From Caldifarciminota bacterium (GTDB lineage: Bacteria; Hydrothermota; UBA3073): a DNA stretch of 64,000 nucleotides. The stretch lies in the NCBI GenBank assembly GCA_030606335.1, contig JAUWGP010000011.1:1-64000 (forward strand), written 5' to 3'. Position numbers and translations under genes: made by a program. Positions 1-64,000 of the stretch are shown one piece after another; the first letter of the stretch is position 1; every line of letters begins with the position of its first letter. The notes under the pieces are model-generated. The model was not told the DNA's origin, did no database searches, and saw only the letters and a list, made by a program, of their open reading frames with translations.

Positions 1-39
1 AGTGGTAAGAGAGAAACAACGATAAATTTCACGATACAT
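1..39 (-). CDS. possible 5' end of a CDS running off the left edge (MYREIYRCFSLTT...)
   Basis: ATG on minus strand at 39..37, GGGG-rich stretch just upstream, downstream of a promoter-like motif at 84-112; only 13 codons visible. Confidence 0.3.
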   Translation of the reverse strand, partial: MYREIYRCFSLTT

Positions 40-83
40 ATTAATCCCCGGTAATACCCCAGCTTTTTCTATTATTCACTCTC

Positions 84-112
84 ATTATAGCACTAAATAG
101 AGGAAAAATCAA
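84..112 (-). promoter_or_regulatory. sigma70-like promoter TTGATT-17bp-TATAAT (minus strand)
   Basis: plus strand ATTATA(84-89) and AATCAA(107-112) with 17 nt between; directed to the left edge. Confidence 0.5.
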
Positions 113-633
113 GAAAAATCTTGCCTGAGTGTCTGAATTTTAAAATGGGGGTCAGGCTAAGAAATAAGATTTAGGTAATAGAAAAACATAAATTTAAACA
201 GCTTATTGAAACTATACTTTATAGTATATCTATTGTTTTATTAGACTGTTTTTTTAGTTATTTCTTATTTCTGAGTCTGATACCTTTGTTGTTTATTGTA
301 AAAATTTTTGCAAAGGATATCGAGACTAGGAAGTCTCTCCTTCTTGAGATGGTAGGGATGTCGAGACTGTATATTGGTGTCAATTCACAGTAAGGCCTTA
401 TAATGTACTTGCTTATGATAATGCTTTTGCTTCTTGATAAAGCACTCTTTTTCTAGTAATCAGAATTATAAAAAAGGGGACAGGCTACCGAGCTACAGGG
501 GAAAACAAAATCTCTTTTCAATTTTTCTTTTCTTAGCAACTCGGTTAACCTCAGTGTCTCTCATCTCCATTACTTCTCACATGTCCATACTTTTGTACTT
601 ACAAATACTTCACAAACTCCTCCATATTTAGAC

Positions 634-896
634 CAACATCTTTTAGAATCTTGTGAAGTACTCCTTTACTTACATCCTTTCCTTTGTGAATCGGGGGGGA
701 CAGCTCTTTCGAGGGGAACTGGCTCTCCAAGAGATTTCCTTGCTTCTATATGAAGCCTCATAGCATCCTTTATATTAGCGATTGCTTCCTCATAAGTATT
801 TCCCTGAGTATAGCATCCCTGTAAAGCAGGACAAGAAGCTACATAAATTCCATCTTCGTCTTGCTCCAAGACTATAGTATATTTATACTTACACAT
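634..896 (-). pseudogene. HicB antitoxin N-terminal part (ORF 666-896) plus out-of-frame HicA C-terminal remnant (about 634-700)
   Basis: ORF YTIVLEQDEDGIYVASCPALQGCYTQGNTYEEAIANIKDAM is HicB-like; overlapping -1/+1 frame reads PIHKGKDVSKGVLHKILKDVGLNMEEFVKYL*, HicA C-terminus-like; C7 tract at the junction. Confidence 0.65.
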
Positions 897-1023
897 TACT
901 GATATCTCTTAAAATTATTTTCAGATGTAAAAATACTAACAATCAAAATACAAATTAAGATTTATTTACAAAAAAGATTCTCCCCACCTATCAGTATACA
1001 GGCAACTGAGCTACAGGGGCAAA

Positions 1024-1096
1024 TACCGGCGACGGGACTCGAACCCATGACACCCTGATCCACAGTCAGGTGCTCTTCCATCTGAGCTACGCCGGC
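1024..1096 (-). tRNA. tRNA-His (anticodon GTG)
   Basis: cloverleaf: GCCGGCG TA GCTC-AGATGGAA-GAGC A CCTGA-CTGTGGA-TCAGG ... ATGGG-TTCGAGT-CCCGT CGCCGGT A. Confidence 0.92.
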
Positions 1097-1822
1097 TTAC
1101 ATCACCATGCCCCCATCAATATTTATAACCTGACCGGTTATATAGGAGGCAGACTCAGAAACAAGGAAAAGAACAAGATTGGCAATATCATCTGGTGTTC
1201 CAAATCTTCCCATCGGGATTGTTTTGAGATATACCTCTTTCACTGTATCTGGAAGTTTCTTCGTCATCTCTGTCTCAATGAATCCCGGTGCAATCGAATT
1301 GACTGTAATACCACGTGTGGCTACCTCTCTTGCCACAGATTTAGCAAATCCAATAATTCCAGCTTTGGATGCTGCATAGTTTGCCTGACCCTTATTACCA
1401 ATAACACCTATGATAGATGATAGATTTACTATCCTTCCCCACCTATTTTTTATCATTGACGGTAATACGGCATGTGTAGTATTATAGACACTTTTTAGAT
1501 TCACCTTAAGCACAGTATCGAATTCTTCTTCCTTCATTCTCAAGAGTAAGTTATCTCTTGTTATACCAGCATTATTAATTAATATATCTATTTTCCCATG
1601 TTCTTCCAGCACATCCTTTGTATTTTTTTTAACATCTAAAAAACTCGAGACATCAACCTTCATAAATTTACATCCAATCTCCTCTGCTGTCCTTATTCCG
1701 TCTTCATCACAAATATCCCATATAATAACCTCAGACATCTGCTTCACAAGAGAGGCAGCTATAGACTTTCCTATACCTCTTGCTCCACCAGTTACTATAC
1801 TAATTTTACCCTTAAGTTCCAT
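1097..1822 (-). CDS. fabG: 3-oxoacyl-ACP reductase
   Basis: SDR: TGGARGIG, NNAG, S/YAASK; C-terminal YITGQVINIDGGMVM. Confidence 0.92.
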   Translation of the reverse strand: MELKGKISIVTGGARGIGKSIAASLVKQMSEVIIWDICDEDGIRTAEEIGCKFMKVDVSSFLDVKKNTKDVLEEHGKIDILINNAGITRDNLLLRMKEEEFDTVLKVNLKSVYNTTHAVLPSMIKNRWGRIVNLSSIIGVIGNKGQANYAASKAGIIGFAKSVAREVATRGITVNSIAPGFIETEMTKKLPDTVKEVYLKTIPMGRFGTPDDIANLVLFLVSESASYITGQVINIDGGMVM

Positions 1823-2059
1823 ACTTAATATATTAAGATTAGAGAATTTCCAGAACTCTCGTGATGACAGACAATATGAAACCTTTCATCGTGTCTGATA
1901 GCATGGTAATCTCATTTTTCTATAACTATCAACCCTTAAATGCGATTGCTTCGTCGTACTTTTTGATGGACAACTGACTCCTCGCAATGACTGAAAGTAG
2001 TGTGTCATTATGAGAACTTCTGGGCAATAAAACTCTTATTTACCCCGCAATTACTCTGT

Positions 2060-2088
2060 ATTATAACATAGCTTTCAAAAAATGTCAA
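2060..2088 (-). promoter_or_regulatory. consensus sigma70-type promoter TTGACA-17bp-TATAAT toward fabG/tRNA-His
   Basis: plus strand ATTATA 2060-2065, TGTCAA 2083-2088, exact hexamers, 17-bp spacer. Confidence 0.8.
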
Positions 2089-2104
2089 TTAAAAAATTTT
2101 AGCC

Positions 2105-2746
2105 TTAAATTCTAAACTTTGGTGTATTTAAAAGAGCAAGAGATTGTTCTTCATCTGTCAGAGAACCTTCTGAAAATTCAATCCCTCTGTTAAACAATAC
2201 TAACTTATATTTATCTATAACATCCTCTCTGTCTGCTTTAACAGACAAACTTCCTTGAAGAAGGATCATATCATCTTCCCTCCACTGTGCGTTTCCCATA
2301 ATTTTTCTGCCACCCGATACCATCTCGTATCTGCTTGTAGATTTAAGGCAGAGTGGAGATTTAAGATTTCCTGATTCTGCTTTAACCATCTCTGCATCTA
2401 TTCCTACAGACCTCAATGTGTCAACAAGTAGATGTGACGACCTCATATACGTTTTAAGAACATTACCTCCGAACACAGGATCATCTATTCTACATATAAT
2501 GCTGAAAGAAAGATCGTTCTTATGGATAACCGCCCTGCCACCAGTCGGTCTTCGTACGAGATAGTATTTAATATTAGATAAAGTTTCTGGGTTTTGAATT
2601 CTCCCAATACTTATGCAAGGAGGTTCAAACCAGAAGAAACGAATAGTAGGAGGGACGTTGGATATTTTAAAATTCTCGAAAATAGCAGAATCCACCGCCA
2701 TATTATATGCACCTTCTTGAGCACCTGAAATTATTAGACGGTACAT
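2105..2746 (-). CDS. lipoate-protein ligase A / octanoyltransferase family protein
   Basis: MYRLIISGAQEGAYNMAVD, RRPTGGRAVIHKNDLSFSI, motif typical of BPL/LplA family. Confidence 0.85.
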   Translation of the reverse strand: MYRLIISGAQEGAYNMAVDSAIFENFKISNVPPTIRFFWFEPPCISIGRIQNPETLSNIKYYLVRRPTGGRAVIHKNDLSFSIICRIDDPVFGGNVLKTYMRSSHLLVDTLRSVGIDAEMVKAESGNLKSPLCLKSTSRYEMVSGGRKIMGNAQWREDDMILLQGSLSVKADREDVIDKYKLVLFNRGIEFSEGSLTDEEQSLALLNTPKFRI

Positions 2747-2856
2747 ATATCTAATTCAAAGATAAAACGAAAAAATTAAGATAGTTATAAAACAAATACC
2801 AATACCAATTTGGGTGTAATTTGCAGAGCAGTCTTTTATTGTTTGAACTTCAGTAA

Positions 2857-3303
2857 TTACATGCTCTCTAAACTTCGGAATTTTTCTACAAATAATTGGG
2901 GTGTGTCACAGTTGATAAGTTCTTTTAGATTTTTAGTTTTCTCTGTTACTTTCATAAGTTTTGCCAGTATGTTTATGTACAATTTTGTCTCACTCTTGGG
3001 GGCAAGTATAAGGAAAATAAGTTTGGCAGGTTTTCCATCCAGGGCATCGAACTCAATACCTTCTTTTGAAACACCAACCAGAAGTGTCATTGCGGGTACA
3101 CCATCTATTCTTGCATGTGGAATAGCAAGCCCATTACCAAATCCTGTTGACTCAAGTTCCTCTCTCTTCATTATACCCTGGAGTATGCTTCCTTTATCTA
3201 AACCTTTAGACGCAAGAAGATGCTTTAAAATACCTTTCTTACTTTTTGCCTTAAGACCTATTATTATGTTTTCTTCTATCAGATACTCTGATACGTTTAT
3301 CAT
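2857..3303 (-). CDS. PTS EIIA (fructose/nitrogen type) domain protein
   Basis: STGFGNGLAIPHARIDGV with conserved His; LIFLILAPKSETKLYINILAKL. Confidence 0.85.
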   Translation of the reverse strand: MINVSEYLIEENIIIGLKAKSKKGILKHLLASKGLDKGSILQGIMKREELESTGFGNGLAIPHARIDGVPAMTLLVGVSKEGIEFDALDGKPAKLIFLILAPKSETKLYINILAKLMKVTEKTKNLKELINCDTPQLFVEKFRSLESM

Positions 3304-3396
3304 AAAACCTCCATAGAAAATATGATGAAATTTATTAACTTTTAATCCCAGGACCCCGCATTTGTGTGGTGCCCCGAAGCCTGCGGCTACTATTTT

Positions 3397-3447
3397 GGAG
3401 TGCTGTGACCATGTTACAGTGATGCATTAACACGGTTAATGCACTCC
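3397..3447. repeat. two-hairpin palindromic element, GGAGTGC...GCACTCC
   Basis: GGAGTGC TGTGACCATGTTACA gTGATGCATTAACACGGTTAATGCACTCC; same layout at 51703, 58770, partial at 53806. Confidence 0.75.
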
Positions 3448-3503
3448 ATAGAATACTCTACGGGGTAATTGTATACCCTGTCAAGGCGGGGTACTCCAAA
3501 AAG

Positions 3504-4181
3504 CTATCGCCTCTCGTAATCTTTATCCAATTTAAATGGGTTAAAATTCGTATGGTAATCGTAGACATCAATGCCTTCTTTTCTCTTTAAGAAAGCAACT
3601 ATTATATATGTGAATGGGGTAAAGAGCACCTCGAAACCTGTCTTGAAAATATAATTGGATATTATAACAGAAAGAAGTAGAGAGTTGGGGATTTTACCGA
3701 AAAAAGCAAGTGCGCAAAATATTGCAGTATCAATACCTTCGGCAACCATGGTTGAAGAAATAGTCCTTGTAAACAGCCATCTTCCCCTGGTTGCAATTTT
3801 CATTTTAGCCATTAAAAAGGAATTTGTAAACTCTCCACACCAGTAGGCAATCAGGCTGGCAAAGACGATCCTTGGTATCCAACCAATAATTGCTTCATAT
3901 GCCTGCTGATTTCCCCATCCTAAAGCTGGAGGAAGCTTTCCAACTACAATAAATACAAATGCTGCTAAAAAGTTTGCTGCAAATCCTGCCCATATCGTCC
4001 TTCTCGCTTTTTTATATCCGTAAACCTCGGTTAATATATCACCAAGGATATACACAACTGGAAAAAGGATGGTGCCACCATCAAAAGTAAATGGTCCAAA
4101 ATTCAGTATCTTTGCAGAAACTACATTTGACACAAGCAAAACTGTGACGAATAGTATAATAATGAAATCATAGTATTTCAT
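3504..4181 (-). CDS. queuosine precursor transporter (VUT/YhhQ family)
   Basis: FTFDGGTILFPVVYILGDILTEVYGYKKARRTIWAGF; multiple TM segments. Confidence 0.88.
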   Translation of the reverse strand: MKYYDFIIILFVTVLLVSNVVSAKILNFGPFTFDGGTILFPVVYILGDILTEVYGYKKARRTIWAGFAANFLAAFVFIVVGKLPPALGWGNQQAYEAIIGWIPRIVFASLIAYWCGEFTNSFLMAKMKIATRGRWLFTRTISSTMVAEGIDTAIFCALAFFGKIPNSLLLSVIISNYIFKTGFEVLFTPFTYIIVAFLKRKEGIDVYDYHTNFNPFKLDKDYERR

Positions 4182-4259
4182 AGAGTACCTTATCTATCAG
4201 TGAATTTCTATAAAGCGACGAAAGTGTATTGAGATCGAATTTTAGCGTATTTTCTCGAT

Positions 4260-5753
4260 TCATCGTCTTAAAAAATCCAGAAACGGCTCCAATTTCCTTT
4301 TCCTGTTTTTATGACGAAGCTTTCTCACAGCCTTCTGCTCGATCTGTCTAACCCGTTCTCTTGTAACTTCAAACATATTTCCAACCTCCTCAAGCGTACG
4401 CGGGATACCGTCTATGAGACCAAATCTCATCTCAATTACCTCTTTCTCTTTATCTGTTAATGTATTAAGAATCTCGTAAATTTTACTCTTTAGAAACATC
4501 ATCCCGACTTCTTCTGCAGGAGAACCAGTGTTTTCATCAGCAATAAAATCTCCAAAGAAAGAGTCCTCATCACTACCAACTGGCTTGTCAAGAGAAATTG
4601 TATCTTGCGCAATCTGATAAACGGTTCTTATCTTCCTTTCCGAAACTCCAAGAGAGCCTGCCAGCTCCTCTGTGGTGGGTTCTCGTCCATGCTTCTGTAT
4701 AAACCGCTTTGTGGTCTTTAGAACACGATGTGAGAGCTCCAACATATGCACAGGAATACGGATTGTCCGTGATTGATCAGCAATTGCTCTTGAAATTGCC
4801 TGTCTTATCCACCAGGTTGCATAAGTAGAGAACTTATATCCCTTACGATAGTTAAACTTTGTAACAGCCTTTATCAAACCGTTATTGCCCTCCTGAATAA
4901 GGTCGTCAAATTCTAATCCCCTTCCAGTATATTTTCTTGCTATAGATACTACCAATCTAACATTTGCATTCACCATCGACTCTTTGGCTTCTTCTACTGC
5001 TTTTTGATGGCTCTTTATCCTCTTTATTAGCAAAGGAAGATCCTCGATTTTTCTTCCCAATATTGCCTCTACTTCACACTCGCATGATTCATTTCCCTTT
5101 AGTTCTTCCAGATACTCCTCCAGTGTGCTCACAATCTCATCAAGATATAAAAAATGCAGACCAAGTTCGAATACTATCTTCTTCACCTCTTCTTTCCTTT
5201 TCTCTATCTCTTTATACCCTCCCATGTGATAAAGGGTTAGTATACCTGTTCTCTTCCAATCAATTTCATCAAGGTATGATATTATTTTTTCTTTTTCCTT
5301 TTGCAACTCACGCTTGGTGGGCTCCACGATACCTATCCTTACAAATTCATCTGGTGGAATCCTGTTTGACATAATCATTTCTCGGTATGATAACAGCTTA
5401 TCAATGGCAACAAGTGTTGAAAATGCAGCCCGTGTAATTTGTTCATATCCATACTCTATGATCTTAGAAAACCCGATCTCTTCATCCTTCCTGAGGAGAA
5501 CAGATCTGGACATCTCCTTCAAATATATCTTAGTCGGATCCTCAATTCTATCACTCATAACAGGTAGCTCTTTTATTCCTTTTTCTTCATCCTTTTCAAT
5601 AATGGTTACACCATGTTCTCGCAGATTTGATATAATCTTATCTATATCACCAGGGCCTATTAGCTCTGTTGGAAGCAATTTATTAAGTTCTGCATATGTC
5701 AGTTTACCCTTTTTGTCAGCAAATTTGAGAATCCTATCATAGTTAATATTCAT
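4260..5753 (-). CDS. rpoD: RNA polymerase primary sigma factor
   Basis: RKYTGRGLEFDDLIQEGNNGLIKAVTKFNYRKGYKFSTYATWWIRQAI; start placed at MNINYDRILKF preceded by AGGAGG rather than the longer ORF start (5849). Confidence 0.93.
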   Translation of the reverse strand: MNINYDRILKFADKKGKLTYAELNKLLPTELIGPGDIDKIISNLREHGVTIIEKDEEKGIKELPVMSDRIEDPTKIYLKEMSRSVLLRKDEEIGFSKIIEYGYEQITRAAFSTLVAIDKLLSYREMIMSNRIPPDEFVRIGIVEPTKRELQKEKEKIISYLDEIDWKRTGILTLYHMGGYKEIEKRKEEVKKIVFELGLHFLYLDEIVSTLEEYLEELKGNESCECEVEAILGRKIEDLPLLIKRIKSHQKAVEEAKESMVNANVRLVVSIARKYTGRGLEFDDLIQEGNNGLIKAVTKFNYRKGYKFSTYATWWIRQAISRAIADQSRTIRIPVHMLELSHRVLKTTKRFIQKHGREPTTEELAGSLGVSERKIRTVYQIAQDTISLDKPVGSDEDSFFGDFIADENTGSPAEEVGMMFLKSKIYEILNTLTDKEKEVIEMRFGLIDGIPRTLEEVGNMFEVTRERVRQIEQKAVRKLRHKNRKRKLEPFLDFLRR

Positions 5754-6043
5754 TGAACCTCCTGTTACTTCAAATCTTATGTTACTATTAACCACAGAGG
5801 TCACAGAGATTAAAAATTTTTTTTCTTCTCTGTGCTCTCTCTTAAGCACCGTATTTTACTAAATCATGTAATAGAACCAAAAATAGTAATCTCCTTAGTC
5901 TTATAGTGTCGCTGCTTTTGAGATAAAACCTGAATTATTTGAAGAATCCTGTGAAAAAGTTCTCAAAATTATCATTCCCTATTTTGGAGCACACAGAGTA
6001 AGGTATCTTATTTATTGGTATAACTTCGTGTTCTCTGAGGTTC

Positions 6044-6105
6044 CCCTGTTAAATAAAGTACCAGGAGTGATTAGTTGTACTTAATTTTGTAAATATTTAA
6101 CAGGG
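6044..6105 (+). repeat. 62-bp element with 12-bp terminal inverted repeats CCCTGTTAAATA/TATTTAACAGGG
   Basis: left arm 6044-6055, right arm 6094-6105; further copies at 10923-10984, 19669-19721, 56078-56139, 56345-56373. Confidence 0.85.
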
Positions 6106-6166
6106 TGAATCTGTGGTTTATTCATAAAATTAACACAACCATTCCAAAAAGATATTAAAATTCTTT

Positions 6167-7819
6167 TTATTTACCTTCTATTGACCTACGCCGCATTTTC
6201 TCATATTCTAAAAGTAACTCTTTCACGCTTTCATTATTCTTCTCCATCCTTCTTATTGTCTCTCTCATATTTCGAAGATTACTTTTCATGTCCCAGTTTT
6301 TTACTTTCCTTATAAGATAATTCACTTGCTCCAGATCCATACCTTCTTCCCTCACTGAAAGTAGAATATTTCCCACTATACTCCTTAAATCTGGTTCCAA
6401 CATCTCCATTATTCCTTCAGGGTCAACATGGTCTCTATCAATTATCTCTCTAATTACAGGAGTTTGTATTACTTTCTCTTCCTTCTTTATGTTATCCCAT
6501 ACTGATTCATACTTCAATGCAAAACCTAAAATCTCCGCCTCTGCCCTACACCTAATATTTATAGTACTTGAGGGGACTTTTCTATTTATCGTGCCAACAT
6601 CTGAGCCTGCAAGCAATGATTTACTTATATCAAGTCTCTTCGAGGCTTCAGATGTCCATACTTCCCTCTTTATAGGGTCTCTTATAAGGTTTAGTGTCCT
6701 TTTTACCTCACTTATTAAAACGATTTTATCCTCTGGATTGTCTACTTTTTTGGTGTTTATAATAAATTCAAGAAAATCTACAGTATTTCTCAGAAAACCC
6801 TCGTAATCAATACCCTTTTCTCTGACAAATGAATCCGGGTCATATCCTGATGCAATAACAGCTATTCTTACATCAAGGGTATGTCTTAACAATATATCTA
6901 TTGCCCTTCTTGACGACTTCAATCCTGCCTCATCTGAATCGTAAAACATAACCACCTTTTTTGCATATCTCGCCAGAAGGTTTGTCTGTCCGTCTGTTAG
7001 AGATGTACCCAATGAAGCAACCACATTTTTTACACCCGCTTGCCATACCGACAAAAGATCAATGTTGCCCTCAACTAAAATGGCTGTCTTTTCTTTTCTT
7101 ATATCCCCTTTTGTCTGATACAATCCATAAAGTGAATACGATTTCTTATACACCTCGGTATCTGGTGAGTTCATATATTTAGGCTGTCCTTCGTCTATAA
7201 TCCTGCTTCCGAAACCTATAACCCTGCCTCCTGTATTGAAAACTGGAAACATAATCCTCTTTTTGAATTTGTCGAGTCCATCCTTAACAAGTCCAGCCTT
7301 ATTTAGTAATTCCAGTTTTATATTCTTCTTTTCTGCTGCCTTGACAAGATATTTCTGCGATATCGGTGCATAGCCTAATTTGAAGGCAACTATTGTATTA
7401 TCATCTATTTTCCTATTCTCAAGATATGCACGGCCTGGTCTACCTCGAGATGCCTCAAGTAAGGTTTTATGATATAATTGACTTGCATATTCCAGAACTT
7501 TAAGTATATCTACATTTTTCTCTTCTTCTCCCTCAATCTCTATTCCTGCTCTTTCCGCAAGAAATTTAATCGCTTCAGGGAAGGTCATTCCCCTGTAATC
7601 CATTAAAAAAGTAATAACATTCCCGCTTTTTCCACATCCAAAACAGTGATAGATTCCTTTTTCTGGTGAAACAAAGAAACTCGGGGTTTTTTCAGTATGA
7701 AATGGACATTTTGTTTTAAAGTTTTCCCCCGATTTCTTTATATCCAGAAAATCCCCTATAACATCCTCTATCGGGTTTTCATCCCTCACTCTATTTAATG
7801 TCTCTTCACTGAAACGCAT
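6167..7819 (-). CDS. dnaG: DNA primase
   Basis: CPFHTEKTPSFFVSPEKGIYHCFGCGKSGNVITFLM zinc finger; TOPRIM EGNIDLLS...YDSDEAG. Confidence 0.95.
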   Translation of the reverse strand: MRFSEETLNRVRDENPIEDVIGDFLDIKKSGENFKTKCPFHTEKTPSFFVSPEKGIYHCFGCGKSGNVITFLMDYRGMTFPEAIKFLAERAGIEIEGEEEKNVDILKVLEYASQLYHKTLLEASRGRPGRAYLENRKIDDNTIVAFKLGYAPISQKYLVKAAEKKNIKLELLNKAGLVKDGLDKFKKRIMFPVFNTGGRVIGFGSRIIDEGQPKYMNSPDTEVYKKSYSLYGLYQTKGDIRKEKTAILVEGNIDLLSVWQAGVKNVVASLGTSLTDGQTNLLARYAKKVVMFYDSDEAGLKSSRRAIDILLRHTLDVRIAVIASGYDPDSFVREKGIDYEGFLRNTVDFLEFIINTKKVDNPEDKIVLISEVKRTLNLIRDPIKREVWTSEASKRLDISKSLLAGSDVGTINRKVPSSTINIRCRAEAEILGFALKYESVWDNIKKEEKVIQTPVIREIIDRDHVDPEGIMEMLEPDLRSIVGNILLSVREEGMDLEQVNYLIRKVKNWDMKSNLRNMRETIRRMEKNNESVKELLLEYEKMRRRSIEGK

Positions 7820-7834
7820 AAAAGATTATAGATT

Positions 7835-8248
7835 TTAGTAATTAGAATCTAACCCTTTCTCTTTTACAAAATACGGTCTTTTGTGATGTCTTTCTACTGA
7901 CTCTATAAAACCGAAAAGCATTTTATTTAGCTCTGAATAGTCATTCATTAATGTAGTAAATACCTCATTGTCTGATAGTGAACCTGTTTCATGTAAAAAC
8001 TCCAGATGCTCTACGGTTTCCAGACTTGAGCCGTAACTTCGGTACAGATAATGAAGATACTCGTTTTTATACTTTCTGAAGGCGTATCCTTCGACAATAT
8101 TACTTGATACTGATTTCGAAGATTTTCTACATTGGCTACCTTCCTCAAATAATTCAAATTTTGGCAGCGATAGTGTCATCTTGTGGACCATTATTGCCAA
8201 GTTGTGCGACAACTCGTATATTTTCAGAGTCTTGTATCCTTTTTCCAT
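7835..8248 (-). CDS. four-helix bundle protein (S23 / 23S rRNA-IVS protein family)
   Basis: YELSHNLAIMVHKMTLSLPKFELFEEGSQCRKSSKSVSSNIVEGYAFRKYKNEYLHYLYRSYGSSLETVEHL; start chosen at MEKGYKT. Confidence 0.88.
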   Translation of the reverse strand: MEKGYKTLKIYELSHNLAIMVHKMTLSLPKFELFEEGSQCRKSSKSVSSNIVEGYAFRKYKNEYLHYLYRSYGSSLETVEHLEFLHETGSLSDNEVFTTLMNDYSELNKMLFGFIESVERHHKRPYFVKEKGLDSNY

Positions 8249-8277
8249 ATATCCCCCTCTCAAACCAGAAAACCACA

Positions 8278-8305
8278 ATCTACAATCTGAAATCTACAAT
8301 CTGAA
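8278..8305. repeat. period-7 tandem array (ATCTACA ATCTGAA)x2
   Basis: read directly. Confidence 0.85.
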
Positions 8306-8307
8306 AT

Positions 8308-10551
8308 TTAACCTCTGATCTTCCCCACTGTAACACCATCCCCACCATCTTTTAAATCAGCAAGTTCAAACGAGCCTACCCTATTATCGTTTGAAAGAAA
8401 TTCCCAGATTACTTTTTTTAAAATTCCTCTTCCTACTCCATGTATTATTCTAAAGTTTCCATCTCCTAAAAGCCACACGTCATCAATATATTTTTCGAGT
8501 TTTTGAATTGCCTCATCAGCTCTGAGGTTGCGTAGATTTATCTCATATTTAAACTCTCTACTCCTTCTAAATCTTATCTGGTGGTGTGATTCAGTCTTCA
8601 GCTCATGGGGTTTATGTATTCGTTCAAGGGATTCGTAAGGCATTTCAAATCGCACATTATCTACAAGTACTGTAACCTTCTTTTGAGTAAGACCTACTAC
8701 CTTTCCCTCAGAGTCAATTGAAGCTATTTTCACTCTATCACCAATATTAAAATCTTGATATTTTCTGGTCTTCTCAATTTGCTTCCTTTTAGTCTCCGTC
8801 TCTTGTTTAAGCCTTTTCTCTATTTCACTTTTAGCCCTGACTATACTCTTCTTTGCTGCATTACTTTCTCGTATCTCCCTGACAAGATTTTCTATATCCT
8901 TTCTTGCTTTAATAAGTATCTTTTTCTTCTCTTTCTTGATTTTTTTTAACTCTTCGCCTGTTTTTTTCTTCAGGTATTCTGCTCCGCTTAAACTATTTCT
9001 AACTGCCTCATTCCCTTCACTTAGCCTCTTTTTTATATCAGAGATTCTTCCCTTTTCCCCCTCAAGCTCTCTTAATAGCGACTCAATCTTAATCATATTC
9101 TTGTCTGCAAGCTCTTCCGCTCTCTTAAGTATTCTACCATCTATCCCAACTGAACTTGCTGTCTCAAGCCACAGGGATTCACCTGGTAAACCTATTAAAA
9201 GGTTATAGATCGGAACCCCATCTTTAGTTTTCATTCTTGCATTCTGCATGCCCTTTCCCTCAGCAACGAAGAACTTAAGGGCAGTAGAGTGGGAACTTGC
9301 AATGGTTATAGCCTTTCTCCTTGTAAACTCTTCGAGAAAAGCCGAGGCAACGGCTCTGCCCCCATCTGGTTCTGTACCCCTATCTATCTCATCTGCGAGT
9401 AGAAGGCTCTTATTTGTGGCATAGTCAAACATCTTTTTCAACTCTTTTAAATGGAATGAAAATGATGAATCGCCTGACTCTATTGAAGACTCATCGCCTA
9501 TATCACAAAATATTCTATCAAAGACAGGAAAGATAGAATCCGGTGATGCTGGAACTGGAATGCCTGACATAGCCATTAATGATAGAATGCCAATTGACTT
9601 TAATGCCACGGTCTTTCCACCCATGTTTGGACCAGTAACAAGAAGTGTCGTAAAATTCTTACCAACTTCAACACCTAAAGGAACTACATTCCTCCTCAAT
9701 TCGAGAAGTGGATGTCTACCTTTAATTATCTCTAATACCTCTCCTCCAACCTGAGGTATCTGCCATCCCTTTTCCCTTGAAATTCTTGATATTGCAACAA
9801 TAAAATCGTATTTAGAAACTATATCAATATTTGTTTCTATCTCAGTCAGCTTATCTCTAAGGTTATTAGTTAGCTGTATTAATATTCTCTTCTTCTCCTC
9901 TTCAATTTTCCTCGTAGTTATCTCAATTTCATTATTGAGAGAAACGCAGTTAGCTGGTTCTACAAAAAGGGTCTTACCACCTCTTGATATATCATGAATT
10001 ATACCATCGATCTTCTGACCCGACCTCATAGGTCTGACATATCTCTCCCCCCTCAGTGTAACGCCTTTTCCTAACTTATCCCTTATATTCTGTTTGAGGT
10101 TTCTCAGTTTATCCTTCAGTGCTAATATCTCTTCTGTTTCAATCTCTCCATCTTTTCTTATTACCGACCTTATCCTCTGTCTTTCATCTGTAAGGGGAGA
10201 AACCGATGTGATAATGGACGAGAGATATAGACAATTTTTCCTGTCAGTAAAGTACCTTTTAAGCCGACTCAAAAATTCAAGAAAATCAGCAACCTCAAGC
10301 AGTTCCTTGGGGGAAATTAACTCACTGTACTCAATCGTGGAAATAATATCAGATAGATTGCTTTCATTGTAGAAAGGAGGGTTTTCCAATTCTACACCCT
10401 CTCCAATAAATGCATATTGTTTCTCTATTTCTGTCCTATCTTTTAACGGAAAGAGTTTCTCTATTAATTCCCTGCCTCTTTTAGTACCCGCCCTTTCTGC
10501 AATTAGCGATATGACCCTGTCAAACTCAAGTCTTTCTATAAAGGTCATCAT
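8308..10551 (-). CDS. mutS2: MutS2 family protein with C-terminal Smr domain
   Basis: TGPNMGGKTVALKSIG; DEIDRGTEPDGG; C-terminal INLRNLRADEA...IIHGVGRGILKK (Smr). Confidence 0.93.
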   Translation of the reverse strand: MMTFIERLEFDRVISLIAERAGTKRGRELIEKLFPLKDRTEIEKQYAFIGEGVELENPPFYNESNLSDIISTIEYSELISPKELLEVADFLEFLSRLKRYFTDRKNCLYLSSIITSVSPLTDERQRIRSVIRKDGEIETEEILALKDKLRNLKQNIRDKLGKGVTLRGERYVRPMRSGQKIDGIIHDISRGGKTLFVEPANCVSLNNEIEITTRKIEEEKKRILIQLTNNLRDKLTEIETNIDIVSKYDFIVAISRISREKGWQIPQVGGEVLEIIKGRHPLLELRRNVVPLGVEVGKNFTTLLVTGPNMGGKTVALKSIGILSLMAMSGIPVPASPDSIFPVFDRIFCDIGDESSIESGDSSFSFHLKELKKMFDYATNKSLLLADEIDRGTEPDGGRAVASAFLEEFTRRKAITIASSHSTALKFFVAEGKGMQNARMKTKDGVPIYNLLIGLPGESLWLETASSVGIDGRILKRAEELADKNMIKIESLLRELEGEKGRISDIKKRLSEGNEAVRNSLSGAEYLKKKTGEELKKIKKEKKKILIKARKDIENLVREIRESNAAKKSIVRAKSEIEKRLKQETETKRKQIEKTRKYQDFNIGDRVKIASIDSEGKVVGLTQKKVTVLVDNVRFEMPYESLERIHKPHELKTESHHQIRFRRSREFKYEINLRNLRADEAIQKLEKYIDDVWLLGDGNFRIIHGVGRGILKKVIWEFLSNDNRVGSFELADLKDGGDGVTVGKIRG

Positions 10552-10674
10552 TTAATATACAGTTATGTTAAGGCTATAGTATAAAAAGATATCTTATTTA
10601 CAAGTACCTTTCAGGTTATGTAAAATTCGATACCCAATTACTCAAGTATCAGGTTCACTCTCTACGAACTCCAT

Positions 10675-10866
10675 TTACCTTCTGGATGTTCCTCTTCTTG
10701 TCGCCAATAGCCTTTTGGCATTCTTCTGCTTGCGTTTTTCAGATGGCTTTTCGTAATACTCTCGTTGCTTTAACATAGAGAGTATACGGTTTTTTTCACA
10801 CTCTCTTTTAAACCTGCGGAATGCAGATTCAAAGGACTCTCCATCTCTAACCTTGACAGAAAGCAT
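10675..10866 (-). CDS. rpsU: 30S ribosomal protein S21
   Basis: [53 protein letters not shown] ribosome-binding site upstream. Confidence 0.93.
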
Positions 10867-10922
10867 CCAATTCACCTCCTCCCAAAAAGTAAAGTATTGT
10901 CGAAAACTTAACCACAGATTCA

Positions 10923-10984
10923 CCCTGTTAAATATTTACAAAATTAATTACAACTAATCACTCCTGGTTCTTTATTTAACAGGG
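10923..10984 (-). repeat. 62-bp TIR element, inverted copy
   Basis: CCCTGTTAAATA at 10923-10934 and TATTTAACAGGG at 10973-10984, same length as 6044 copy. Confidence 0.85.
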
Positions 10985-11102
10985 GAACCATATAGAATAT
11001 TAAGTATTAAGTAATTAAAAAAGAGTCTTATGCCTTCCCTACCTAAATTATTATCCTTTGCCTACCAATCTATAAACAGCCTGAAGTTTCAACTCTATAA
11101 AC

Positions 11103-12221
11103 TTAAGTTTTTATTTTCGATAACTTATTTATAAGCTCCCTAACCTCCCTTGAAGGACGTTTGGGAACATCAACATAAACCTCAACCAACTGTGCACCAC
11201 TTCCATATCCCTGTAAATTTGGCATGCCCTTACCGCGTAATCTGAAAACCTGACCTGATTGAGTACCAGCTGGTATCTTCAACATCACGTCTCCAGATAG
11301 AGTTTTAACCTTAATCTTTCCGCCTAAAACTGCCAAAGGATAAACTATTGGAACCCGAATGTGTATATTGTTCCCATTACGTGTAAACACATGGTCTGGC
11401 TTCTCCTCGACAACCACTATTAGATCCCCTGGTGGTCCATTATGTTCTCCTACATTTCCCTGTCCTCTTAATGACAGGTAATTACTATTTTGTACTCCTG
11501 CTGGTATCTTTGCCTTTATTGTCGTAATCTTTCCTACCACTCCTGTGCTATTACAGGAAGTACAAACCTCTTCTGCTATCTCTCCTCTTCCTCTACAGTT
11601 CGGACACACAGAAACGCTTGAGAACTGTCCAAATACACTTTGTTGTGTTTGTCTCACTCTTCCCTGACCACCACATACAGGACAGGTCTTAAACCCCTTT
11701 CCCCCTTTTCCTCCACAATCCTTACAGGTCTCCTTTCGTTTTATACGAATTTTCTTCTCTGCACCAGTATATATCTCTTTTAATGTAAGTGGTATCCTAA
11801 CCTTAATATCCCTTCCACGTGTTGTATATCTCCCTCTTCTCTGGGTCGTTCCAGTTCCGAAAAGGTCTCCGAATATAGAGCCACCGAATAGATCACCAAG
11901 CCCACCACTGAATACTTCAGAGAATAAATCTCCCAGGTCAGTCTGATGTGCTCTCATGAAGTCTCCCATATCGAAACCACCAGGACCATATTGCTGTGAG
12001 ACTCCTGCATGTCCGTATCTATCATATGCAGCCCTCTTCTGGGTATCCATTAGTACATCATAAGCCTCGGAAATCTCTTTAAACTTTTCCTCTGCCTCTG
12101 CCTTATTATTTGGATTCATGTCAGGATGGTGTTTTCTTGCAAACTCTCTATATGCCGTCTTTATCTCATCCAGACTTGCATCCTTTGAAATCCCAAGTAT
12201 TTCATAATAATCCCTTGGCAT
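11103..12221 (-). CDS. dnaJ: chaperone DnaJ
   Basis: J domain HHPDMNP, four CxxCxGxG repeats. Confidence 0.95.
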   Translation of the reverse strand: MPRDYYEILGISKDASLDEIKTAYREFARKHHPDMNPNNKAEAEEKFKEISEAYDVLMDTQKRAAYDRYGHAGVSQQYGPGGFDMGDFMRAHQTDLGDLFSEVFSGGLGDLFGGSIFGDLFGTGTTQRRGRYTTRGRDIKVRIPLTLKEIYTGAEKKIRIKRKETCKDCGGKGGKGFKTCPVCGGQGRVRQTQQSVFGQFSSVSVCPNCRGRGEIAEEVCTSCNSTGVVGKITTIKAKIPAGVQNSNYLSLRGQGNVGEHNGPPGDLIVVVEEKPDHVFTRNGNNIHIRVPIVYPLAVLGGKIKVKTLSGDVMLKIPAGTQSGQVFRLRGKGMPNLQGYGSGAQLVEVYVDVPKRPSREVRELINKLSKIKT

Positions 12222-12239
12222 AGCTTTACAATTTATTAA

Positions 12240-12375
12240 TATAAATTAGAATACCAGAATATCAGGATACCGGTTGGTAGAATACCAGAAGATCAGTTTC
12301 TGACACTCCCAATCTGCTTTACTGATAACCTGATACACTCCCTACTGATAATCAGATTTCCTGATATACTTATAA
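12240..12375. repeat. ATATCAG/CAG-rich short-period repeat between dnaJ and dnaK
   Basis: repeated (A/T)ATCAG(G/A) units in both orientations; similar at 45835-45945 and 61535-61600. Confidence 0.6.
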
Positions 12376-12386
12376 TTGTCTATTTA

Positions 12387-14366
12387 TCATTTACTTCCCT
12401 CTTCCTTCTTCTCCTCCTCGTCTATTACCTCATATTCTGCTTCCTGAGGACCCTCTTCTGGTTTTGCTTCCTCTTTTTCCTCCGTCTTTTTACCTGCCTC
12501 TCCTACCTTCTCATCAGTTTTTTTATACATCTCCTCTGCCAGTTTATACGATGCCTTTTGAACCTCATCTATTGCCTTCTTTATCGCCTCTATATTGCTA
12601 CCATCCTTTACCTTCTTCAGAGAAGAGAGTGCATTTTCTATGTTACCCCTTTCCTCCTGGGACACCTTATCACCAAATTCCTTTAAAGAATTTTCCACAG
12701 AAAATAGAACTGCATCTGCCTGGTTTCTCACCTCAATAAGTTCCTTCTTCTTCTTATCCTCCGCCTCATGCTCTTTCGCCTCCTTTTTCATCCTCTCTAT
12801 CTCTTCATCAGATAGACCTGAAGATGATGTTATACGGATGGATTGTTCTTTCCCTGTTGCCTTATCCTTAGCAGTAACATGCATTATTCCATCGGCATCC
12901 ATATTAAATGTAACCTCAATTTGAGGAACTCCCCTTGGTGCGGGTGGTATTCCCATAAGGTCAAATCTACCTAATGTGCGGTTATCCACTGCCATAGGTC
13001 GTTCACCCTGAAGGACATGTATGGTTACAGCAGTCTGACCATTCTCAGCAGTTGTAAATATCTGACTCTTACGTGTAGGAATTGTTGTATTTCTGGTAAT
13101 AAGAGAAGTCATAACACCACCGAGTGTCTCGATTCCAAGTGTAAGTGGTGTAACATCTAAAAGGAGGATGTCTTTTTTGGTATCCTCACCACCTGCGAGC
13201 CTATCTCCCTGGATGCTTGCGCCAATAGCAACTACCTCATCAGGATTTACTCCCTTGTGCGGCTCCTTGCCAAAGAAATTTTTGACAAATTCAAGAACCT
13301 TTGGCATCCTCGTCATACCACCCACAAGAACAATTTCGTCTATATCCTCAACGCCTTTTATTTCTGAGCCAGGTTTTGCTACTGCATCCTCCAGAGCTTT
13401 CTGGGTGGGTGCCTTCATGCGAGCTATAAGGTCTGAAATCAACGATTCAAGTTTTGCTCTGGTTAACTTCATCTCGAGATGTTTTGGACCCGATGAGTCT
13501 GCAGTAATAAATGGAAGATTAATATCGGTCTCGAGGACTGTAGAAAGTTCACACTTGGCCTTTTCTGCAGCATCCCTGATTCTCTGAAGTGCCGCCTTGT
13601 CCTTTCTTAAGTCTATCCCGTGTTCTTTTCTAAATTCATCTGCAACCCAATCTAATATTCGCTGGTCAAAGTTATCGCCACCAAGGTGTGTATCCCCACT
13701 CACTGCAAATACATCTATCACAAGTGGTGTTTTGCTTGTATCTATCTCCAGTATGGATATGTCGAATGTCCCACCACCCAGGTCGAACACTACAATCCTT
13801 TGCTTCTTCGACGAGCCAAGACCATATGCAAGCGAAGCAGCAGTAGGTTCATTAATTATTCTTGCCACCTCGAGTCCAGCTATCTTACAGGCATCCTTAG
13901 TCGCCTGTCTTTGAGAATCGTTGAAATATGCAGGAACTGTTACCACAACCTTTTGTACTTTCTCACCAAGATGTGCCTCTGCCGCCTCTTTTAGGTATTT
14001 AATAACCATGGAGGATATCTCTGGTGGTGAAAACTGCTTTCCGGCAACAAGTACTCTTGCATCCTGATGAGGACCCTTTACAACCTTATAGGGCACAAGT
14101 TTCATCTCCTCGTTAACCTCATTAAACCTTCTACCCATGAATCTTTTTATAGAATATATTGTATTCTCTGGATTTGTTATCATCTGTCTCTTGGCAACAG
14201 GACCGACTAGCCATTCTTTTGTTTTCGCATTAAACGCAACTATAGATGGGGTTGTCCTACCTCCATCTGGATTGGGTATTACAACCTTTTCGTTACCATC
14301 GACTATTGCAACACATGAGTTCGTGGTTCCGAGATCTATTCCTATTATCCTCTCTTTTTTTGCCAT
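12387..14366 (-). CDS. dnaK: chaperone DnaK
   Basis: [30 protein letters not shown]. Confidence 0.97.
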
Positions 14367-14416
14367 TATGTCACCTCCTGAAAATAATTAAGTTACTGGT
14401 TAAAAAATTAATATTG

Positions 14417-14902
14417 CTACTCCACTTTTTTCTTTGCAACCACAACCTTTGCAGGACGTGCAAGCCTGCCTTTAAGATTATAACCCTTCTCCATTTCCTC
14501 TATAATAATGCCATCTTTATGCTCCTTTGACTTAAGTACTGAAACTGCCTCATGAAAATTCGGGTCAAACTCCTTTCCAACTGACTCAAATGATTCAACT
14601 CCCTCATTTTTCAATATCCCTAAAAGATGTTTATATATAAGTTCGACCCCTTTATAAAATGAATCATCTTTATGTTTAACCTTAAGAGCCCTCTCAAAAT
14701 TGTCTATAACTGGGATTAACCCCTTCAGGAGTCTCTCATTTGAATAATTTAAAAATTCCTCCATTTCCCTCTTTACTCGCTTTTTATAATTTTCATAATC
14801 AGAAAGAGTCATGAGATATTTATTCTTCAATTCTTTTATCTCTTTATCTTTCTTTTTTATCCCCTCCTCAATTTCCCTTTTTTTCTTCCTCCTCTTCTCC
14901 AT
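14417..14902 (-). CDS. grpE: nucleotide exchange factor GrpE
   Basis: DYENYKKRVKREMEEFLNYSNERLLKGLIPVIDNFERAL; FDPNFHEAVSV. Confidence 0.92.
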   Translation of the reverse strand: MEKRRKKKREIEEGIKKKDKEIKELKNKYLMTLSDYENYKKRVKREMEEFLNYSNERLLKGLIPVIDNFERALKVKHKDDSFYKGVELIYKHLLGILKNEGVESFESVGKEFDPNFHEAVSVLKSKEHKDGIIIEEMEKGYNLKGRLARPAKVVVAKKKVE

Positions 14903-14955
14903 GCTTCCTCCGAATGAAAATAATTATTAAAGGTTAAAAATCAAATTGAATTTAA

Positions 14956-15645
14956 CTATATATCTGTCACTATAGTTCCGATTCTATCCCATCTTATTTT
15001 ACTAATCAGCTTGTAGATCGGTGTTTCTTTTCCCCAGGACCAGTAGATTATAAATGGCTTTCCTCGAAGGTTTTCAAAGTTTAAAGGTCCCCAGAATCTC
15101 GAATCAAAAGAGTTATCCCTGTTATCTCCCATCAGGAATACATGTCCCTCAGGTACAACTACCGGACCAAAATTATCCCTGACATAACCACCTGCTTTAT
15201 TGAATTTTCCCTCTAACCAATAACTCTGATAAATTTCTCTGTCCTGGATATCAAGAGATTTAAATACCCTATTATCTGTATGGTTAGCATACGGTTCATC
15301 GACAGGTCTACCATTCAAATAAAGCATCTTATTCCTTATCTCAACCGTATCTCCAGGGATTGCAATACATCTCTTCACAAAGTCCTTACGCTCGAGCGGA
15401 AACCTAAAAATGACGATTTCTCCCCTTTTGGGACTATTCCACTTGAATAACATTTTATTTACAAATGGTACCTGTAAACCATAATTAAACTTCGTGGCAA
15501 AGAGGAAATCACCAATAAGCAGGGTATTCTCCATTGAGCCTGTAGGGATTTTGTAGGCTGAAGCTACGTAAGCCCTTATTACAAGTACTGCAATAACTAT
15601 GGATAGAACATCATATATCCAGCCTCTCCTTTTCTTTATACCCAT
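14956..15645 (-). CDS. lepB: signal peptidase I
   Basis: IPTGSMENTLLIGDFL, KRCIAIPGD, VFLMGDNRDNSFDSRFWG. Confidence 0.95.
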   Translation of the reverse strand: MGIKKRRGWIYDVLSIVIAVLVIRAYVASAYKIPTGSMENTLLIGDFLFATKFNYGLQVPFVNKMLFKWNSPKRGEIVIFRFPLERKDFVKRCIAIPGDTVEIRNKMLYLNGRPVDEPYANHTDNRVFKSLDIQDREIYQSYWLEGKFNKAGGYVRDNFGPVVVPEGHVFLMGDNRDNSFDSRFWGPLNFENLRGKPFIIYWSWGKETPIYKLISKIRWDRIGTIVTDI

Positions 15646-15672
15646 TTTTAAACCCCCTTATAACGAACTTAG

Positions 15673-15947
15673 TATTGTCAATAAACTTTTACCTATTTTC
15701 TTCTAATTCGTTAGCTAACGAACAACCTACAATTTTAAAAGCAGTTATCTACTTTTTGCTTGCCTCCCCCTGATTCTTGTGGAGGTCGGATTCCTGCCAG
15801 ACGCCTGCCTGCCGGTAGGCAGGGCAGACGGGTATCCGACCCGTTTCTTTTGCGGGTTCGATAAATCGAACCCCTACATTTATGGTTTACCTTTTGGATT
15901 CGATAAATCGAACCTCTACATTTTTGCTTTCATACTATTTTTGACAC
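15673..15947 (-). repeat. dispersed ~0.27-kb composite palindromic element, copy 1 (upstream of lepB)
   Basis: reverse complement closely matches 56498-56720; contains TTCGTTAGCTAACGAA and GGTTCGATAAATCGAACC palindromes. Confidence 0.9.
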
Positions 15948-16032
15948 TAACTCGAACTTTTTCCTATGTAAAATCTAAGTATAAATATTTGTCTTATATA
16001 ATAGTTGCAATTCTTGCATAGATGTTACAAAA

Positions 16033-17811
16033 TCATTCTCTTACACAAAGAAAAGCCTCCTTAGGTATCTCCACCATACCTATGCGTTTCATCTTCTTCT
16101 TACCCTCTTTCTGCCTTTCAAGTAGTTTTCGCTTCCTTGTTACATCTCCCCCATAGCACTTTGCTGTTACATCCTTTCTTATTGGAGCAACTCTCGACTT
16201 TGCAATTATCCTTCCATTACTGGCTGCCTGTATGATAACCTCAAATAACTGTCTGTGTATAACTTGTTTCAATCTTCTAACAAGTCTTACTGCATCAAAA
16301 TATGCATTATCTCTTATAACTATACTCGAAAGGGCATCAACCTGTTTACTATTTACCAGTATATCTACTTTAACAAAGTCACCAGATCTGTATTCCAGAA
16401 ACTCATAGTCAAGTGAAGCAAAACCTTGCGATATTGACTTCAATGTGTCATAAAAATCAAAAATCAGCTCTGAGAGAGGAATTTCATATTCTATCTCCAC
16501 CATATTCTCTCTGTGATAGAATATAGATTTCTGTATTCCTCTCCTCTTCTCACAGAGCTTGAGTATACTCCCAATATACCCCGGGGGTGTAAATATCTTT
16601 GCCTTTACAACAGGTTCCTCTATAACATTTATCTCTATAGGCTTAGGCATTTGACCGGGATTCTCCACCCATTCAGTATCTCCATTCTGCATCTTAACCT
16701 TATACCTTATATTTGGAGATGTGGAGATTATAGAGATATTCATTTCTCTCTCAAGTCTCTCTTCGATAATCTTCTTGTGTAACATCCCAAGAAACCCACA
16801 TCTGAAGCCAAACCCTAATGCAACTGAAGTCTCTGGCTCATAAATAAGGCTTGAATCTGTCAACACAAGTTTTTCAAGGGCATCTTTCAATGAATTGTAT
16901 TTCTCCCCATCTGCGGGATATATCCCGGCATAAACATATGGAGTTACCTCACGATAGCCCGGTAATGGTTTGACATTTTGACTTTTGACTTTTGACTTTT
17001 GACTTTCTATTACCGTGTCTCCTGTCTTTATATCCTTAGCACCTCTTATGTTGCATATTATATATCCCACATCACCAGTTTGAAGGATTTCTGATTTTAC
17101 CTTTTTAGGGGAAAAATATCCTACCTCCTGAACCTCAAAGTTCTTACCACTTTTAATGAACCTAACGTTAATGCCAGTTTCTATACTACCACTCATAATT
17201 CTCAGATACGGTATTGCACCTCTGTACTCGTCATAGTATGAATCAAATATTAATGCCTTAAGTGTAGAACCACTATCATGAGGTGGGGGAATTTTCTCTA
17301 CTATCCGCTCCATTAGATTCTCTATCCCCCATCCGTTCTTAGCAGATACAAGGAGTATCTCCTCCTCTTCCACATTAAGAAGGTCGATAATCTCTTCTTT
17401 TATATCCTCGATATGTGCATTGGGTAAATCTATCTTATTAATAACCGGAATGATTGTAAGTCCTACATCGAGAGCCATATAAAGATTACTCACAGTCTGC
17501 GCCTGTACACCCTGAACAGCATCAACAATAAGAACTGCACCCTCACAAGCAACCAAACTTCTTGTCACCTCATATGAAAAATCAACATGTCCAGGAGTAT
17601 CTATTAGGTTAAAAATAAAACCCTTGTACTTCATCCTTGTGGGATGTGCCTTTATTGTTATTCCATGCTCCCGTTCAAGTTCCATGGCATCTAAAACCTG
17701 ATCTCTCATAAGTCTTTTCGGGATGGTGCCTGTAATTTCAAGCATCCTATCCGCAAGGGTAGATTTCCCATGGTCTATATGAGCAATTATACAGAAGTTT
17801 CGTTTATTCAT
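16033..17811 (-). CDS. lepA: elongation factor 4
   Basis: AHIDHGKSTLADRMLE; C-terminal KCYGGDVTRKRKLLERQKEGKKKMKRIG. Confidence 0.96.
   Translation of the reverse strand: MNKRNFCIIAHIDHGKSTLADRMLEITGTIPKRLMRDQVLDAMELEREHGITIKAHPTRMKYKGFIFNLIDTPGHVDFSYEVTRSLVACEGAVLIVDAVQGVQAQTVSNLYMALDVGLTIIPVINKIDLPNAHIEDIKEEIIDLLNVEEEEILLVSAKNGWGIENLMERIVEKIPPPHDSGSTLKALIFDSYYDEYRGAIPYLRIMSGSIETGINVRFIKSGKNFEVQEVGYFSPKKVKSEILQTGDVGYIICNIRGAKDIKTGDTVIESQKSKVKSQNVKPLPGYREVTPYVYAGIYPADGEKYNSLKDALEKLVLTDSSLIYEPETSVALGFGFRCGFLGMLHKKIIEERLEREMNISIISTSPNIRYKVKMQNGDTEWVENPGQMPKPIEINVIEEPVVKAKIFTPPGYIGSILKLCEKRRGIQKSIFYHRENMVEIEYEIPLSELIFDFYDTLKSISQGFASLDYEFLEYRSGDFVKVDILVNSKQVDALSSIVIRDNAYFDAVRLVRRLKQVIHRQLFEVIIQAASNGRIIAKSRVAPIRKDVTAKCYGGDVTRKRKLLERQKEGKKKMKRIGMVEIPKEAFLCVRE
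16969..17006. repeat. TTTTGAC heptamer array inside lepA
   Basis: tttgacattttgacttttgacttttgacttttgacttt. Confidence 0.9.
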
Positions 17812-18024
17812 AATTCTTTTGCCACCAAGGCGCGAAGGGTTTATCTGGTTTGTTTGGTTTATCTTGTTTATTTAGTTGTTAGTGCATAGTGCTTACTACA
17901 TCCTCTCCCTTTGCTCCGATTCTCCGTTTCAACTATTCTCTCTCTCTACGCCTTACGCTTTACGCTTTTCCCTCTTCGCGACTGGGAAGTCGCTCCTACA
18001 TTCCCTCCGTCAAACGACGGACTC

Positions 18025-18885
18025 CTACCTTCTCTGAAATCTCTCTGGAATTACTACTATGCTGTCAATTAGTCTGGTCCTACCAAAATAAACTGCAAGG
18101 GCAAGTAGTACCGGTCCCTCTATTCTCTCTACGAGTTTTAGATTTTGGCTATCGACCACCTCTATATACTCAATTCGTGCAGTCGTTTTCTTCTCTATCA
18201 TATTCTGTATTGCTTTTACGACCTTATATGCATCGTTCTCGCCCTCTTCAATCAATTTCTTTCCAAAAAGTAAGGCTTGATAAAGAACTGCAGCGTCTTT
18301 CCTTTCCCTATTATTTAAGTATATATTTCTTGAAGAGACCGCAAGACCATCATCTTCTCTAACCGTAGGAGATGTAACTATCTCAATATCAAGGTTCGTA
18401 TCAGAAACCATTTTTTTAATCATAATCACCTGTTGGTAATCTTTCTCTCCAAATACTGCAAGTTGGGGTCTCACGATGTTAAAAAGCTTCATACATACAG
18501 TTGCTACTCCCCTCATATGTCCGTGTCTTCTTGCACCACAGAGTGTGGTATCAAATCCTTCCACCTCAACATTGGTAGAATAACCCTGAGGATAAAAATC
18601 TCCGACATCTGGATAAAAGAGTATATCACATTCTACCTCCTCCAGGAGTCGTCTATCATGTTCAAAATCCCTTGGATAGGTTTTGATATCCTCAGATGGA
18701 CCAAATTGCTTTGGGTTTACGAATATACTAACTACAACAATGTCAGACATTGATCTTGCCCTATCAACAAGAGAAAGATGACCTCTGTGTAAGAAACCCA
18801 TTGTAGGTACAAATCCTATATACCTATTCTTGTGAAGTTTTCCAGATAGGGTCTGCATATTTTTTACAGTAGTAATTATCTCCAT
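18025..18885 (-). CDS. panC: pantothenate synthetase
   Basis: GFVPTMGFLHRGHLSLV; FVNPKQFGPSEDIKTYPRD; GEKDYQQ. Confidence 0.94.
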   Translation of the reverse strand: MEIITTVKNMQTLSGKLHKNRYIGFVPTMGFLHRGHLSLVDRARSMSDIVVVSIFVNPKQFGPSEDIKTYPRDFEHDRRLLEEVECDILFYPDVGDFYPQGYSTNVEVEGFDTTLCGARRHGHMRGVATVCMKLFNIVRPQLAVFGEKDYQQVIMIKKMVSDTNLDIEIVTSPTVREDDGLAVSSRNIYLNNRERKDAAVLYQALLFGKKLIEEGENDAYKVVKAIQNMIEKKTTARIEYIEVVDSQNLKLVERIEGPVLLALAVYFGRTRLIDSIVVIPERFQRR

Positions 18886-19333
18886 ATATCCTATTGTATA
18901 ACTCTGTTATTGAAACCTTCTCTACTGGATGTACTAAAAAAGGAGCTATTTCCTTTAATGGCACAAGCACAAATAGCCTCTTGGCTAATCTGGGATGCGG
19001 TATAACGAGATTCGGGTAATTAATAAGCTTATCCCCAAAAAACAATATATCTATATCAATTGTTCTTGGACCAAACCTCCTGCTAACCTTTCTGCCAAGA
19101 TTGGTCTCTATCTTTTTTATATATTCGAGGAGTTCAAATGGCGAGTTATGGGAGAACTTAAATTCTAAGACACAGTTAAGAAACATTGGCTGCGATGTCT
19201 CTTCTACAGGCTCTGTTTCATAAACAGATGAAACCTTTATGACTCTCCCATAATCGGAAAGATGTTCCGAAGCTTCTTTAAGTTTTTTTAATCTTTGTCC
19301 TAAATTTGACCCCAGACTAAGGTATGTCAACAA
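18824..19333 (-). CDS. folK: 2-amino-4-hydroxy-6-hydroxymethyldihydropteridine pyrophosphokinase
   Basis: YLSLGSNLGQR; RFGPRTIDIDILFFGD; IPHPRL. Confidence 0.93.
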   Translation of the reverse strand: MLTYLSLGSNLGQRLKKLKEASEHLSDYGRVIKVSSVYETEPVEETSQPMFLNCVLEFKFSHNSPFELLEYIKKIETNLGRKVSRRFGPRTIDIDILFFGDKLINYPNLVIPHPRLAKRLFVLVPLKEIAPFLVHPVEKVSITELYNRIYGDNYYCKKYADPIWKTSQE

Positions 19334-19461
19334 TCAATATCACCCTCCTTAAACCCTTCGAAGAATGAAAAAACTAAAAATATCAATATCGTAAGTATAT
19401 GTATTATAAAAAGATAGAGACCATTTTTAAAAACAATTTACTCTATACATTCCCATTATAT

Positions 19462-19490
19462 ATTATAACACAAATTTGGTAAAATTGCAA
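19462..19490 (-). promoter_or_regulatory. sigma70-type promoter TTGCAA-17bp-TATAAT toward folK
   Basis: ATTATA 19462-19467; TTGCAA 19485-19490; 17-bp spacer. Confidence 0.7.
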
Positions 19491-19527
19491 GTTTTTTTTT
19501 AAATTTTTAACTATTTGTTTAAAATAC

Positions 19528-19556
19528 TTGACAAAGATGTAATTTTGTAGTAAAAT
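19528..19556 (+). promoter_or_regulatory. sigma70-type promoter TTGACA-17bp-TAAAAT toward ftcD
   Basis: TTGACA 19528-19533; TAAAAT 19551-19556. Confidence 0.65.
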
Positions 19557-19668
19557 AAACCACAGAAGTCACAGAGGAAATATTAAATATAAAAAATCAA
19601 ATATTAAAATGATCCCGCTGTGGCGGGACAAATAAAAATTCAAAAATTCTCTGAACCCTCTACGTTTC

Positions 19669-19721
19669 TCCTGTTAAATAAAGTACCAGGAGTAATTTAA
19701 TCTTGTAACTATTTAACAGGG
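19669..19721 (+). repeat. shortened copy (53 bp) of the 62-bp TIR element
   Basis: CCTGTTAAATA ... TATTTAACAGGGTGAAT. Confidence 0.75.
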
Positions 19722-19773
19722 TGAATCTTCGGTTAAGTCTTTCACACTACATGATTACTCAATGGGGGTATAT

Positions 19774-21444
19774 ATGGCTCTTGTAGAATGTGTACCAAAT
19801 TTTTCTGAGGGAAGGGATAAAAACATAATCAAGGCGATAACTGACGAGATTAAGGCAACAGAGAATGTCACGCTTCTTGATGTAGATCCCGGTGAAGCGA
19901 CAAATAGAACTGTGGTAACCTTAGCTGGAACTCCTGATGGTGTAATCGAGGCATCCTTCAATGCAATAAAGAAGGCAAAAGAATTAATAGATATGTCCAA
20001 ACATCATGGAGCACACCCGAGAATGGGTGCGGCTGATGTGTGTCCACTTGTTCCGATATCCGGAATTACGATAGAGGAATGTGTCGAGCTTGCACATAAA
20101 CTTGCAAAAAGGGTGGGCGATGAGCTGAATATCCCTGTCTACCTTTATGAGTATGCCGCAACATCACCAAATAGAAAAAGCCTTGCAGACGTAAGAAAAG
20201 GAGAGTATGAAGCACTTGAAGAGAAGTTAAAAGACCCGTTCTGGGCTCCTGATTATGGACCTGCAAAATTCGATCCCGGTGCCGGGGCAACCATTATTGG
20301 TGTAAGGGAATTTCTTATAGCCTATAATATAGATCTAAATACTCGGGATAAAAAACTTGCCCGTGAAATCGCCCTTAATATTCGTGAAGCTGGTAGGGCT
20401 AAAAGAGATAAGAACGGAAAGATTATTAGAGATGAGAGTGGTAAAGCCATCAAGGTAAATGGAAAACTTAAATGCACAAGAGCAGTAGGTTGGTACATTG
20501 ATGAATACAGTATGGCTCAGGTCTCGATAAATCTTACGGATTATAAGATAACCCCCATATACAGGGTGTTTGATGTCTGTTGTAAAGAGGCAGATAAAAT
20601 CGGTTTAAGGGTAACAGGAAGTGAGATAGTAGGTTTAATACCAAGAGATGCACTCTTAGAAGCTGGAAAATACTATCTATCCAAACAGGGTAAGACACCC
20701 GGAGTACCTGAAAAAGAACTCATTAGAATAGCTATTCAAACCCTTGGACTATCAGATGTTAAACCATTTATCCCCGAAGAAAAGGTAATTGAGTACAGAG
20801 TAGAAAGTAGGAAATCCTTGCTTGATATGAATACAAAAGATTTTATTGATGAAGTATCGATGGACTCACCTGCACCTGGAGGTGGAAGTGTATCAGCACT
20901 CTCTGGTGCCCTTGGTGCAGCTCTTTTGTCAATGGTATGTAGCCTGACTGTGGGAAAAAAGGGTTATGAAGATGTCCAGGAAGGCGTGAAAGAGATCGGA
21001 GTGAAGGCACAAAATTTAAAGAATGAGCTTATGAAACTTGTGGATAATGATACTGAGGCATTTAATGAAATGATGTCTGCAATGAAGCTCCCCAAAAAGA
21101 GTGAAGAGGACAAGAGAAAAAGGGATGAGGAGATAGAAAAGGCTACCCAAAATGCAATCCTTGTGCCTTTGAGGGTTATGCAAGCAAGTAAAGGTATAAT
21201 GGAATGCCTGATGGATGCTGCAGAGATATGTAATGTAAATGCAATATCTGATATTGGTGTTGCAGCTCTTGAGGCAATCACTGCAGCCAGTGGAGCTGGA
21301 TTAAATGTCGATATAAACATTCAAAATGTACAGGATGAAAAATTTAAAAAAGAGACAACCATCGAGAGGGAAGAGATAGAGAAATATATAGAGACTAATA
21401 TGAAAGAGATAGAAAATATTGTAAAAAAGAGAATGAAAGGTTAA
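19774..21444 (+). CDS. ftcD: bifunctional glutamate formimidoyltransferase / formimidoyltetrahydrofolate cyclodeaminase
   Basis: MALVECVPNFSEGRD, DVDPGEATNRTVVTLAG; C-terminal cyclodeaminase SPAPGGGSVSALSGALGAAL. Confidence 0.93.
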   Translation: MALVECVPNFSEGRDKNIIKAITDEIKATENVTLLDVDPGEATNRTVVTLAGTPDGVIEASFNAIKKAKELIDMSKHHGAHPRMGAADVCPLVPISGITIEECVELAHKLAKRVGDELNIPVYLYEYAATSPNRKSLADVRKGEYEALEEKLKDPFWAPDYGPAKFDPGAGATIIGVREFLIAYNIDLNTRDKKLAREIALNIREAGRAKRDKNGKIIRDESGKAIKVNGKLKCTRAVGWYIDEYSMAQVSINLTDYKITPIYRVFDVCCKEADKIGLRVTGSEIVGLIPRDALLEAGKYYLSKQGKTPGVPEKELIRIAIQTLGLSDVKPFIPEEKVIEYRVESRKSLLDMNTKDFIDEVSMDSPAPGGGSVSALSGALGAALLSMVCSLTVGKKGYEDVQEGVKEIGVKAQNLKNELMKLVDNDTEAFNEMMSAMKLPKKSEEDKRKRDEEIEKATQNAILVPLRVMQASKGIMECLMDAAEICNVNAISDIGVAALEAITAASGAGLNVDINIQNVQDEKFKKETTIEREEIEKYIETNMKEIENIVKKRMKG

Positions 21445-21562
21445 CGGATTGACAGGATATTTTTTGGTTTTCACGTTAGCTATCCGATAAATCCCTGCCT
21501 ACCGGCAGGCAGGCGCTTAACATGCTGAAAAAAATTAATAAAAAATCCGTTGAATTTTTTTC

Positions 21563-21591
21563 TTGACATTTCGAAAATTTGAGTGTATAAT
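21563..21591 (+). promoter_or_regulatory. consensus sigma70-type promoter TTGACA-17bp-TATAAT
   Basis: TTGACA 21563-21568; TATAAT 21586-21591; 17 bp between. Confidence 0.88.
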
Positions 21592-21597
21592 TCAGGT

Positions 21598-21790
21598 GTC
21601 AGGTTTTATGTGTCAGGTAAATATACAAATTTGATTTTATATATAACTGGGGGTGCCTATAGTATATTAGGGTATGCGGCCTGGTAAATATTAAACAATT
21701 CCCAAAATGGCCATTACCCATATATATTTTTATAGGTATTATTTTTGCCAGGCTTTGGTCTGGCATTTTTTATACATTATAACCACAGGA
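21598..21790 (+). ncRNA. structured leader RNA of the polysaccharide cluster
   Basis: GGGTATGCGGCC(21670-21681)/GGCCATTACCC(21709-21719) stem, antiterminator pairing 21679-21688 with 21744-21753, terminator 21746-21771. Confidence 0.65.
21746..21771 (+). terminator. intrinsic terminator in leader, TGCCAG-GCTTTGGT-CTGGCA-TTTTTT
   Basis: 6-bp GC-rich stem followed by T6, 19 nt before the first ATG. Confidence 0.75.
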
Positions 21791-22867
21791 ATGAAAATTA
21801 CATTTATACTCCCTTTTATAAGATTAACTGGTGGAATTAAATCCACCTTCCATCTGGCTCTTGAGTTAAAAAAACAAGGACACATAGTTAAACTGGTTTA
21901 CCCTTTAATTCCCCTCTCTTTTGGATATGAATCATACAGATACAAACATCTTAAAGAGAGAACCAGAAAATTTAAGAAAGCCCTTCTTAACTGGAAAAAA
22001 GTAACCTGGTTTAACAAAATCGAACCCCTACTTTTTCCGACACCATCTTTACATAACAGTTTTATCCCGGATGGAGATGTAGTAATTGCAACTGCTTGGC
22101 CAACAGCATACTATGTGTACACATACAAGAGTTCAAAAGGTAAAAAACTGTACTATATTCGAGACTATGAAATATGGAGCGGACCCAAAAATCTTGTCGA
22201 TTCCTCCTATGGGCTTCCTATTCAGAAAATAACTACATCTTCTACATTGGAAAACATTCTATTATCTATGTTTGGTGAAAAAATAATAAGTAAGGTACCC
22301 AATGGTATTGATGTAAGCGAATTCTATAGAAAACCAGGAGAAAAAAATATCAAAAAGAAGATACTTATGCAATATAATCCAACTCCCAGAAAGGGATTCA
22401 AGGATGGTATAAAAGCCTTTGAAATGGTCAAAAGACAATTTCCTGAAATCGAGCTGGTTATGTTTGGTTATCACTCAACCTCACCTATTATAGATGGATA
22501 TGAATACCACCGGTATATTTATGGTGAACCACTACGCAAGCTCTACTCGATCAGTAATATATTCCTTTTCTCGAGCAGAGAAGAAGGGTGGGGGATGCCT
22601 CCAATGGAGGCAATGGCATGTAGATGTCCGGTAGTTGCCACATCCACGGGTGGCATTCCCGATTATACAATATCATCTGAAACATGTTTGGTCTCTCCCC
22701 CATCAAAACCAGAGGCACTTGCTGATAATTTGACTCTTCTACTTGAAAATGAGGAATTAAGGAAAAGAATAGCAACACGAGGTGAGGAATATATAAAAGA
22801 GAATTTTACCTGGCAAAAGTGCGCCAAAAAAATGGAGAAAATATTAATAAACCTTATAGATACTTAA
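21791..22867 (+). CDS. glycosyltransferase family 4
   Basis: MKITFILPFIRLTGGIKSTFHLALEL; SSREEGWGMPPMEAMACRCPVVATSTGGIPD. Confidence 0.88.
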   Translation: MKITFILPFIRLTGGIKSTFHLALELKKQGHIVKLVYPLIPLSFGYESYRYKHLKERTRKFKKALLNWKKVTWFNKIEPLLFPTPSLHNSFIPDGDVVIATAWPTAYYVYTYKSSKGKKLYYIRDYEIWSGPKNLVDSSYGLPIQKITTSSTLENILLSMFGEKIISKVPNGIDVSEFYRKPGEKNIKKKILMQYNPTPRKGFKDGIKAFEMVKRQFPEIELVMFGYHSTSPIIDGYEYHRYIYGEPLRKLYSISNIFLFSSREEGWGMPPMEAMACRCPVVATSTGGIPDYTISSETCLVSPPSKPEALADNLTLLLENEELRKRIATRGEEYIKENFTWQKCAKKMEKILINLIDT

Positions 22868-22996
22868 CATAATTTAATTAATTTACCATATATGAATTCC
22901 TTTTAAATATTGTTAATAAAGTTGGCGGACTATCTTACAAAAAAGAATAGATAATGACTAATTCAAAGACCTTGATAAAATAATCATCATATAAAT

Positions 22997-24415
22997 ATGT
23001 TTAAGAGAATAATTAAAAATATTACCTATGTATCCACTGCCAGAATAGTAGCAACATTGGTCTCTTTCGCTGCCAATATTTTTCTTGTGCGCTACCTTGG
23101 TAGTATGAAATATGGAATTTACATAACAGTCATAACATATGTAGCCTTTTTTGCCATACTAACGGATATGGGACTACCCACTTTACTCTTAAGGTCAGGG
23201 GGTGAAGACAGGAAATCTCTGGCATCAAGGTTTACAGAAACATTGGTCTTGAAAATTTTCTTATCCGTGTTTGCGTTTCTCCTTATGTATTTAATAGCAG
23301 GAATGCTCAATTATTCAATAGAAATAAAACAATTCAGTATAATCGCATTTCTCACAACCATGCTGGTATCTTTTTCAGCAACTGTAAGGAAATATTTTTA
23401 TATATTTGAGGAATTATCTAAGGAGGCAGCATTTGTAATTGCTAAAGCTGTGCTGCGTTCGTGCTTCATCCTAATCTTGATATATCTTAAAGCACCACTT
23501 TATTATTTTTTCTTTGCATTTTTGTTAGAGTCTACATTAATTGCCTCTATAGCCTTCATTACTGTCTTTAAGAAATATAGAATTAGATTAAATTTCAATA
23601 CAAGAGCAAAGGACTGCCTCTTTTTCCTATGGCAGGCTCTTCCCTTTGCTGCTATATCTCTTCTTGGTATATTACACAGGAAGATAGATATAATTATATT
23701 ATCAAAGATGAGAAATGCAACTGAGGTAGGACTCTATGGTGCAGCATTTAAATTCGTGGATGTTACTCTATTTCTACCCGCTATTTTATCATCTGTTCTA
23801 TTACCAATACTTTCAGGAAATTATGCTCTTGGGGAGAAGAATGAATTCAGAGAGACTACCAATAAAATGCTCAATCTATGTATTACCATGATTATTCCAA
23901 CTGTAATTCTTATAATTTTCTTTTCACCGAAGTTTATTCCCTTTCTTTACAAAAGTGAGTTTGCATCCTCCTCAGTATTTCTATCTATTTTATCCTTTAC
24001 TTTTATCTTCATGTTTCCCAATGCTATTATGGGTACGGTTCTATATGCCCTCAAAAAACAAAATATTATACTCTATAATACATTAGCCTGTTTTGTTTTT
24101 AATGCGTTTATAAATTCTATTTTAATCCCTCGTTATGGTGCATATGCTGCAGCTATAATAGCAGTTCTAACGCAGATATTATTATTTTCGTTAAATTTTA
24201 TTTTCGTATCTAAGCATCTATATAAGATACCTTATGTTTTTCTTTTCAAAATTCCTCTCATATCTGCTCTGTTAATGTCGATATTTTTATATTTTACCCA
24301 GCAATATGTCTGGATATCAATATCAGGAGCCCTTTTTCTCTATTTTACTTTATCATTCCTACTGGGTAGCTTAAAAGTTGAGGATATAAGGAAATTTATA
24401 AAACTGTTTTCATGA
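22997..24415 (+). CDS. polysaccharide flippase (Wzx/MATE-like, oligosaccharide flippase family)
   Basis: multi-TM, STARIVATLVSFAANIFLVRYLGSMKYGIYITVITYVAFFAILTDMGLPTLLLR. Confidence 0.87.
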   Translation: MFKRIIKNITYVSTARIVATLVSFAANIFLVRYLGSMKYGIYITVITYVAFFAILTDMGLPTLLLRSGGEDRKSLASRFTETLVLKIFLSVFAFLLMYLIAGMLNYSIEIKQFSIIAFLTTMLVSFSATVRKYFYIFEELSKEAAFVIAKAVLRSCFILILIYLKAPLYYFFFAFLLESTLIASIAFITVFKKYRIRLNFNTRAKDCLFFLWQALPFAAISLLGILHRKIDIIILSKMRNATEVGLYGAAFKFVDVTLFLPAILSSVLLPILSGNYALGEKNEFRETTNKMLNLCITMIIPTVILIIFFSPKFIPFLYKSEFASSSVFLSILSFTFIFMFPNAIMGTVLYALKKQNIILYNTLACFVFNAFINSILIPRYGAYAAAIIAVLTQILLFSLNFIFVSKHLYKIPYVFLFKIPLISALLMSIFLYFTQQYVWISISGALFLYFTLSFLLGSLKVEDIRKFIKLFS

Positions 24416-25782
24416 CTGATATTCTAAAGAAAAAATATACTCTGATGGTGGTAGGAGCACTTGAAATATTACTTGTGTTGTTACTAATCTTTTTTGCTGA
24501 TCTTACCCCATACACAAAAAAAATTATTCTAATTGCTATGGGAATTCCATTAATCTTTTTATTCCTTAACAGACCATGGCTCTTTATTTACCTTATTCCT
24601 CTCTCTGCATTTCTTTCTTACTCTTTGACGATTAAAGGGATAAAAATAAATGCTACACATGCCTGTATTTTTTGTTTATGCCTTTCAGCAATTATTTTCA
24701 TCTTATATAAAAAACAGAATTATTTTAAGGATAGTCTCTTTTGGAAACCTATTTTGATTATATCAATAGTATCTATTATATCGTTTCTATTTACCCTTAT
24801 AAGAGATATATCCTCTTCATGGGTAATGAGAGGAACACTTGAGGTAATCTTCTTTCTGTTACTTTATCAGGCTTGTATCATTCTGATAGACAGTGATAAA
24901 AAGATAAAATATCTTATGTTTTCTCTTATTGCTGCCGGAACCTTGATATCTTTTCAAACTCTACTTGGCTTTTCTCAGGCACTGCGTTTCTCACCTGAAA
25001 AAATGGCTCAGACCTTCTTCTTTATCAGAGGAGGTTCCTTTGGTGCTTCTCCTAATCAGGCTGCAATATTTATAGAATTAATAATTCCAATAGTATTAAT
25101 CCATTATTTATATGCCAAGAAGCGTTTGTGGAAACTTTTATCTCTTTCTATACTCTTCATAATGTTCCTTGCAATATTTTCGACATTCTCAAGGGGCGCC
25201 ATTCTGGGTCTTGGTATCGCTACAATATTGATAATTTTTCTTACCAAAAAATTTAGGGAAGCCTTAATACCATTTGCTTTAATTATAATCTTTCTATTTG
25301 CTTCATCATTCTACCTCCTGGTTATGGCGAGACTTGAAACTATTGCATTTCAAGCAACGACATTTGCAGGTCGTATACCTCTTTTCAAGGTAGCACTTAA
25401 TGTAATAAAACATAATTGGTTTATAGGCATAGGCATGAATAATTTTCAATTTCTAAAATATAGTTATGGGTTGCCCTATTCATGTGACCCCTACAAGATA
25501 CAATCAGCACATAACATATATCTCGAAATGTTTGCTAACTTAGGAATTATGGGTTTTATAGTAACTATATGGATTTTTATCGCTTCCTTTATAGGCCTTA
25601 AGGGAACATCTAAATCTAATGAGCAAATCAAGGCAAACTCTATAGGTCTTTTCGGTAGTATTACTACATTCTATATTCATGGATTTATAGACTGTGCTAT
25701 TGCCAATATAAGAACCATGGCTGTATTTATAATTATTCTCTCTCTTTTAGCAATAGAATATTCAAGAAGCAAATGGCGATAA
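24412..25782 (+). CDS. O-antigen ligase / polymerase family membrane protein
   Basis: multi-TM; FSTFSRGAILGLGIATILIIF and HNIYLEMFANLGIMGFIVTIWIF are typical Wzy_C/WaaL motifs. Confidence 0.85.
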   Translation: MTDILKKKYTLMVVGALEILLVLLLIFFADLTPYTKKIILIAMGIPLIFLFLNRPWLFIYLIPLSAFLSYSLTIKGIKINATHACIFCLCLSAIIFILYKKQNYFKDSLFWKPILIISIVSIISFLFTLIRDISSSWVMRGTLEVIFFLLLYQACIILIDSDKKIKYLMFSLIAAGTLISFQTLLGFSQALRFSPEKMAQTFFFIRGGSFGASPNQAAIFIELIIPIVLIHYLYAKKRLWKLLSLSILFIMFLAIFSTFSRGAILGLGIATILIIFLTKKFREALIPFALIIIFLFASSFYLLVMARLETIAFQATTFAGRIPLFKVALNVIKHNWFIGIGMNNFQFLKYSYGLPYSCDPYKIQSAHNIYLEMFANLGIMGFIVTIWIFIASFIGLKGTSKSNEQIKANSIGLFGSITTFYIHGFIDCAIANIRTMAVFIIILSLLAIEYSRSKWR

Positions 25783-28778
25783 ATATATTTATATACACAA
25801 TCATAGGCATTACACTCGGAACATTCCAGAATATGACAAATATAGGGGGAATACCATTGACGAGAACAACCTCAGCTGATAAAACTACAGACAAAACAGA
25901 CATTATAGTAATAGATGCCTCTGAACCCTTTCCCTTAGATGCAATTGAGAGCCTTCTTGAATATATTAAGGAAGATGGGGCATTGTTCACCTTTGGTGGT
26001 TATGCATTTGAGACTATACCCAGGAAGAAAGAATACATAGATTTTGAAGAGAGGAAATTACGATTAAATTATAGTGAGCTTTCACATAGAGGAAGATATT
26101 CTCTGATGCTTGGTGACAACGATAGAGAGATGCTGATAACTGAGTTAGAAATTGATAGTAATATCAAACACGTTACAGTATCATCGTTTGCCAAAGCTTG
26201 CTCAATCAAAGGTAAGATATATTTTCGTGTTGACGCATACAATAAAAATCATTACAAGATTGGTAGTTTTTCAAGTGGAATAATAAGAGGTAATGAAGAA
26301 TGGTCAAAGATATCAAGGACAGTTCCCATTCCCGATGGTTCATGCATTTTACAAATTTTCTGTATTAAAGATGGTGATGGGATAGCGTTGTTTGACGATA
26401 TGGAAATAAAAATGTATAACATACTTTTAAATACGAGATATGGAGTACCAGCGGATTGGCTTATTATAGATGAAGAAAAAATAGGTTTATTCGACCCATC
26501 ATTTATTCTCAAGAATACAAATCATCTAAAGGCATCCGAGAACCAATGTATAATACCCAATGATTTTTACATTCCATATAAAGATGAATGTCCTGCTGCT
26601 GTGGCTCTTACCGGGAATAATCACCCAATGTGGACAGAATCATATAGCAGATATATATCATTAATAGATGCATACGATAAATACAGTGAAAAAAGAGGAC
26701 CGTATCTCGCTCTTGTCCATAATTACGATGGTCCATTCAAAGGTTCTTCATGGGCATTTACTTCTGGAGATATAAACTTTCCATTAGAAAATCTTATTCA
26801 CCACCTTCATTCTAAATGTTATCTTCACAGTCTTAAAACGGAATTTGCATCATATAAGGATAATGAAAAGGTGAGAGTATACTTGAATATAGCAAATTAT
26901 GGTATGGAAGATAAATTCGGAATAATTACAGTAAGCATCAAAGATAGAGAAAACGAGAGAACCATATGGAGACGAGAAAATGAGATAATGATTTATCATA
27001 AAAGAGATACTCTATTAGATTTTACATGTGAACTTGATTTTGAAAGTGGGCTTTATCTGGTGGATGTAAAATTATATATAGATGGAGAACTATGGGATAA
27101 AATGGAAACTGGATTTGTCAGGTTGAACGAAGAAAAAAGTTGTCTCTTTCTTGGAAAAGATGCTGGTAGACTTTTGATAGATGGACAACCGAAATTTTTA
27201 TTTGGTGTAAATCAAGCTGGTTTTGTTTTTTCGAGTGAGTCTGAAAACCCATTGGTATGGGATGTGGATATAAGAAAGATGAGAGACTCGGGAATTCAAA
27301 TTTTTCGGCAACTCCAAATAGCTGCACATTTAGAAAATCCACTTTCTCCTTCCAAAACGATTGTGCGTAAACTAATAGCGTTATGTGATATTTGTGACAG
27401 GCACGAAGTTATATTCTGGTTAGATACCAGACTTGGAAATATACCTGAGAATGATGATAAACTCCAGGAAGAAAGAATATTTAGAGAAATGATGGCAAAT
27501 CAAACAAAATATTATAAAAACATTATCTATGAGCTTGGTAACGAAACCAAGTATGAAGGTAAAGAGCTTCATAGAAAATACTGGTTTGAACAGTGGGCAA
27601 TGGAAACTTCTGAGGTCTTAAACGACAAACATCCTTTGACCTTCTCTTCATACATAGTCGCTGATATGTTCATGACCATGCCCTTTGTAGACTTTATATC
27701 CCCGCATTATTACAAACAATCCGATGAACTACCAACCTTTTTAAAAATAATAGGAAGCAACAATTCACTTGGAGAGTTTGGCGCAAAGGTTCATCCCACA
27801 TGGGGAGAATATTCTCAAAATTCATGTGTGGGTATCACTGAGGAACAGGCTGTAGATTGGTTTCTTAAAGTGGGACATTATTCTCTTGCCTTTAGATACA
27901 ACTCAATCCTTGCCTGGGACTGGAAGGATATACAAGAATCTATCTTTCCCTGGGGTATTAACTATGTAACCCTTGTGCCAAAAAAGACATATACTGCATA
28001 TCGAAATATGGCTTACTTCTTCAAGATAGTAGATATAACATACGAAGACTCCCAACTCTACGTGATATGTCCATATGAAAAAAGACAAAATGACAAACTA
28101 AAGGGATTAATTCAACAGATGCTCGATTTTAACGTGGATTTTGAACTTGTAAATAGTAGAGATGATGTACCTGATGGTTGTAAGAAAGTGGTATATTATG
28201 ACAGATCAGTTATAAGACAATTTTTAACTGCTGTATCTGATACCACCAATGCTACTACTACAAGAAAATATTTGAGACACTCTGATGATGGAGAGGTATA
28301 TATTTTTATTAACGAGGATATATACAAAGACAAGAAAGAAATCCAGGTAGATTCCACAATATCAATTGAGTTAGCAAAGAACAAATCAGGTTTAGTGTCC
28401 CTTAATAAAAATGGTAATGTTGTTGGCTGTGGAGCATCCGGAACCCTGAAGATGGATGGAAAAACAATTATAAATGCGAGTTTCCATTTCATGGTATATA
28501 CCCTCGATGAGCTACCATTAGAAAAATCAAAATCCATTTTGCTGCTGCCCCTTTCAAAGGGGGAATTTTCCCTTAATACTGTAGCATTATGGGAAAACCC
28601 AATGGTTGAAGTTGGCAAGATAGATGGGGGAGAATGGAGTAAACTTGGGAGGATAAACATAGAAGAAAACATTTCATTTGATTTAGACGAAACAGATTCT
28701 AATTATATAATTTTAATCTCAGAAAAAAACATTCTACACTCTAAAACTATTCCTGCCTTACTTGAATACATACTATAG
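25773..28778 (+). CDS. large glycoside-hydrolase-like protein (clan-A TIM barrel with flanking GATase-like/beta domains)
   Basis: FGVNQAGF...RKMRDSGIQIFRQLQIAAHLENP; IIYELGNETKYEG and NSLGEFGAKV supply two candidate catalytic Glu; 1001 aa. Confidence 0.6.
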   Translation: MAINIFIYTIIGITLGTFQNMTNIGGIPLTRTTSADKTTDKTDIIVIDASEPFPLDAIESLLEYIKEDGALFTFGGYAFETIPRKKEYIDFEERKLRLNYSELSHRGRYSLMLGDNDREMLITELEIDSNIKHVTVSSFAKACSIKGKIYFRVDAYNKNHYKIGSFSSGIIRGNEEWSKISRTVPIPDGSCILQIFCIKDGDGIALFDDMEIKMYNILLNTRYGVPADWLIIDEEKIGLFDPSFILKNTNHLKASENQCIIPNDFYIPYKDECPAAVALTGNNHPMWTESYSRYISLIDAYDKYSEKRGPYLALVHNYDGPFKGSSWAFTSGDINFPLENLIHHLHSKCYLHSLKTEFASYKDNEKVRVYLNIANYGMEDKFGIITVSIKDRENERTIWRRENEIMIYHKRDTLLDFTCELDFESGLYLVDVKLYIDGELWDKMETGFVRLNEEKSCLFLGKDAGRLLIDGQPKFLFGVNQAGFVFSSESENPLVWDVDIRKMRDSGIQIFRQLQIAAHLENPLSPSKTIVRKLIALCDICDRHEVIFWLDTRLGNIPENDDKLQEERIFREMMANQTKYYKNIIYELGNETKYEGKELHRKYWFEQWAMETSEVLNDKHPLTFSSYIVADMFMTMPFVDFISPHYYKQSDELPTFLKIIGSNNSLGEFGAKVHPTWGEYSQNSCVGITEEQAVDWFLKVGHYSLAFRYNSILAWDWKDIQESIFPWGINYVTLVPKKTYTAYRNMAYFFKIVDITYEDSQLYVICPYEKRQNDKLKGLIQQMLDFNVDFELVNSRDDVPDGCKKVVYYDRSVIRQFLTAVSDTTNATTTRKYLRHSDDGEVYIFINEDIYKDKKEIQVDSTISIELAKNKSGLVSLNKNGNVVGCGASGTLKMDGKTIINASFHFMVYTLDELPLEKSKSILLLPLSKGEFSLNTVALWENPMVEVGKIDGGEWSKLGRINIEENISFDLDETDSNYIILISEKNILHSKTIPALLEYIL

Positions 28779-28780
28779 CT

Positions 28781-29650
28781 ATGTTATCTGTTGTCATAGT
28801 TAGTTGGAACACAAAAGACATCCTCTTCGAATGTCTGAAATCCCTGGAGGGGGAGGAAGTAGATGAAACCATTGTTGTGGATAATGCCTCCTCAGATGGA
28901 AGTTCAGAAATGGTAAAACAGCATTTTAAGAATGTACAACTTATTTCCAATCCCGATAATTATGGTTTTTCAAAGGCAGCAAATATCGGACTAAAAAAAT
29001 CAATTGGAGACCAGATATTACTGCTAAATTCAGATGTTTTCATAGAGAAGGGTTCGATTAAACGAATGAAACAATTTATGAATAATAATCCCGATATAAA
29101 AATTACATCTCCTTTGTTATTCTCACCAGAAGGTGAACAGTTACAAATCCTGCGTCCAATACCGAATCTTATATATATGTTTTTTGAATACTCTTTTATC
29201 TCACGCATTTTACCGTTTGTGAAAACAATTCCTCCTAAATACATACAGAGTGCTGCCCTTCTTATTAAACGAGAGATTAACGAGAAGTTAGGATGGTTTG
29301 ATGAGAGATTTTTCTTTTATGCCGAGGATGTGGATTTTTGTATAAGAGCCCGCAGGGAAGGAATAAAAATGACTTTAATTCCGACAATAAGAGCTATTCA
29401 TATAGGAGGGGGGAGTTCGAAGAAAAAATCCAGAAACGAATACAACATTTTAAATATAGAGGCAAACCTTAAGTTTATCGACAAATACTATACTAAAGTT
29501 ATAGCAGATTTTGTAAGAAATCTTGTTATAATACATTTTTCCTTAAGGAGTATCTTTAACACCATTTCTTCAATCTCTTATATCAATAGAACAGAAATAT
29601 ATAAAAAAATATTCCTTTATAAGGAGATAAAAAAAATATGCAGAAGATAA
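28781..29650 (+). CDS. glycosyltransferase family 2
   Basis: LSVVIVSWNTKDILFECLKSL...VVDNASSDGSSEMV; ERFFFYAEDVDFCIRARREG. Confidence 0.92.
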   Translation: MLSVVIVSWNTKDILFECLKSLEGEEVDETIVVDNASSDGSSEMVKQHFKNVQLISNPDNYGFSKAANIGLKKSIGDQILLLNSDVFIEKGSIKRMKQFMNNNPDIKITSPLLFSPEGEQLQILRPIPNLIYMFFEYSFISRILPFVKTIPPKYIQSAALLIKREINEKLGWFDERFFFYAEDVDFCIRARREGIKMTLIPTIRAIHIGGGSSKKKSRNEYNILNIEANLKFIDKYYTKVIADFVRNLVIIHFSLRSIFNTISSISYINRTEIYKKIFLYKEIKKICRR

Positions 29651-30786
29651 AAATAGCAATGATTGACCGTGACTTTAGACTCTATAGAAACAGTCTTGTT
29701 AAAGCGTTATATGATGCAGGGATTGATGTAACTGTAATTGCTCCTTATAATAGTGAAGATATCAATCTTATAAAAAATAGTAAATGGCTTAAACCCATTA
29801 TGTTGCCTTATCCCTATCTTAATATAAAACCCTTTCGATTATTATATAAATCACTTGTTATATCGAATAATATCCTTGCACGGGATGGATTCATAAAAAA
29901 GTTAAACCCATCTATTATTCATATGCAGGGAATCTCTTTCCCCTTGTTTGAGTTCTTCCTTGAGAGAAAATTTGATATTCCAAAGATAGTGACTGTACAC
30001 AACATTGTCCCCCATGAAGAATCTTTTTATAACTATCTTAAGATACTGAAGAGGGTATATCAAAAGAAGGGATTCAATGCCTTTATTGTCCATTCGGAAA
30101 CATGTAAAAATATACTATGTTCTTATTGCCTGACTAATTGTAATCGAGTATTTGTAATACCTCATGGGTGTAGTGAGGTGAAAATTATAAAAAAGAATGA
30201 AGCAAGAACAAAACTGGGTCTTCCATTATATGTTTATCCGTTAATTCTCTTTTTTGGGTACATTAGAAAATACAAAGGATTAACTTATCTTATTAAATCT
30301 TTATCATATGTACAGAAGGATTTCCCTGATGTAAAACTTGTAATAGCAGGTAGGGAAATGTATGATAATTTTGCAAGATATAAAAAACTAATAAACGAAG
30401 AAGGTCTTGCTGAAAAAGTAATTATAAGAAATGGTTATATACCTGAAGATGATGCAGACCTTTATTTCCAATCTGCAGACTTGATGACATTACCCTATAC
30501 AAATTTTACCTCTCAGAGTGGAGTACTTATGAGGGCATATTCAAACCAAACACCTGTTGTAGTAACAGATACAGGTGCAATGGGAGAAATAGTGCGAAAA
30601 GACGCCACGGGAAATGTAGTTTCCCCAAACTCTGTGAAAGACCTAACAGATGGAATACTGAGGATCTTATCGGACAAGAAGATGCAAGAAAATGCAAAAA
30701 GAAACATGCAACTGCTTGTTAGAACCAAATATAACTGGCAAAAAATTGCTGAGGATACAATTGCTCTGTATAAAAAACTACTCTAA
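29638..30786 (+). CDS. glycosyltransferase family 4
   Basis: LILFFGYIRKYKGLTYLIKSLSYV; SQSGVLMRAYSNQTPVVVTDTGAMGE. Confidence 0.88.
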   Translation: MQKIKIAMIDRDFRLYRNSLVKALYDAGIDVTVIAPYNSEDINLIKNSKWLKPIMLPYPYLNIKPFRLLYKSLVISNNILARDGFIKKLNPSIIHMQGISFPLFEFFLERKFDIPKIVTVHNIVPHEESFYNYLKILKRVYQKKGFNAFIVHSETCKNILCSYCLTNCNRVFVIPHGCSEVKIIKKNEARTKLGLPLYVYPLILFFGYIRKYKGLTYLIKSLSYVQKDFPDVKLVIAGREMYDNFARYKKLINEEGLAEKVIIRNGYIPEDDADLYFQSADLMTLPYTNFTSQSGVLMRAYSNQTPVVVTDTGAMGEIVRKDATGNVVSPNSVKDLTDGILRILSDKKMQENAKRNMQLLVRTKYNWQKIAEDTIALYKKLL

Positions 30787-30847
30787 AGAAACCTTTGAAA
30801 CTGCTTAGAGACCATTGAAAAGGTTCTGTTAAGAGGAGTTTGAATTT

Positions 30848-32128
30848 ATGATAAAGAAAGTTTTGATAATCGCTTATTATTTCCCACCTGTGGGCGGGGG
30901 TGGTGTTCAGAGAACTTCAAAGTTTGTAAAGTACCTACCAGAATTGAAATGGGAGCCTGTGGTTTTAACAGTAAAGAAGAAAATCTTTAAAAAGACAAAC
31001 CGACAGTTAGATATAAGCCTTCTTGAAGATATTCCGAAAGGTGTTCATGTGGTAAGAACGGATTGTATTGATCTTGGAAATATCTCAAAGACAATAAAAA
31101 CGCAATTGGAAACCAGATCTGTAAAATCATCTCTAAAATCTTTAATAAATAAAATAGCTGGATTATTAATAAACCCAGATTCTCAAATGCTCTGGATACC
31201 AGTTGCAACCATGGTAGGTTTGAAGCTAATAAAAAAACATAAGATAGATATTATATTTTCAACTGCTAACCCCTGGTCAGACCACATTATAGGTTTAATC
31301 CTTAAAGGACTGTCAGGACTTCCCTGGATAGCAGATTATAGAGACCCGTGGAATCTAAACCTATATATAACCCTTTCATCCAGTATTAGAAAAAGGATTC
31401 AAATGGTTCTCGAGACAAATGTAATTAAATATGCAAATAGAGTAATCTTCACAACAGATGGAATGAGGAATGATTATGATAGAGTATTTGGAAACGGTAA
31501 ATTCGTTACAATTAGAAATGGATATGACCCGAGTGATTTTATAAATGTAAAGAAAAAGAAATTTTCTAAGATTACCTTTCTTTATTCAGGAAGTATGCAG
31601 CCCTACAGGGGACCTTCATATTTTATCTCTGCACTATCAAACTGGCTTGAGAAAAATCCCCGGGCAAGAAATGAGTTAATGATTAACATCCTGGGAAGAG
31701 TTAACGAAGAAGCAAGATCGCTTATAGAAAAGAAGGAACTCCAGGACATAGTGAATTTAATAGGATATGTGTCCCACAAAGAGAGCATTGCCTATCTACT
31801 GGGAGCAGATATTCCTCTTTCGATTGTTGATATGGGTGGGGATTCGATAATTCCGGGAAAAATATTTGAATATTTTGCATCTGGAAAACCCATACTTGCC
31901 CTTATACCTCCATCAGGAAGTGTTGCGAATATCTTAAAAAAAGAACATAGAGGGGAATACATAGTAAACCCCAGAGACGTAAGGTCCATTGAAGATAAAC
32001 TAACATCTCTTTATACAAGATACAAGAATGCTTGTCTACCTGGGTATTCTGTTGACAATCTTGAAGCATATACCCGTAGAAAAACTGCAGAGGAATTGAG
32101 TAAATTATTCAATGAGGAGATAAGCTAA
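30848..32128 (+). CDS. glycosyltransferase (GT4-like)
   Basis: VLIIAYYFPPVGGGGVQRTSKFVKYLPE; PGKIFEYFASGKPILALIP. Confidence 0.87.
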   Translation: MIKKVLIIAYYFPPVGGGGVQRTSKFVKYLPELKWEPVVLTVKKKIFKKTNRQLDISLLEDIPKGVHVVRTDCIDLGNISKTIKTQLETRSVKSSLKSLINKIAGLLINPDSQMLWIPVATMVGLKLIKKHKIDIIFSTANPWSDHIIGLILKGLSGLPWIADYRDPWNLNLYITLSSSIRKRIQMVLETNVIKYANRVIFTTDGMRNDYDRVFGNGKFVTIRNGYDPSDFINVKKKKFSKITFLYSGSMQPYRGPSYFISALSNWLEKNPRARNELMINILGRVNEEARSLIEKKELQDIVNLIGYVSHKESIAYLLGADIPLSIVDMGGDSIIPGKIFEYFASGKPILALIPPSGSVANILKKEHRGEYIVNPRDVRSIEDKLTSLYTRYKNACLPGYSVDNLEAYTRRKTAEELSKLFNEEIS

Positions 32129-32211
32129 CCTTAATTAGCGTTCTATAAGATGATAAGGCTTGATTCTATGTTGTTATTACACACAACTTTTTAGAATTTG
32201 TAATTTATAAT

Positions 32212-33324
32212 ATGAGAACATTGATAGATATGAGGTTTCTATCTGTTCCTGGGACGGGAATTGCAAGCTATTCAGAAGGACTTATAAGTGGTCTTGAGAA
32301 AAATGAGAATCTATCTAAGGATGAATTTATTTTTCTTATACCCCAGGGGTTTGAAGTAAAAAACCCGTATATTAAACTTGAAACCTCGAATATCCCTGTA
32401 GTGAAAATACAACAGCATATCTTAATGCCATTTTATCTCTCGAAAATTAGACCCGATGTTTATCACTACCCGCATTTTGACCTCCCGTTTGGGTTCAATA
32501 TACCATCGATTATAACAATACATGACCTAAAGTATATAAAAATACCAGAACTTTTTTATCGAAAAGCACGGGCAAAAAGTTTACTTATGAAGACCATCAT
32601 GAAAGCTTCTATTAGACGAGTAAGAAAGGTAATTACTGTATCGAAAAGTTCAAAAGAAGATATTATAAACGTATTTAATGTTTCCCCTGATAAAATAGAA
32701 GTGATATATGAAGCCTGTGATCCTTTCTATCGAACAGTTCCTGGTTCTGCCAGTTTTATAGATAAAAAATATGACATTCGGTTACCATTTATCCTCTTTG
32801 TGGGGGAAATAAGACCTCATAAGAATTTAAACAATCTATTAAGGGCATTTAGACAGGTTAAGTATAGGGATTACTACCTTATCATAGTGGGTAAAACTTA
32901 TCGTAATTATAGAGAGCCACTTGGATTGATTGAAAAATTATGCTTACAGGATAGAGTAAGATACTTAATGTTTATCTCAAAGGAAGACCTTGTTCATTTA
33001 TATAATGCTGCAACAGCTTTTATACTGCCTTCTCTTTATGAAGGATTTGGTCTTCCTGTCTTGGAGGCGATGGCCTGTGGCACTCCTGTTATTACATCTA
33101 ATGTATCCTCTCTTCCAGAAATAGCAGGGAATGCTGCTTTATTAATAGACCCGTATGATATAGATTCCATAACCGATGCCATAAACCGAGTTTTAGGAAG
33201 CACTTCTCTTGAGCAAACTCTAAAGGAAAGAGGACTAAAACGGGTACAAGAATTCTCATGGTCAACGACTGCAAGGGAAACTATAGAAGTATACAAAAAG
33301 GCATATAATGAGAAGAAAAATTAA
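32212..33324 (+). CDS. glycosyltransferase family 4
   Basis: FVGEIRPHKNLNNLLRAF; PSLYEGFGLPVLEAMACGTPVITSNVSSLPEIAG. Confidence 0.92.
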   Translation: MRTLIDMRFLSVPGTGIASYSEGLISGLEKNENLSKDEFIFLIPQGFEVKNPYIKLETSNIPVVKIQQHILMPFYLSKIRPDVYHYPHFDLPFGFNIPSIITIHDLKYIKIPELFYRKARAKSLLMKTIMKASIRRVRKVITVSKSSKEDIINVFNVSPDKIEVIYEACDPFYRTVPGSASFIDKKYDIRLPFILFVGEIRPHKNLNNLLRAFRQVKYRDYYLIIVGKTYRNYREPLGLIEKLCLQDRVRYLMFISKEDLVHLYNAATAFILPSLYEGFGLPVLEAMACGTPVITSNVSSLPEIAGNAALLIDPYDIDSITDAINRVLGSTSLEQTLKERGLKRVQEFSWSTTARETIEVYKKAYNEKKN

Positions 33325-34498
33325 GGTACTACATATTATAACCAAACTTGCTGTTGGTGGTTCACAGGAAAATACAATCTTTACCTGCTCTATGCTCGAC
33401 AATAATTTATACGACACCTCAATTCTTTGCGGAACAGAAAGAGACGAGGAAGGTGATCTCATTGGCATGGCAAAGGATAGAAAAGTACCTCTATTCTTCA
33501 TTCCAGAACTTATAAGAGATATAAATCCTGTAAAAGATTTTACAGCCCTTTTAAGAATAAAGAAATTTATAAAAAATGGAAAATATGATATAGTTCATAC
33601 CCATACCTCTAAGGCGGGAATGGTTGGAAGACTTGCAGCAAAGATAGATGGTGTACCTGTAATCATTCATACAGTTCATGGATGGAATTTTAACGATTTT
33701 ATGAACCCTATAAAAAAGAATTTTTATGTCCTTTGTGAAAGAATTGCTGAGAAATTCACCGACAAAATTATCGTAGTTACAAAGGAAGACATTAAGAAGG
33801 GTTTTAAAGAAGGAATTAGAAACAAGGAAAAATACGAGGTTATAAGAAGTGGGATTGACCTGGAGCAATTCTTTCCAAGAGAATGTAATACTGTACTAAA
33901 AACCGAGCTTGGATTAAAAAAAGAGGATAAAGTAATAGGAACTGTAACAAGAATATGTCCTCAAAAAAATATAGAGGATTTCATTAAAATAGCTGATATT
34001 GTGTCTAATAAAGTTCCCAACTCAAAGTTTCTAATCGTGGGAGATGGTAAAGAAAGGAATAGAATAGAGGCTAAAATAAAAAAATTACAATTGGAAGACA
34101 GGGTTTTTATCACTGGAGTGAGAAGTGATATTCCAGAGATTCTCTCTATTTTCGATGTTTTTGTCTCGACCTCCTTATGGGAAGGACTTCCAAGGACAAT
34201 AGTAGAGGCAATTGCCTGTGGTGTTCCAGTAATAGCTTATGCAGTAGATGGTGTAAGAGAAATAATAAAAAATCGAAAGAATGGATTTCTTATGCCCCCG
34301 AAGGATGTAATGAGGACATCTGAAAGAGTTATCCAGATCCTTAACAGACCTGAAATTGGAGAGTATATGAGAAATGAAGCACGGAAGAGCATTGATGAGT
34401 TTAGTGTTAATAAAATGGTCTCATCTATCGCTAAACTTTATATTAAACTTTTATATCAGGTAAACCACAATACAATCGATAAATCAAATGTGTACTAA
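33308..34498 (+). CDS. glycosyltransferase family 4
   Basis: VLHIITKLAVGGSQENT; DIVHTHTSKAGMVGR; LWEGLPRTIVEAIACGVPVIAYAVDGVREI. Confidence 0.92.
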   Translation: MRRKIKVLHIITKLAVGGSQENTIFTCSMLDNNLYDTSILCGTERDEEGDLIGMAKDRKVPLFFIPELIRDINPVKDFTALLRIKKFIKNGKYDIVHTHTSKAGMVGRLAAKIDGVPVIIHTVHGWNFNDFMNPIKKNFYVLCERIAEKFTDKIIVVTKEDIKKGFKEGIRNKEKYEVIRSGIDLEQFFPRECNTVLKTELGLKKEDKVIGTVTRICPQKNIEDFIKIADIVSNKVPNSKFLIVGDGKERNRIEAKIKKLQLEDRVFITGVRSDIPEILSIFDVFVSTSLWEGLPRTIVEAIACGVPVIAYAVDGVREIIKNRKNGFLMPPKDVMRTSERVIQILNRPEIGEYMRNEARKSIDEFSVNKMVSSIAKLYIKLLYQVNHNTIDKSNVY

Positions 34499-34547
34499 AA
34501 CACACAATGCTATTCAATTTACCTTATGGATATTATCAAACTAAGAT

Positions 34548-35945
34548 ATGAGAAAGACTAAATTTGACATAGTATTTTTTATATTGCCTATTATAACGGA
34601 TATAATAATTGTAGAGATATCAATGCTCGTCTCATACTGGGTTAGATTCTATTCTGGCATTACATTAGTAACAAAAAGTATTCCATATCTATACTATTAC
34701 AGTATGGCAGGCTGGGTTGGCGGGGTTATACTGACTGTAGTATTTTATCTCCTCGGATTATACGACTCAAATCGCCGTCCCTCGATAATAGATGACATTT
34801 ACGACACCCTTAAAGGTTCATTGATAGGGCTCATTATCATTCTCGCTCCCACATTCTTCGTTAGAGAGTTTACCTTCTCACGGCTTACAATAGTTATTGC
34901 ATCTACCCTTGCCGTCGTATTATTTTGTGTTGAGAGAGTTGTTTTCAAGTATCTGAAAAAGATAATCTTCAAAAAGGGAATAGGAGTAAAGAATGTTATT
35001 GTGCTTGGTGATGATGAATCTGTAAACAATGTAATTGAAAAACTCAAAAAAAATCCTGAATCTGGATATAGAATTTACGGTCGAATGGGAACTGTAGATA
35101 CAGATAAATCATCTGATATTCCTTTCCTGGGTAATGTTTCACAACTAAGGAATGTAATAAGTTCAAATTCCATTGACATAATCATACTCACATCCCCAAT
35201 ACATGACAGAGATAGGGTGACGGAAGTGCTAACAGCGTGTCAGGATATTCCAATCCAGATAATGTTATACCCTGATCCGTACGATATACTTACATCTAAA
35301 ATCGAATATCAAGACATAGATGGCCTTACACTCATAGGATTAAGAAGCTTCCCATTTTCCTATTGGAGCACTTTATTTAAACGTCTATTTGACATAATTC
35401 TGAGTTTAATTTTTCTAATAATTATTACTCCCATACTACTTATCGTGGCAATATTCATTAAAATAACCTCAAAAGGGAGCATGCTCTATCTCCAGAACCG
35501 AGTTGGAGAGCAAGGAAAACTATTCAATATATTAAAGTTTCGAACCATGAAAGAGAATGCAGAGGAAGAAACAGGTCCTATATTTGCCTCTCCTAACGAC
35601 CATAGAACAACAAGAATTGGAAAAGTATTGCGAAAGACCAGTATAGACGAACTTCCTCAATTATTCAATGTTTTGAAGGGTGATATGAGTCTTGTTGGAC
35701 CAAGACCTGAAAGACCAAATTTCGTTAAACATTTTAGAGATGAAGTTCCAAGATACATTGAGAGACACAAGGTAAAACCAGGCATAACGGGTTGGGCACA
35801 GGTTCATGGTCTAAGAGGGGATAGTTCTATTAAAGAAAGAGTGAAATATGATTTATTTTACATAGAAAATTGGTCAATAGGTATGGATATAAAAATTATA
35901 CTACAAACACTTTATACCCTGATTAAAGGAGAAAATGCATATTAA
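34548..35945 (+). CDS. undecaprenyl-phosphate sugar phosphotransferase (WbaP/WcaJ type)
   Basis: KRLFDIILSLIFLIIITPILL; FRTMKENAEEETGP; RKTSIDELPQLFNVLKGDMSLVGPRPERP. Confidence 0.93.
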   Translation: MRKTKFDIVFFILPIITDIIIVEISMLVSYWVRFYSGITLVTKSIPYLYYYSMAGWVGGVILTVVFYLLGLYDSNRRPSIIDDIYDTLKGSLIGLIIILAPTFFVREFTFSRLTIVIASTLAVVLFCVERVVFKYLKKIIFKKGIGVKNVIVLGDDESVNNVIEKLKKNPESGYRIYGRMGTVDTDKSSDIPFLGNVSQLRNVISSNSIDIIILTSPIHDRDRVTEVLTACQDIPIQIMLYPDPYDILTSKIEYQDIDGLTLIGLRSFPFSYWSTLFKRLFDIILSLIFLIIITPILLIVAIFIKITSKGSMLYLQNRVGEQGKLFNILKFRTMKENAEEETGPIFASPNDHRTTRIGKVLRKTSIDELPQLFNVLKGDMSLVGPRPERPNFVKHFRDEVPRYIERHKVKPGITGWAQVHGLRGDSSIKERVKYDLFYIENWSIGMDIKIILQTLYTLIKGENAY

Positions 35946-35984
35946 CTTTTCAAAAGACTAAATACATAAAACAATGGAGTAAAA

Positions 35985-37382
35985 ATGCTATTACTAACAC
36001 TTTTAATCTTTTTCAGTGATATTCCAGGCACCAGTCTTGAATCACGAATTCAAGAGTACAATACAACTAAAAAGGATAAAACATACCTTTGGAGATTGGA
36101 CAGGATAGATGTTCAATCATTCATTCCCAAGGTCGACCTCTCGTTCTTTGGCCTTGGTCTATATGATGAAGCAAGAAAGGGTAATGGTATATTTGAGATT
36201 ATGATAAAGGAGGGACTTCCAATCAATAGCTACCTGAAGGGTGAAGTCAACATTGGTATTTTCTGGGAAGTAGGAGATGGTCAGAAGTTTTTGCCCTACT
36301 ATGACCCATTAATTGAGCCAAGATATATCATACACAACTTCGAGACACAACCGGTTATTGAAAACATGGAGTTTGATGTTCGAACTGAGAAGGCTTATCT
36401 CCTGTTTGAAAATGAGGATATTTCTATTGGGGTTGGAAGAAACAGATTGAAGATAGGACCAGGATATAGAAGCAACCTTCTGATCTCTGGAAGGGGACAG
36501 CCACTTGATTTCTTGTATAATGCAAGTGTAAAGAAAGGTCCCCTTAGACTTTATGTATTCAATGCTAATATAGAAGACTCCACAGGCACAAAAAGGATAG
36601 CCTGTCAGAGGATGGAACTACACCTGTCACACTTTACAATAGGTTTAACTGAAGCTGTTTTACACAAGAATGAAAACTTCCTCAAGTACATAAACCCACT
36701 TGAATTCTACTACATAACTCAGAGAAGGGGAGCGAATAACGAAGATAATCTTGTTGCAAGTACTTATGTGACATTTACGAAGGGCGGAAGAAAATACTAT
36801 TTAGAAATCTTATTTGATGACCCAAGAGTCTTTTCAGATGGTCCATTTAAGGCTGGGGTTATGATTGGTGTTTATCTTACTGACCCATTTTCCATTAGTC
36901 CATCTGACTTCAGAATAGAGGCAACAGTGGTTCCAAGATGGACATATACACATGAATACAGCAATCATTCAAATACCCTATCAGCAAATGGTTTTCCACT
37001 TGGATTTTTTGGTGGTCCAGACTGTATTGATATATATGCAGAATTTACTAAATACATGAAAAATGTCAAAGAGTCAAAAGGTCAAAAAATCCAAGGGTCC
37101 TATCTCTCCTTTATACTGGAATATCTTGCCCATGGGGATGGAAAACTTGATATTGGATGGAAACAAGAAAGTAATGACTTTCCTAAGCCGAAGAAGATTA
37201 GAATACCATCTGGTTGTGTGGAAAAACGCATAAGAGCAGGTGTCGAAGGAAATATAAACTTTGATGTATTTTCCATATCCATAGGTACCTATGTTGAAAA
37301 GATAAATAATTATACAAACATTGACGGAAACAACGTCACTAGAGGTTCTATAAAGACAGTTATCAATTTTAACATCTTCTAA
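35985..37382 (+). CDS. capsule assembly Wzi-like outer-membrane beta-barrel protein
   Basis: signal-like N-terminus; ISIGVGRNRLKIGPGYRSNLLISGRGQPLDFLYNASVKKGPLRLYVFNA resembles Wzi core; terminal beta-strand ends in F. Confidence 0.6.
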   Translation: MLLLTLLIFFSDIPGTSLESRIQEYNTTKKDKTYLWRLDRIDVQSFIPKVDLSFFGLGLYDEARKGNGIFEIMIKEGLPINSYLKGEVNIGIFWEVGDGQKFLPYYDPLIEPRYIIHNFETQPVIENMEFDVRTEKAYLLFENEDISIGVGRNRLKIGPGYRSNLLISGRGQPLDFLYNASVKKGPLRLYVFNANIEDSTGTKRIACQRMELHLSHFTIGLTEAVLHKNENFLKYINPLEFYYITQRRGANNEDNLVASTYVTFTKGGRKYYLEILFDDPRVFSDGPFKAGVMIGVYLTDPFSISPSDFRIEATVVPRWTYTHEYSNHSNTLSANGFPLGFFGGPDCIDIYAEFTKYMKNVKESKGQKIQGSYLSFILEYLAHGDGKLDIGWKQESNDFPKPKKIRIPSGCVEKRIRAGVEGNINFDVFSISIGTYVEKINNYTNIDGNNVTRGSIKTVINFNIF

Positions 37383-37485
37383 AGGTTTAATATTTGAGAT
37401 TCTCTCCTAATATTTAACCACCTCACTCAAATATTCCGATTTCTAAAAATCATATAACAACCATAAGAAAATGAGGATTTTTTCC

Positions 37486-37514
37486 TTGACAAAATGGAAC
37501 TTTTGTAGTATACT
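37486..37514 (+). promoter_or_regulatory. sigma70-type promoter TTGACA-17bp-TATACT
   Basis: TTGACA 37486-37491; TATACT 37509-37514. Confidence 0.75.
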
Positions 37515-37542
37515 TATATACCAAATTTAAAAGATAGAAAAT

Positions 37543-39297
37543 ATGCAAAAGTGGTTTCTAATTACACTGGTATGTTTAACTTTACCCCTATATGCATATT
37601 CTACAAGAGAGGGAATACGGGGGTTTAATAATATCCTTTCTGCAAAGAATGACGGGATAGGTCGTCTAAACCTTGTCTTCGATTTGCAAGGGAGCATTGG
37701 TGGGAAGCGGAATGAAGACCTATGGATGAACACGGATTTAGCTTTGGGTCTTGGATTTACATTTACTAACTGGTTCTCTTTCAATCTGTTTTCTAAATAT
37801 ATGTTCGATGTGCTAGATTCAATCTCAGCCCAAAATTATGTCTCTCATGGAATGTCAGACCTTGAAATCGGAGTCAAGATAAGTCCGTTCTTTCTGAAAA
37901 ACTCAAACGGTGGTTTTTCCTTAGCACTACTACCATCTATATCCATTCCAATTGGCACGAAACCTAAAGAATATTATCCAGATACAATCTTTGGTGCATA
38001 TATAGGTCAGGGTGGAAGATTTAGATACTTTACTACAGGTAAAACCGATTACGGCGGAAGATTGCTTATCTCCTATACAACATGGAGAGAACACCCAATT
38101 GAATTTAATTTAAATATGGGATACTTTACACACAATAAGGAAAGAGATTTTGATATACTGTCATATGGACTTGGCATGGGATTTATCTTTAGAAATTTCG
38201 TTCCATACATAGAAATAAGTGGCAATGAGAGAATAAATAAGGATAGAGAATCCAGGCTTCTATACCTAACATCTGGAGTAAAGGTAGGTAAAACTAATGG
38301 TGCATATATAAACCTTTCCTTTAATTATAGGATAGATGGTAGTGTCGATAGTGAAACAAAAAGGTTCAGCTCTACATACATATCAACAGGCGAAAGGGTT
38401 ACTCCATCCTGGTCTTTTAATATATCTTTTGCGTCCGGGATTTCATTCTACAAACCCTCACCACCACCATCTTACATAGCTGGCACAACGATAGATTCAG
38501 AGACAGGCAAACCTATTATCGCAACAATAATATTACCTGATACCGTATTCTGGAGCGATACAACAGGCAGTTACTTCGTAAGAACCAAGACAGGCAGTTC
38601 TTTAATCAGGGCATCAAAGGAGGGGTATATAACTCAAGAAAGGAGTCTCATTCTCGAAGCTGATAAGGAGATAAATGTCTGCTTCGAACTTGAAAAAATA
38701 CACAACCCGATAGCTGAATTTTCTGGAAAGGTTATGGACAGACTTACTAAAACTCCTATCGCTGCAGAGATTTCATTTCCTGAAACCGATATTGAATCAT
38801 TTACCACAGACGATTCTGGTGAATTCAATATAAATTTACTACCTAATACCTATATTATAAGAATCGATTCTGATGGATATATACCTTACTCAATGCCAAT
38901 ATTGTTAAAAGAGGATTGTTGTGTTCGTAAAGATTTCTATATACTTAAACAACATGAAAAGATTACACTGCAGGGGATAAATTTTACCAATGGGAGTTCT
39001 GAAATAGAGAGTATATATTTTCCAATACTAACCAAGGGGCTTAAACTCCTAAGGGAATATCCAGATATAAAGGTAGAAATAGGGGGATATACAGATAGTT
39101 TTGGTTCTGCTGAGGTAAATCTTTTATTATCCAGGGAAAGGGCTGAAACAGTAATGAAATATTTTATTGCGATGGAAATAGAGCCGTCCAGAATAAATGC
39201 AGTTGGATACGGAGAAAATATGCCTATTGCAAGCAATGATACTGAAGAGGGAAGAGCTATGAACAGAAGAATAGAATTTTGTATAATCGGAGATTGA
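37543..39297 (+). CDS. OmpA-family protein: beta-barrel plus two carboxypeptidase-regulatory-like domains plus OmpA C-terminal domain
   Basis: AGTTIDSETGKPIIATIILPD and FSGKVMDRLTKTPIAAEISFPE repeats; EIGGYTDSFGSAEVNLLLSRERAETVMKYF...NRRIEF. Confidence 0.85.
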   Translation: MQKWFLITLVCLTLPLYAYSTREGIRGFNNILSAKNDGIGRLNLVFDLQGSIGGKRNEDLWMNTDLALGLGFTFTNWFSFNLFSKYMFDVLDSISAQNYVSHGMSDLEIGVKISPFFLKNSNGGFSLALLPSISIPIGTKPKEYYPDTIFGAYIGQGGRFRYFTTGKTDYGGRLLISYTTWREHPIEFNLNMGYFTHNKERDFDILSYGLGMGFIFRNFVPYIEISGNERINKDRESRLLYLTSGVKVGKTNGAYINLSFNYRIDGSVDSETKRFSSTYISTGERVTPSWSFNISFASGISFYKPSPPPSYIAGTTIDSETGKPIIATIILPDTVFWSDTTGSYFVRTKTGSSLIRASKEGYITQERSLILEADKEINVCFELEKIHNPIAEFSGKVMDRLTKTPIAAEISFPETDIESFTTDDSGEFNINLLPNTYIIRIDSDGYIPYSMPILLKEDCCVRKDFYILKQHEKITLQGINFTNGSSEIESIYFPILTKGLKLLREYPDIKVEIGGYTDSFGSAEVNLLLSRERAETVMKYFIAMEIEPSRINAVGYGENMPIASNDTEEGRAMNRRIEFCIIGD

Positions 39298-39356
39298 CGT
39301 CTTCATCTTCCTGCTTACCTAATAAAACATTTACATTTCCATTTCATTTATTTTAA

Positions 39357-40838
<1,482 letters not shown>

Positions 40839-40840
40839 TT

Positions 40841-40900
40841 TTATGACTTTTCAACCTTTTGACTTTTCGACCTTTTGACTTTTTGGATTTTCGACTTTTA
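40841..40900. repeat. period-7-like GACTTTT/CCTTTTG array between guaB and hslV
   Basis: ttatgacttttcaaccttttgacttttcgaccttttgactttttggattttcgactttt. Confidence 0.75.
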
Positions 40901-40902
40901 TT

Positions 40903-41430
40903 ATGATTCTCTCAACAACGATAATAGGTGTATGTCATAAAGGCAAGGTTGCTATAGGCGGCGACGGTCAGGTGACAGTTGAGAATACAATAATGAAACA
41001 CAGTGCAAACAAGATAAGAAAACTGTATAATAACAAGGTTCTGGCAGGATTTGCAGGAAGTGCAGCCGATGCAATAACGCTCTTCGAAAGATTCGAGAAA
41101 AAGTTAGATGAGTCGCATGGCAATCTTCAGAAATCTGTAGTCAATCTCGCAAAGGATTGGAGAACCGACAAGGTCTTAAGAAGACTTGAGGCACTTCTTA
41201 TTGTATTGAACAAAGAATCCGCATACCTCATATCAGGCTCAGGTGATGTGATTGAACCTGATGATGGTATTGTTGCTATAGGTTCTGGTGGGGCTTATGC
41301 GCTTGCTTCTGCAAGGACCCTGAAAAAGCATGCAGACCTCAATGCAAGGGAAATTGTAGAAGAGTCATTAAAGATAGCCTCCTCTATCTGTGTATACACC
41401 AATGATAACATAACTATTGAGACTTTATAA
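40903..41430 (+). CDS. hslV: ATP-dependent protease subunit HslV
   Basis: [21 protein letters not shown]...[27 protein letters not shown]. Confidence 0.96.
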
Positions 41431-41559
41431 ACTAAAAGAACATTTTTTATCAATTTTGACAATTATAAAAGTACTAACACTAAACCATTACTCCTACCTA
41501 TTATCAGGTAAGTGAGACATTATATTCAATTGAAACTGTATAACTGAATAATTTTTCGT

Positions 41560-41655
41560 CATTGCGAATCCTTATGGATGAAGCAATCTCATATTGGGAG
41601 TGATTGGTTACAAAGGATGAGATTGCCACGCTCACTTCGTTCGCTCGCAATGACA
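41560..41655. repeat. GTCATTGCGA...TCGCAATGAC dispersed repeat copy
   Basis: inverted termini; related copies 1880-2020, 43778-43900, 51195-51430, 51606-51680. Confidence 0.75.
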
Positions 41656-41902
41656 CTCTCTTATCTTGTCGTTAAAAGTCCTGATGACTATCAGAGCTAA
41701 GTAATCTCGTATTTATGAGGAGAATGTAGGGCAAGGCTTAAGCCTTGCGATTAAAGGAAAATGTACTAATTCCAAAATACAAATAGCATTATTCTTATGC
41801 CTGTATATCTTTTGAACATCATTTTAATCAACTAAATTGGAGATGAACCAAAATTTTATAATCATTCGATTTTCTTATTTTAAGGTTTCTAACATCTAAT
41901 TT

Positions 41903-43219
41903 ATGGCTAAAAAAGAACTCACACCCAAAAAGATAAAAAAGGAGTTGGACAGATATATAATAGGCCAAAATGATGCCAAACGATCTATTGCCATAGCGAT
42001 ACGTAATAGATGGAGAAGACAAAATGTAAAGGGTCTCATTAAGGAGGAAATTCTTCCCAACAACTTAATACTCATAGGTCCGACAGGTGTCGGCAAGACA
42101 GAGATTGCAAGAAGAATTGCAAAATTGGTTGATGCTCCCTTTTTAAAGATCGAGGCAACAAAATTTACCGAGGTGGGTTATGTAGGTCGAGATGTGGAAT
42201 CAATGGTAAGAGACCTTATGAATATATCTGTAACCATGTTAAAGGCACAAAGACAGGTCGAAGTAGCAGAACGTGCAAAGAAACTTGGAGAAGAAAGACT
42301 ACTCGACCTTCTTCTGCCAGGAGAGGATAGAGAAACACAGAAAGAGTCGAGAGAAAAGCTACGCAATCTACTACATAAAGGAGCGCTTAAGGATAAATAT
42401 GTTAATATACCAGTGTACATTCAGTCATTCCCCTTAATTGAAATATTCGGTCCTATGGGATTAGAGGAGGTCAATACAGACCTGCAGGATATGATGTCAT
42501 CCATGTCGCCTAAAAAACGCAAAACGAGAAGAGTAAAAGTTAATGAGGCAAAGGAAATCCTTGCACAGGAAGAGGCACAGAAACTCGTTGACATGGAAGA
42601 GGTTATAGCTGAGGCTAAAAAAAGTTTGGAAAACTCAGGGATAATCTTCATAGATGAACTTGATAAGACTGTGGGCTCAGAAGGTAAATCAGGTCCTGAT
42701 GTATCAAGATCAGGGGTTCAGAGAGATCTTCTACCAATTGTGGAGGGGTCTAATGTCATGACAAAGTATGGTATGGTAGAAACAGACCATATACTATTTA
42801 TAGCAGCTGGAGCCTTCACCTCAACTAAACCATCTGATCTGATTCCCGAACTACAAGGAAGATTTCCTATAAGAGTTGAACTCTTTTCCCTTAAGAAGGA
42901 GGATTTCATAAAAATACTCACTGAACCAGAGAACGCACTTATTAAACAGTACATAGCACTTTTTAGGACTGAGGGAGTAAATCTCACATTTGACAAAAAG
43001 GCAATCGTTGCTATTGCAGAGTATGCAGTTTTAGTCAATGAGACTACTGATGATATAGGTGCAAGAAGATTGCACACGGTAATGTTTGCACTGATGGACA
43101 ATTGGTTGTATAAACTTCCCGTAAGAGGAATAAAGAATATTCATATAGAGGAAAATGACGTACAAGAGGGTCTTAAGGATATTGTACAGAATGTAGACCT
43201 TGCCAGATATATTCTGTAA
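41903..43219 (+). CDS. hslU: ATP-dependent protease ATPase subunit HslU
   Basis: LTPKKIKKELDRYIIGQNDAKRSIAIAIRNRWRR; IGPTGVGKTEIARR; FIDELDK. Confidence 0.97.
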   Translation: MAKKELTPKKIKKELDRYIIGQNDAKRSIAIAIRNRWRRQNVKGLIKEEILPNNLILIGPTGVGKTEIARRIAKLVDAPFLKIEATKFTEVGYVGRDVESMVRDLMNISVTMLKAQRQVEVAERAKKLGEERLLDLLLPGEDRETQKESREKLRNLLHKGALKDKYVNIPVYIQSFPLIEIFGPMGLEEVNTDLQDMMSSMSPKKRKTRRVKVNEAKEILAQEEAQKLVDMEEVIAEAKKSLENSGIIFIDELDKTVGSEGKSGPDVSRSGVQRDLLPIVEGSNVMTKYGMVETDHILFIAAGAFTSTKPSDLIPELQGRFPIRVELFSLKKEDFIKILTEPENALIKQYIALFRTEGVNLTFDKKAIVAIAEYAVLVNETTDDIGARRLHTVMFALMDNWLYKLPVRGIKNIHIEENDVQEGLKDIVQNVDLARYIL

Positions 43220-43278
43220 GGTAAATCTAAATTATTTATTAACAAGTAAAATAAATAAAACTGAACTGGATTTAATCA

Positions 43279-43710
43279 ATGATAGAAAGTTATCTGAAGG
43301 GTAGATTCAAAAGAAGCATAATTGCAGGTGAAAAACAAGAGACTGTAAAAGAACTCTTTGAGACTACTGACCAGCCTCCGCCATTACTTCAAAAGATATT
43401 TGAAAGGGAGAGTCAGTTTCCTACAGCAATAGGACGTGGAGTTGCAATACCAAGATACATTGGAAAAGAGGTAAATAATATTACACTTTCGCTCGGATTA
43501 TCAAAGAAGGGCATTGAGTTTGATGCACTTGACCACAAGCCTGTCAAGATAATTTGGTTATTACTTTGCCCAGAAAAGGCAAAAAATACATACATGAAGG
43601 TACTTGCGCATCTGATAAGACTTATCAATATAGAGGAGTTCAGGTCACAGGTAATGAATATTACCTTGTATAAAGACCTTGTCAAACTTATAAAAGAACT
43701 TGACCGATAG
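43279..43710 (+). CDS. PTS EIIA-like domain protein lacking the phospho-acceptor His
   Basis: GRGVAIPRYIGKEVNNITLSLGLSKKGIEFDALDHKPVKIIWLLLCPEKAKNTYMKVLAHLIRL; AIPR where family has AIPH. Confidence 0.8.
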   Translation: MIESYLKGRFKRSIIAGEKQETVKELFETTDQPPPLLQKIFERESQFPTAIGRGVAIPRYIGKEVNNITLSLGLSKKGIEFDALDHKPVKIIWLLLCPEKAKNTYMKVLAHLIRLINIEEFRSQVMNITLYKDLVKLIKELDR

Positions 43711-43927
43711 ACATTTATAGAATTTTTTTAATACGGGTTCCAAAGACAATCAGTATATAGCAATCTTATCTCAGGCTTCTGTCATTGCAAGTGAACGTGG
43801 CAATCTTATTACATACTACTAAGGCATTTATGTGCGATTGCTTCGTCCGTCAATCCGTCGCACTTCTTTGCGGACGACGGACTCGCAATGATAGGAGGGG
43901 AAAAATGCAACAGGGTGAGGTTTTATT

Positions 43928-45643
43928 ATGCGTACACATACATGCGGCGAACTGAGGAATAAAGATTATAAAAAGAGTGTATTGCTCCAGGGTTGGATAG
44001 ATGCAATAAGGGACCATGGCAAGATGCTCTTTATATCCTTAAGAGATCGATATGGCATAACACAGGTGGTTGTGGATGATGAAAAACTTATAGAAAACGT
44101 AAAAGGTCTTGGTGTAGAATATGTTGTAGAGATCAAGGGTACTGTCAGGGAGAGACCTTCCGGGATGAAAAATCAAGATATCGAAACCGGGGGCATTGAG
44201 GTGGTCGCTTCTCGAATAAAGTTACTATCTTCCTCAAAGGTTCCACCCTTTGTAATAAAGGACCCTGTTATGGCAAAAGATGAATTGCGTTTGAAGTATA
44301 GATTTCTCGACCTTCGCAGACCCTCGATGCAAAGAAAGCTAGTAATGAGATCAAAAGTTATTAATACTATAAGGAACTATCTGTCAGAAAACAACTTCAT
44401 AGAAGTCGAAACACCCTGTCTTACACGAACGACTACTGAAGGAGCAAGAAATTTTCTTGTTCCATCGAGGAATTTCCCTGGTAAATTTTATTCCCTTGCC
44501 CAGTCACCACAGATATATAAACAGCTTCTGATGATTGCAGGAATCGATAGATACTTTCAATTTGCAAGATGCTTCAGAGATGAAGACCAGAGGGCTGACC
44601 GTCAGCCAGAGCATACACAGATTGACCTTGAGATGAGCTTTGCAGATGACAAAGACGTAATGGGAATTGTTGAGCGAATGATACAATCAGTCTTTAAAGA
44701 TGTCCTGGGAATAAGAATAAAGAAACCCTTCGAAAGAATCACATACAAAAATGCCCTTGAGAAATACGGGAGTGATAAACCTGACACAAGATTCGAGATG
44801 TTCATAACTGATATTACCGAAATAGCGAAAAGGAGTGATTTTAGAATCTTTAAAGAAGCAAAATTCGTTAAAGCCCTAACTTTACCTCTACTCTCGAGGA
44901 AAATGATTGATGAACTCTCTGACTTTGCAGATAAGTATTACGGAACCAAAATATCATATATATCATTTAAAGAACCTTTATCAGGTAATATAGCTCAGTT
45001 TTTCCCAAAGGAACTTATAGATGAATTGAAGTCCACTCTACCGATAGACACCGAAAAGACCGTTGTCTTCTGTGCAGGAAACTGGAAGAGAACACTTGAG
45101 ACACTTGGTGCAATAAGAAATCGAATAAACATAGAAAATACTACAAAGGATGAATATAAACTACTCTGGGTCACAGATTTTCCACTTTTCGAATACGACG
45201 ATGAATCTGACACCTGGTTACCATGTCATCACATATTCACGATGCCAAATACGGACAATTTTAAAGACCCATCCAAAATCATAGGCAAACAATACGATCT
45301 TGTGTTAAATGGTGTGGAACTCGGGTCTGGTAGTATTCGAATCCACAAAAGAGACCTTCAGGAAAAGATGATGGAGATTGGCAACATCAGTAAAGATAAA
45401 AGGAGCAGGGAATATGAATTCTTACTCTCTGCTCTTGAATATGGTGCCCCACCCCACGGCGGAATAGCAATTGGACTCGATAGGCTGCTTATGATTCTAC
45501 TGAATGAGGAGTCTATCCAGGAGGTAATACCATTCCCAAAGACAACCACGGGCTTCGGTCTCATGGAGAATGTACCATCAGAGATAGATGAGGAAAAATT
45601 AAGAGAGCTCGGGATAGGAATCAAATCTCCTGTTAATCGGTGA
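43928..45643 (+). CDS. aspS: aspartate--tRNA ligase
   Basis: MRTHTCGELRNKDYKKSVLLQGWI; FRDEDQRADRQPEHTQIDLEMSF; GGIAIGLDRL. Confidence 0.97.
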   Translation: MRTHTCGELRNKDYKKSVLLQGWIDAIRDHGKMLFISLRDRYGITQVVVDDEKLIENVKGLGVEYVVEIKGTVRERPSGMKNQDIETGGIEVVASRIKLLSSSKVPPFVIKDPVMAKDELRLKYRFLDLRRPSMQRKLVMRSKVINTIRNYLSENNFIEVETPCLTRTTTEGARNFLVPSRNFPGKFYSLAQSPQIYKQLLMIAGIDRYFQFARCFRDEDQRADRQPEHTQIDLEMSFADDKDVMGIVERMIQSVFKDVLGIRIKKPFERITYKNALEKYGSDKPDTRFEMFITDITEIAKRSDFRIFKEAKFVKALTLPLLSRKMIDELSDFADKYYGTKISYISFKEPLSGNIAQFFPKELIDELKSTLPIDTEKTVVFCAGNWKRTLETLGAIRNRINIENTTKDEYKLLWVTDFPLFEYDDESDTWLPCHHIFTMPNTDNFKDPSKIIGKQYDLVLNGVELGSGSIRIHKRDLQEKMMEIGNISKDKRSREYEFLLSALEYGAPPHGGIAIGLDRLLMILLNEESIQEVIPFPKTTTGFGLMENVPSEIDEEKLRELGIGIKSPVNR

Positions 45644-45981
45644 TTGGCGGTCTCTGTATTGCCACGAAGGCACAAAGAAATTGCTTGTTGTTAATTGTTA
45701 TATGTTATTCGTTATTTGAATAGAAAAAACTTAGTGCCTTAGTGTCTTGGTGGCTACTAACTTGTCACGAAGGCATGATGTCACGAAGTTAATAGGGACT
45801 TGGCTATCAGTTATTGGTAAATTCTTAAGCGTATCAGGATACCTGCGAATCAGTAGGTAGAATATCAGATTATCAGTATATCAGAACCTGATGCTCTGGT
45901 CTGCTGATATCCTTCCCGCTGATATACTGATTGGCTGATACACTGTGCATTCGTGCCTTTGTGGCGAAGTCTTTTATTTAA

Positions 45982-46488
45982 ATGGAATTAAATATACGCA
46001 CATATCCAGACCCAATACTAAGAGAAAAGTCCAGGCCTATTACTGTGTTCAACGAGGGAGTGAAGAAAATAGCTACTTCTATGAGAAACTTCATACAACG
46101 GTTGAATGGAATAGGTCTTGCCGCACCTCAAATTGGAGTCTCTGAGAGAATTATTCTGGCAGACGCGGGACAGAAACCTATATTTATTGTTAATCCTGAG
46201 ATAGTGGAAACAAAAGCAGAGGAAACCTTTGAGGAGGGATGTCTCTCTATACCAGGAACATTTATACAAATAATACGACCCTCTGCAATAACAATAAAAG
46301 GCTATGATTTAGAGGGCAAAGAGATCCAATTCAAAGCAAAAGACCTCCTTGCAAGGGTAATACAACATGAAGTAGATCACCTTGATGGTAGATTGATAAT
46401 TGATTTTCTACCAAAGGATGAACTTTTAAGATTTCATCTTGAATACAATCCAAATCTGCCAGCGTATCAGGTGAGAGAAAGAAAGTAA
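45982..46488 (+). CDS. def: peptide deformylase
   Basis: NGIGLAAPQIG; EEGCLSIPG; QHEVDHLDG. Confidence 0.95.
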   Translation: MELNIRTYPDPILREKSRPITVFNEGVKKIATSMRNFIQRLNGIGLAAPQIGVSERIILADAGQKPIFIVNPEIVETKAEETFEEGCLSIPGTFIQIIRPSAITIKGYDLEGKEIQFKAKDLLARVIQHEVDHLDGRLIIDFLPKDELLRFHLEYNPNLPAYQVRERK

Positions 46489-46489
46489 A

Positions 46490-46532
46490 TTTAGTTAGCT
46501 GGTTGGTTAGTTAGTTGGTTAGTTTGTTAGTT
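46490..46532. repeat. TTAGTTAG/TTGGTTAG period-4/8 low-complexity repeat
   Basis: ttagttagctggttggttagttagttggttagtttgttagtttgttag. Confidence 0.8.
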
Positions 46533-46634
46533 TGTTAGTATTTATCAATCAACCAATCATCTAATTAACCATCTTTAGTCCTTACATTTTTAATATTTGA
46601 TTTTTAATATTTAATTTAGCTATATGGGGGTTTT

Positions 46635-47042
46635 ATGGAAAAAAAATGGTATGTAATAGATGCGGATGGTCAGATACTCGGGAGGCTTGCAACCCGTATT
46701 GCCACAATTTTACGAGGTAAACATAAGGTAGAATTTATGCCAAATGTGGACATGGGTGATTACATCATCTGTATAAATGCAAGCAAGGTAAAGGTTACGG
46801 GTAAAAAGGAAACAGATAAGATTTATACAAGATATACAGGATATCCCGGAGGATTGAAAAAGACCACACTTAAACAGATGAGAGAGAAGAAACCGGAACA
46901 AATAATTCATCATGCTGTTAAAGGGATGCTCCCCAAGGGACCACTTGGTAGAAAAATGATTAAGAAACTAAAGGTCTATCCAGGGAGCAAACATCCTCAT
47001 AAGGCACAAAATCCAATAAAGTTTGAGCAGGAGATTAAATAG
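46635..47042 (+). CDS. rplM: 50S ribosomal protein L13
   Basis: [51 protein letters not shown]. Confidence 0.96.
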
Positions 47043-47077
47043 TATAACTGAATTTTTTATTTTTATACGGAGGTTAT

Positions 47078-47470
47078 ATGGCGGGTATATTACTAAAAAC
47101 AGGAAGGCGTAAGCGAGCGACTGCGCGTGTAAAACTCACAGAAGGACAAGGGAAAATCATGGTAAACGGGAAAGAGCTTTCGGACTTCTTTGGAGGAAGG
47201 GATGACCTTATACATAAAACAGAATCCCCTCTCAGGGTTACTGATTCAATGGCTAAGTTCAATATAAAGGTTAAGGTTGAGGGTGGGGGTATTAGAGGTC
47301 AGGCTGATTCGATCTCACTTGGTATTGCAAGGGCACTCGTAGAACTAAACCCTGAAGTCAAGCCTACTCTTAGGAAAGAGGGTCTACTTACAAGGGACCC
47401 GAGAGAAGTAGAAAGAAAGAAGTACGGTCATCCTAAAGCAAGAAAGAGATTCCAGTTCTCAAAGAGATAG
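47078..47470 (+). CDS. rpsI: 30S ribosomal protein S9
   Basis: TGRRKRATARVKL; C-terminal KKYGHPKARKRFQFSKR. Confidence 0.97.
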   Translation: MAGILLKTGRRKRATARVKLTEGQGKIMVNGKELSDFFGGRDDLIHKTESPLRVTDSMAKFNIKVKVEGGGIRGQADSISLGIARALVELNPEVKPTLRKEGLLTRDPREVERKKYGHPKARKRFQFSKR

Positions 47471-47503
47471 TTCTGGACAATTCACCTAAAAAATGGAGGA
47501 TTC

Positions 47504-48829
47504 ATGCTCAGGCAGAAAATAGACAACAAATCTGCTGTAATTGGAATAATTGGATTGGGCTATGTGGGATTACCGCTTGCCTGTTCTTTTGCCAGAAAAG
47601 GGTTCAAGGTTATTGGGGTTGACAGAAAGAGGTCACGAGTAAATTCAGTGAACCGTGGCGAAAGCTACATACAGGATACATCTTCATCTGAATTAAGAAA
47701 CCTCACCAGAAAAGGAATGATAAGGACGAGTACAGATTATAAAGACTTGAAGAACTGCGATGTCGTCCAGATATGTGTACCTACACCTGTTACTGAAAAT
47801 AAAGTCCCTGATATATCCTATATTGTAGCAACTTCAAAAAAACTTTCCAGCATACTCCATCCAGATGAACTGGTCATACTAAAGTCCACGACCTTTCCCT
47901 TGACAACCAAAGAGGTTGTACTTCCGATACTTGAGGGTTCAGGACTAAAAGTTGGCAAAGACTTGTTTCTTGCCTTTTCACCTGAAAGGGTCGACCCAGG
48001 AAACAAGAAATATACAGTAGGCAACACACCAGTTGTTGTCGGTGGAGTCGGTGAGACCTCAACGGAACTTGCTTATCTTCTCTATAAAAAGGTCATTGGT
48101 AATGTTCACAAGGTATCATCTACAGAGGCAGCAGAACTTACAAAGCTCCTTGAAAATACCTTCCGTAATGTAAATATTGCCCTTCTCAACGAATTCGCCA
48201 TGATGACAGACAGGATGGGTATAAACATATGGGAGGTTATAGATGCAGCCAAAACAAAACCATTCGGATTTATGCCATTCTATCCCGGTCCTGGTGTTGG
48301 TGGTCACTGTATACCCATAGATCCGTACTACCTCTCATGGAAGGCAAAGGAGTACGACTTTCATACAAACTTTATAGAGCTCTCAGCAGAGACAAACGAG
48401 GGAATGCCCTATTACGTGGCAAATTTAGTGATTTCTACCCTTTCAAATACAGGAGTTTGTCCCAAGGATGCAAAGTTGCACATACTTGGTGTAACATTCA
48501 AAAGGGATGTGGGTGACATGAGAGATTCTCCTTCCCTTAAGATCATTGAGATATTAAAGAATAAGGTCAGCAGGATAACATATTCAGACCCATTCATAAA
48601 TACGATAACATTAAAAGATTGTACCTATAAGACTGTTGCACTCAATGAAAAAATACTCAAAGAGTCTGATTGCTCACTTATAATAACCAACCACTCCTCC
48701 TTTGATTATAAATTTATTGTCAAGAATGCAAGGCTGATTATCGATACCAGAAACGCTACAAAGATGGTAAAGGAGGGAAGGAAAAAGATAGTCCTGCTTG
48801 GATGCGGTATCCCTACAAACGGGTTATAA
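47504..48829 (+). CDS. nucleotide-sugar dehydrogenase (UDP-ManNAcA/UDP-GlcNAc dehydrogenase type)
   Basis: IGLGYVGLPLACSFARKGFKVIGVD; PGPGVGGHCIPIDPYYL; GVTFKRDVGDMRDSPSLKII. Confidence 0.93.
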   Translation: MLRQKIDNKSAVIGIIGLGYVGLPLACSFARKGFKVIGVDRKRSRVNSVNRGESYIQDTSSSELRNLTRKGMIRTSTDYKDLKNCDVVQICVPTPVTENKVPDISYIVATSKKLSSILHPDELVILKSTTFPLTTKEVVLPILEGSGLKVGKDLFLAFSPERVDPGNKKYTVGNTPVVVGGVGETSTELAYLLYKKVIGNVHKVSSTEAAELTKLLENTFRNVNIALLNEFAMMTDRMGINIWEVIDAAKTKPFGFMPFYPGPGVGGHCIPIDPYYLSWKAKEYDFHTNFIELSAETNEGMPYYVANLVISTLSNTGVCPKDAKLHILGVTFKRDVGDMRDSPSLKIIEILKNKVSRITYSDPFINTITLKDCTYKTVALNEKILKESDCSLIITNHSSFDYKFIVKNARLIIDTRNATKMVKEGRKKIVLLGCGIPTNGL

Positions 48830-48930
48830 TACTTATTTATATATTTTGGTGATTATAAAACATTTGACACTAAGAAAGCTAATTAAACCAATAGTAGTGG
48901 TTGTTTTGCCTTTATTTGTTCTAAAATCTT

Positions 48931-49242
48931 ATGAATTCTAATTCGGGTGTTACCTTTCTTTTTAAAAAAATCAAAAGGTTTAAACATGTATTTATCATAC
49001 TTGGAATTTTTCTATTAATCTATATCTTCTTTTTTGGGGGATATGGTCTGATAAAGATCCTAATACTTTCAAATAAAATAAGAAAAATAGAAAGACAGAT
49101 TGCCGTTTCCTCAGCCATAAAAGAAGCACTCACCATTGATAAAAATAACATGGAGACTGACTCAACATACATGCAGATGGTTTTGAGACAAACCTATGGT
49201 ATGATTAAGGAGGGTGAGAAATGCACATTAAAGATAAAATAA
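48931..49242 (+). CDS. FtsB/DivIC-like septum formation initiator family protein
   Basis: single TM then short coiled-coil, ending LRQTYGMIKEGEKCTLKIK. Confidence 0.65.
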   Translation: MNSNSGVTFLFKKIKRFKHVFIILGIFLLIYIFFFGGYGLIKILILSNKIRKIERQIAVSSAIKEALTIDKNNMETDSTYMQMVLRQTYGMIKEGEKCTLKIK

Positions 49243-49721
49243 ATATATGTGTATATCCTGGAACATTTGACCCAATAACTAATGGACATATTGATTTAAT
49301 AAAGAGAGCTATGTGTCTATTTCCCTGTGTAAGAGTTCTTGTAGCAAAGGATATAGATAAAAATACCCTTTTTTCATTCACAGAGAGGTTGAATATCGTC
49401 AAAATTGCCATTGATAGTATTGAAGGAGTGAAGTGTGATGGATTTGATGGCCTACTCTCGGATTACTTAAGGAAGAATAACCTAAAAATAGTTATGAGAG
49501 GTTTAAGGGCTGTATCTGACTTCGACTATGAGTTTCAAATGACACTTATGAACAGAAAACTCCATCCTTCAGTTGAATTTGTGTTCTTGATGCCTGGTGA
49601 AGAATATTTCTACCTCTCAGCATCGAGTGTGAAGGAAATCGCCTCATTGGGAGGTGATGTGAGCAAATTTGTACCAAAGATTGTCCAGGATAAGTTACTG
49701 GAGAAGTTTCAAATCAGATAA
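49221..49721 (+). CDS. coaD: phosphopantetheine adenylyltransferase
   Basis: VYPGTFDPITNGHIDLIKRA; MRGLRAVSDFDYEFQM; SASSVKEIASLGGDVSKFVP. Confidence 0.95.
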   Translation: MHIKDKINICVYPGTFDPITNGHIDLIKRAMCLFPCVRVLVAKDIDKNTLFSFTERLNIVKIAIDSIEGVKCDGFDGLLSDYLRKNNLKIVMRGLRAVSDFDYEFQMTLMNRKLHPSVEFVFLMPGEEYFYLSASSVKEIASLGGDVSKFVPKIVQDKLLEKFQIR

Positions 49722-49729
49722 GAACCTAT

Positions 49730-49882
49730 ATGCCATATTACATCCCTTTATCAAGAGGAATCTCTCCAAAATCTCTTGGATTGTCCAAAGAAAAGACCTT
49801 AAATGCCTACATACAATGTCTAGACCCCTGCAAATATACAGGTGGTGGAACTGTTATTTTTGAAATAATTATTGGTAATTAG
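49730..49882 (+). CDS. small hypothetical ORF (50 aa) downstream of coaD
   Basis: MPYYIPLSRGISPKSLGLSKEKTLNAYIQCLDPCKYTGGGTVIFEIIIGN; no recognised family, could be a remnant. Confidence 0.3.
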   Translation: MPYYIPLSRGISPKSLGLSKEKTLNAYIQCLDPCKYTGGGTVIFEIIIGN

Positions 49883-50583
49883 TGTAGCGATACAACCATC
49901 TTCGCTGTCGCATATCCGATGGCGCTTCCCACAATAACATCTGATAAATAGTGCTTATTTTCTATGACTCTGGACAGTGCTATCCCTGATGCAAGTGTAT
50001 ACACCAGCACCTTTACCCATAAATTATCACTATATTGTTCGGCTACTACCGTACCAATAGAAAAGGCAAGTGATGCATGCCCGGATGGAAAAGAATGATA
50101 TTTACTTCCTTTTATTCCATTGCAAGGACCCTTAAAATCTCCCTGTGGGTTACTGTATGGTCTTTCGCGTCCAAACAATATCTTATTAATATCCGAATAT
50201 GCACTTGAAAGCAAGGCACTTTCTAAACTTAACCAGAATGTATTCTGTAATCTACGGTTGTTAGTTGTATACCCAACAGCACCCATTGTTGCAATAATAA
50301 GTCCCCCCCATTCACCTTTACCAAGCTTTGACAACCTCGAACTAAAATCCAGGATCTGCGGGTTTTTATTACAATAATTCCCAACCCTCTTATTTATATC
50401 CTCATCAAGATATACCGTTAATCCTGTAAGTGATAGAAAAGTAGTAGTAATGACCCATCCCCTTTTATCAAGCCTAAACGGGAATGATGCTCCGTAAATA
50501 AAATCAGAGGGAACTGAGGTTACGAAATCATTTACATCGTCAAATACCTGGGATAATATAAGGGAGAGAAGAATAAATATCAT
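49879..50583 (-). CDS. PAP2 superfamily phosphatase
   Basis: KILFGRERPYSNP, SFPSGHASLAFS, SRVIENKHYLSDVIVG. Confidence 0.93.
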   Translation of the reverse strand: MIFILLSLILSQVFDDVNDFVTSVPSDFIYGASFPFRLDKRGWVITTTFLSLTGLTVYLDEDINKRVGNYCNKNPQILDFSSRLSKLGKGEWGGLIIATMGAVGYTTNNRRLQNTFWLSLESALLSSAYSDINKILFGRERPYSNPQGDFKGPCNGIKGSKYHSFPSGHASLAFSIGTVVAEQYSDNLWVKVLVYTLASGIALSRVIENKHYLSDVIVGSAIGYATAKMVVSLH

Positions 50584-51143
50584 AATGTCTTCAGTGGGTA
50601 CTGCTTAATAACAGTGTGAATCGCTCCTTTTGGTGTTAGTACACTCTTTATAACAGAAATTGATTCAACCCTGAATATTCTACTCTTATATATCAATCCA
50701 TCCATAACCTTACTCTCTTTTTCACTATATTTCCTTGAATATCTCTTTATCCTGCCTATAGTTATATGGGGGGTTTTCTTCTTTCTTTCTGGTTCTATAC
50801 CAAATTTGACAAATTTCTCCTCAAGGTTCTCCATGATATTTACAGCGCATTTCTCTACCTCTCTTACCCCAATCCATATTATCCTCGGCTTTTTAAGATT
50901 CGGGAATCCCCCAATGTTTTCCAGATTGAGTGAAAACCTGTAATTCATTTGGGATGTCTCGTACACAATCCTTTTTACCTCTTCTATTCTACCATCTTCA
51001 ATCTCACCTAAAAATTTTAGTGTGAGATGAATGTTATCTCTTTCAACCCATTTCGCACTCCAGAAAGTGCGAAGCTCTTCTTCAATCTCTACAATCTCAT
51101 CTTTTATATCCTCTGGTATCTCTATTGCAATAAAAAGCCGCAT
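50580..51143 (-). CDS. thpR: RNA 2',3'-cyclic phosphodiesterase
   Basis: MRLFIAIEIPEDIKDEI; NIHLTLKFLGEI; TPHITIGRIKR. Confidence 0.93.
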   Translation of the reverse strand: MRLFIAIEIPEDIKDEIVEIEEELRTFWSAKWVERDNIHLTLKFLGEIEDGRIEEVKRIVYETSQMNYRFSLNLENIGGFPNLKKPRIIWIGVREVEKCAVNIMENLEEKFVKFGIEPERKKKTPHITIGRIKRYSRKYSEKESKVMDGLIYKSRIFRVESISVIKSVLTPKGAIHTVIKQYPLKTL

Positions 51144-51194
51144 ATATAATATTAGTAATTAAGTTATTGAGTTATTAAGTAATTCTGAAGATTG

Positions 51195-51430
51195 TCATCG
51201 CTTAAAAGAATGCGATTGCTTCATCCTTACGGATTCGCAATGACATGCTAGACCTGTGTCATTGCGAGTGAACGAAGTGAACGTGGCAATCTCATTACAT
51301 ACTACTTAGGCATTTATATGCGATTGCTTCACCTTCGGTTCGCAATGACAGGGAAAAAAGGTGTCATTGCGAGTCCGTCGTCCGTCAAGAAGTGCGACGG
51401 ATTGACGGATAGCGTGGCAATCTCATTCCT
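51195..51430. repeat. tandem/compound GTCATTGCGAG repeats
   Basis: three GTCATTGCGAG or CGCAATGAC termini, shares long stretch with 43778-43855. Confidence 0.8.
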
Positions 51431-51702
51431 TTAAACAGGGACTTTCCTGTCTGCCGATAGGCAGGTACGAGACTTGTATGAGATTTAAAAAATAAGAACT
51501 ATAAATTTATTCGTTCTTTAAGCCATGTAGGCACGAATTCAATTCGTGCCATATGTTTGCACAGTTAAAAACTGTGCCTACAATCTCTATACTAACCCCC
51601 CTAAAAATTCTATTGCTTCGTCGTCCGTCAATCGACAGACTCCTCGCAATGACATGCTAGACCTGTGTCATTATGTAAAATAGCTTATATTAATAATAAC
51701 TT

Positions 51703-51757
51703 GGAGTGCAATAGCTTGCTATTGCATATCAATTGCATCACCAAGGTGATGCACTCC
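51703..51757. repeat. two-hairpin palindromic element
   Basis: GGAG-TGCAATAGCTTGCTATTGCA-TATCAAT-TGCATCACCAAGGTGATGCA-CTCC. Confidence 0.9.
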
Positions 51758-51792
51758 TTTTAAAAAACAACAATTACCCGATAATATTTACA

Positions 51793-53655
51793 TCAATCCA
51801 GTAACACTTCCCTTAATTCATCCAAACCATCAGCTGTAAGCCACCTTTCCAGAAATCCAGGGATATCAGTCCGTCTTGCAAGCTCAGCAAGAAAGCGTAA
51901 ATGCATGCGAGGATTGTCTATTGAACCAACCAGGATAAATGCGGCATATATTAGAGAGTCAGCCCCTGGCAGATAAAAGCCAGTACGGGAACGTACTATA
52001 ACTAACTCATGGTGGTCTATACCTGATAAGCGAACATGAGGAAGTGCTATACCTGCTTCAGACGGTGTCTTGCCGGGTCCACTGCAATCTAAAAGACCAC
52101 GACGAATATCAATATCAAAACCCCCGAAACGCTCTGCCAACAAATCGGATGCACTAATTATAATTTCATCCCATCTCGTATCGGGTCCTACATCAAGGAT
52201 AGAGGCTCGAATAACAACCTCTTTATAGGGGTCATCTGACCGCAGACCCTTCTCTTTTAAAATTTCCCTCAGCTCACGCTCCAGACCGAGTTTAGAAGCA
52301 TCACGACGAAGTAAATTTGCAACACGTTCTGCTACGTGCACTATAGCACCAGAACCCGTTACCCTGGAACGTGCATAACAAAAATACCAACCAAGACCAA
52401 GTAAAACTACACCAGCTGTGAATAACAATGAGATTTTTCCTAACAGGGGAATCAAAACAAGAGAAACTATTATACCCATAATTTGAACCCATGGATAACC
52501 AGGTGAGCGAAACCCGGGATCATACGACTTTATCTTGCTTTCACGCATTAAAATTACAGAAATATTAATAAAAGCGAATACCAGTAACTGAAAACTACCA
52601 GCTAATTTAGCGATATTTTCTACATCGAGAAATACGATTACAAGGAGTATTACAATCGATGTTAAAATAATAGAGTTTAATGGAGAACGAAATCGACCCA
52701 CACGAGATAAAGAAGATGGTACTACACCATCACGCCCCATTGCTAATATATAACGGGAGGCAGACAGGATGCCAGCATTACCCGTGGTAGCAAAGGCAAG
52801 GATAGCAGCAATGCTGACTATAATAACTCCTGTACCCCCAAGAAAAAGAGAAGCTGCTGTCTCTACAGGTGTCAGGTTATGATATAACCTACCTGCAGGT
52901 ACTACACCAACAATCACCAGTGTACCTAAGGTGTAAATTGTTATTGCAGTAAATAGTGAAAGTAACATGCCAAGAGGAATATTTCGCTCAGGATTCTTAA
53001 TCTCTTCTGAGATACTGGAAATCTTGGTTAAACCGATATAAGAGACAAATACAAATCCTGCTGTTCCAATAACTGATACACCACCGAATGGCACAAATGG
53101 AGTAAAATTAGCTGTATCTATATGAAATAGACCGCGGCCTATAAAGTAAATCAGGCAACCTATAAGTACAACCACCATCAAGACCTGCAACCGTGCAGCC
53201 TCTCGTGCTCCGAATATGTTGAGTATTGTAAACAAAATACATCCAGAAATAGCAACTGGCTTAATAGGTAATCCTATAAAATATACAAGATAGGCTGCTA
53301 ACCCCACGATAGCAAAACTACTCTTAAGAATAAGACTCAACCATGCACCAACTCCATCAATCACCCCAAAAAGAGGACCCAGACTTCGGCTCGTAAAATA
53401 ATATGTACCGCCAGCACGAGGCATCCCAGTGGATAGCTCAGCCTTGCTTAAAAGTGCTGGTAATATCAATATGCCTGATAATAAATAGGCAATTATAACC
53501 GCAGGTCCAGCCTTTGCTGCGGCAAGCCCGGGTAAAAGGAAGAAGCCTGAACTCACCATTGCACCTGTGCTGATAGCAAAGACATCAAGCAAAGATAACT
53601 GCTTTTTTAGACGCCTAAATTTTAACAACTTAGCCATAACTTTATCTGTACTCAC
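51793..53655 (-). CDS. APC-family amino acid permease fused to C-terminal PTS EIIA-like domain
   Basis: FAISTGAMVSSGFFLLPGLAAAKAGPA (APC); C-terminal GKTPSEAGIALPHVRLSGIDHHELVIVRS (EIIA). Confidence 0.85.
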   Translation of the reverse strand: MSTDKVMAKLLKFRRLKKQLSLLDVFAISTGAMVSSGFFLLPGLAAAKAGPAVIIAYLLSGILILPALLSKAELSTGMPRAGGTYYFTSRSLGPLFGVIDGVGAWLSLILKSSFAIVGLAAYLVYFIGLPIKPVAISGCILFTILNIFGAREAARLQVLMVVVLIGCLIYFIGRGLFHIDTANFTPFVPFGGVSVIGTAGFVFVSYIGLTKISSISEEIKNPERNIPLGMLLSLFTAITIYTLGTLVIVGVVPAGRLYHNLTPVETAASLFLGGTGVIIVSIAAILAFATTGNAGILSASRYILAMGRDGVVPSSLSRVGRFRSPLNSIILTSIVILLVIVFLDVENIAKLAGSFQLLVFAFINISVILMRESKIKSYDPGFRSPGYPWVQIMGIIVSLVLIPLLGKISLLFTAGVVLLGLGWYFCYARSRVTGSGAIVHVAERVANLLRRDASKLGLERELREILKEKGLRSDDPYKEVVIRASILDVGPDTRWDEIIISASDLLAERFGGFDIDIRRGLLDCSGPGKTPSEAGIALPHVRLSGIDHHELVIVRSRTGFYLPGADSLIYAAFILVGSIDNPRMHLRFLAELARRTDIPGFLERWLTADGLDELREVLLD

Positions 53656-53680
53656 TATTAACTTCTAATATACGCTTTCT

Positions 53681-53709
53681 ATTATAAATGAAAAAAGCCT
53701 AAATGTCAA
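53681..53709 (-). promoter_or_regulatory. consensus promoter TTGACA-17bp-TATAAT toward the permease
   Basis: ATTATA 53681-53686; TGTCAA 53704-53709. Confidence 0.8.
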
Positions 53710-53745
53710 GAAAAAACAAACGTAAGTAACTCTCTGCTTTTTTGC

Positions 53746-53774
53746 TTGACAAAAACCCTTAAATATGGTATAAT
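53746..53774 (+). promoter_or_regulatory. consensus promoter TTGACA-17bp-TATAAT toward the M16 peptidase
   Basis: TTGACA 53746-53751; TATAAT 53769-53774. Confidence 0.85.
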
Positions 53775-53805
53775 CTACGCACATTAAAATATAACTTCCA
53801 TAATA

Positions 53806-53830
53806 TGCATCGACATGGTCGATGCACTCC
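53806..53830. repeat. single-hairpin version of the GGAGTGCA/TGCACTCC element in a 5' UTR
   Basis: TGCATCGAC-ATG-GTCGATGCA-CTCC. Confidence 0.8.
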
Positions 53831-53844
53831 ATAGAGGAGTTCTC

Positions 53845-55065
53845 ATGAAGACTTGTCTTGACAACGGGTTGAGATTGGTTAATGAAGAGGTAAAAGGTGT
53901 AAGGTCTGTGTCACTCGGAATTGCATTCCAAACAGGCTCTGTGCACGAGGATAAAAGGCAGTCTGGTATATCACACCTTATAGAACATATGCTTTTCAAG
54001 GGTACTCCGAAAAGAGATGCCTACAGGATAGCAGTTGAGGCTGATTCTCTGGGTGCTGAGCTTAACGGCTTTACAACAAAGGAATTTACCTACTACTATG
54101 CAAGATTTCTTGACCAACATTTAGAGAAGGTTTGGGACATACTTACAGATATAATACTCAATCCTTCATTCAACAGGGAAGATTTAGAAAAAGAAAAGGG
54201 TGTGGTTATTGAAGAAATAAGAAACTCAAAAGATTCCCCTGAAGAGGAAGTCTTCCGACAGTTATCGAACTGTCTCTATTCCGGTCATCCCATCTCATCT
54301 CCTATATTAGGGCAAGAGGATACCGTAAGGAAAATAGAAAGAAAAAATCTAATCGAATTCAAAAATAAAAGATATTGTGGCAACAATGCAATAGTGGCTG
54401 CTTCTGGAAAACTCTCTTTTGATAGGATAAAGGAACTTGTTGCCTCAACACTTACATCGCTTCCCAATAATGTACAGAAAACAACCTCAAAACCATTTCC
54501 AGAAGAGACTATAAAATTCAAGGAGAAGAAAAAAAAGGACATATCACAGGCTCATATTGCAATAGGAAGAAGGACCTTCAAATATAACTCACCTTACAGA
54601 TATCCGGCACTCATCCTAAACACCCTTTTGGGCGGTTCAATGAGTTCGCGTCTTTTTCAACGTCTACGTGAGACAGAAGGACTTGCATATAATATATTCT
54701 CATTTCTTCAATTCTTTAGTAATACTGGAATCATGGGAATATATCTCGCAACAAATCCTTCAAAACAGAAAAAAGCGATCGGTTTAGTTTTTGAGGAATT
54801 AAAAAGATTAACAAAAGATGGATTGAATAAGAACGAGCTAAAGAACACCAAAGAGCACTTGAAAGGGGGATTTATACTTGGGCTTGAATCAACAGTTAAT
54901 AGAATGGTAAGAATACTGAAAGAGGAAATGTATCTCCAAAAGGAAATTTCAATTGATGAGATACTGCAGTCGATTGAAAATGTGAAAGAGGATGAGGTTA
55001 TATATCTTGCGAGAGAGTTCTTCAACAAAGACCAATTCGCAGTCTCGATAGTTTCGCCAGAATAG
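53845..55065 (+). CDS. M16 (insulinase-like) zinc peptidase
   Basis: HLIEHMLFKGT (HxxEH); start at MKTCLDNGLRLV with GAGGAG upstream rather than ORF start 53815. Confidence 0.92.
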   Translation: MKTCLDNGLRLVNEEVKGVRSVSLGIAFQTGSVHEDKRQSGISHLIEHMLFKGTPKRDAYRIAVEADSLGAELNGFTTKEFTYYYARFLDQHLEKVWDILTDIILNPSFNREDLEKEKGVVIEEIRNSKDSPEEEVFRQLSNCLYSGHPISSPILGQEDTVRKIERKNLIEFKNKRYCGNNAIVAASGKLSFDRIKELVASTLTSLPNNVQKTTSKPFPEETIKFKEKKKKDISQAHIAIGRRTFKYNSPYRYPALILNTLLGGSMSSRLFQRLRETEGLAYNIFSFLQFFSNTGIMGIYLATNPSKQKKAIGLVFEELKRLTKDGLNKNELKNTKEHLKGGFILGLESTVNRMVRILKEEMYLQKEISIDEILQSIENVKEDEVIYLAREFFNKDQFAVSIVSPE

Positions 55066-55121
55066 ATACCTTTATTCTCTTTATCCGTAGTCTAAAGTCT
55101 TTTTCTCTAATCTTATCATTC

Positions 55122-55958
55122 ATGTTAAATATGAAGATAGACGTCGCTGATATAGAAAAAAGAATAGGGATACAGCTATTATTTGATTTTAAAAGCCCTG
55201 AAAATGCACTTAAATATTCATTAAATCATGGGTTTGCTGCCATTGAGCTCAATATGTCATCCCCGGCATTCTTCCCTGAAAATATAAACAAAAATTCACG
55301 AAAGTTCCTTTCTTCATCACAAATTCCAATCCTGTTACATGCACCTGATGGACTTTCATTTTTTAATCTTCATAATAAACCACTTGAGGCAATAGTAGAT
55401 AGGCTTTGTGAGATTATAGACTTTGCAGATGAGATTAAAGCAAGATGTGTTACCATACATCTTGGCTCCTCATATCGTATATCAGTGAGTGGAAAGCTTA
55501 CACTTATACATGAATTCTTTCCACAAGAATACGAATATGCGCTAAGGTCTTCTCTAACGAGATTATCAGAATATGCAAAGGATAAGACATTCCTATGTGT
55601 AGAGAATACATCTGGTTCAAGATATGATTTATCCAAGAAGGTATTGAGAGACTTTCTAAATAAAGAGCAGTTATACCTTACATGGGATATTGGACATACT
55701 AACGAGCTGAAAGGTAATGAAAAAATAAAAGAAATCGAGTTTATGCAAGATTACTTACATCTTATAAGAAACTGCCATCTCCATGATAATCATGGAGAAT
55801 GGGATGAACATAATATAATAGGCGAAGGAGACATAGACTTCCTCTTCTATCTGTCAAAACTTGTAAATCTTGATATATACTTTATAATAGAGGTGAGACC
55901 AAAAGAGCGTGCGATTGAATCATACAGGAGACTAAAGCAAATGCTGCAAAGTCAATAA
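55122..55958 (+). CDS. sugar phosphate isomerase/epimerase-like TIM barrel (AP endonuclease 2 family)
   Basis: CVTIHLGSS; CVENTSGS; LTWDIGHTNELKG; CHLHDNHGEWDEHNIIGEGDIDF. Confidence 0.82.
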   Translation: MLNMKIDVADIEKRIGIQLLFDFKSPENALKYSLNHGFAAIELNMSSPAFFPENINKNSRKFLSSSQIPILLHAPDGLSFFNLHNKPLEAIVDRLCEIIDFADEIKARCVTIHLGSSYRISVSGKLTLIHEFFPQEYEYALRSSLTRLSEYAKDKTFLCVENTSGSRYDLSKKVLRDFLNKEQLYLTWDIGHTNELKGNEKIKEIEFMQDYLHLIRNCHLHDNHGEWDEHNIIGEGDIDFLFYLSKLVNLDIYFIIEVRPKERAIESYRRLKQMLQSQ

Positions 55959-55978
55959 TACACCCACCCTCTTTTTCC

Positions 55979-56007
55979 TTGACTTTTTTTACATTTTATG
56001 ATATAAT
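55979..56007 (+). promoter_or_regulatory. promoter TTGACT-17bp-TATAAT
   Basis: TTGACT 55979-55984; TATAAT 56002-56007; starts a ~730-nt non-coding stretch before 56744. Confidence 0.7.
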
Positions 56008-56077
56008 AAGCGACAGAATATCAATTTAAAAATATTTAGTAGTGTTAAATAGAACATAAAACCACAGAAGTCATTCA

Positions 56078-56139
56078 CCCCGTTAGATAGTATCCCATTA
56101 GATAGCGAGCATCTCACGGGACAAGAACATCTAACAGGG
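56078..56139 (-). repeat. 62-bp TIR element, diverged copy (CCCCGTTAGAT/ATCTAACAGGG)
   Basis: same 62-bp length and same flanking GGTGAAT...TCTGTGGTTT as 6044 copy. Confidence 0.8.
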
Positions 56140-56344
56140 CAGGGAGTAAAGATTAATTCTCTGTGTTCTCCAAATAGGTATGTTTTTAATTCCACAGGGA
56201 TTTAAAGAGATTGAAAGAGATTTTTTACACCAAAAATATCCTTTTCTCTTAAATTTTCTTTCAATCAATGTTTTAATTAATAAATTTTAATATAGAAATA
56301 TTAAAAAAAGGGATAGAGAGATTGGTATTATAAGAGGTCATTCA

Positions 56345-56373
56345 CCCCGTTAGATAGTAAACATCTAACAGGG
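56345..56373 (-). repeat. 29-bp internally deleted TIR element
   Basis: CCCCGTTAGATAGTAAACATCTAACAGGG. Confidence 0.75.
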
Positions 56374-56497
56374 CAAGGAGGGGAGAAAGGAGAAGAGAGA
56401 TGAGTAATGAGAGAGAAGGGATAGAGGATTTCTCACCCTTCGCTTTTCTCAAACTGCTTTCTGTGGTTAGTTTTTTGACAATACTATTATTTTGGTA

Positions 56498-56720
56498 GTG
56501 TAAAAAATAGTATGAAAGGTTATGAAAGTAAAAATGTAGGGGTTCGATTTATCGAACCCGCAAAAGAAACGGGTCGGATACCCGCCCGATGGTAGACGGG
56601 AATCCGACACCTACAAGAATCAGGGGGAAGCAAGCAAAAATTAGATAACTGCTTTTAAAATTGTAGGTTATTCGTTAGCTAACGAATTAGAAGAAAATAG
56701 GCAAAAGTTTTTGACAATAC
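56498..56720 (+). repeat. dispersed ~0.22-kb composite palindromic element, copy 2 (upstream of ppiD-like gene)
   Basis: near-identical reverse complement of 15673-15947. Confidence 0.9.
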
Positions 56721-56743
56721 CGTAATTAATAATAGGAGGATAT

Positions 56744-58453
56744 ATGATACAAAGATTGAGAAAACAGATTACCGTCTTCTTGTGGTTTGCCGTAGCAATA
56801 TTTGTTGCATTCATCTTCTTTCAATGGGGTATGCGATTTGCCAGCTCTCGATCAATGACACAACTACAGAAAGGGGTTATAGCAGAGGTAAATGGTAAAG
56901 AAATCTCTTCTATTGCCTATAGCAATCTCGTAAGAAATTACATGGAGATGGGCTATACTGAGGATGAGGCATCAGATTCGGCATTCAATACACTTGTTGA
57001 GGCAACAATCTTAAGAGATTATTACCAAAAGGTTGGACTAACCCCCAGTGATAAGGAGGTTGTAGATGCAATAAAGACCAATCCTCCCCCACAGATACTG
57101 CAGGACACAACCTTCTATACCAATGGGGAGTTTGATTACCTGAAGTATGCAGAATTATTTCAAAATCCTCAAAACATAAGATACTTTAGACAGTATGAAT
57201 CCTGGATAAGAGATATAATACCCAGACAACGACTCTATATGCAGGTACTCTCAACAGTACAACCTACAGCATCAATTAATGAATATTTTAAGAGAAATAC
57301 ACTGTTTACTGTAGAGTATGGAGAGATACACACAGAGGACATAATTGTTGATTTTGATGAAAGCGATTTGCAGGAATACTATGAGAGAGAAAAAGAGCTC
57401 TTTAAAAGACCTAAAGCTATACTCGTACAGTATGTTAAATTCAATCTATCAGCATCACTTGAAGATGAGAACATGCTAATAGAAGAAGCAACGGATATTA
57501 TATCACAACTACATTCAGGTGAATCGTTTGACACACTTGTTCTCCGTTTTTCTGACGATTCAAAAACCAAAAGAGAATTTGGCTATATCGGTTTTGTTAA
57601 AAGGGGTAAATTAAGCAACAAGCTTGAAAAGGCAATATTCTCAATGTCCAGGGATGACATATATGGTCCTATAAAAACAGAAGATGGAGTTTATATCTTT
57701 AAATGCCATAGTAGGACAAGAGATTCCGTTGAAATTTCTCAAATCTACCTGAGACTTGTTCCCTCTTATGAAACTATTGGTTTAGCTATGGATAATGCCT
57801 TCTCATTCATAGAACTTGCTCAGGAGAATGGATTCGAAAATGGAGCACAAGCTATGAACCTCGAACTTCAAGAAACCACATCTGAAGAATTAGATGGTTT
57901 TGATATATCAAACCTTCTTCTCACCTCAAAGATAGGCAAAATATCCCAGCCTATCCGCAGAAAAGATGGTATATATGTATGGACAAATAGAGGCACAATA
58001 CATGAAACAATACCACCCTTCAGTGAGATAAAAGAGGAAATTAAGGAAAGTTATTTAAAGGAGAAAAGGGAAGCGATTATAAAAACTATACTAATAGAAG
58101 TTAAAAATAATGTAGAAGATGGAACTATATTTAATAGAGCATTGAAAGACATTAAATATAAAAAGGTTGACAAATTCTCTATAGTAAATCCTCCAAGTTA
58201 TATGCCCACAGATCCCACATTTTATGGAGCAATTTGGGTAACCTCTGAAGGAAACGTAAGCAACCCGGTCATTGGAAAAGATGCTTGTTTTATAATTAAA
58301 TGTATAAAAAGAGAAGAACCAGAGATAGAAACAATACAGGAGAAATTTTCTGAGTTTCAGGTTGAGTTGTGGAAGGAAAGAAGAGATAAAGCATTTAATG
58401 AATGGCTCAAGTCCCAGATAGAATTATCAAAGATAGAAGACTATAGGTATTAA
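56744..58453 (+). CDS. PpiD/SurA-like periplasmic chaperone with parvulin PPIase domain(s)
   Basis: N-terminal TM VFLWFAVAIFVAFIFFQWG; SurA_N-like; DTLVLRFSDDSKTKREFGYIGFVKRGKLSNKLEKAIFSM. Confidence 0.87.
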   Translation: MIQRLRKQITVFLWFAVAIFVAFIFFQWGMRFASSRSMTQLQKGVIAEVNGKEISSIAYSNLVRNYMEMGYTEDEASDSAFNTLVEATILRDYYQKVGLTPSDKEVVDAIKTNPPPQILQDTTFYTNGEFDYLKYAELFQNPQNIRYFRQYESWIRDIIPRQRLYMQVLSTVQPTASINEYFKRNTLFTVEYGEIHTEDIIVDFDESDLQEYYEREKELFKRPKAILVQYVKFNLSASLEDENMLIEEATDIISQLHSGESFDTLVLRFSDDSKTKREFGYIGFVKRGKLSNKLEKAIFSMSRDDIYGPIKTEDGVYIFKCHSRTRDSVEISQIYLRLVPSYETIGLAMDNAFSFIELAQENGFENGAQAMNLELQETTSEELDGFDISNLLLTSKIGKISQPIRRKDGIYVWTNRGTIHETIPPFSEIKEEIKESYLKEKREAIIKTILIEVKNNVEDGTIFNRALKDIKYKKVDKFSIVNPPSYMPTDPTFYGAIWVTSEGNVSNPVIGKDACFIIKCIKREEPEIETIQEKFSEFQVELWKERRDKAFNEWLKSQIELSKIEDYRY

Positions 58454-58455
58454 AT

Positions 58456-58630
58456 AAATATCAAATATCAAAATGCAAAAATCAAAATGTCATATCAAAA
58501 ATCAAAGACTAAGACTATAGACTCAAGACCAAAGACAATGGACCTTTTTGTCTGTAGTCTTACCCACTTGTCGGCAGATAGATGTCTTATCTCTTTAGCC
58601 CGAATTTTTTCATTTTGATATTTGATATTT
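58456..58630. repeat. 20-bp perfect inverted repeats flanking 135 bp
   Basis: AAATATCAAATATCAAAATG 58456-58475 and CATTTTGATATTTGATATTT 58611-58630. Confidence 0.85.
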
Positions 58631-58641
58631 GCATTTATCAT

Positions 58642-58715
58642 GCCCCTGTAGCTCAGTGGATAGAGCACCGGTCTTCGGAACCGGGTTGGCGAGAGTTCGA
58701 ATCCCTCCAGGGGCA
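58642..58715 (+). tRNA. tRNA-Arg (anticodon TCG)
   Basis: GCCCCTG TA GCTC-AGTGGATA-GAGC ... CCGGT-CTTCGGA-ACCGG ... GAGAG? GTTCGAATC ... CAGGGGC A. Confidence 0.93.
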
Positions 58716-58769
58716 GGGTGAAAAAAGGAATAATTTTTTAGGCGATTATAAAACATCTGACACTAAGAT

Positions 58770-58817
58770 GGAGTGCATCACCTTGGTGATGCATGCAGTA
58801 GCAAGCTACTGCACTCC
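58770..58817. repeat. two-hairpin palindromic element
   Basis: GGAG-TGCATCACCTTGGTGATGCA-TGCAGTAGCAAGCTACTGCA-CTCC. Confidence 0.92.
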
Positions 58818-58932
58818 AAACATTCATTATAAACAAAAATAGTATTGCATGGTGTCAGGAGTTACATCCTGAGGCAATAAAAGTAAGATTTAGTGTCAAA
58901 ACTTTTATAATTACCTTGATTTTATATTTATT

Positions 58933-59607
58933 ATGGATACAAGGTTAGGACATAGGAAGAGACTGCGAGATAAATTTATTATGTCAGGACTATTAGGGTT
59001 GCATGATTATGAGATTGTAGAACTCTTACTAACCCTTGGTACTCCGAGAAAGGATTGTAAACAAGAAGCAAAGATACTTATAAAAAAATTCAAGACATTG
59101 CGTGGTGTTATAGAGGGAGAACCTGATGAGCTACGGAGGGTATGTGGTATAGGTCCTAAAAATATCTTCGGTATAAGATTAATAAAAGAGGTAACAGAAA
59201 GATATCTCAAAGATAAAATTTTAAAGAATGATGTTTATAAAAATCCACAGGATGTATTTGACTATCTATATGTTTCAATGAGAGGTATTAAAAAAGAGGT
59301 CTTCAAAATTCTTTTTTTAGATATCAAAAACAGGCTGCTTGATATAGATAATCTATTTAATGGAACAGTCAACTCATCAGCTGTTTATCCCAGGGAAATT
59401 GTAAAAACTGCTTTAAAAAAGAACGCAAGTTCTGTCATTCTCGTACACAACCATCCATCAGGAGACCCAACCCCATCACCTGAAGACAAAACGATAACTC
59501 AAGATGTTGTAAATGCACTTAACCCGGTAGATATCAGGGTTTTGGACCATATTATAATTGGAGATAATAAATACTTCAGCTTTGCATCTGAGAAATTGCT
59601 TGATTAA
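58933..59607 (+). CDS. radC: RadC family (JAB/MPN domain) protein
   Basis: HNHPSGDPTPSPEDKTITQDV; DHIIIGDNKYFSFA. Confidence 0.93.
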   Translation: MDTRLGHRKRLRDKFIMSGLLGLHDYEIVELLLTLGTPRKDCKQEAKILIKKFKTLRGVIEGEPDELRRVCGIGPKNIFGIRLIKEVTERYLKDKILKNDVYKNPQDVFDYLYVSMRGIKKEVFKILFLDIKNRLLDIDNLFNGTVNSSAVYPREIVKTALKKNASSVILVHNHPSGDPTPSPEDKTITQDVVNALNPVDIRVLDHIIIGDNKYFSFASEKLLD

Positions 59608-59721
59608 CCGCAGAGAATAACCACAGAGGACACAGAGAACGTGGAGAAAAGAAACTCTTAATTTAACAGGGGTTTGTAAGAGAATTTTAAGGGATTAAGA
59701 AATACATAGAAAATAAACACA

Positions 59722-59738
59722 CCCCGCCTTTGGCGGGG
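59722..59738. repeat. CCCCGCC-TTT-GGCGGGG palindrome
   Basis: 7-bp stem; related to palindrome in miaB (62133-62145). Confidence 0.8.
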
Positions 59739-59975
59739 CAGGGAGGACACAGACAGGTAAAAACTTAAATATCAAGATGAAAAAAGCAAAGACTAACCAC
59801 AAAGGCACCAAGAACACGAAGAACGTAGGCATTAGGCAATAGTCATTGGGTCGATAGTAATTACCGACAGCACAAGAATATTTCTCAAGGAAAATATTGG
59901 TAATTGGAAATTTGACATTCTAACATTTGATTTTGATATTTAACTTTTGATTTTTTATTTTATATCGGGGGTTTT

Positions 59976-61523
59976 ATGAGGGGAGATTTCAAAAACGAAG
60001 TTATCCTAGATTTCAAAAACAACGAGAATAAAAAATTGATGCAGAATGCCCTGACAAAAGTAAAGGGTGAATTGGGCAAAGAGTATCCCAACATAATCGG
60101 GGGAAAGAAAGGTAAAATTGTAACACCTATAAAATCTATAAATCCATCCCACAAGGATGATGTTGTAGGAATAGTTGAGAACTCATCTGTAGAAGACGCA
60201 GAGAGAGCACTCGAAGTAGCAACGGAGGTCTTTAAAAAATGGAGATATACAAAAGCAGAGGAAAGAGCAGAATACCTCTTTAAAATGGCAGATATAATGA
60301 GAAGAATGAGATATGAACTTGATGCCTGGCTCGTATATGAAGTTGGAAAATCCTGGCCTGAAGCAGATGGAGATATTGCAGAAGCAATAGACTTTCTTGA
60401 CTATTATGCCAGGGAGGTCATTAGATACGGTAAGGGAGGCGATATAACTCCATTTCCTGGTGAAAAACCTGAGATGTGGTATATACCACTTGGAGTTGGA
60501 GTATCTATACCACCCTGGAACTTTCCAATGTCTATACTTACTGGTATGACAGCCGCTGCATTTGGAGCAGGTAACACTGTTGTTTTAAAACCATCAAGTG
60601 ATTCTCCTGTTACAGGTGCGAAGTTCATGGAAATCGTTGAGGAAGCTGGTGTACCTGATGGTGTTGTAAACTACCTACCAGGAAGCGGAGGTAAGATTGG
60701 TGATATTCTTGTGAATTCTCCAAAGACACGATTTATAACATTTACAGGTTCTAAGGCAGTAGGCTTAAGAATAGTGGAGCTTGCTGCTAAACTATCCAAA
60801 GGTCAGAAATGGATAAAGAGAGTTATAGCTGAGATGGGTGGTAAAGATACGATTATAGTGGATTCTGAAACAGACCTTGATTCTGCAGTGAATGGAGTAA
60901 TTGTAGCAGCATTTGGATACCAGGGTCAGAAATGCTCAGCCTGTTCAAGAGCTATAGTTCTTGATGAAATTTACAACGAATTCATCGATAAACTTGTACA
61001 AAAAGGAAAAGAGATAAAACAAGGACTACCAGAAGACCCTGAAAACTTCATGGGTGCAGTAATAAATGAACGGGCATATAGAAGCATTCTTGAATATATA
61101 GAGGTTGGTAAAAAAGAAGGAAAACTCGTTCTTGGTGGTGAACCTGCTGAAGGCGATGGATACTATATAAAACCCACTATAATAACCGATTTAAACCCCA
61201 ACGCAAGAATAGCACAGGAAGAGATATTTGGTCCAGTACTTGCAGTCATACCCGCAAAGGATTTCGATGATGCTATGGATATAGCAAATGGTACAGATTA
61301 TGGACTAACTGGTGCAATATATACAAATAACAGAGAAAAGATAGAAAGGGCAAAGGTGGAATTCCATGTTGGAAACCTATATATAAACAGAAAATGCACA
61401 GGTGCTCTTGTAGGAGTTCATCCTTTTGGCGGGTTTAACCTTTCTGGAACTGATACGAAAACAGGTTCAAGGGATTATCTTCTCTTTTTCCTCCAGGCAA
61501 AGGCTATAACAGAGAAGGTGTAA
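59976..61523 (+). CDS. 1-pyrroline-5-carboxylate (L-glutamate gamma-semialdehyde) dehydrogenase
   Basis: ALDH: PPWNFPMSILTGMTAAA, AEMGGKDTIIVDSETDLD, FGYQGQKCSACSRAI; RocA/PutA-type C-terminus GGFNLSGTDTKTGSRDYLL. Confidence 0.92.
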   Translation: MRGDFKNEVILDFKNNENKKLMQNALTKVKGELGKEYPNIIGGKKGKIVTPIKSINPSHKDDVVGIVENSSVEDAERALEVATEVFKKWRYTKAEERAEYLFKMADIMRRMRYELDAWLVYEVGKSWPEADGDIAEAIDFLDYYAREVIRYGKGGDITPFPGEKPEMWYIPLGVGVSIPPWNFPMSILTGMTAAAFGAGNTVVLKPSSDSPVTGAKFMEIVEEAGVPDGVVNYLPGSGGKIGDILVNSPKTRFITFTGSKAVGLRIVELAAKLSKGQKWIKRVIAEMGGKDTIIVDSETDLDSAVNGVIVAAFGYQGQKCSACSRAIVLDEIYNEFIDKLVQKGKEIKQGLPEDPENFMGAVINERAYRSILEYIEVGKKEGKLVLGGEPAEGDGYYIKPTIITDLNPNARIAQEEIFGPVLAVIPAKDFDDAMDIANGTDYGLTGAIYTNNREKIERAKVEFHVGNLYINRKCTGALVGVHPFGGFNLSGTDTKTGSRDYLLFFLQAKAITEKV

Positions 61524-61700
61524 CACAGCTTAAGTATATCAGGTTATCAGAACATCAGTGGGAAGAGTATCAGGGAATCAGATTATCAGGTTATTTAGGA
61601 GTTTTATGTAATTTATTCTGCATTCTATTAATCCCTATAGTTGTCCACGTTGAATTATCTGATATTTCATAGTGTAATTGCTGACTAATCATTAAATACT

Positions 61701-63092
61701 ATGAATCTGAATAATCCCAAAAAATTCTTTATCAAGACGTATGGTTGTCAGATGAATGTGTATGATTCAAGGATGGTTGCATCCCTGTTTGAAGGTGAAG
61801 GACTTAAAGAGACTGATAATCAAGAAGATGCTGATATAATAATTATAAATACCTGTAGTGTAAGAGAACATGCAGAGCAAAGGGCACTTGGTAGAATATC
61901 GAGTCTCCAAAAATTAAGGAGAGAAAGGCCAACACTCCAAATTGGAGTGATTGGATGTATGGCAGAGCGCCTCGGCGATAATATCGTCGGGGCAGATTTT
62001 TTTATAGGTCCAAAGAAATACGATAGATTGGATGAGATTATAAAAAATATAGTAAGCAGTCCCAGTGGAATAGTTGAAGCATTCCACGGGATAAATATGC
62101 AGTATGCAATATGCAACATGCCGGTAGGAGCTCCGCCTTTGGCGGGGCGAAAACCTCCTCCTCCCTATCCTAATCCTGATAAAGACACATCTACCTTTCT
62201 TCCTGTAATGAGGGGATGTAATAACTTTTGCTCCTACTGTGTTGTTCCTTATTTAAGAGGAGAAGCAACATCAAGAAATCCTTATGATATTCTCGACGAA
62301 TTAGAATTCCTAAAAAATAGAGGTATAAAGGAAGTAACACTACTTGGTCAGAGTGTAAATGAATACCGATGGAACCAATTTGATTTTTCGGCTCTCCTAA
62401 AAATGATAGACAGAGTATCAAATGGAATAAGAATTAGATTCCTTACCTCGCATCCTGCATATATGAGCCATGAACTTATAGATTCAATGGCAAAATGCGA
62501 TTCTGTATGTGAGAATATTCATCTGCCAATCCAATCTGGCTCAGATAGAATCCTTAATATGATGGAAAGAAGGTATACGGTAGACACATACAGAAAATGG
62601 ATTCAGATAATGAGAGAAAGAATTCCAGACATTGCTATAACTACAGATATTATAGTGGGATTTCCCACAGAGACAGAAGAAGATTTCCAGAAAACACTCG
62701 ATATTGTTAGAGAGGAGAGATTCGACTTCGCATATATGTTTATGTACTCAAAGAGAGAAGGCACAAAGGCAGCAGGATTTTCTAATGATATCCCAGTCGA
62801 GGTGAAGAAGAAAAGACTCAAAGAGTTAATAGAACTCCAGAACAAAATGACAAAAGAAAAAAATAAAGAACTCGTGGGAAAGGATGTGGAAATTCTTATA
62901 GAAGGAAAAAGCAGGAGAGATGGCCTTCCAATGGGTAAAACCAGAACAAATAAGGAGGTAATAATTAAAAGCCCCTGGAATGATATTAAAACCTTAAATA
63001 TTGGAGATTTTACCAGAGTCTATGTCGAATCAATCTCTGGATGGACACCTGTAGGCAGGTTAATCAACATAGTAGGTTCATCTACTATTTAG
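61701..63092 (+). CDS. miaB: tRNA-2-methylthio-N6-dimethylallyladenosine synthase, with linker insertion
   Basis: YGCQMNVYDSR; MRGCNNFCSYCVVPYLRG; TRAM-like C-terminus. Confidence 0.94.
   Translation: MNLNNPKKFFIKTYGCQMNVYDSRMVASLFEGEGLKETDNQEDADIIIINTCSVREHAEQRALGRISSLQKLRRERPTLQIGVIGCMAERLGDNIVGADFFIGPKKYDRLDEIIKNIVSSPSGIVEAFHGINMQYAICNMPVGAPPLAGRKPPPPYPNPDKDTSTFLPVMRGCNNFCSYCVVPYLRGEATSRNPYDILDELEFLKNRGIKEVTLLGQSVNEYRWNQFDFSALLKMIDRVSNGIRIRFLTSHPAYMSHELIDSMAKCDSVCENIHLPIQSGSDRILNMMERRYTVDTYRKWIQIMRERIPDIAITTDIIVGFPTETEEDFQKTLDIVREERFDFAYMFMYSKREGTKAAGFSNDIPVEVKKKRLKELIELQNKMTKEKNKELVGKDVEILIEGKSRRDGLPMGKTRTNKEVIIKSPWNDIKTLNIGDFTRVYVESISGWTPVGRLINIVGSSTI
62097..62145. repeat. heptamer array (ATGCAGT/ATGCAAT/ATGCAAC) plus CCGCC-TTT-GGCGG palindrome inside miaB
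   Basis: read directly. Confidence 0.85.
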
Positions 63093-63201
63093 TTGATTCA
63101 AAACCCAGCATTTGCTTTAAAAAAAGATTGCTTCTCTCTCGCTCGCACTTCTTGATGGACATGGTAAGCTAATTTCTTTTTACAAAAACTTATCTATCCT
63201 C

Positions 63202-64000
63202 TTATTTTATATTCACCTGGTTGGGTGGTTTCTTACCCTCAAGACCTGCAATCAAGTTTTCGACTGCCATTACAGCCATCTTATTCCTTGCCTCATGGGT
63301 AGCACTGCCTATATGAGGTAACAAGACCACATTAGTTAATTCAATCAATTCCTCGGGGATATTTGGTTCGTCTTCATAAACATCCAGACCCGCTCCACCT
63401 ATTTTACCATCCTTCAATGCTCGTATAAGCGCCTTTTCATCTACAATTGGTCCCCTTGACGTATTGATAAGACAAGCAGTCGGTTTTAATAGAGAAATTT
63501 CCCTTGCACCTATTAAATGATGGGTACTTTCTTTTAAAGATATATGTAATGAAATGAAGTCGGATTTCCTTAATAACTCTTCTATCTTTACCCTCTTCGC
63601 CCCAGTTTTTTTCTCGAGGACCTCATTTATATACGGATCACTATATAGAACTTTAACACCAAATCCTATTCCTTTGAGGATAAAGGCAGTGCCTATCCTT
63701 CCGGCTCCAATGATACCAAGAATCTTTCCCTTTAATCCCTCTCCCAGCAAAAGAGTGGGCGACCATCCGTCAAATCTTCCTTCTCTTGAAAACTTATCTG
63801 CCTCTACAATCCTTCTCGTGCAGGCAAAGAGAAGAGCCCACGCAAGCTCAGCAGTTGCATCAGTAAGAACACCCGGTGTATTTGTTACTATAATCCCCTT
63901 ATTAGTGGCATAGTCTATATCAATGTTGTCATATCCCACGGCACAGTTAGCTATAATCCTTAGTTTTCGACCACTATCTATAACATTTCTTGTAATCGGG
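63202..64000 (-). CDS. D-2-hydroxyacid dehydrogenase (glyoxylate/hydroxypyruvate reductase type), 5' end beyond window
   Basis: reading frame open to edge: PITRNVIDSGRKLRIIANCAVGYDNIDIDYATNKGIIVTNTPGVLTDATAELA; GIIGAGRIGTAF; INTSRGPIVDEKAL. Confidence 0.92.
   Translation of the reverse strand, partial: PITRNVIDSGRKLRIIANCAVGYDNIDIDYATNKGIIVTNTPGVLTDATAELAWALLFACTRRIVEADKFSREGRFDGWSPTLLLGEGLKGKILGIIGAGRIGTAFILKGIGFGVKVLYSDPYINEVLEKKTGAKRVKIEELLRKSDFISLHISLKESTHHLIGAREISLLKPTACLINTSRGPIVDEKALIRALKDGKIGGAGLDVYEDEPNIPEELIELTNVVLLPHIGSATHEARNKMAVMAVENLIAGLEGKKPPNQVNIK

Follow-up and report, generated by a model that had tools for sequence, protein, structure and literature searches.

The REP superfamilies described to date carry the tag GT[AG]G or CGTC (PMC3733652). 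The elements reported here are most like the GTAG REPs and REPtrons of E. coli, Stenotrophomonas and Marinomonas (PMC8266576, PMC2817692, PMC3733652), with which they share a short hairpin, a 5' tetranucleotide, arrangement in inverted pairs, scattered intergenic copies and a Y1/HUH TnpA flanked by elements; they also resemble the S. maltophilia REP, a perfect palindrome with a short loop. They differ in their tag, GGAG in place of GT[AG]G, and in a TnpA clade that is altered at positions aligned with the GTAG contacts of the E. coli enzyme. Pseudomonas REPINs (PMC3116915) are likewise dispersed units of two inverted REPs, tied to a RAYT, but here the tag is GGAG, the stems within a unit are unlike each other, and copies are few (13 with the exact outer motif). 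CGTC-tagged REPs and Rickettsia palindromic elements, which are also palindromes found inside genes, are set apart by their CGTC tag, and no transposase dedicated to them has been reported (PMC3733652).

The window, a stretch of 64,000 nucleotides (G000:C37:1-64000), belongs to a 2.43-Mb draft assembly of 59 contigs that is 90% complete. The original prediction had described full two-hairpin copies at three places and a partial one at a fourth, and we verified all of these positions and their arms (Table 1). It was also right that the outer GGAGTGC...GCACTCC boundary is constant: shuffles of the window gave 0.00 expected matches to GGAGTGC(10-40)GCACTCC, and GGAGTGC(15-45)GCACTCC occurred 13 times in the genome but never in the reversed control. 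The claim that inner hairpins differ between copies while keeping their pairing held with one correction, namely that the stems also differ between the two halves of one copy, because each copy consists of two different REPs back to back. The 48-nt REPIN at 58770 has identical copies in the same genome at C6:6684, C24:2651 and C33:36374, and the 3397-3447 element has a near copy, with flanks in common, at C49:77514. The 175-bp MITE-like unit around the 58770 REPIN has a second copy, 92% identical and also carrying a family-A REPIN, at G000:C33:36246-36455; it is a carrier, which the REPIN itself does not need.

Table 1. Elements of the window and the larger unit that encloses one of them
Feature	Coordinates	Strand	Description
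REPIN family A	58770..58817	.	GGAG + REP1 hairpin (58774-58793, loop TT) + inverted REP2 hairpin (58794-58813) + CTCC; letters GGAG/TGCATCACC-TT-GGTGATGCA/TGCAGTAGC-AA-GCTACTGCA/CTCC; intergenic; its neighbours are a tRNA gene (58642-58715) and a RadC-like gene (58933-59607)
MITE-like unit, 175-bp	58741..58915	.	encloses the 58770 REPIN; imperfect 26-bp terminal inverted repeats GGCGATTATAAAACATCTGACACTAA / TTAGTGTCAAAACTTTTATAATTACC
REPIN family A, 7-nt spacer	51703..51757	.	REPs 51707-51726 (TGCAATAGC-TT) and 51734-51753 (TGCATCACC), spacer TATCAAT; letters GGAG/TGCAATAGC-TT-GCTATTGCA/TATCAAT/TGCATCACC-AA-GGTGATGCA/CTCC; intergenic
REPIN family B, 3-nt loops CAT/ACG	3397..3447	.	GGAG + CTGTGAC-CAT-GTTACAG (single G/T mismatch) + TGA + TGCATTAAC-ACG-GTTAATGCA + CTCC; intergenic; the flanking ORFs, 2857-3303 and 3504-4181, are both on the minus strand
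Single REP, family B type	53806..53830	-	hairpin TGCATCGAC-ATG-GTCGATGCA then CTCC; GGAG tag on minus strand; just 5' of the ATG at 53845 that probably starts an M16-peptidase-like gene

Each REP is made of GGAG followed by a near-perfect hairpin of 7-9 bp with a TGC...GCA base. These are palindromes in the 20-40 bp range that carry an unpaired tetranucleotide on one side and occur in many dispersed copies, and most of them lie in inverted pairs that form a unit (REPIN/BIME) ending in GGAG and CTCC. The resemblance to REP elements noted in the original prediction was thus upheld, but the tag, GGAG instead of GTAG or GTGG, had escaped it. None of the window elements carries the 5' tag GT[AG]G of the GTAG superfamily or the 5' tag CGTC of the CGTC superfamily. 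A GTGG tag followed by a spacer was ruled out, since GGAG is not preceded by GTG. The three bases at this place are T[AT]T in 26 of 31 cases in genome G082, 24 of 28 in G050 and 38 of 57 in G000, the window's own genome, as against 2 of 135 in the set from other phyla, where TCC is commonest. This context may reflect an insertion preference or may be part of the element.

A genome-wide covariance-model search, which the original prediction had called for, found copies well beyond the window. With an E threshold of 1 it returned 97 matches in G000, many of them one element read on both strands, and by eye we estimate roughly 60 distinct places behind them. Two main families were found in this genome, A with the loop TT and B with 3-nt loops (CGT, CAT, ATG), along with single REPs bearing other stems and mixed pairs of unlike REPs. 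The outer motif was matched in 26 of the 120 genomes searched, several of these being lone matches with no clear structure, and at least four times in 12 of the 120, the window's own genome included. A pattern scan of named genomes yielded paired family-A copies in Anaerolineales HSG24/HSG25, Desulfobacterales HSG2, Desulfococcaceae HSG8, Methylococcaceae and others; the unpaired matches look like chance. The genome of the window also holds long forms (L051-L061, e.g. G000:C56:54987-55068 and G000:C8:54321-54398) with an additional hairpin of 29-30 nt, CCC...GGG(G)TAAAC, which separates arm from loop in the second REP and has the same position in families A and B; it may be a nested insertion or an older long form. 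Short head-repeat arrays of GGAGTGCATTAT 12-mers precede elements at L065 (G000:C56:71300-71400) and L063.

The stems covary in a larger copy set. We took 35 distinct 49-nt copies, picked by the outer motif alone because selection on inner pairing would be circular, and dropped the one whose hairpins did not fit the 8-3-8 layout. In the remaining 34 copies, 98.9% of stem cells were paired against 84.1% with the 3' letters shuffled, 83 cells carried double-sided changes against 21.6, and the covariation score was 0.439 against 0.153; as the sequences are related, these shuffles overstate significance, whereas sliding the partners by 1-3 columns preserves relatedness, and there covariation collapsed. 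Double-sided changes fell in 10 of the 16 stem pairs. The alignment shows a fixed GGAG tag, a fixed hairpin base, a near-fixed apex and a variable middle. For the matched changes on both arms, which had been put down to either selection on structure or an unusual copying mechanism, the former is the simpler reading and the latter is not needed.

As had been stated, no transposase is visible in the window, and its contig lacks a Y1 transposase altogether. A search for a Y1/HUH transposase elsewhere in the genome had been proposed; we found none of the cognate kind there, but relatives do have one, with GGAG elements flanking the gene. The best PF01797 matches had GTAG hairpins nearby and none of the GGAG-TGC type, and the 120 named loci held a single Y1 gene, without a GGAG hairpin. 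This early negative was misleading because PF01797 ranks the GGAG-associated TnpA clade low: the L388 protein of Anaerolineales HSG25, whose gene sits between identical GGAG REPINs, scores just 23.8 bits with this profile. It nevertheless matches NCBIfam NF047646 REP_Tyr_transpos at 107.8 bits and the solved E. coli TnpA-REP 4er8, and the proteins of its clade have the HuH motif and the catalytic Y with Y---NP of TnpA-REP/RAYT proteins. Used as a query, the L388 protein identified homologous proteins in the phylum of the window, and many of their genes have GGAG hairpins beside them. GGAG hairpins lie on both sides of the TnpA gene at L388, L401, L402, L403, L405, L406, L407, L416, L417, L418 and L421, and on one side at L409, L415, L419 and L420. 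A Y1/HUH gene flanked by its cognate REPs, which is what makes a REPtron, is therefore present in relatives and in Anaerolineales HSG25, but was not found in G000.

The association did not depend on presupposing the tag. When hairpins near genes of the GGAG clade were collected regardless of tag, they were preceded by GAGT at 11 of 17 loci, which is GGAG with the next T left unpaired, and by GGAG at 6, whereas GTAG was most frequent near the other clade's genes (8 of 14 loci). Loop type tracks the sub-clade, with CGT in L401, L402 and L409, GAT/GGT in L403, L407 and L420, and TT in L405, L406 and L383. A member of the TnpA clade is carried by 8 of the 12 genomes with at least four REPINs as compared with 9 of the 108 others (hand count; p 1e-5); G020, G023 and G100 have REPINs without a clade member. 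Together with the covarying stems, the flanked transposase genes of relatives bear out the likeness to REP/REPtron elements that had been suggested, and the elements are a new, GGAG-tagged variant of the REPtron, whose cleavage, mobility and tag recognition we infer. Two side observations were made at these loci: GCACTCCGAAAACGTCT repeats lie ahead of the TnpA gene of HSG25 (L388:1270-1430), and at L411 a different hairpin, GCTACTCCA-TT-TGGAGTAGC, which may be a further type of REP, lies on either side of a sub-clade TnpA gene (L411:1421-1440, 2059-2078).

A tree of 85 Y1 proteins placed all 18 GGAG-flanked TnpAs in one clade of 25 (SH-aLRT 99), which held none of the 18 GTRG-flanked TnpAs. 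This tree omitted L386 and L214, two Y1 loci with GGAG hairpins nearby. In a second tree that includes both, they lay outside the clade and are exceptions to the tag-clade rule, so that 18 of 20 GGAG-flanked TnpAs were inside it (SH-aLRT 96; Fisher p 6e-9, such p-values overstating independence since the labels come from related loci). Residues W94, Q95, E100, H101 and R104 of E. coli TnpA-REP lie in the GTAG-reading region (PMC6006769), and we assigned the equivalent positions through the 4er8 alignment and the clade alignment. Q95 is present in 14 of 14 GTRG enzymes and in 0 of the 13 GGAG enzymes covering the region, which have W, F or H instead; GGAG enzymes also lack H101, have mostly lost R104 and keep D at position 100. 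Two unlabelled sub-clade members, L404 and L412, retain Q at position 95. The GGAG-flanked members are further marked by an N-terminal HxPxH, NHYH and a C-terminal DDF. The HYH in most clade members recalls TnpA subclass 2.8, which has Y inside the HuH motif but reportedly accompanies GT[AG]G REPs and has a proline-rich domain at its N-terminus (PMC6006769), a comparison made by description only. Tag positions 3-4 (AG) were proposed to choose the CT cleavage (PMC8266576), and GGAG retains AG there. We lean towards the view that in one TnpA-REP clade the tag shifted from GTAG to GGAG along with the residues that contact it, which would make the GGAG elements a third REP superfamily, spread over several phyla, although the tag-residue correlation lies along one branch and alone cannot show cause.

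A profile search of G000 found no GGAG-clade TnpA in this 90% complete assembly, and for this reason its copies look like orphans: they are probably relics of enzymes lost from the lineage, or their enzymes are missing from the assembly. Three long RAYTs of G000 with a DnaA-like C-terminus (L014-L016) were rejected as cognate enzymes, having no GGAG hairpin within 1.5 kb and being placed outside the GGAG clade in the tree. G001 and G002 each have a sub-clade TnpA member with no GGAG hairpin adjoining. G001 is ~97% identical to G000 across 50-60 kb, and its sites could be compared directly. At 51703 the intergenic stretch is 57 bp, with no REPIN, in G001 and 637 bp in G000; at 58770 G001 has a different insertion; at both sites the whole intergenic stretch differs. 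The 53806 REP is common to both genomes, with a decayed stem in G001 (GTCGAT to GTAAAT). At none of these three sites does one genome show a clean insertion and the other an intact empty site.

REPs within genes were known already (PMC3733652), and some of the present copies are read in frame. Outside the window, five family-B copies of G000 sit in one frame and at one spot of Por_Secre_tail-type C-terminal domains, after TVIS/TVIT L and before an IYD motif, where they encode ECINxVDAAVTxSQHS. Similar in-frame copies occur in G001, G002 and G023. Because the in-frame state is common to ortholog pairs, and because one G000 copy has decayed while its G001 ortholog (95.5% identical upstream) is intact, the insertions seem to be old and to have been inherited and dispersed along with the domain, and not to have arisen anew each time. 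Among the G050 and G082 copies that were read and are open in this frame, none lies in a secretion-tail domain. PF18962 has 127 matches in G000, and other repeat-like in-frame peptides (such as YQLSVISTPPITDDLSPIT and LPSSPFS) lie near the same spot in the Por_Secre_tail-type domains of L003-L007, L024 and L050.

Very probably, then, the elements are non-autonomous GGAG-tagged REP/REPIN palindromes, presumably spread in trans by the Y1/HUH TnpA clade, the window copies being probable relics. A REP is GGAG plus a short hairpin whose base is TGC/GCA and whose loop, 2-3 nt long, is specific to the lineage, and a REPIN is two REPs tail to tail. By analogy with known TnpA-REP enzymes, the transposase would bind the hairpin in single-stranded DNA, pick the cleavage site with the tag as guide, and spread copies in trans by strand transfer. 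The middle of the stem would drift through paired changes, because pairing and loop would matter more than the stem letters. This fits what is described for S. maltophilia, where a stem mismatch affects or nearly abolishes cleavage and block changes are mild.

The paired changes could also come from hairpin self-correction, one arm templating the other in replication, rather than from selection for being recognised by a transposase. In short palindromes such as these stems, template switching can copy arm onto arm. Yet correction alone predicts neither that base, apex and tag stay fixed while the middle varies nor that loop type follows the TnpA lineage, and some old copies hold mismatches uncorrected (53806 in G001; the C14 copy). 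We consider it improbable as the explanation, but it may act alongside selection. Less probable still is that the elements are mainly functional RNA structures, such as terminators or mRNA-stability hairpins, with paired changes reflecting selection on transcripts. All four window copies are indeed intergenic, some near gene starts or ends, and stable hairpins could work in RNA; however, an Rfam search matched tRNAs only and no family to the elements, the GGAG outside the stem is invariant, elements of the same kind flank TnpA genes, copies also occur within coding sequence, and presence varies between near-identical genomes. A secondary RNA role is possible. Equally unlikely are MITEs whose GGAGTGC...GCACTCC, or larger unit, is read by a DDE transposase as terminal inverted repeats: whole elements do have the same inverted motif at both ends, and the 58770 copy is enclosed by a unit whose 26-bp ends are inverted and which recurs at C33, but that unit is absent from most copies, GGAG elements of relatives flank Y1 genes of one clade, and a two-ended DDE element predicts neither the common single REPs (half elements) nor the mixed REP pairs.

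REPs are common repeats of bacterial genomes, and the GGAG-tagged REP reading bears on how TnpA-REP enzymes recognise their elements. Surveys restricted to GT[AG]G or CGTC tags miss the GGAG elements. Tag reading by TnpA-REP is only partly understood, from E. coli, Stenotrophomonas and Marinomonas, and a clade whose tag differs and whose residues show correlated changes offers a ready comparison for tag and residue swaps.
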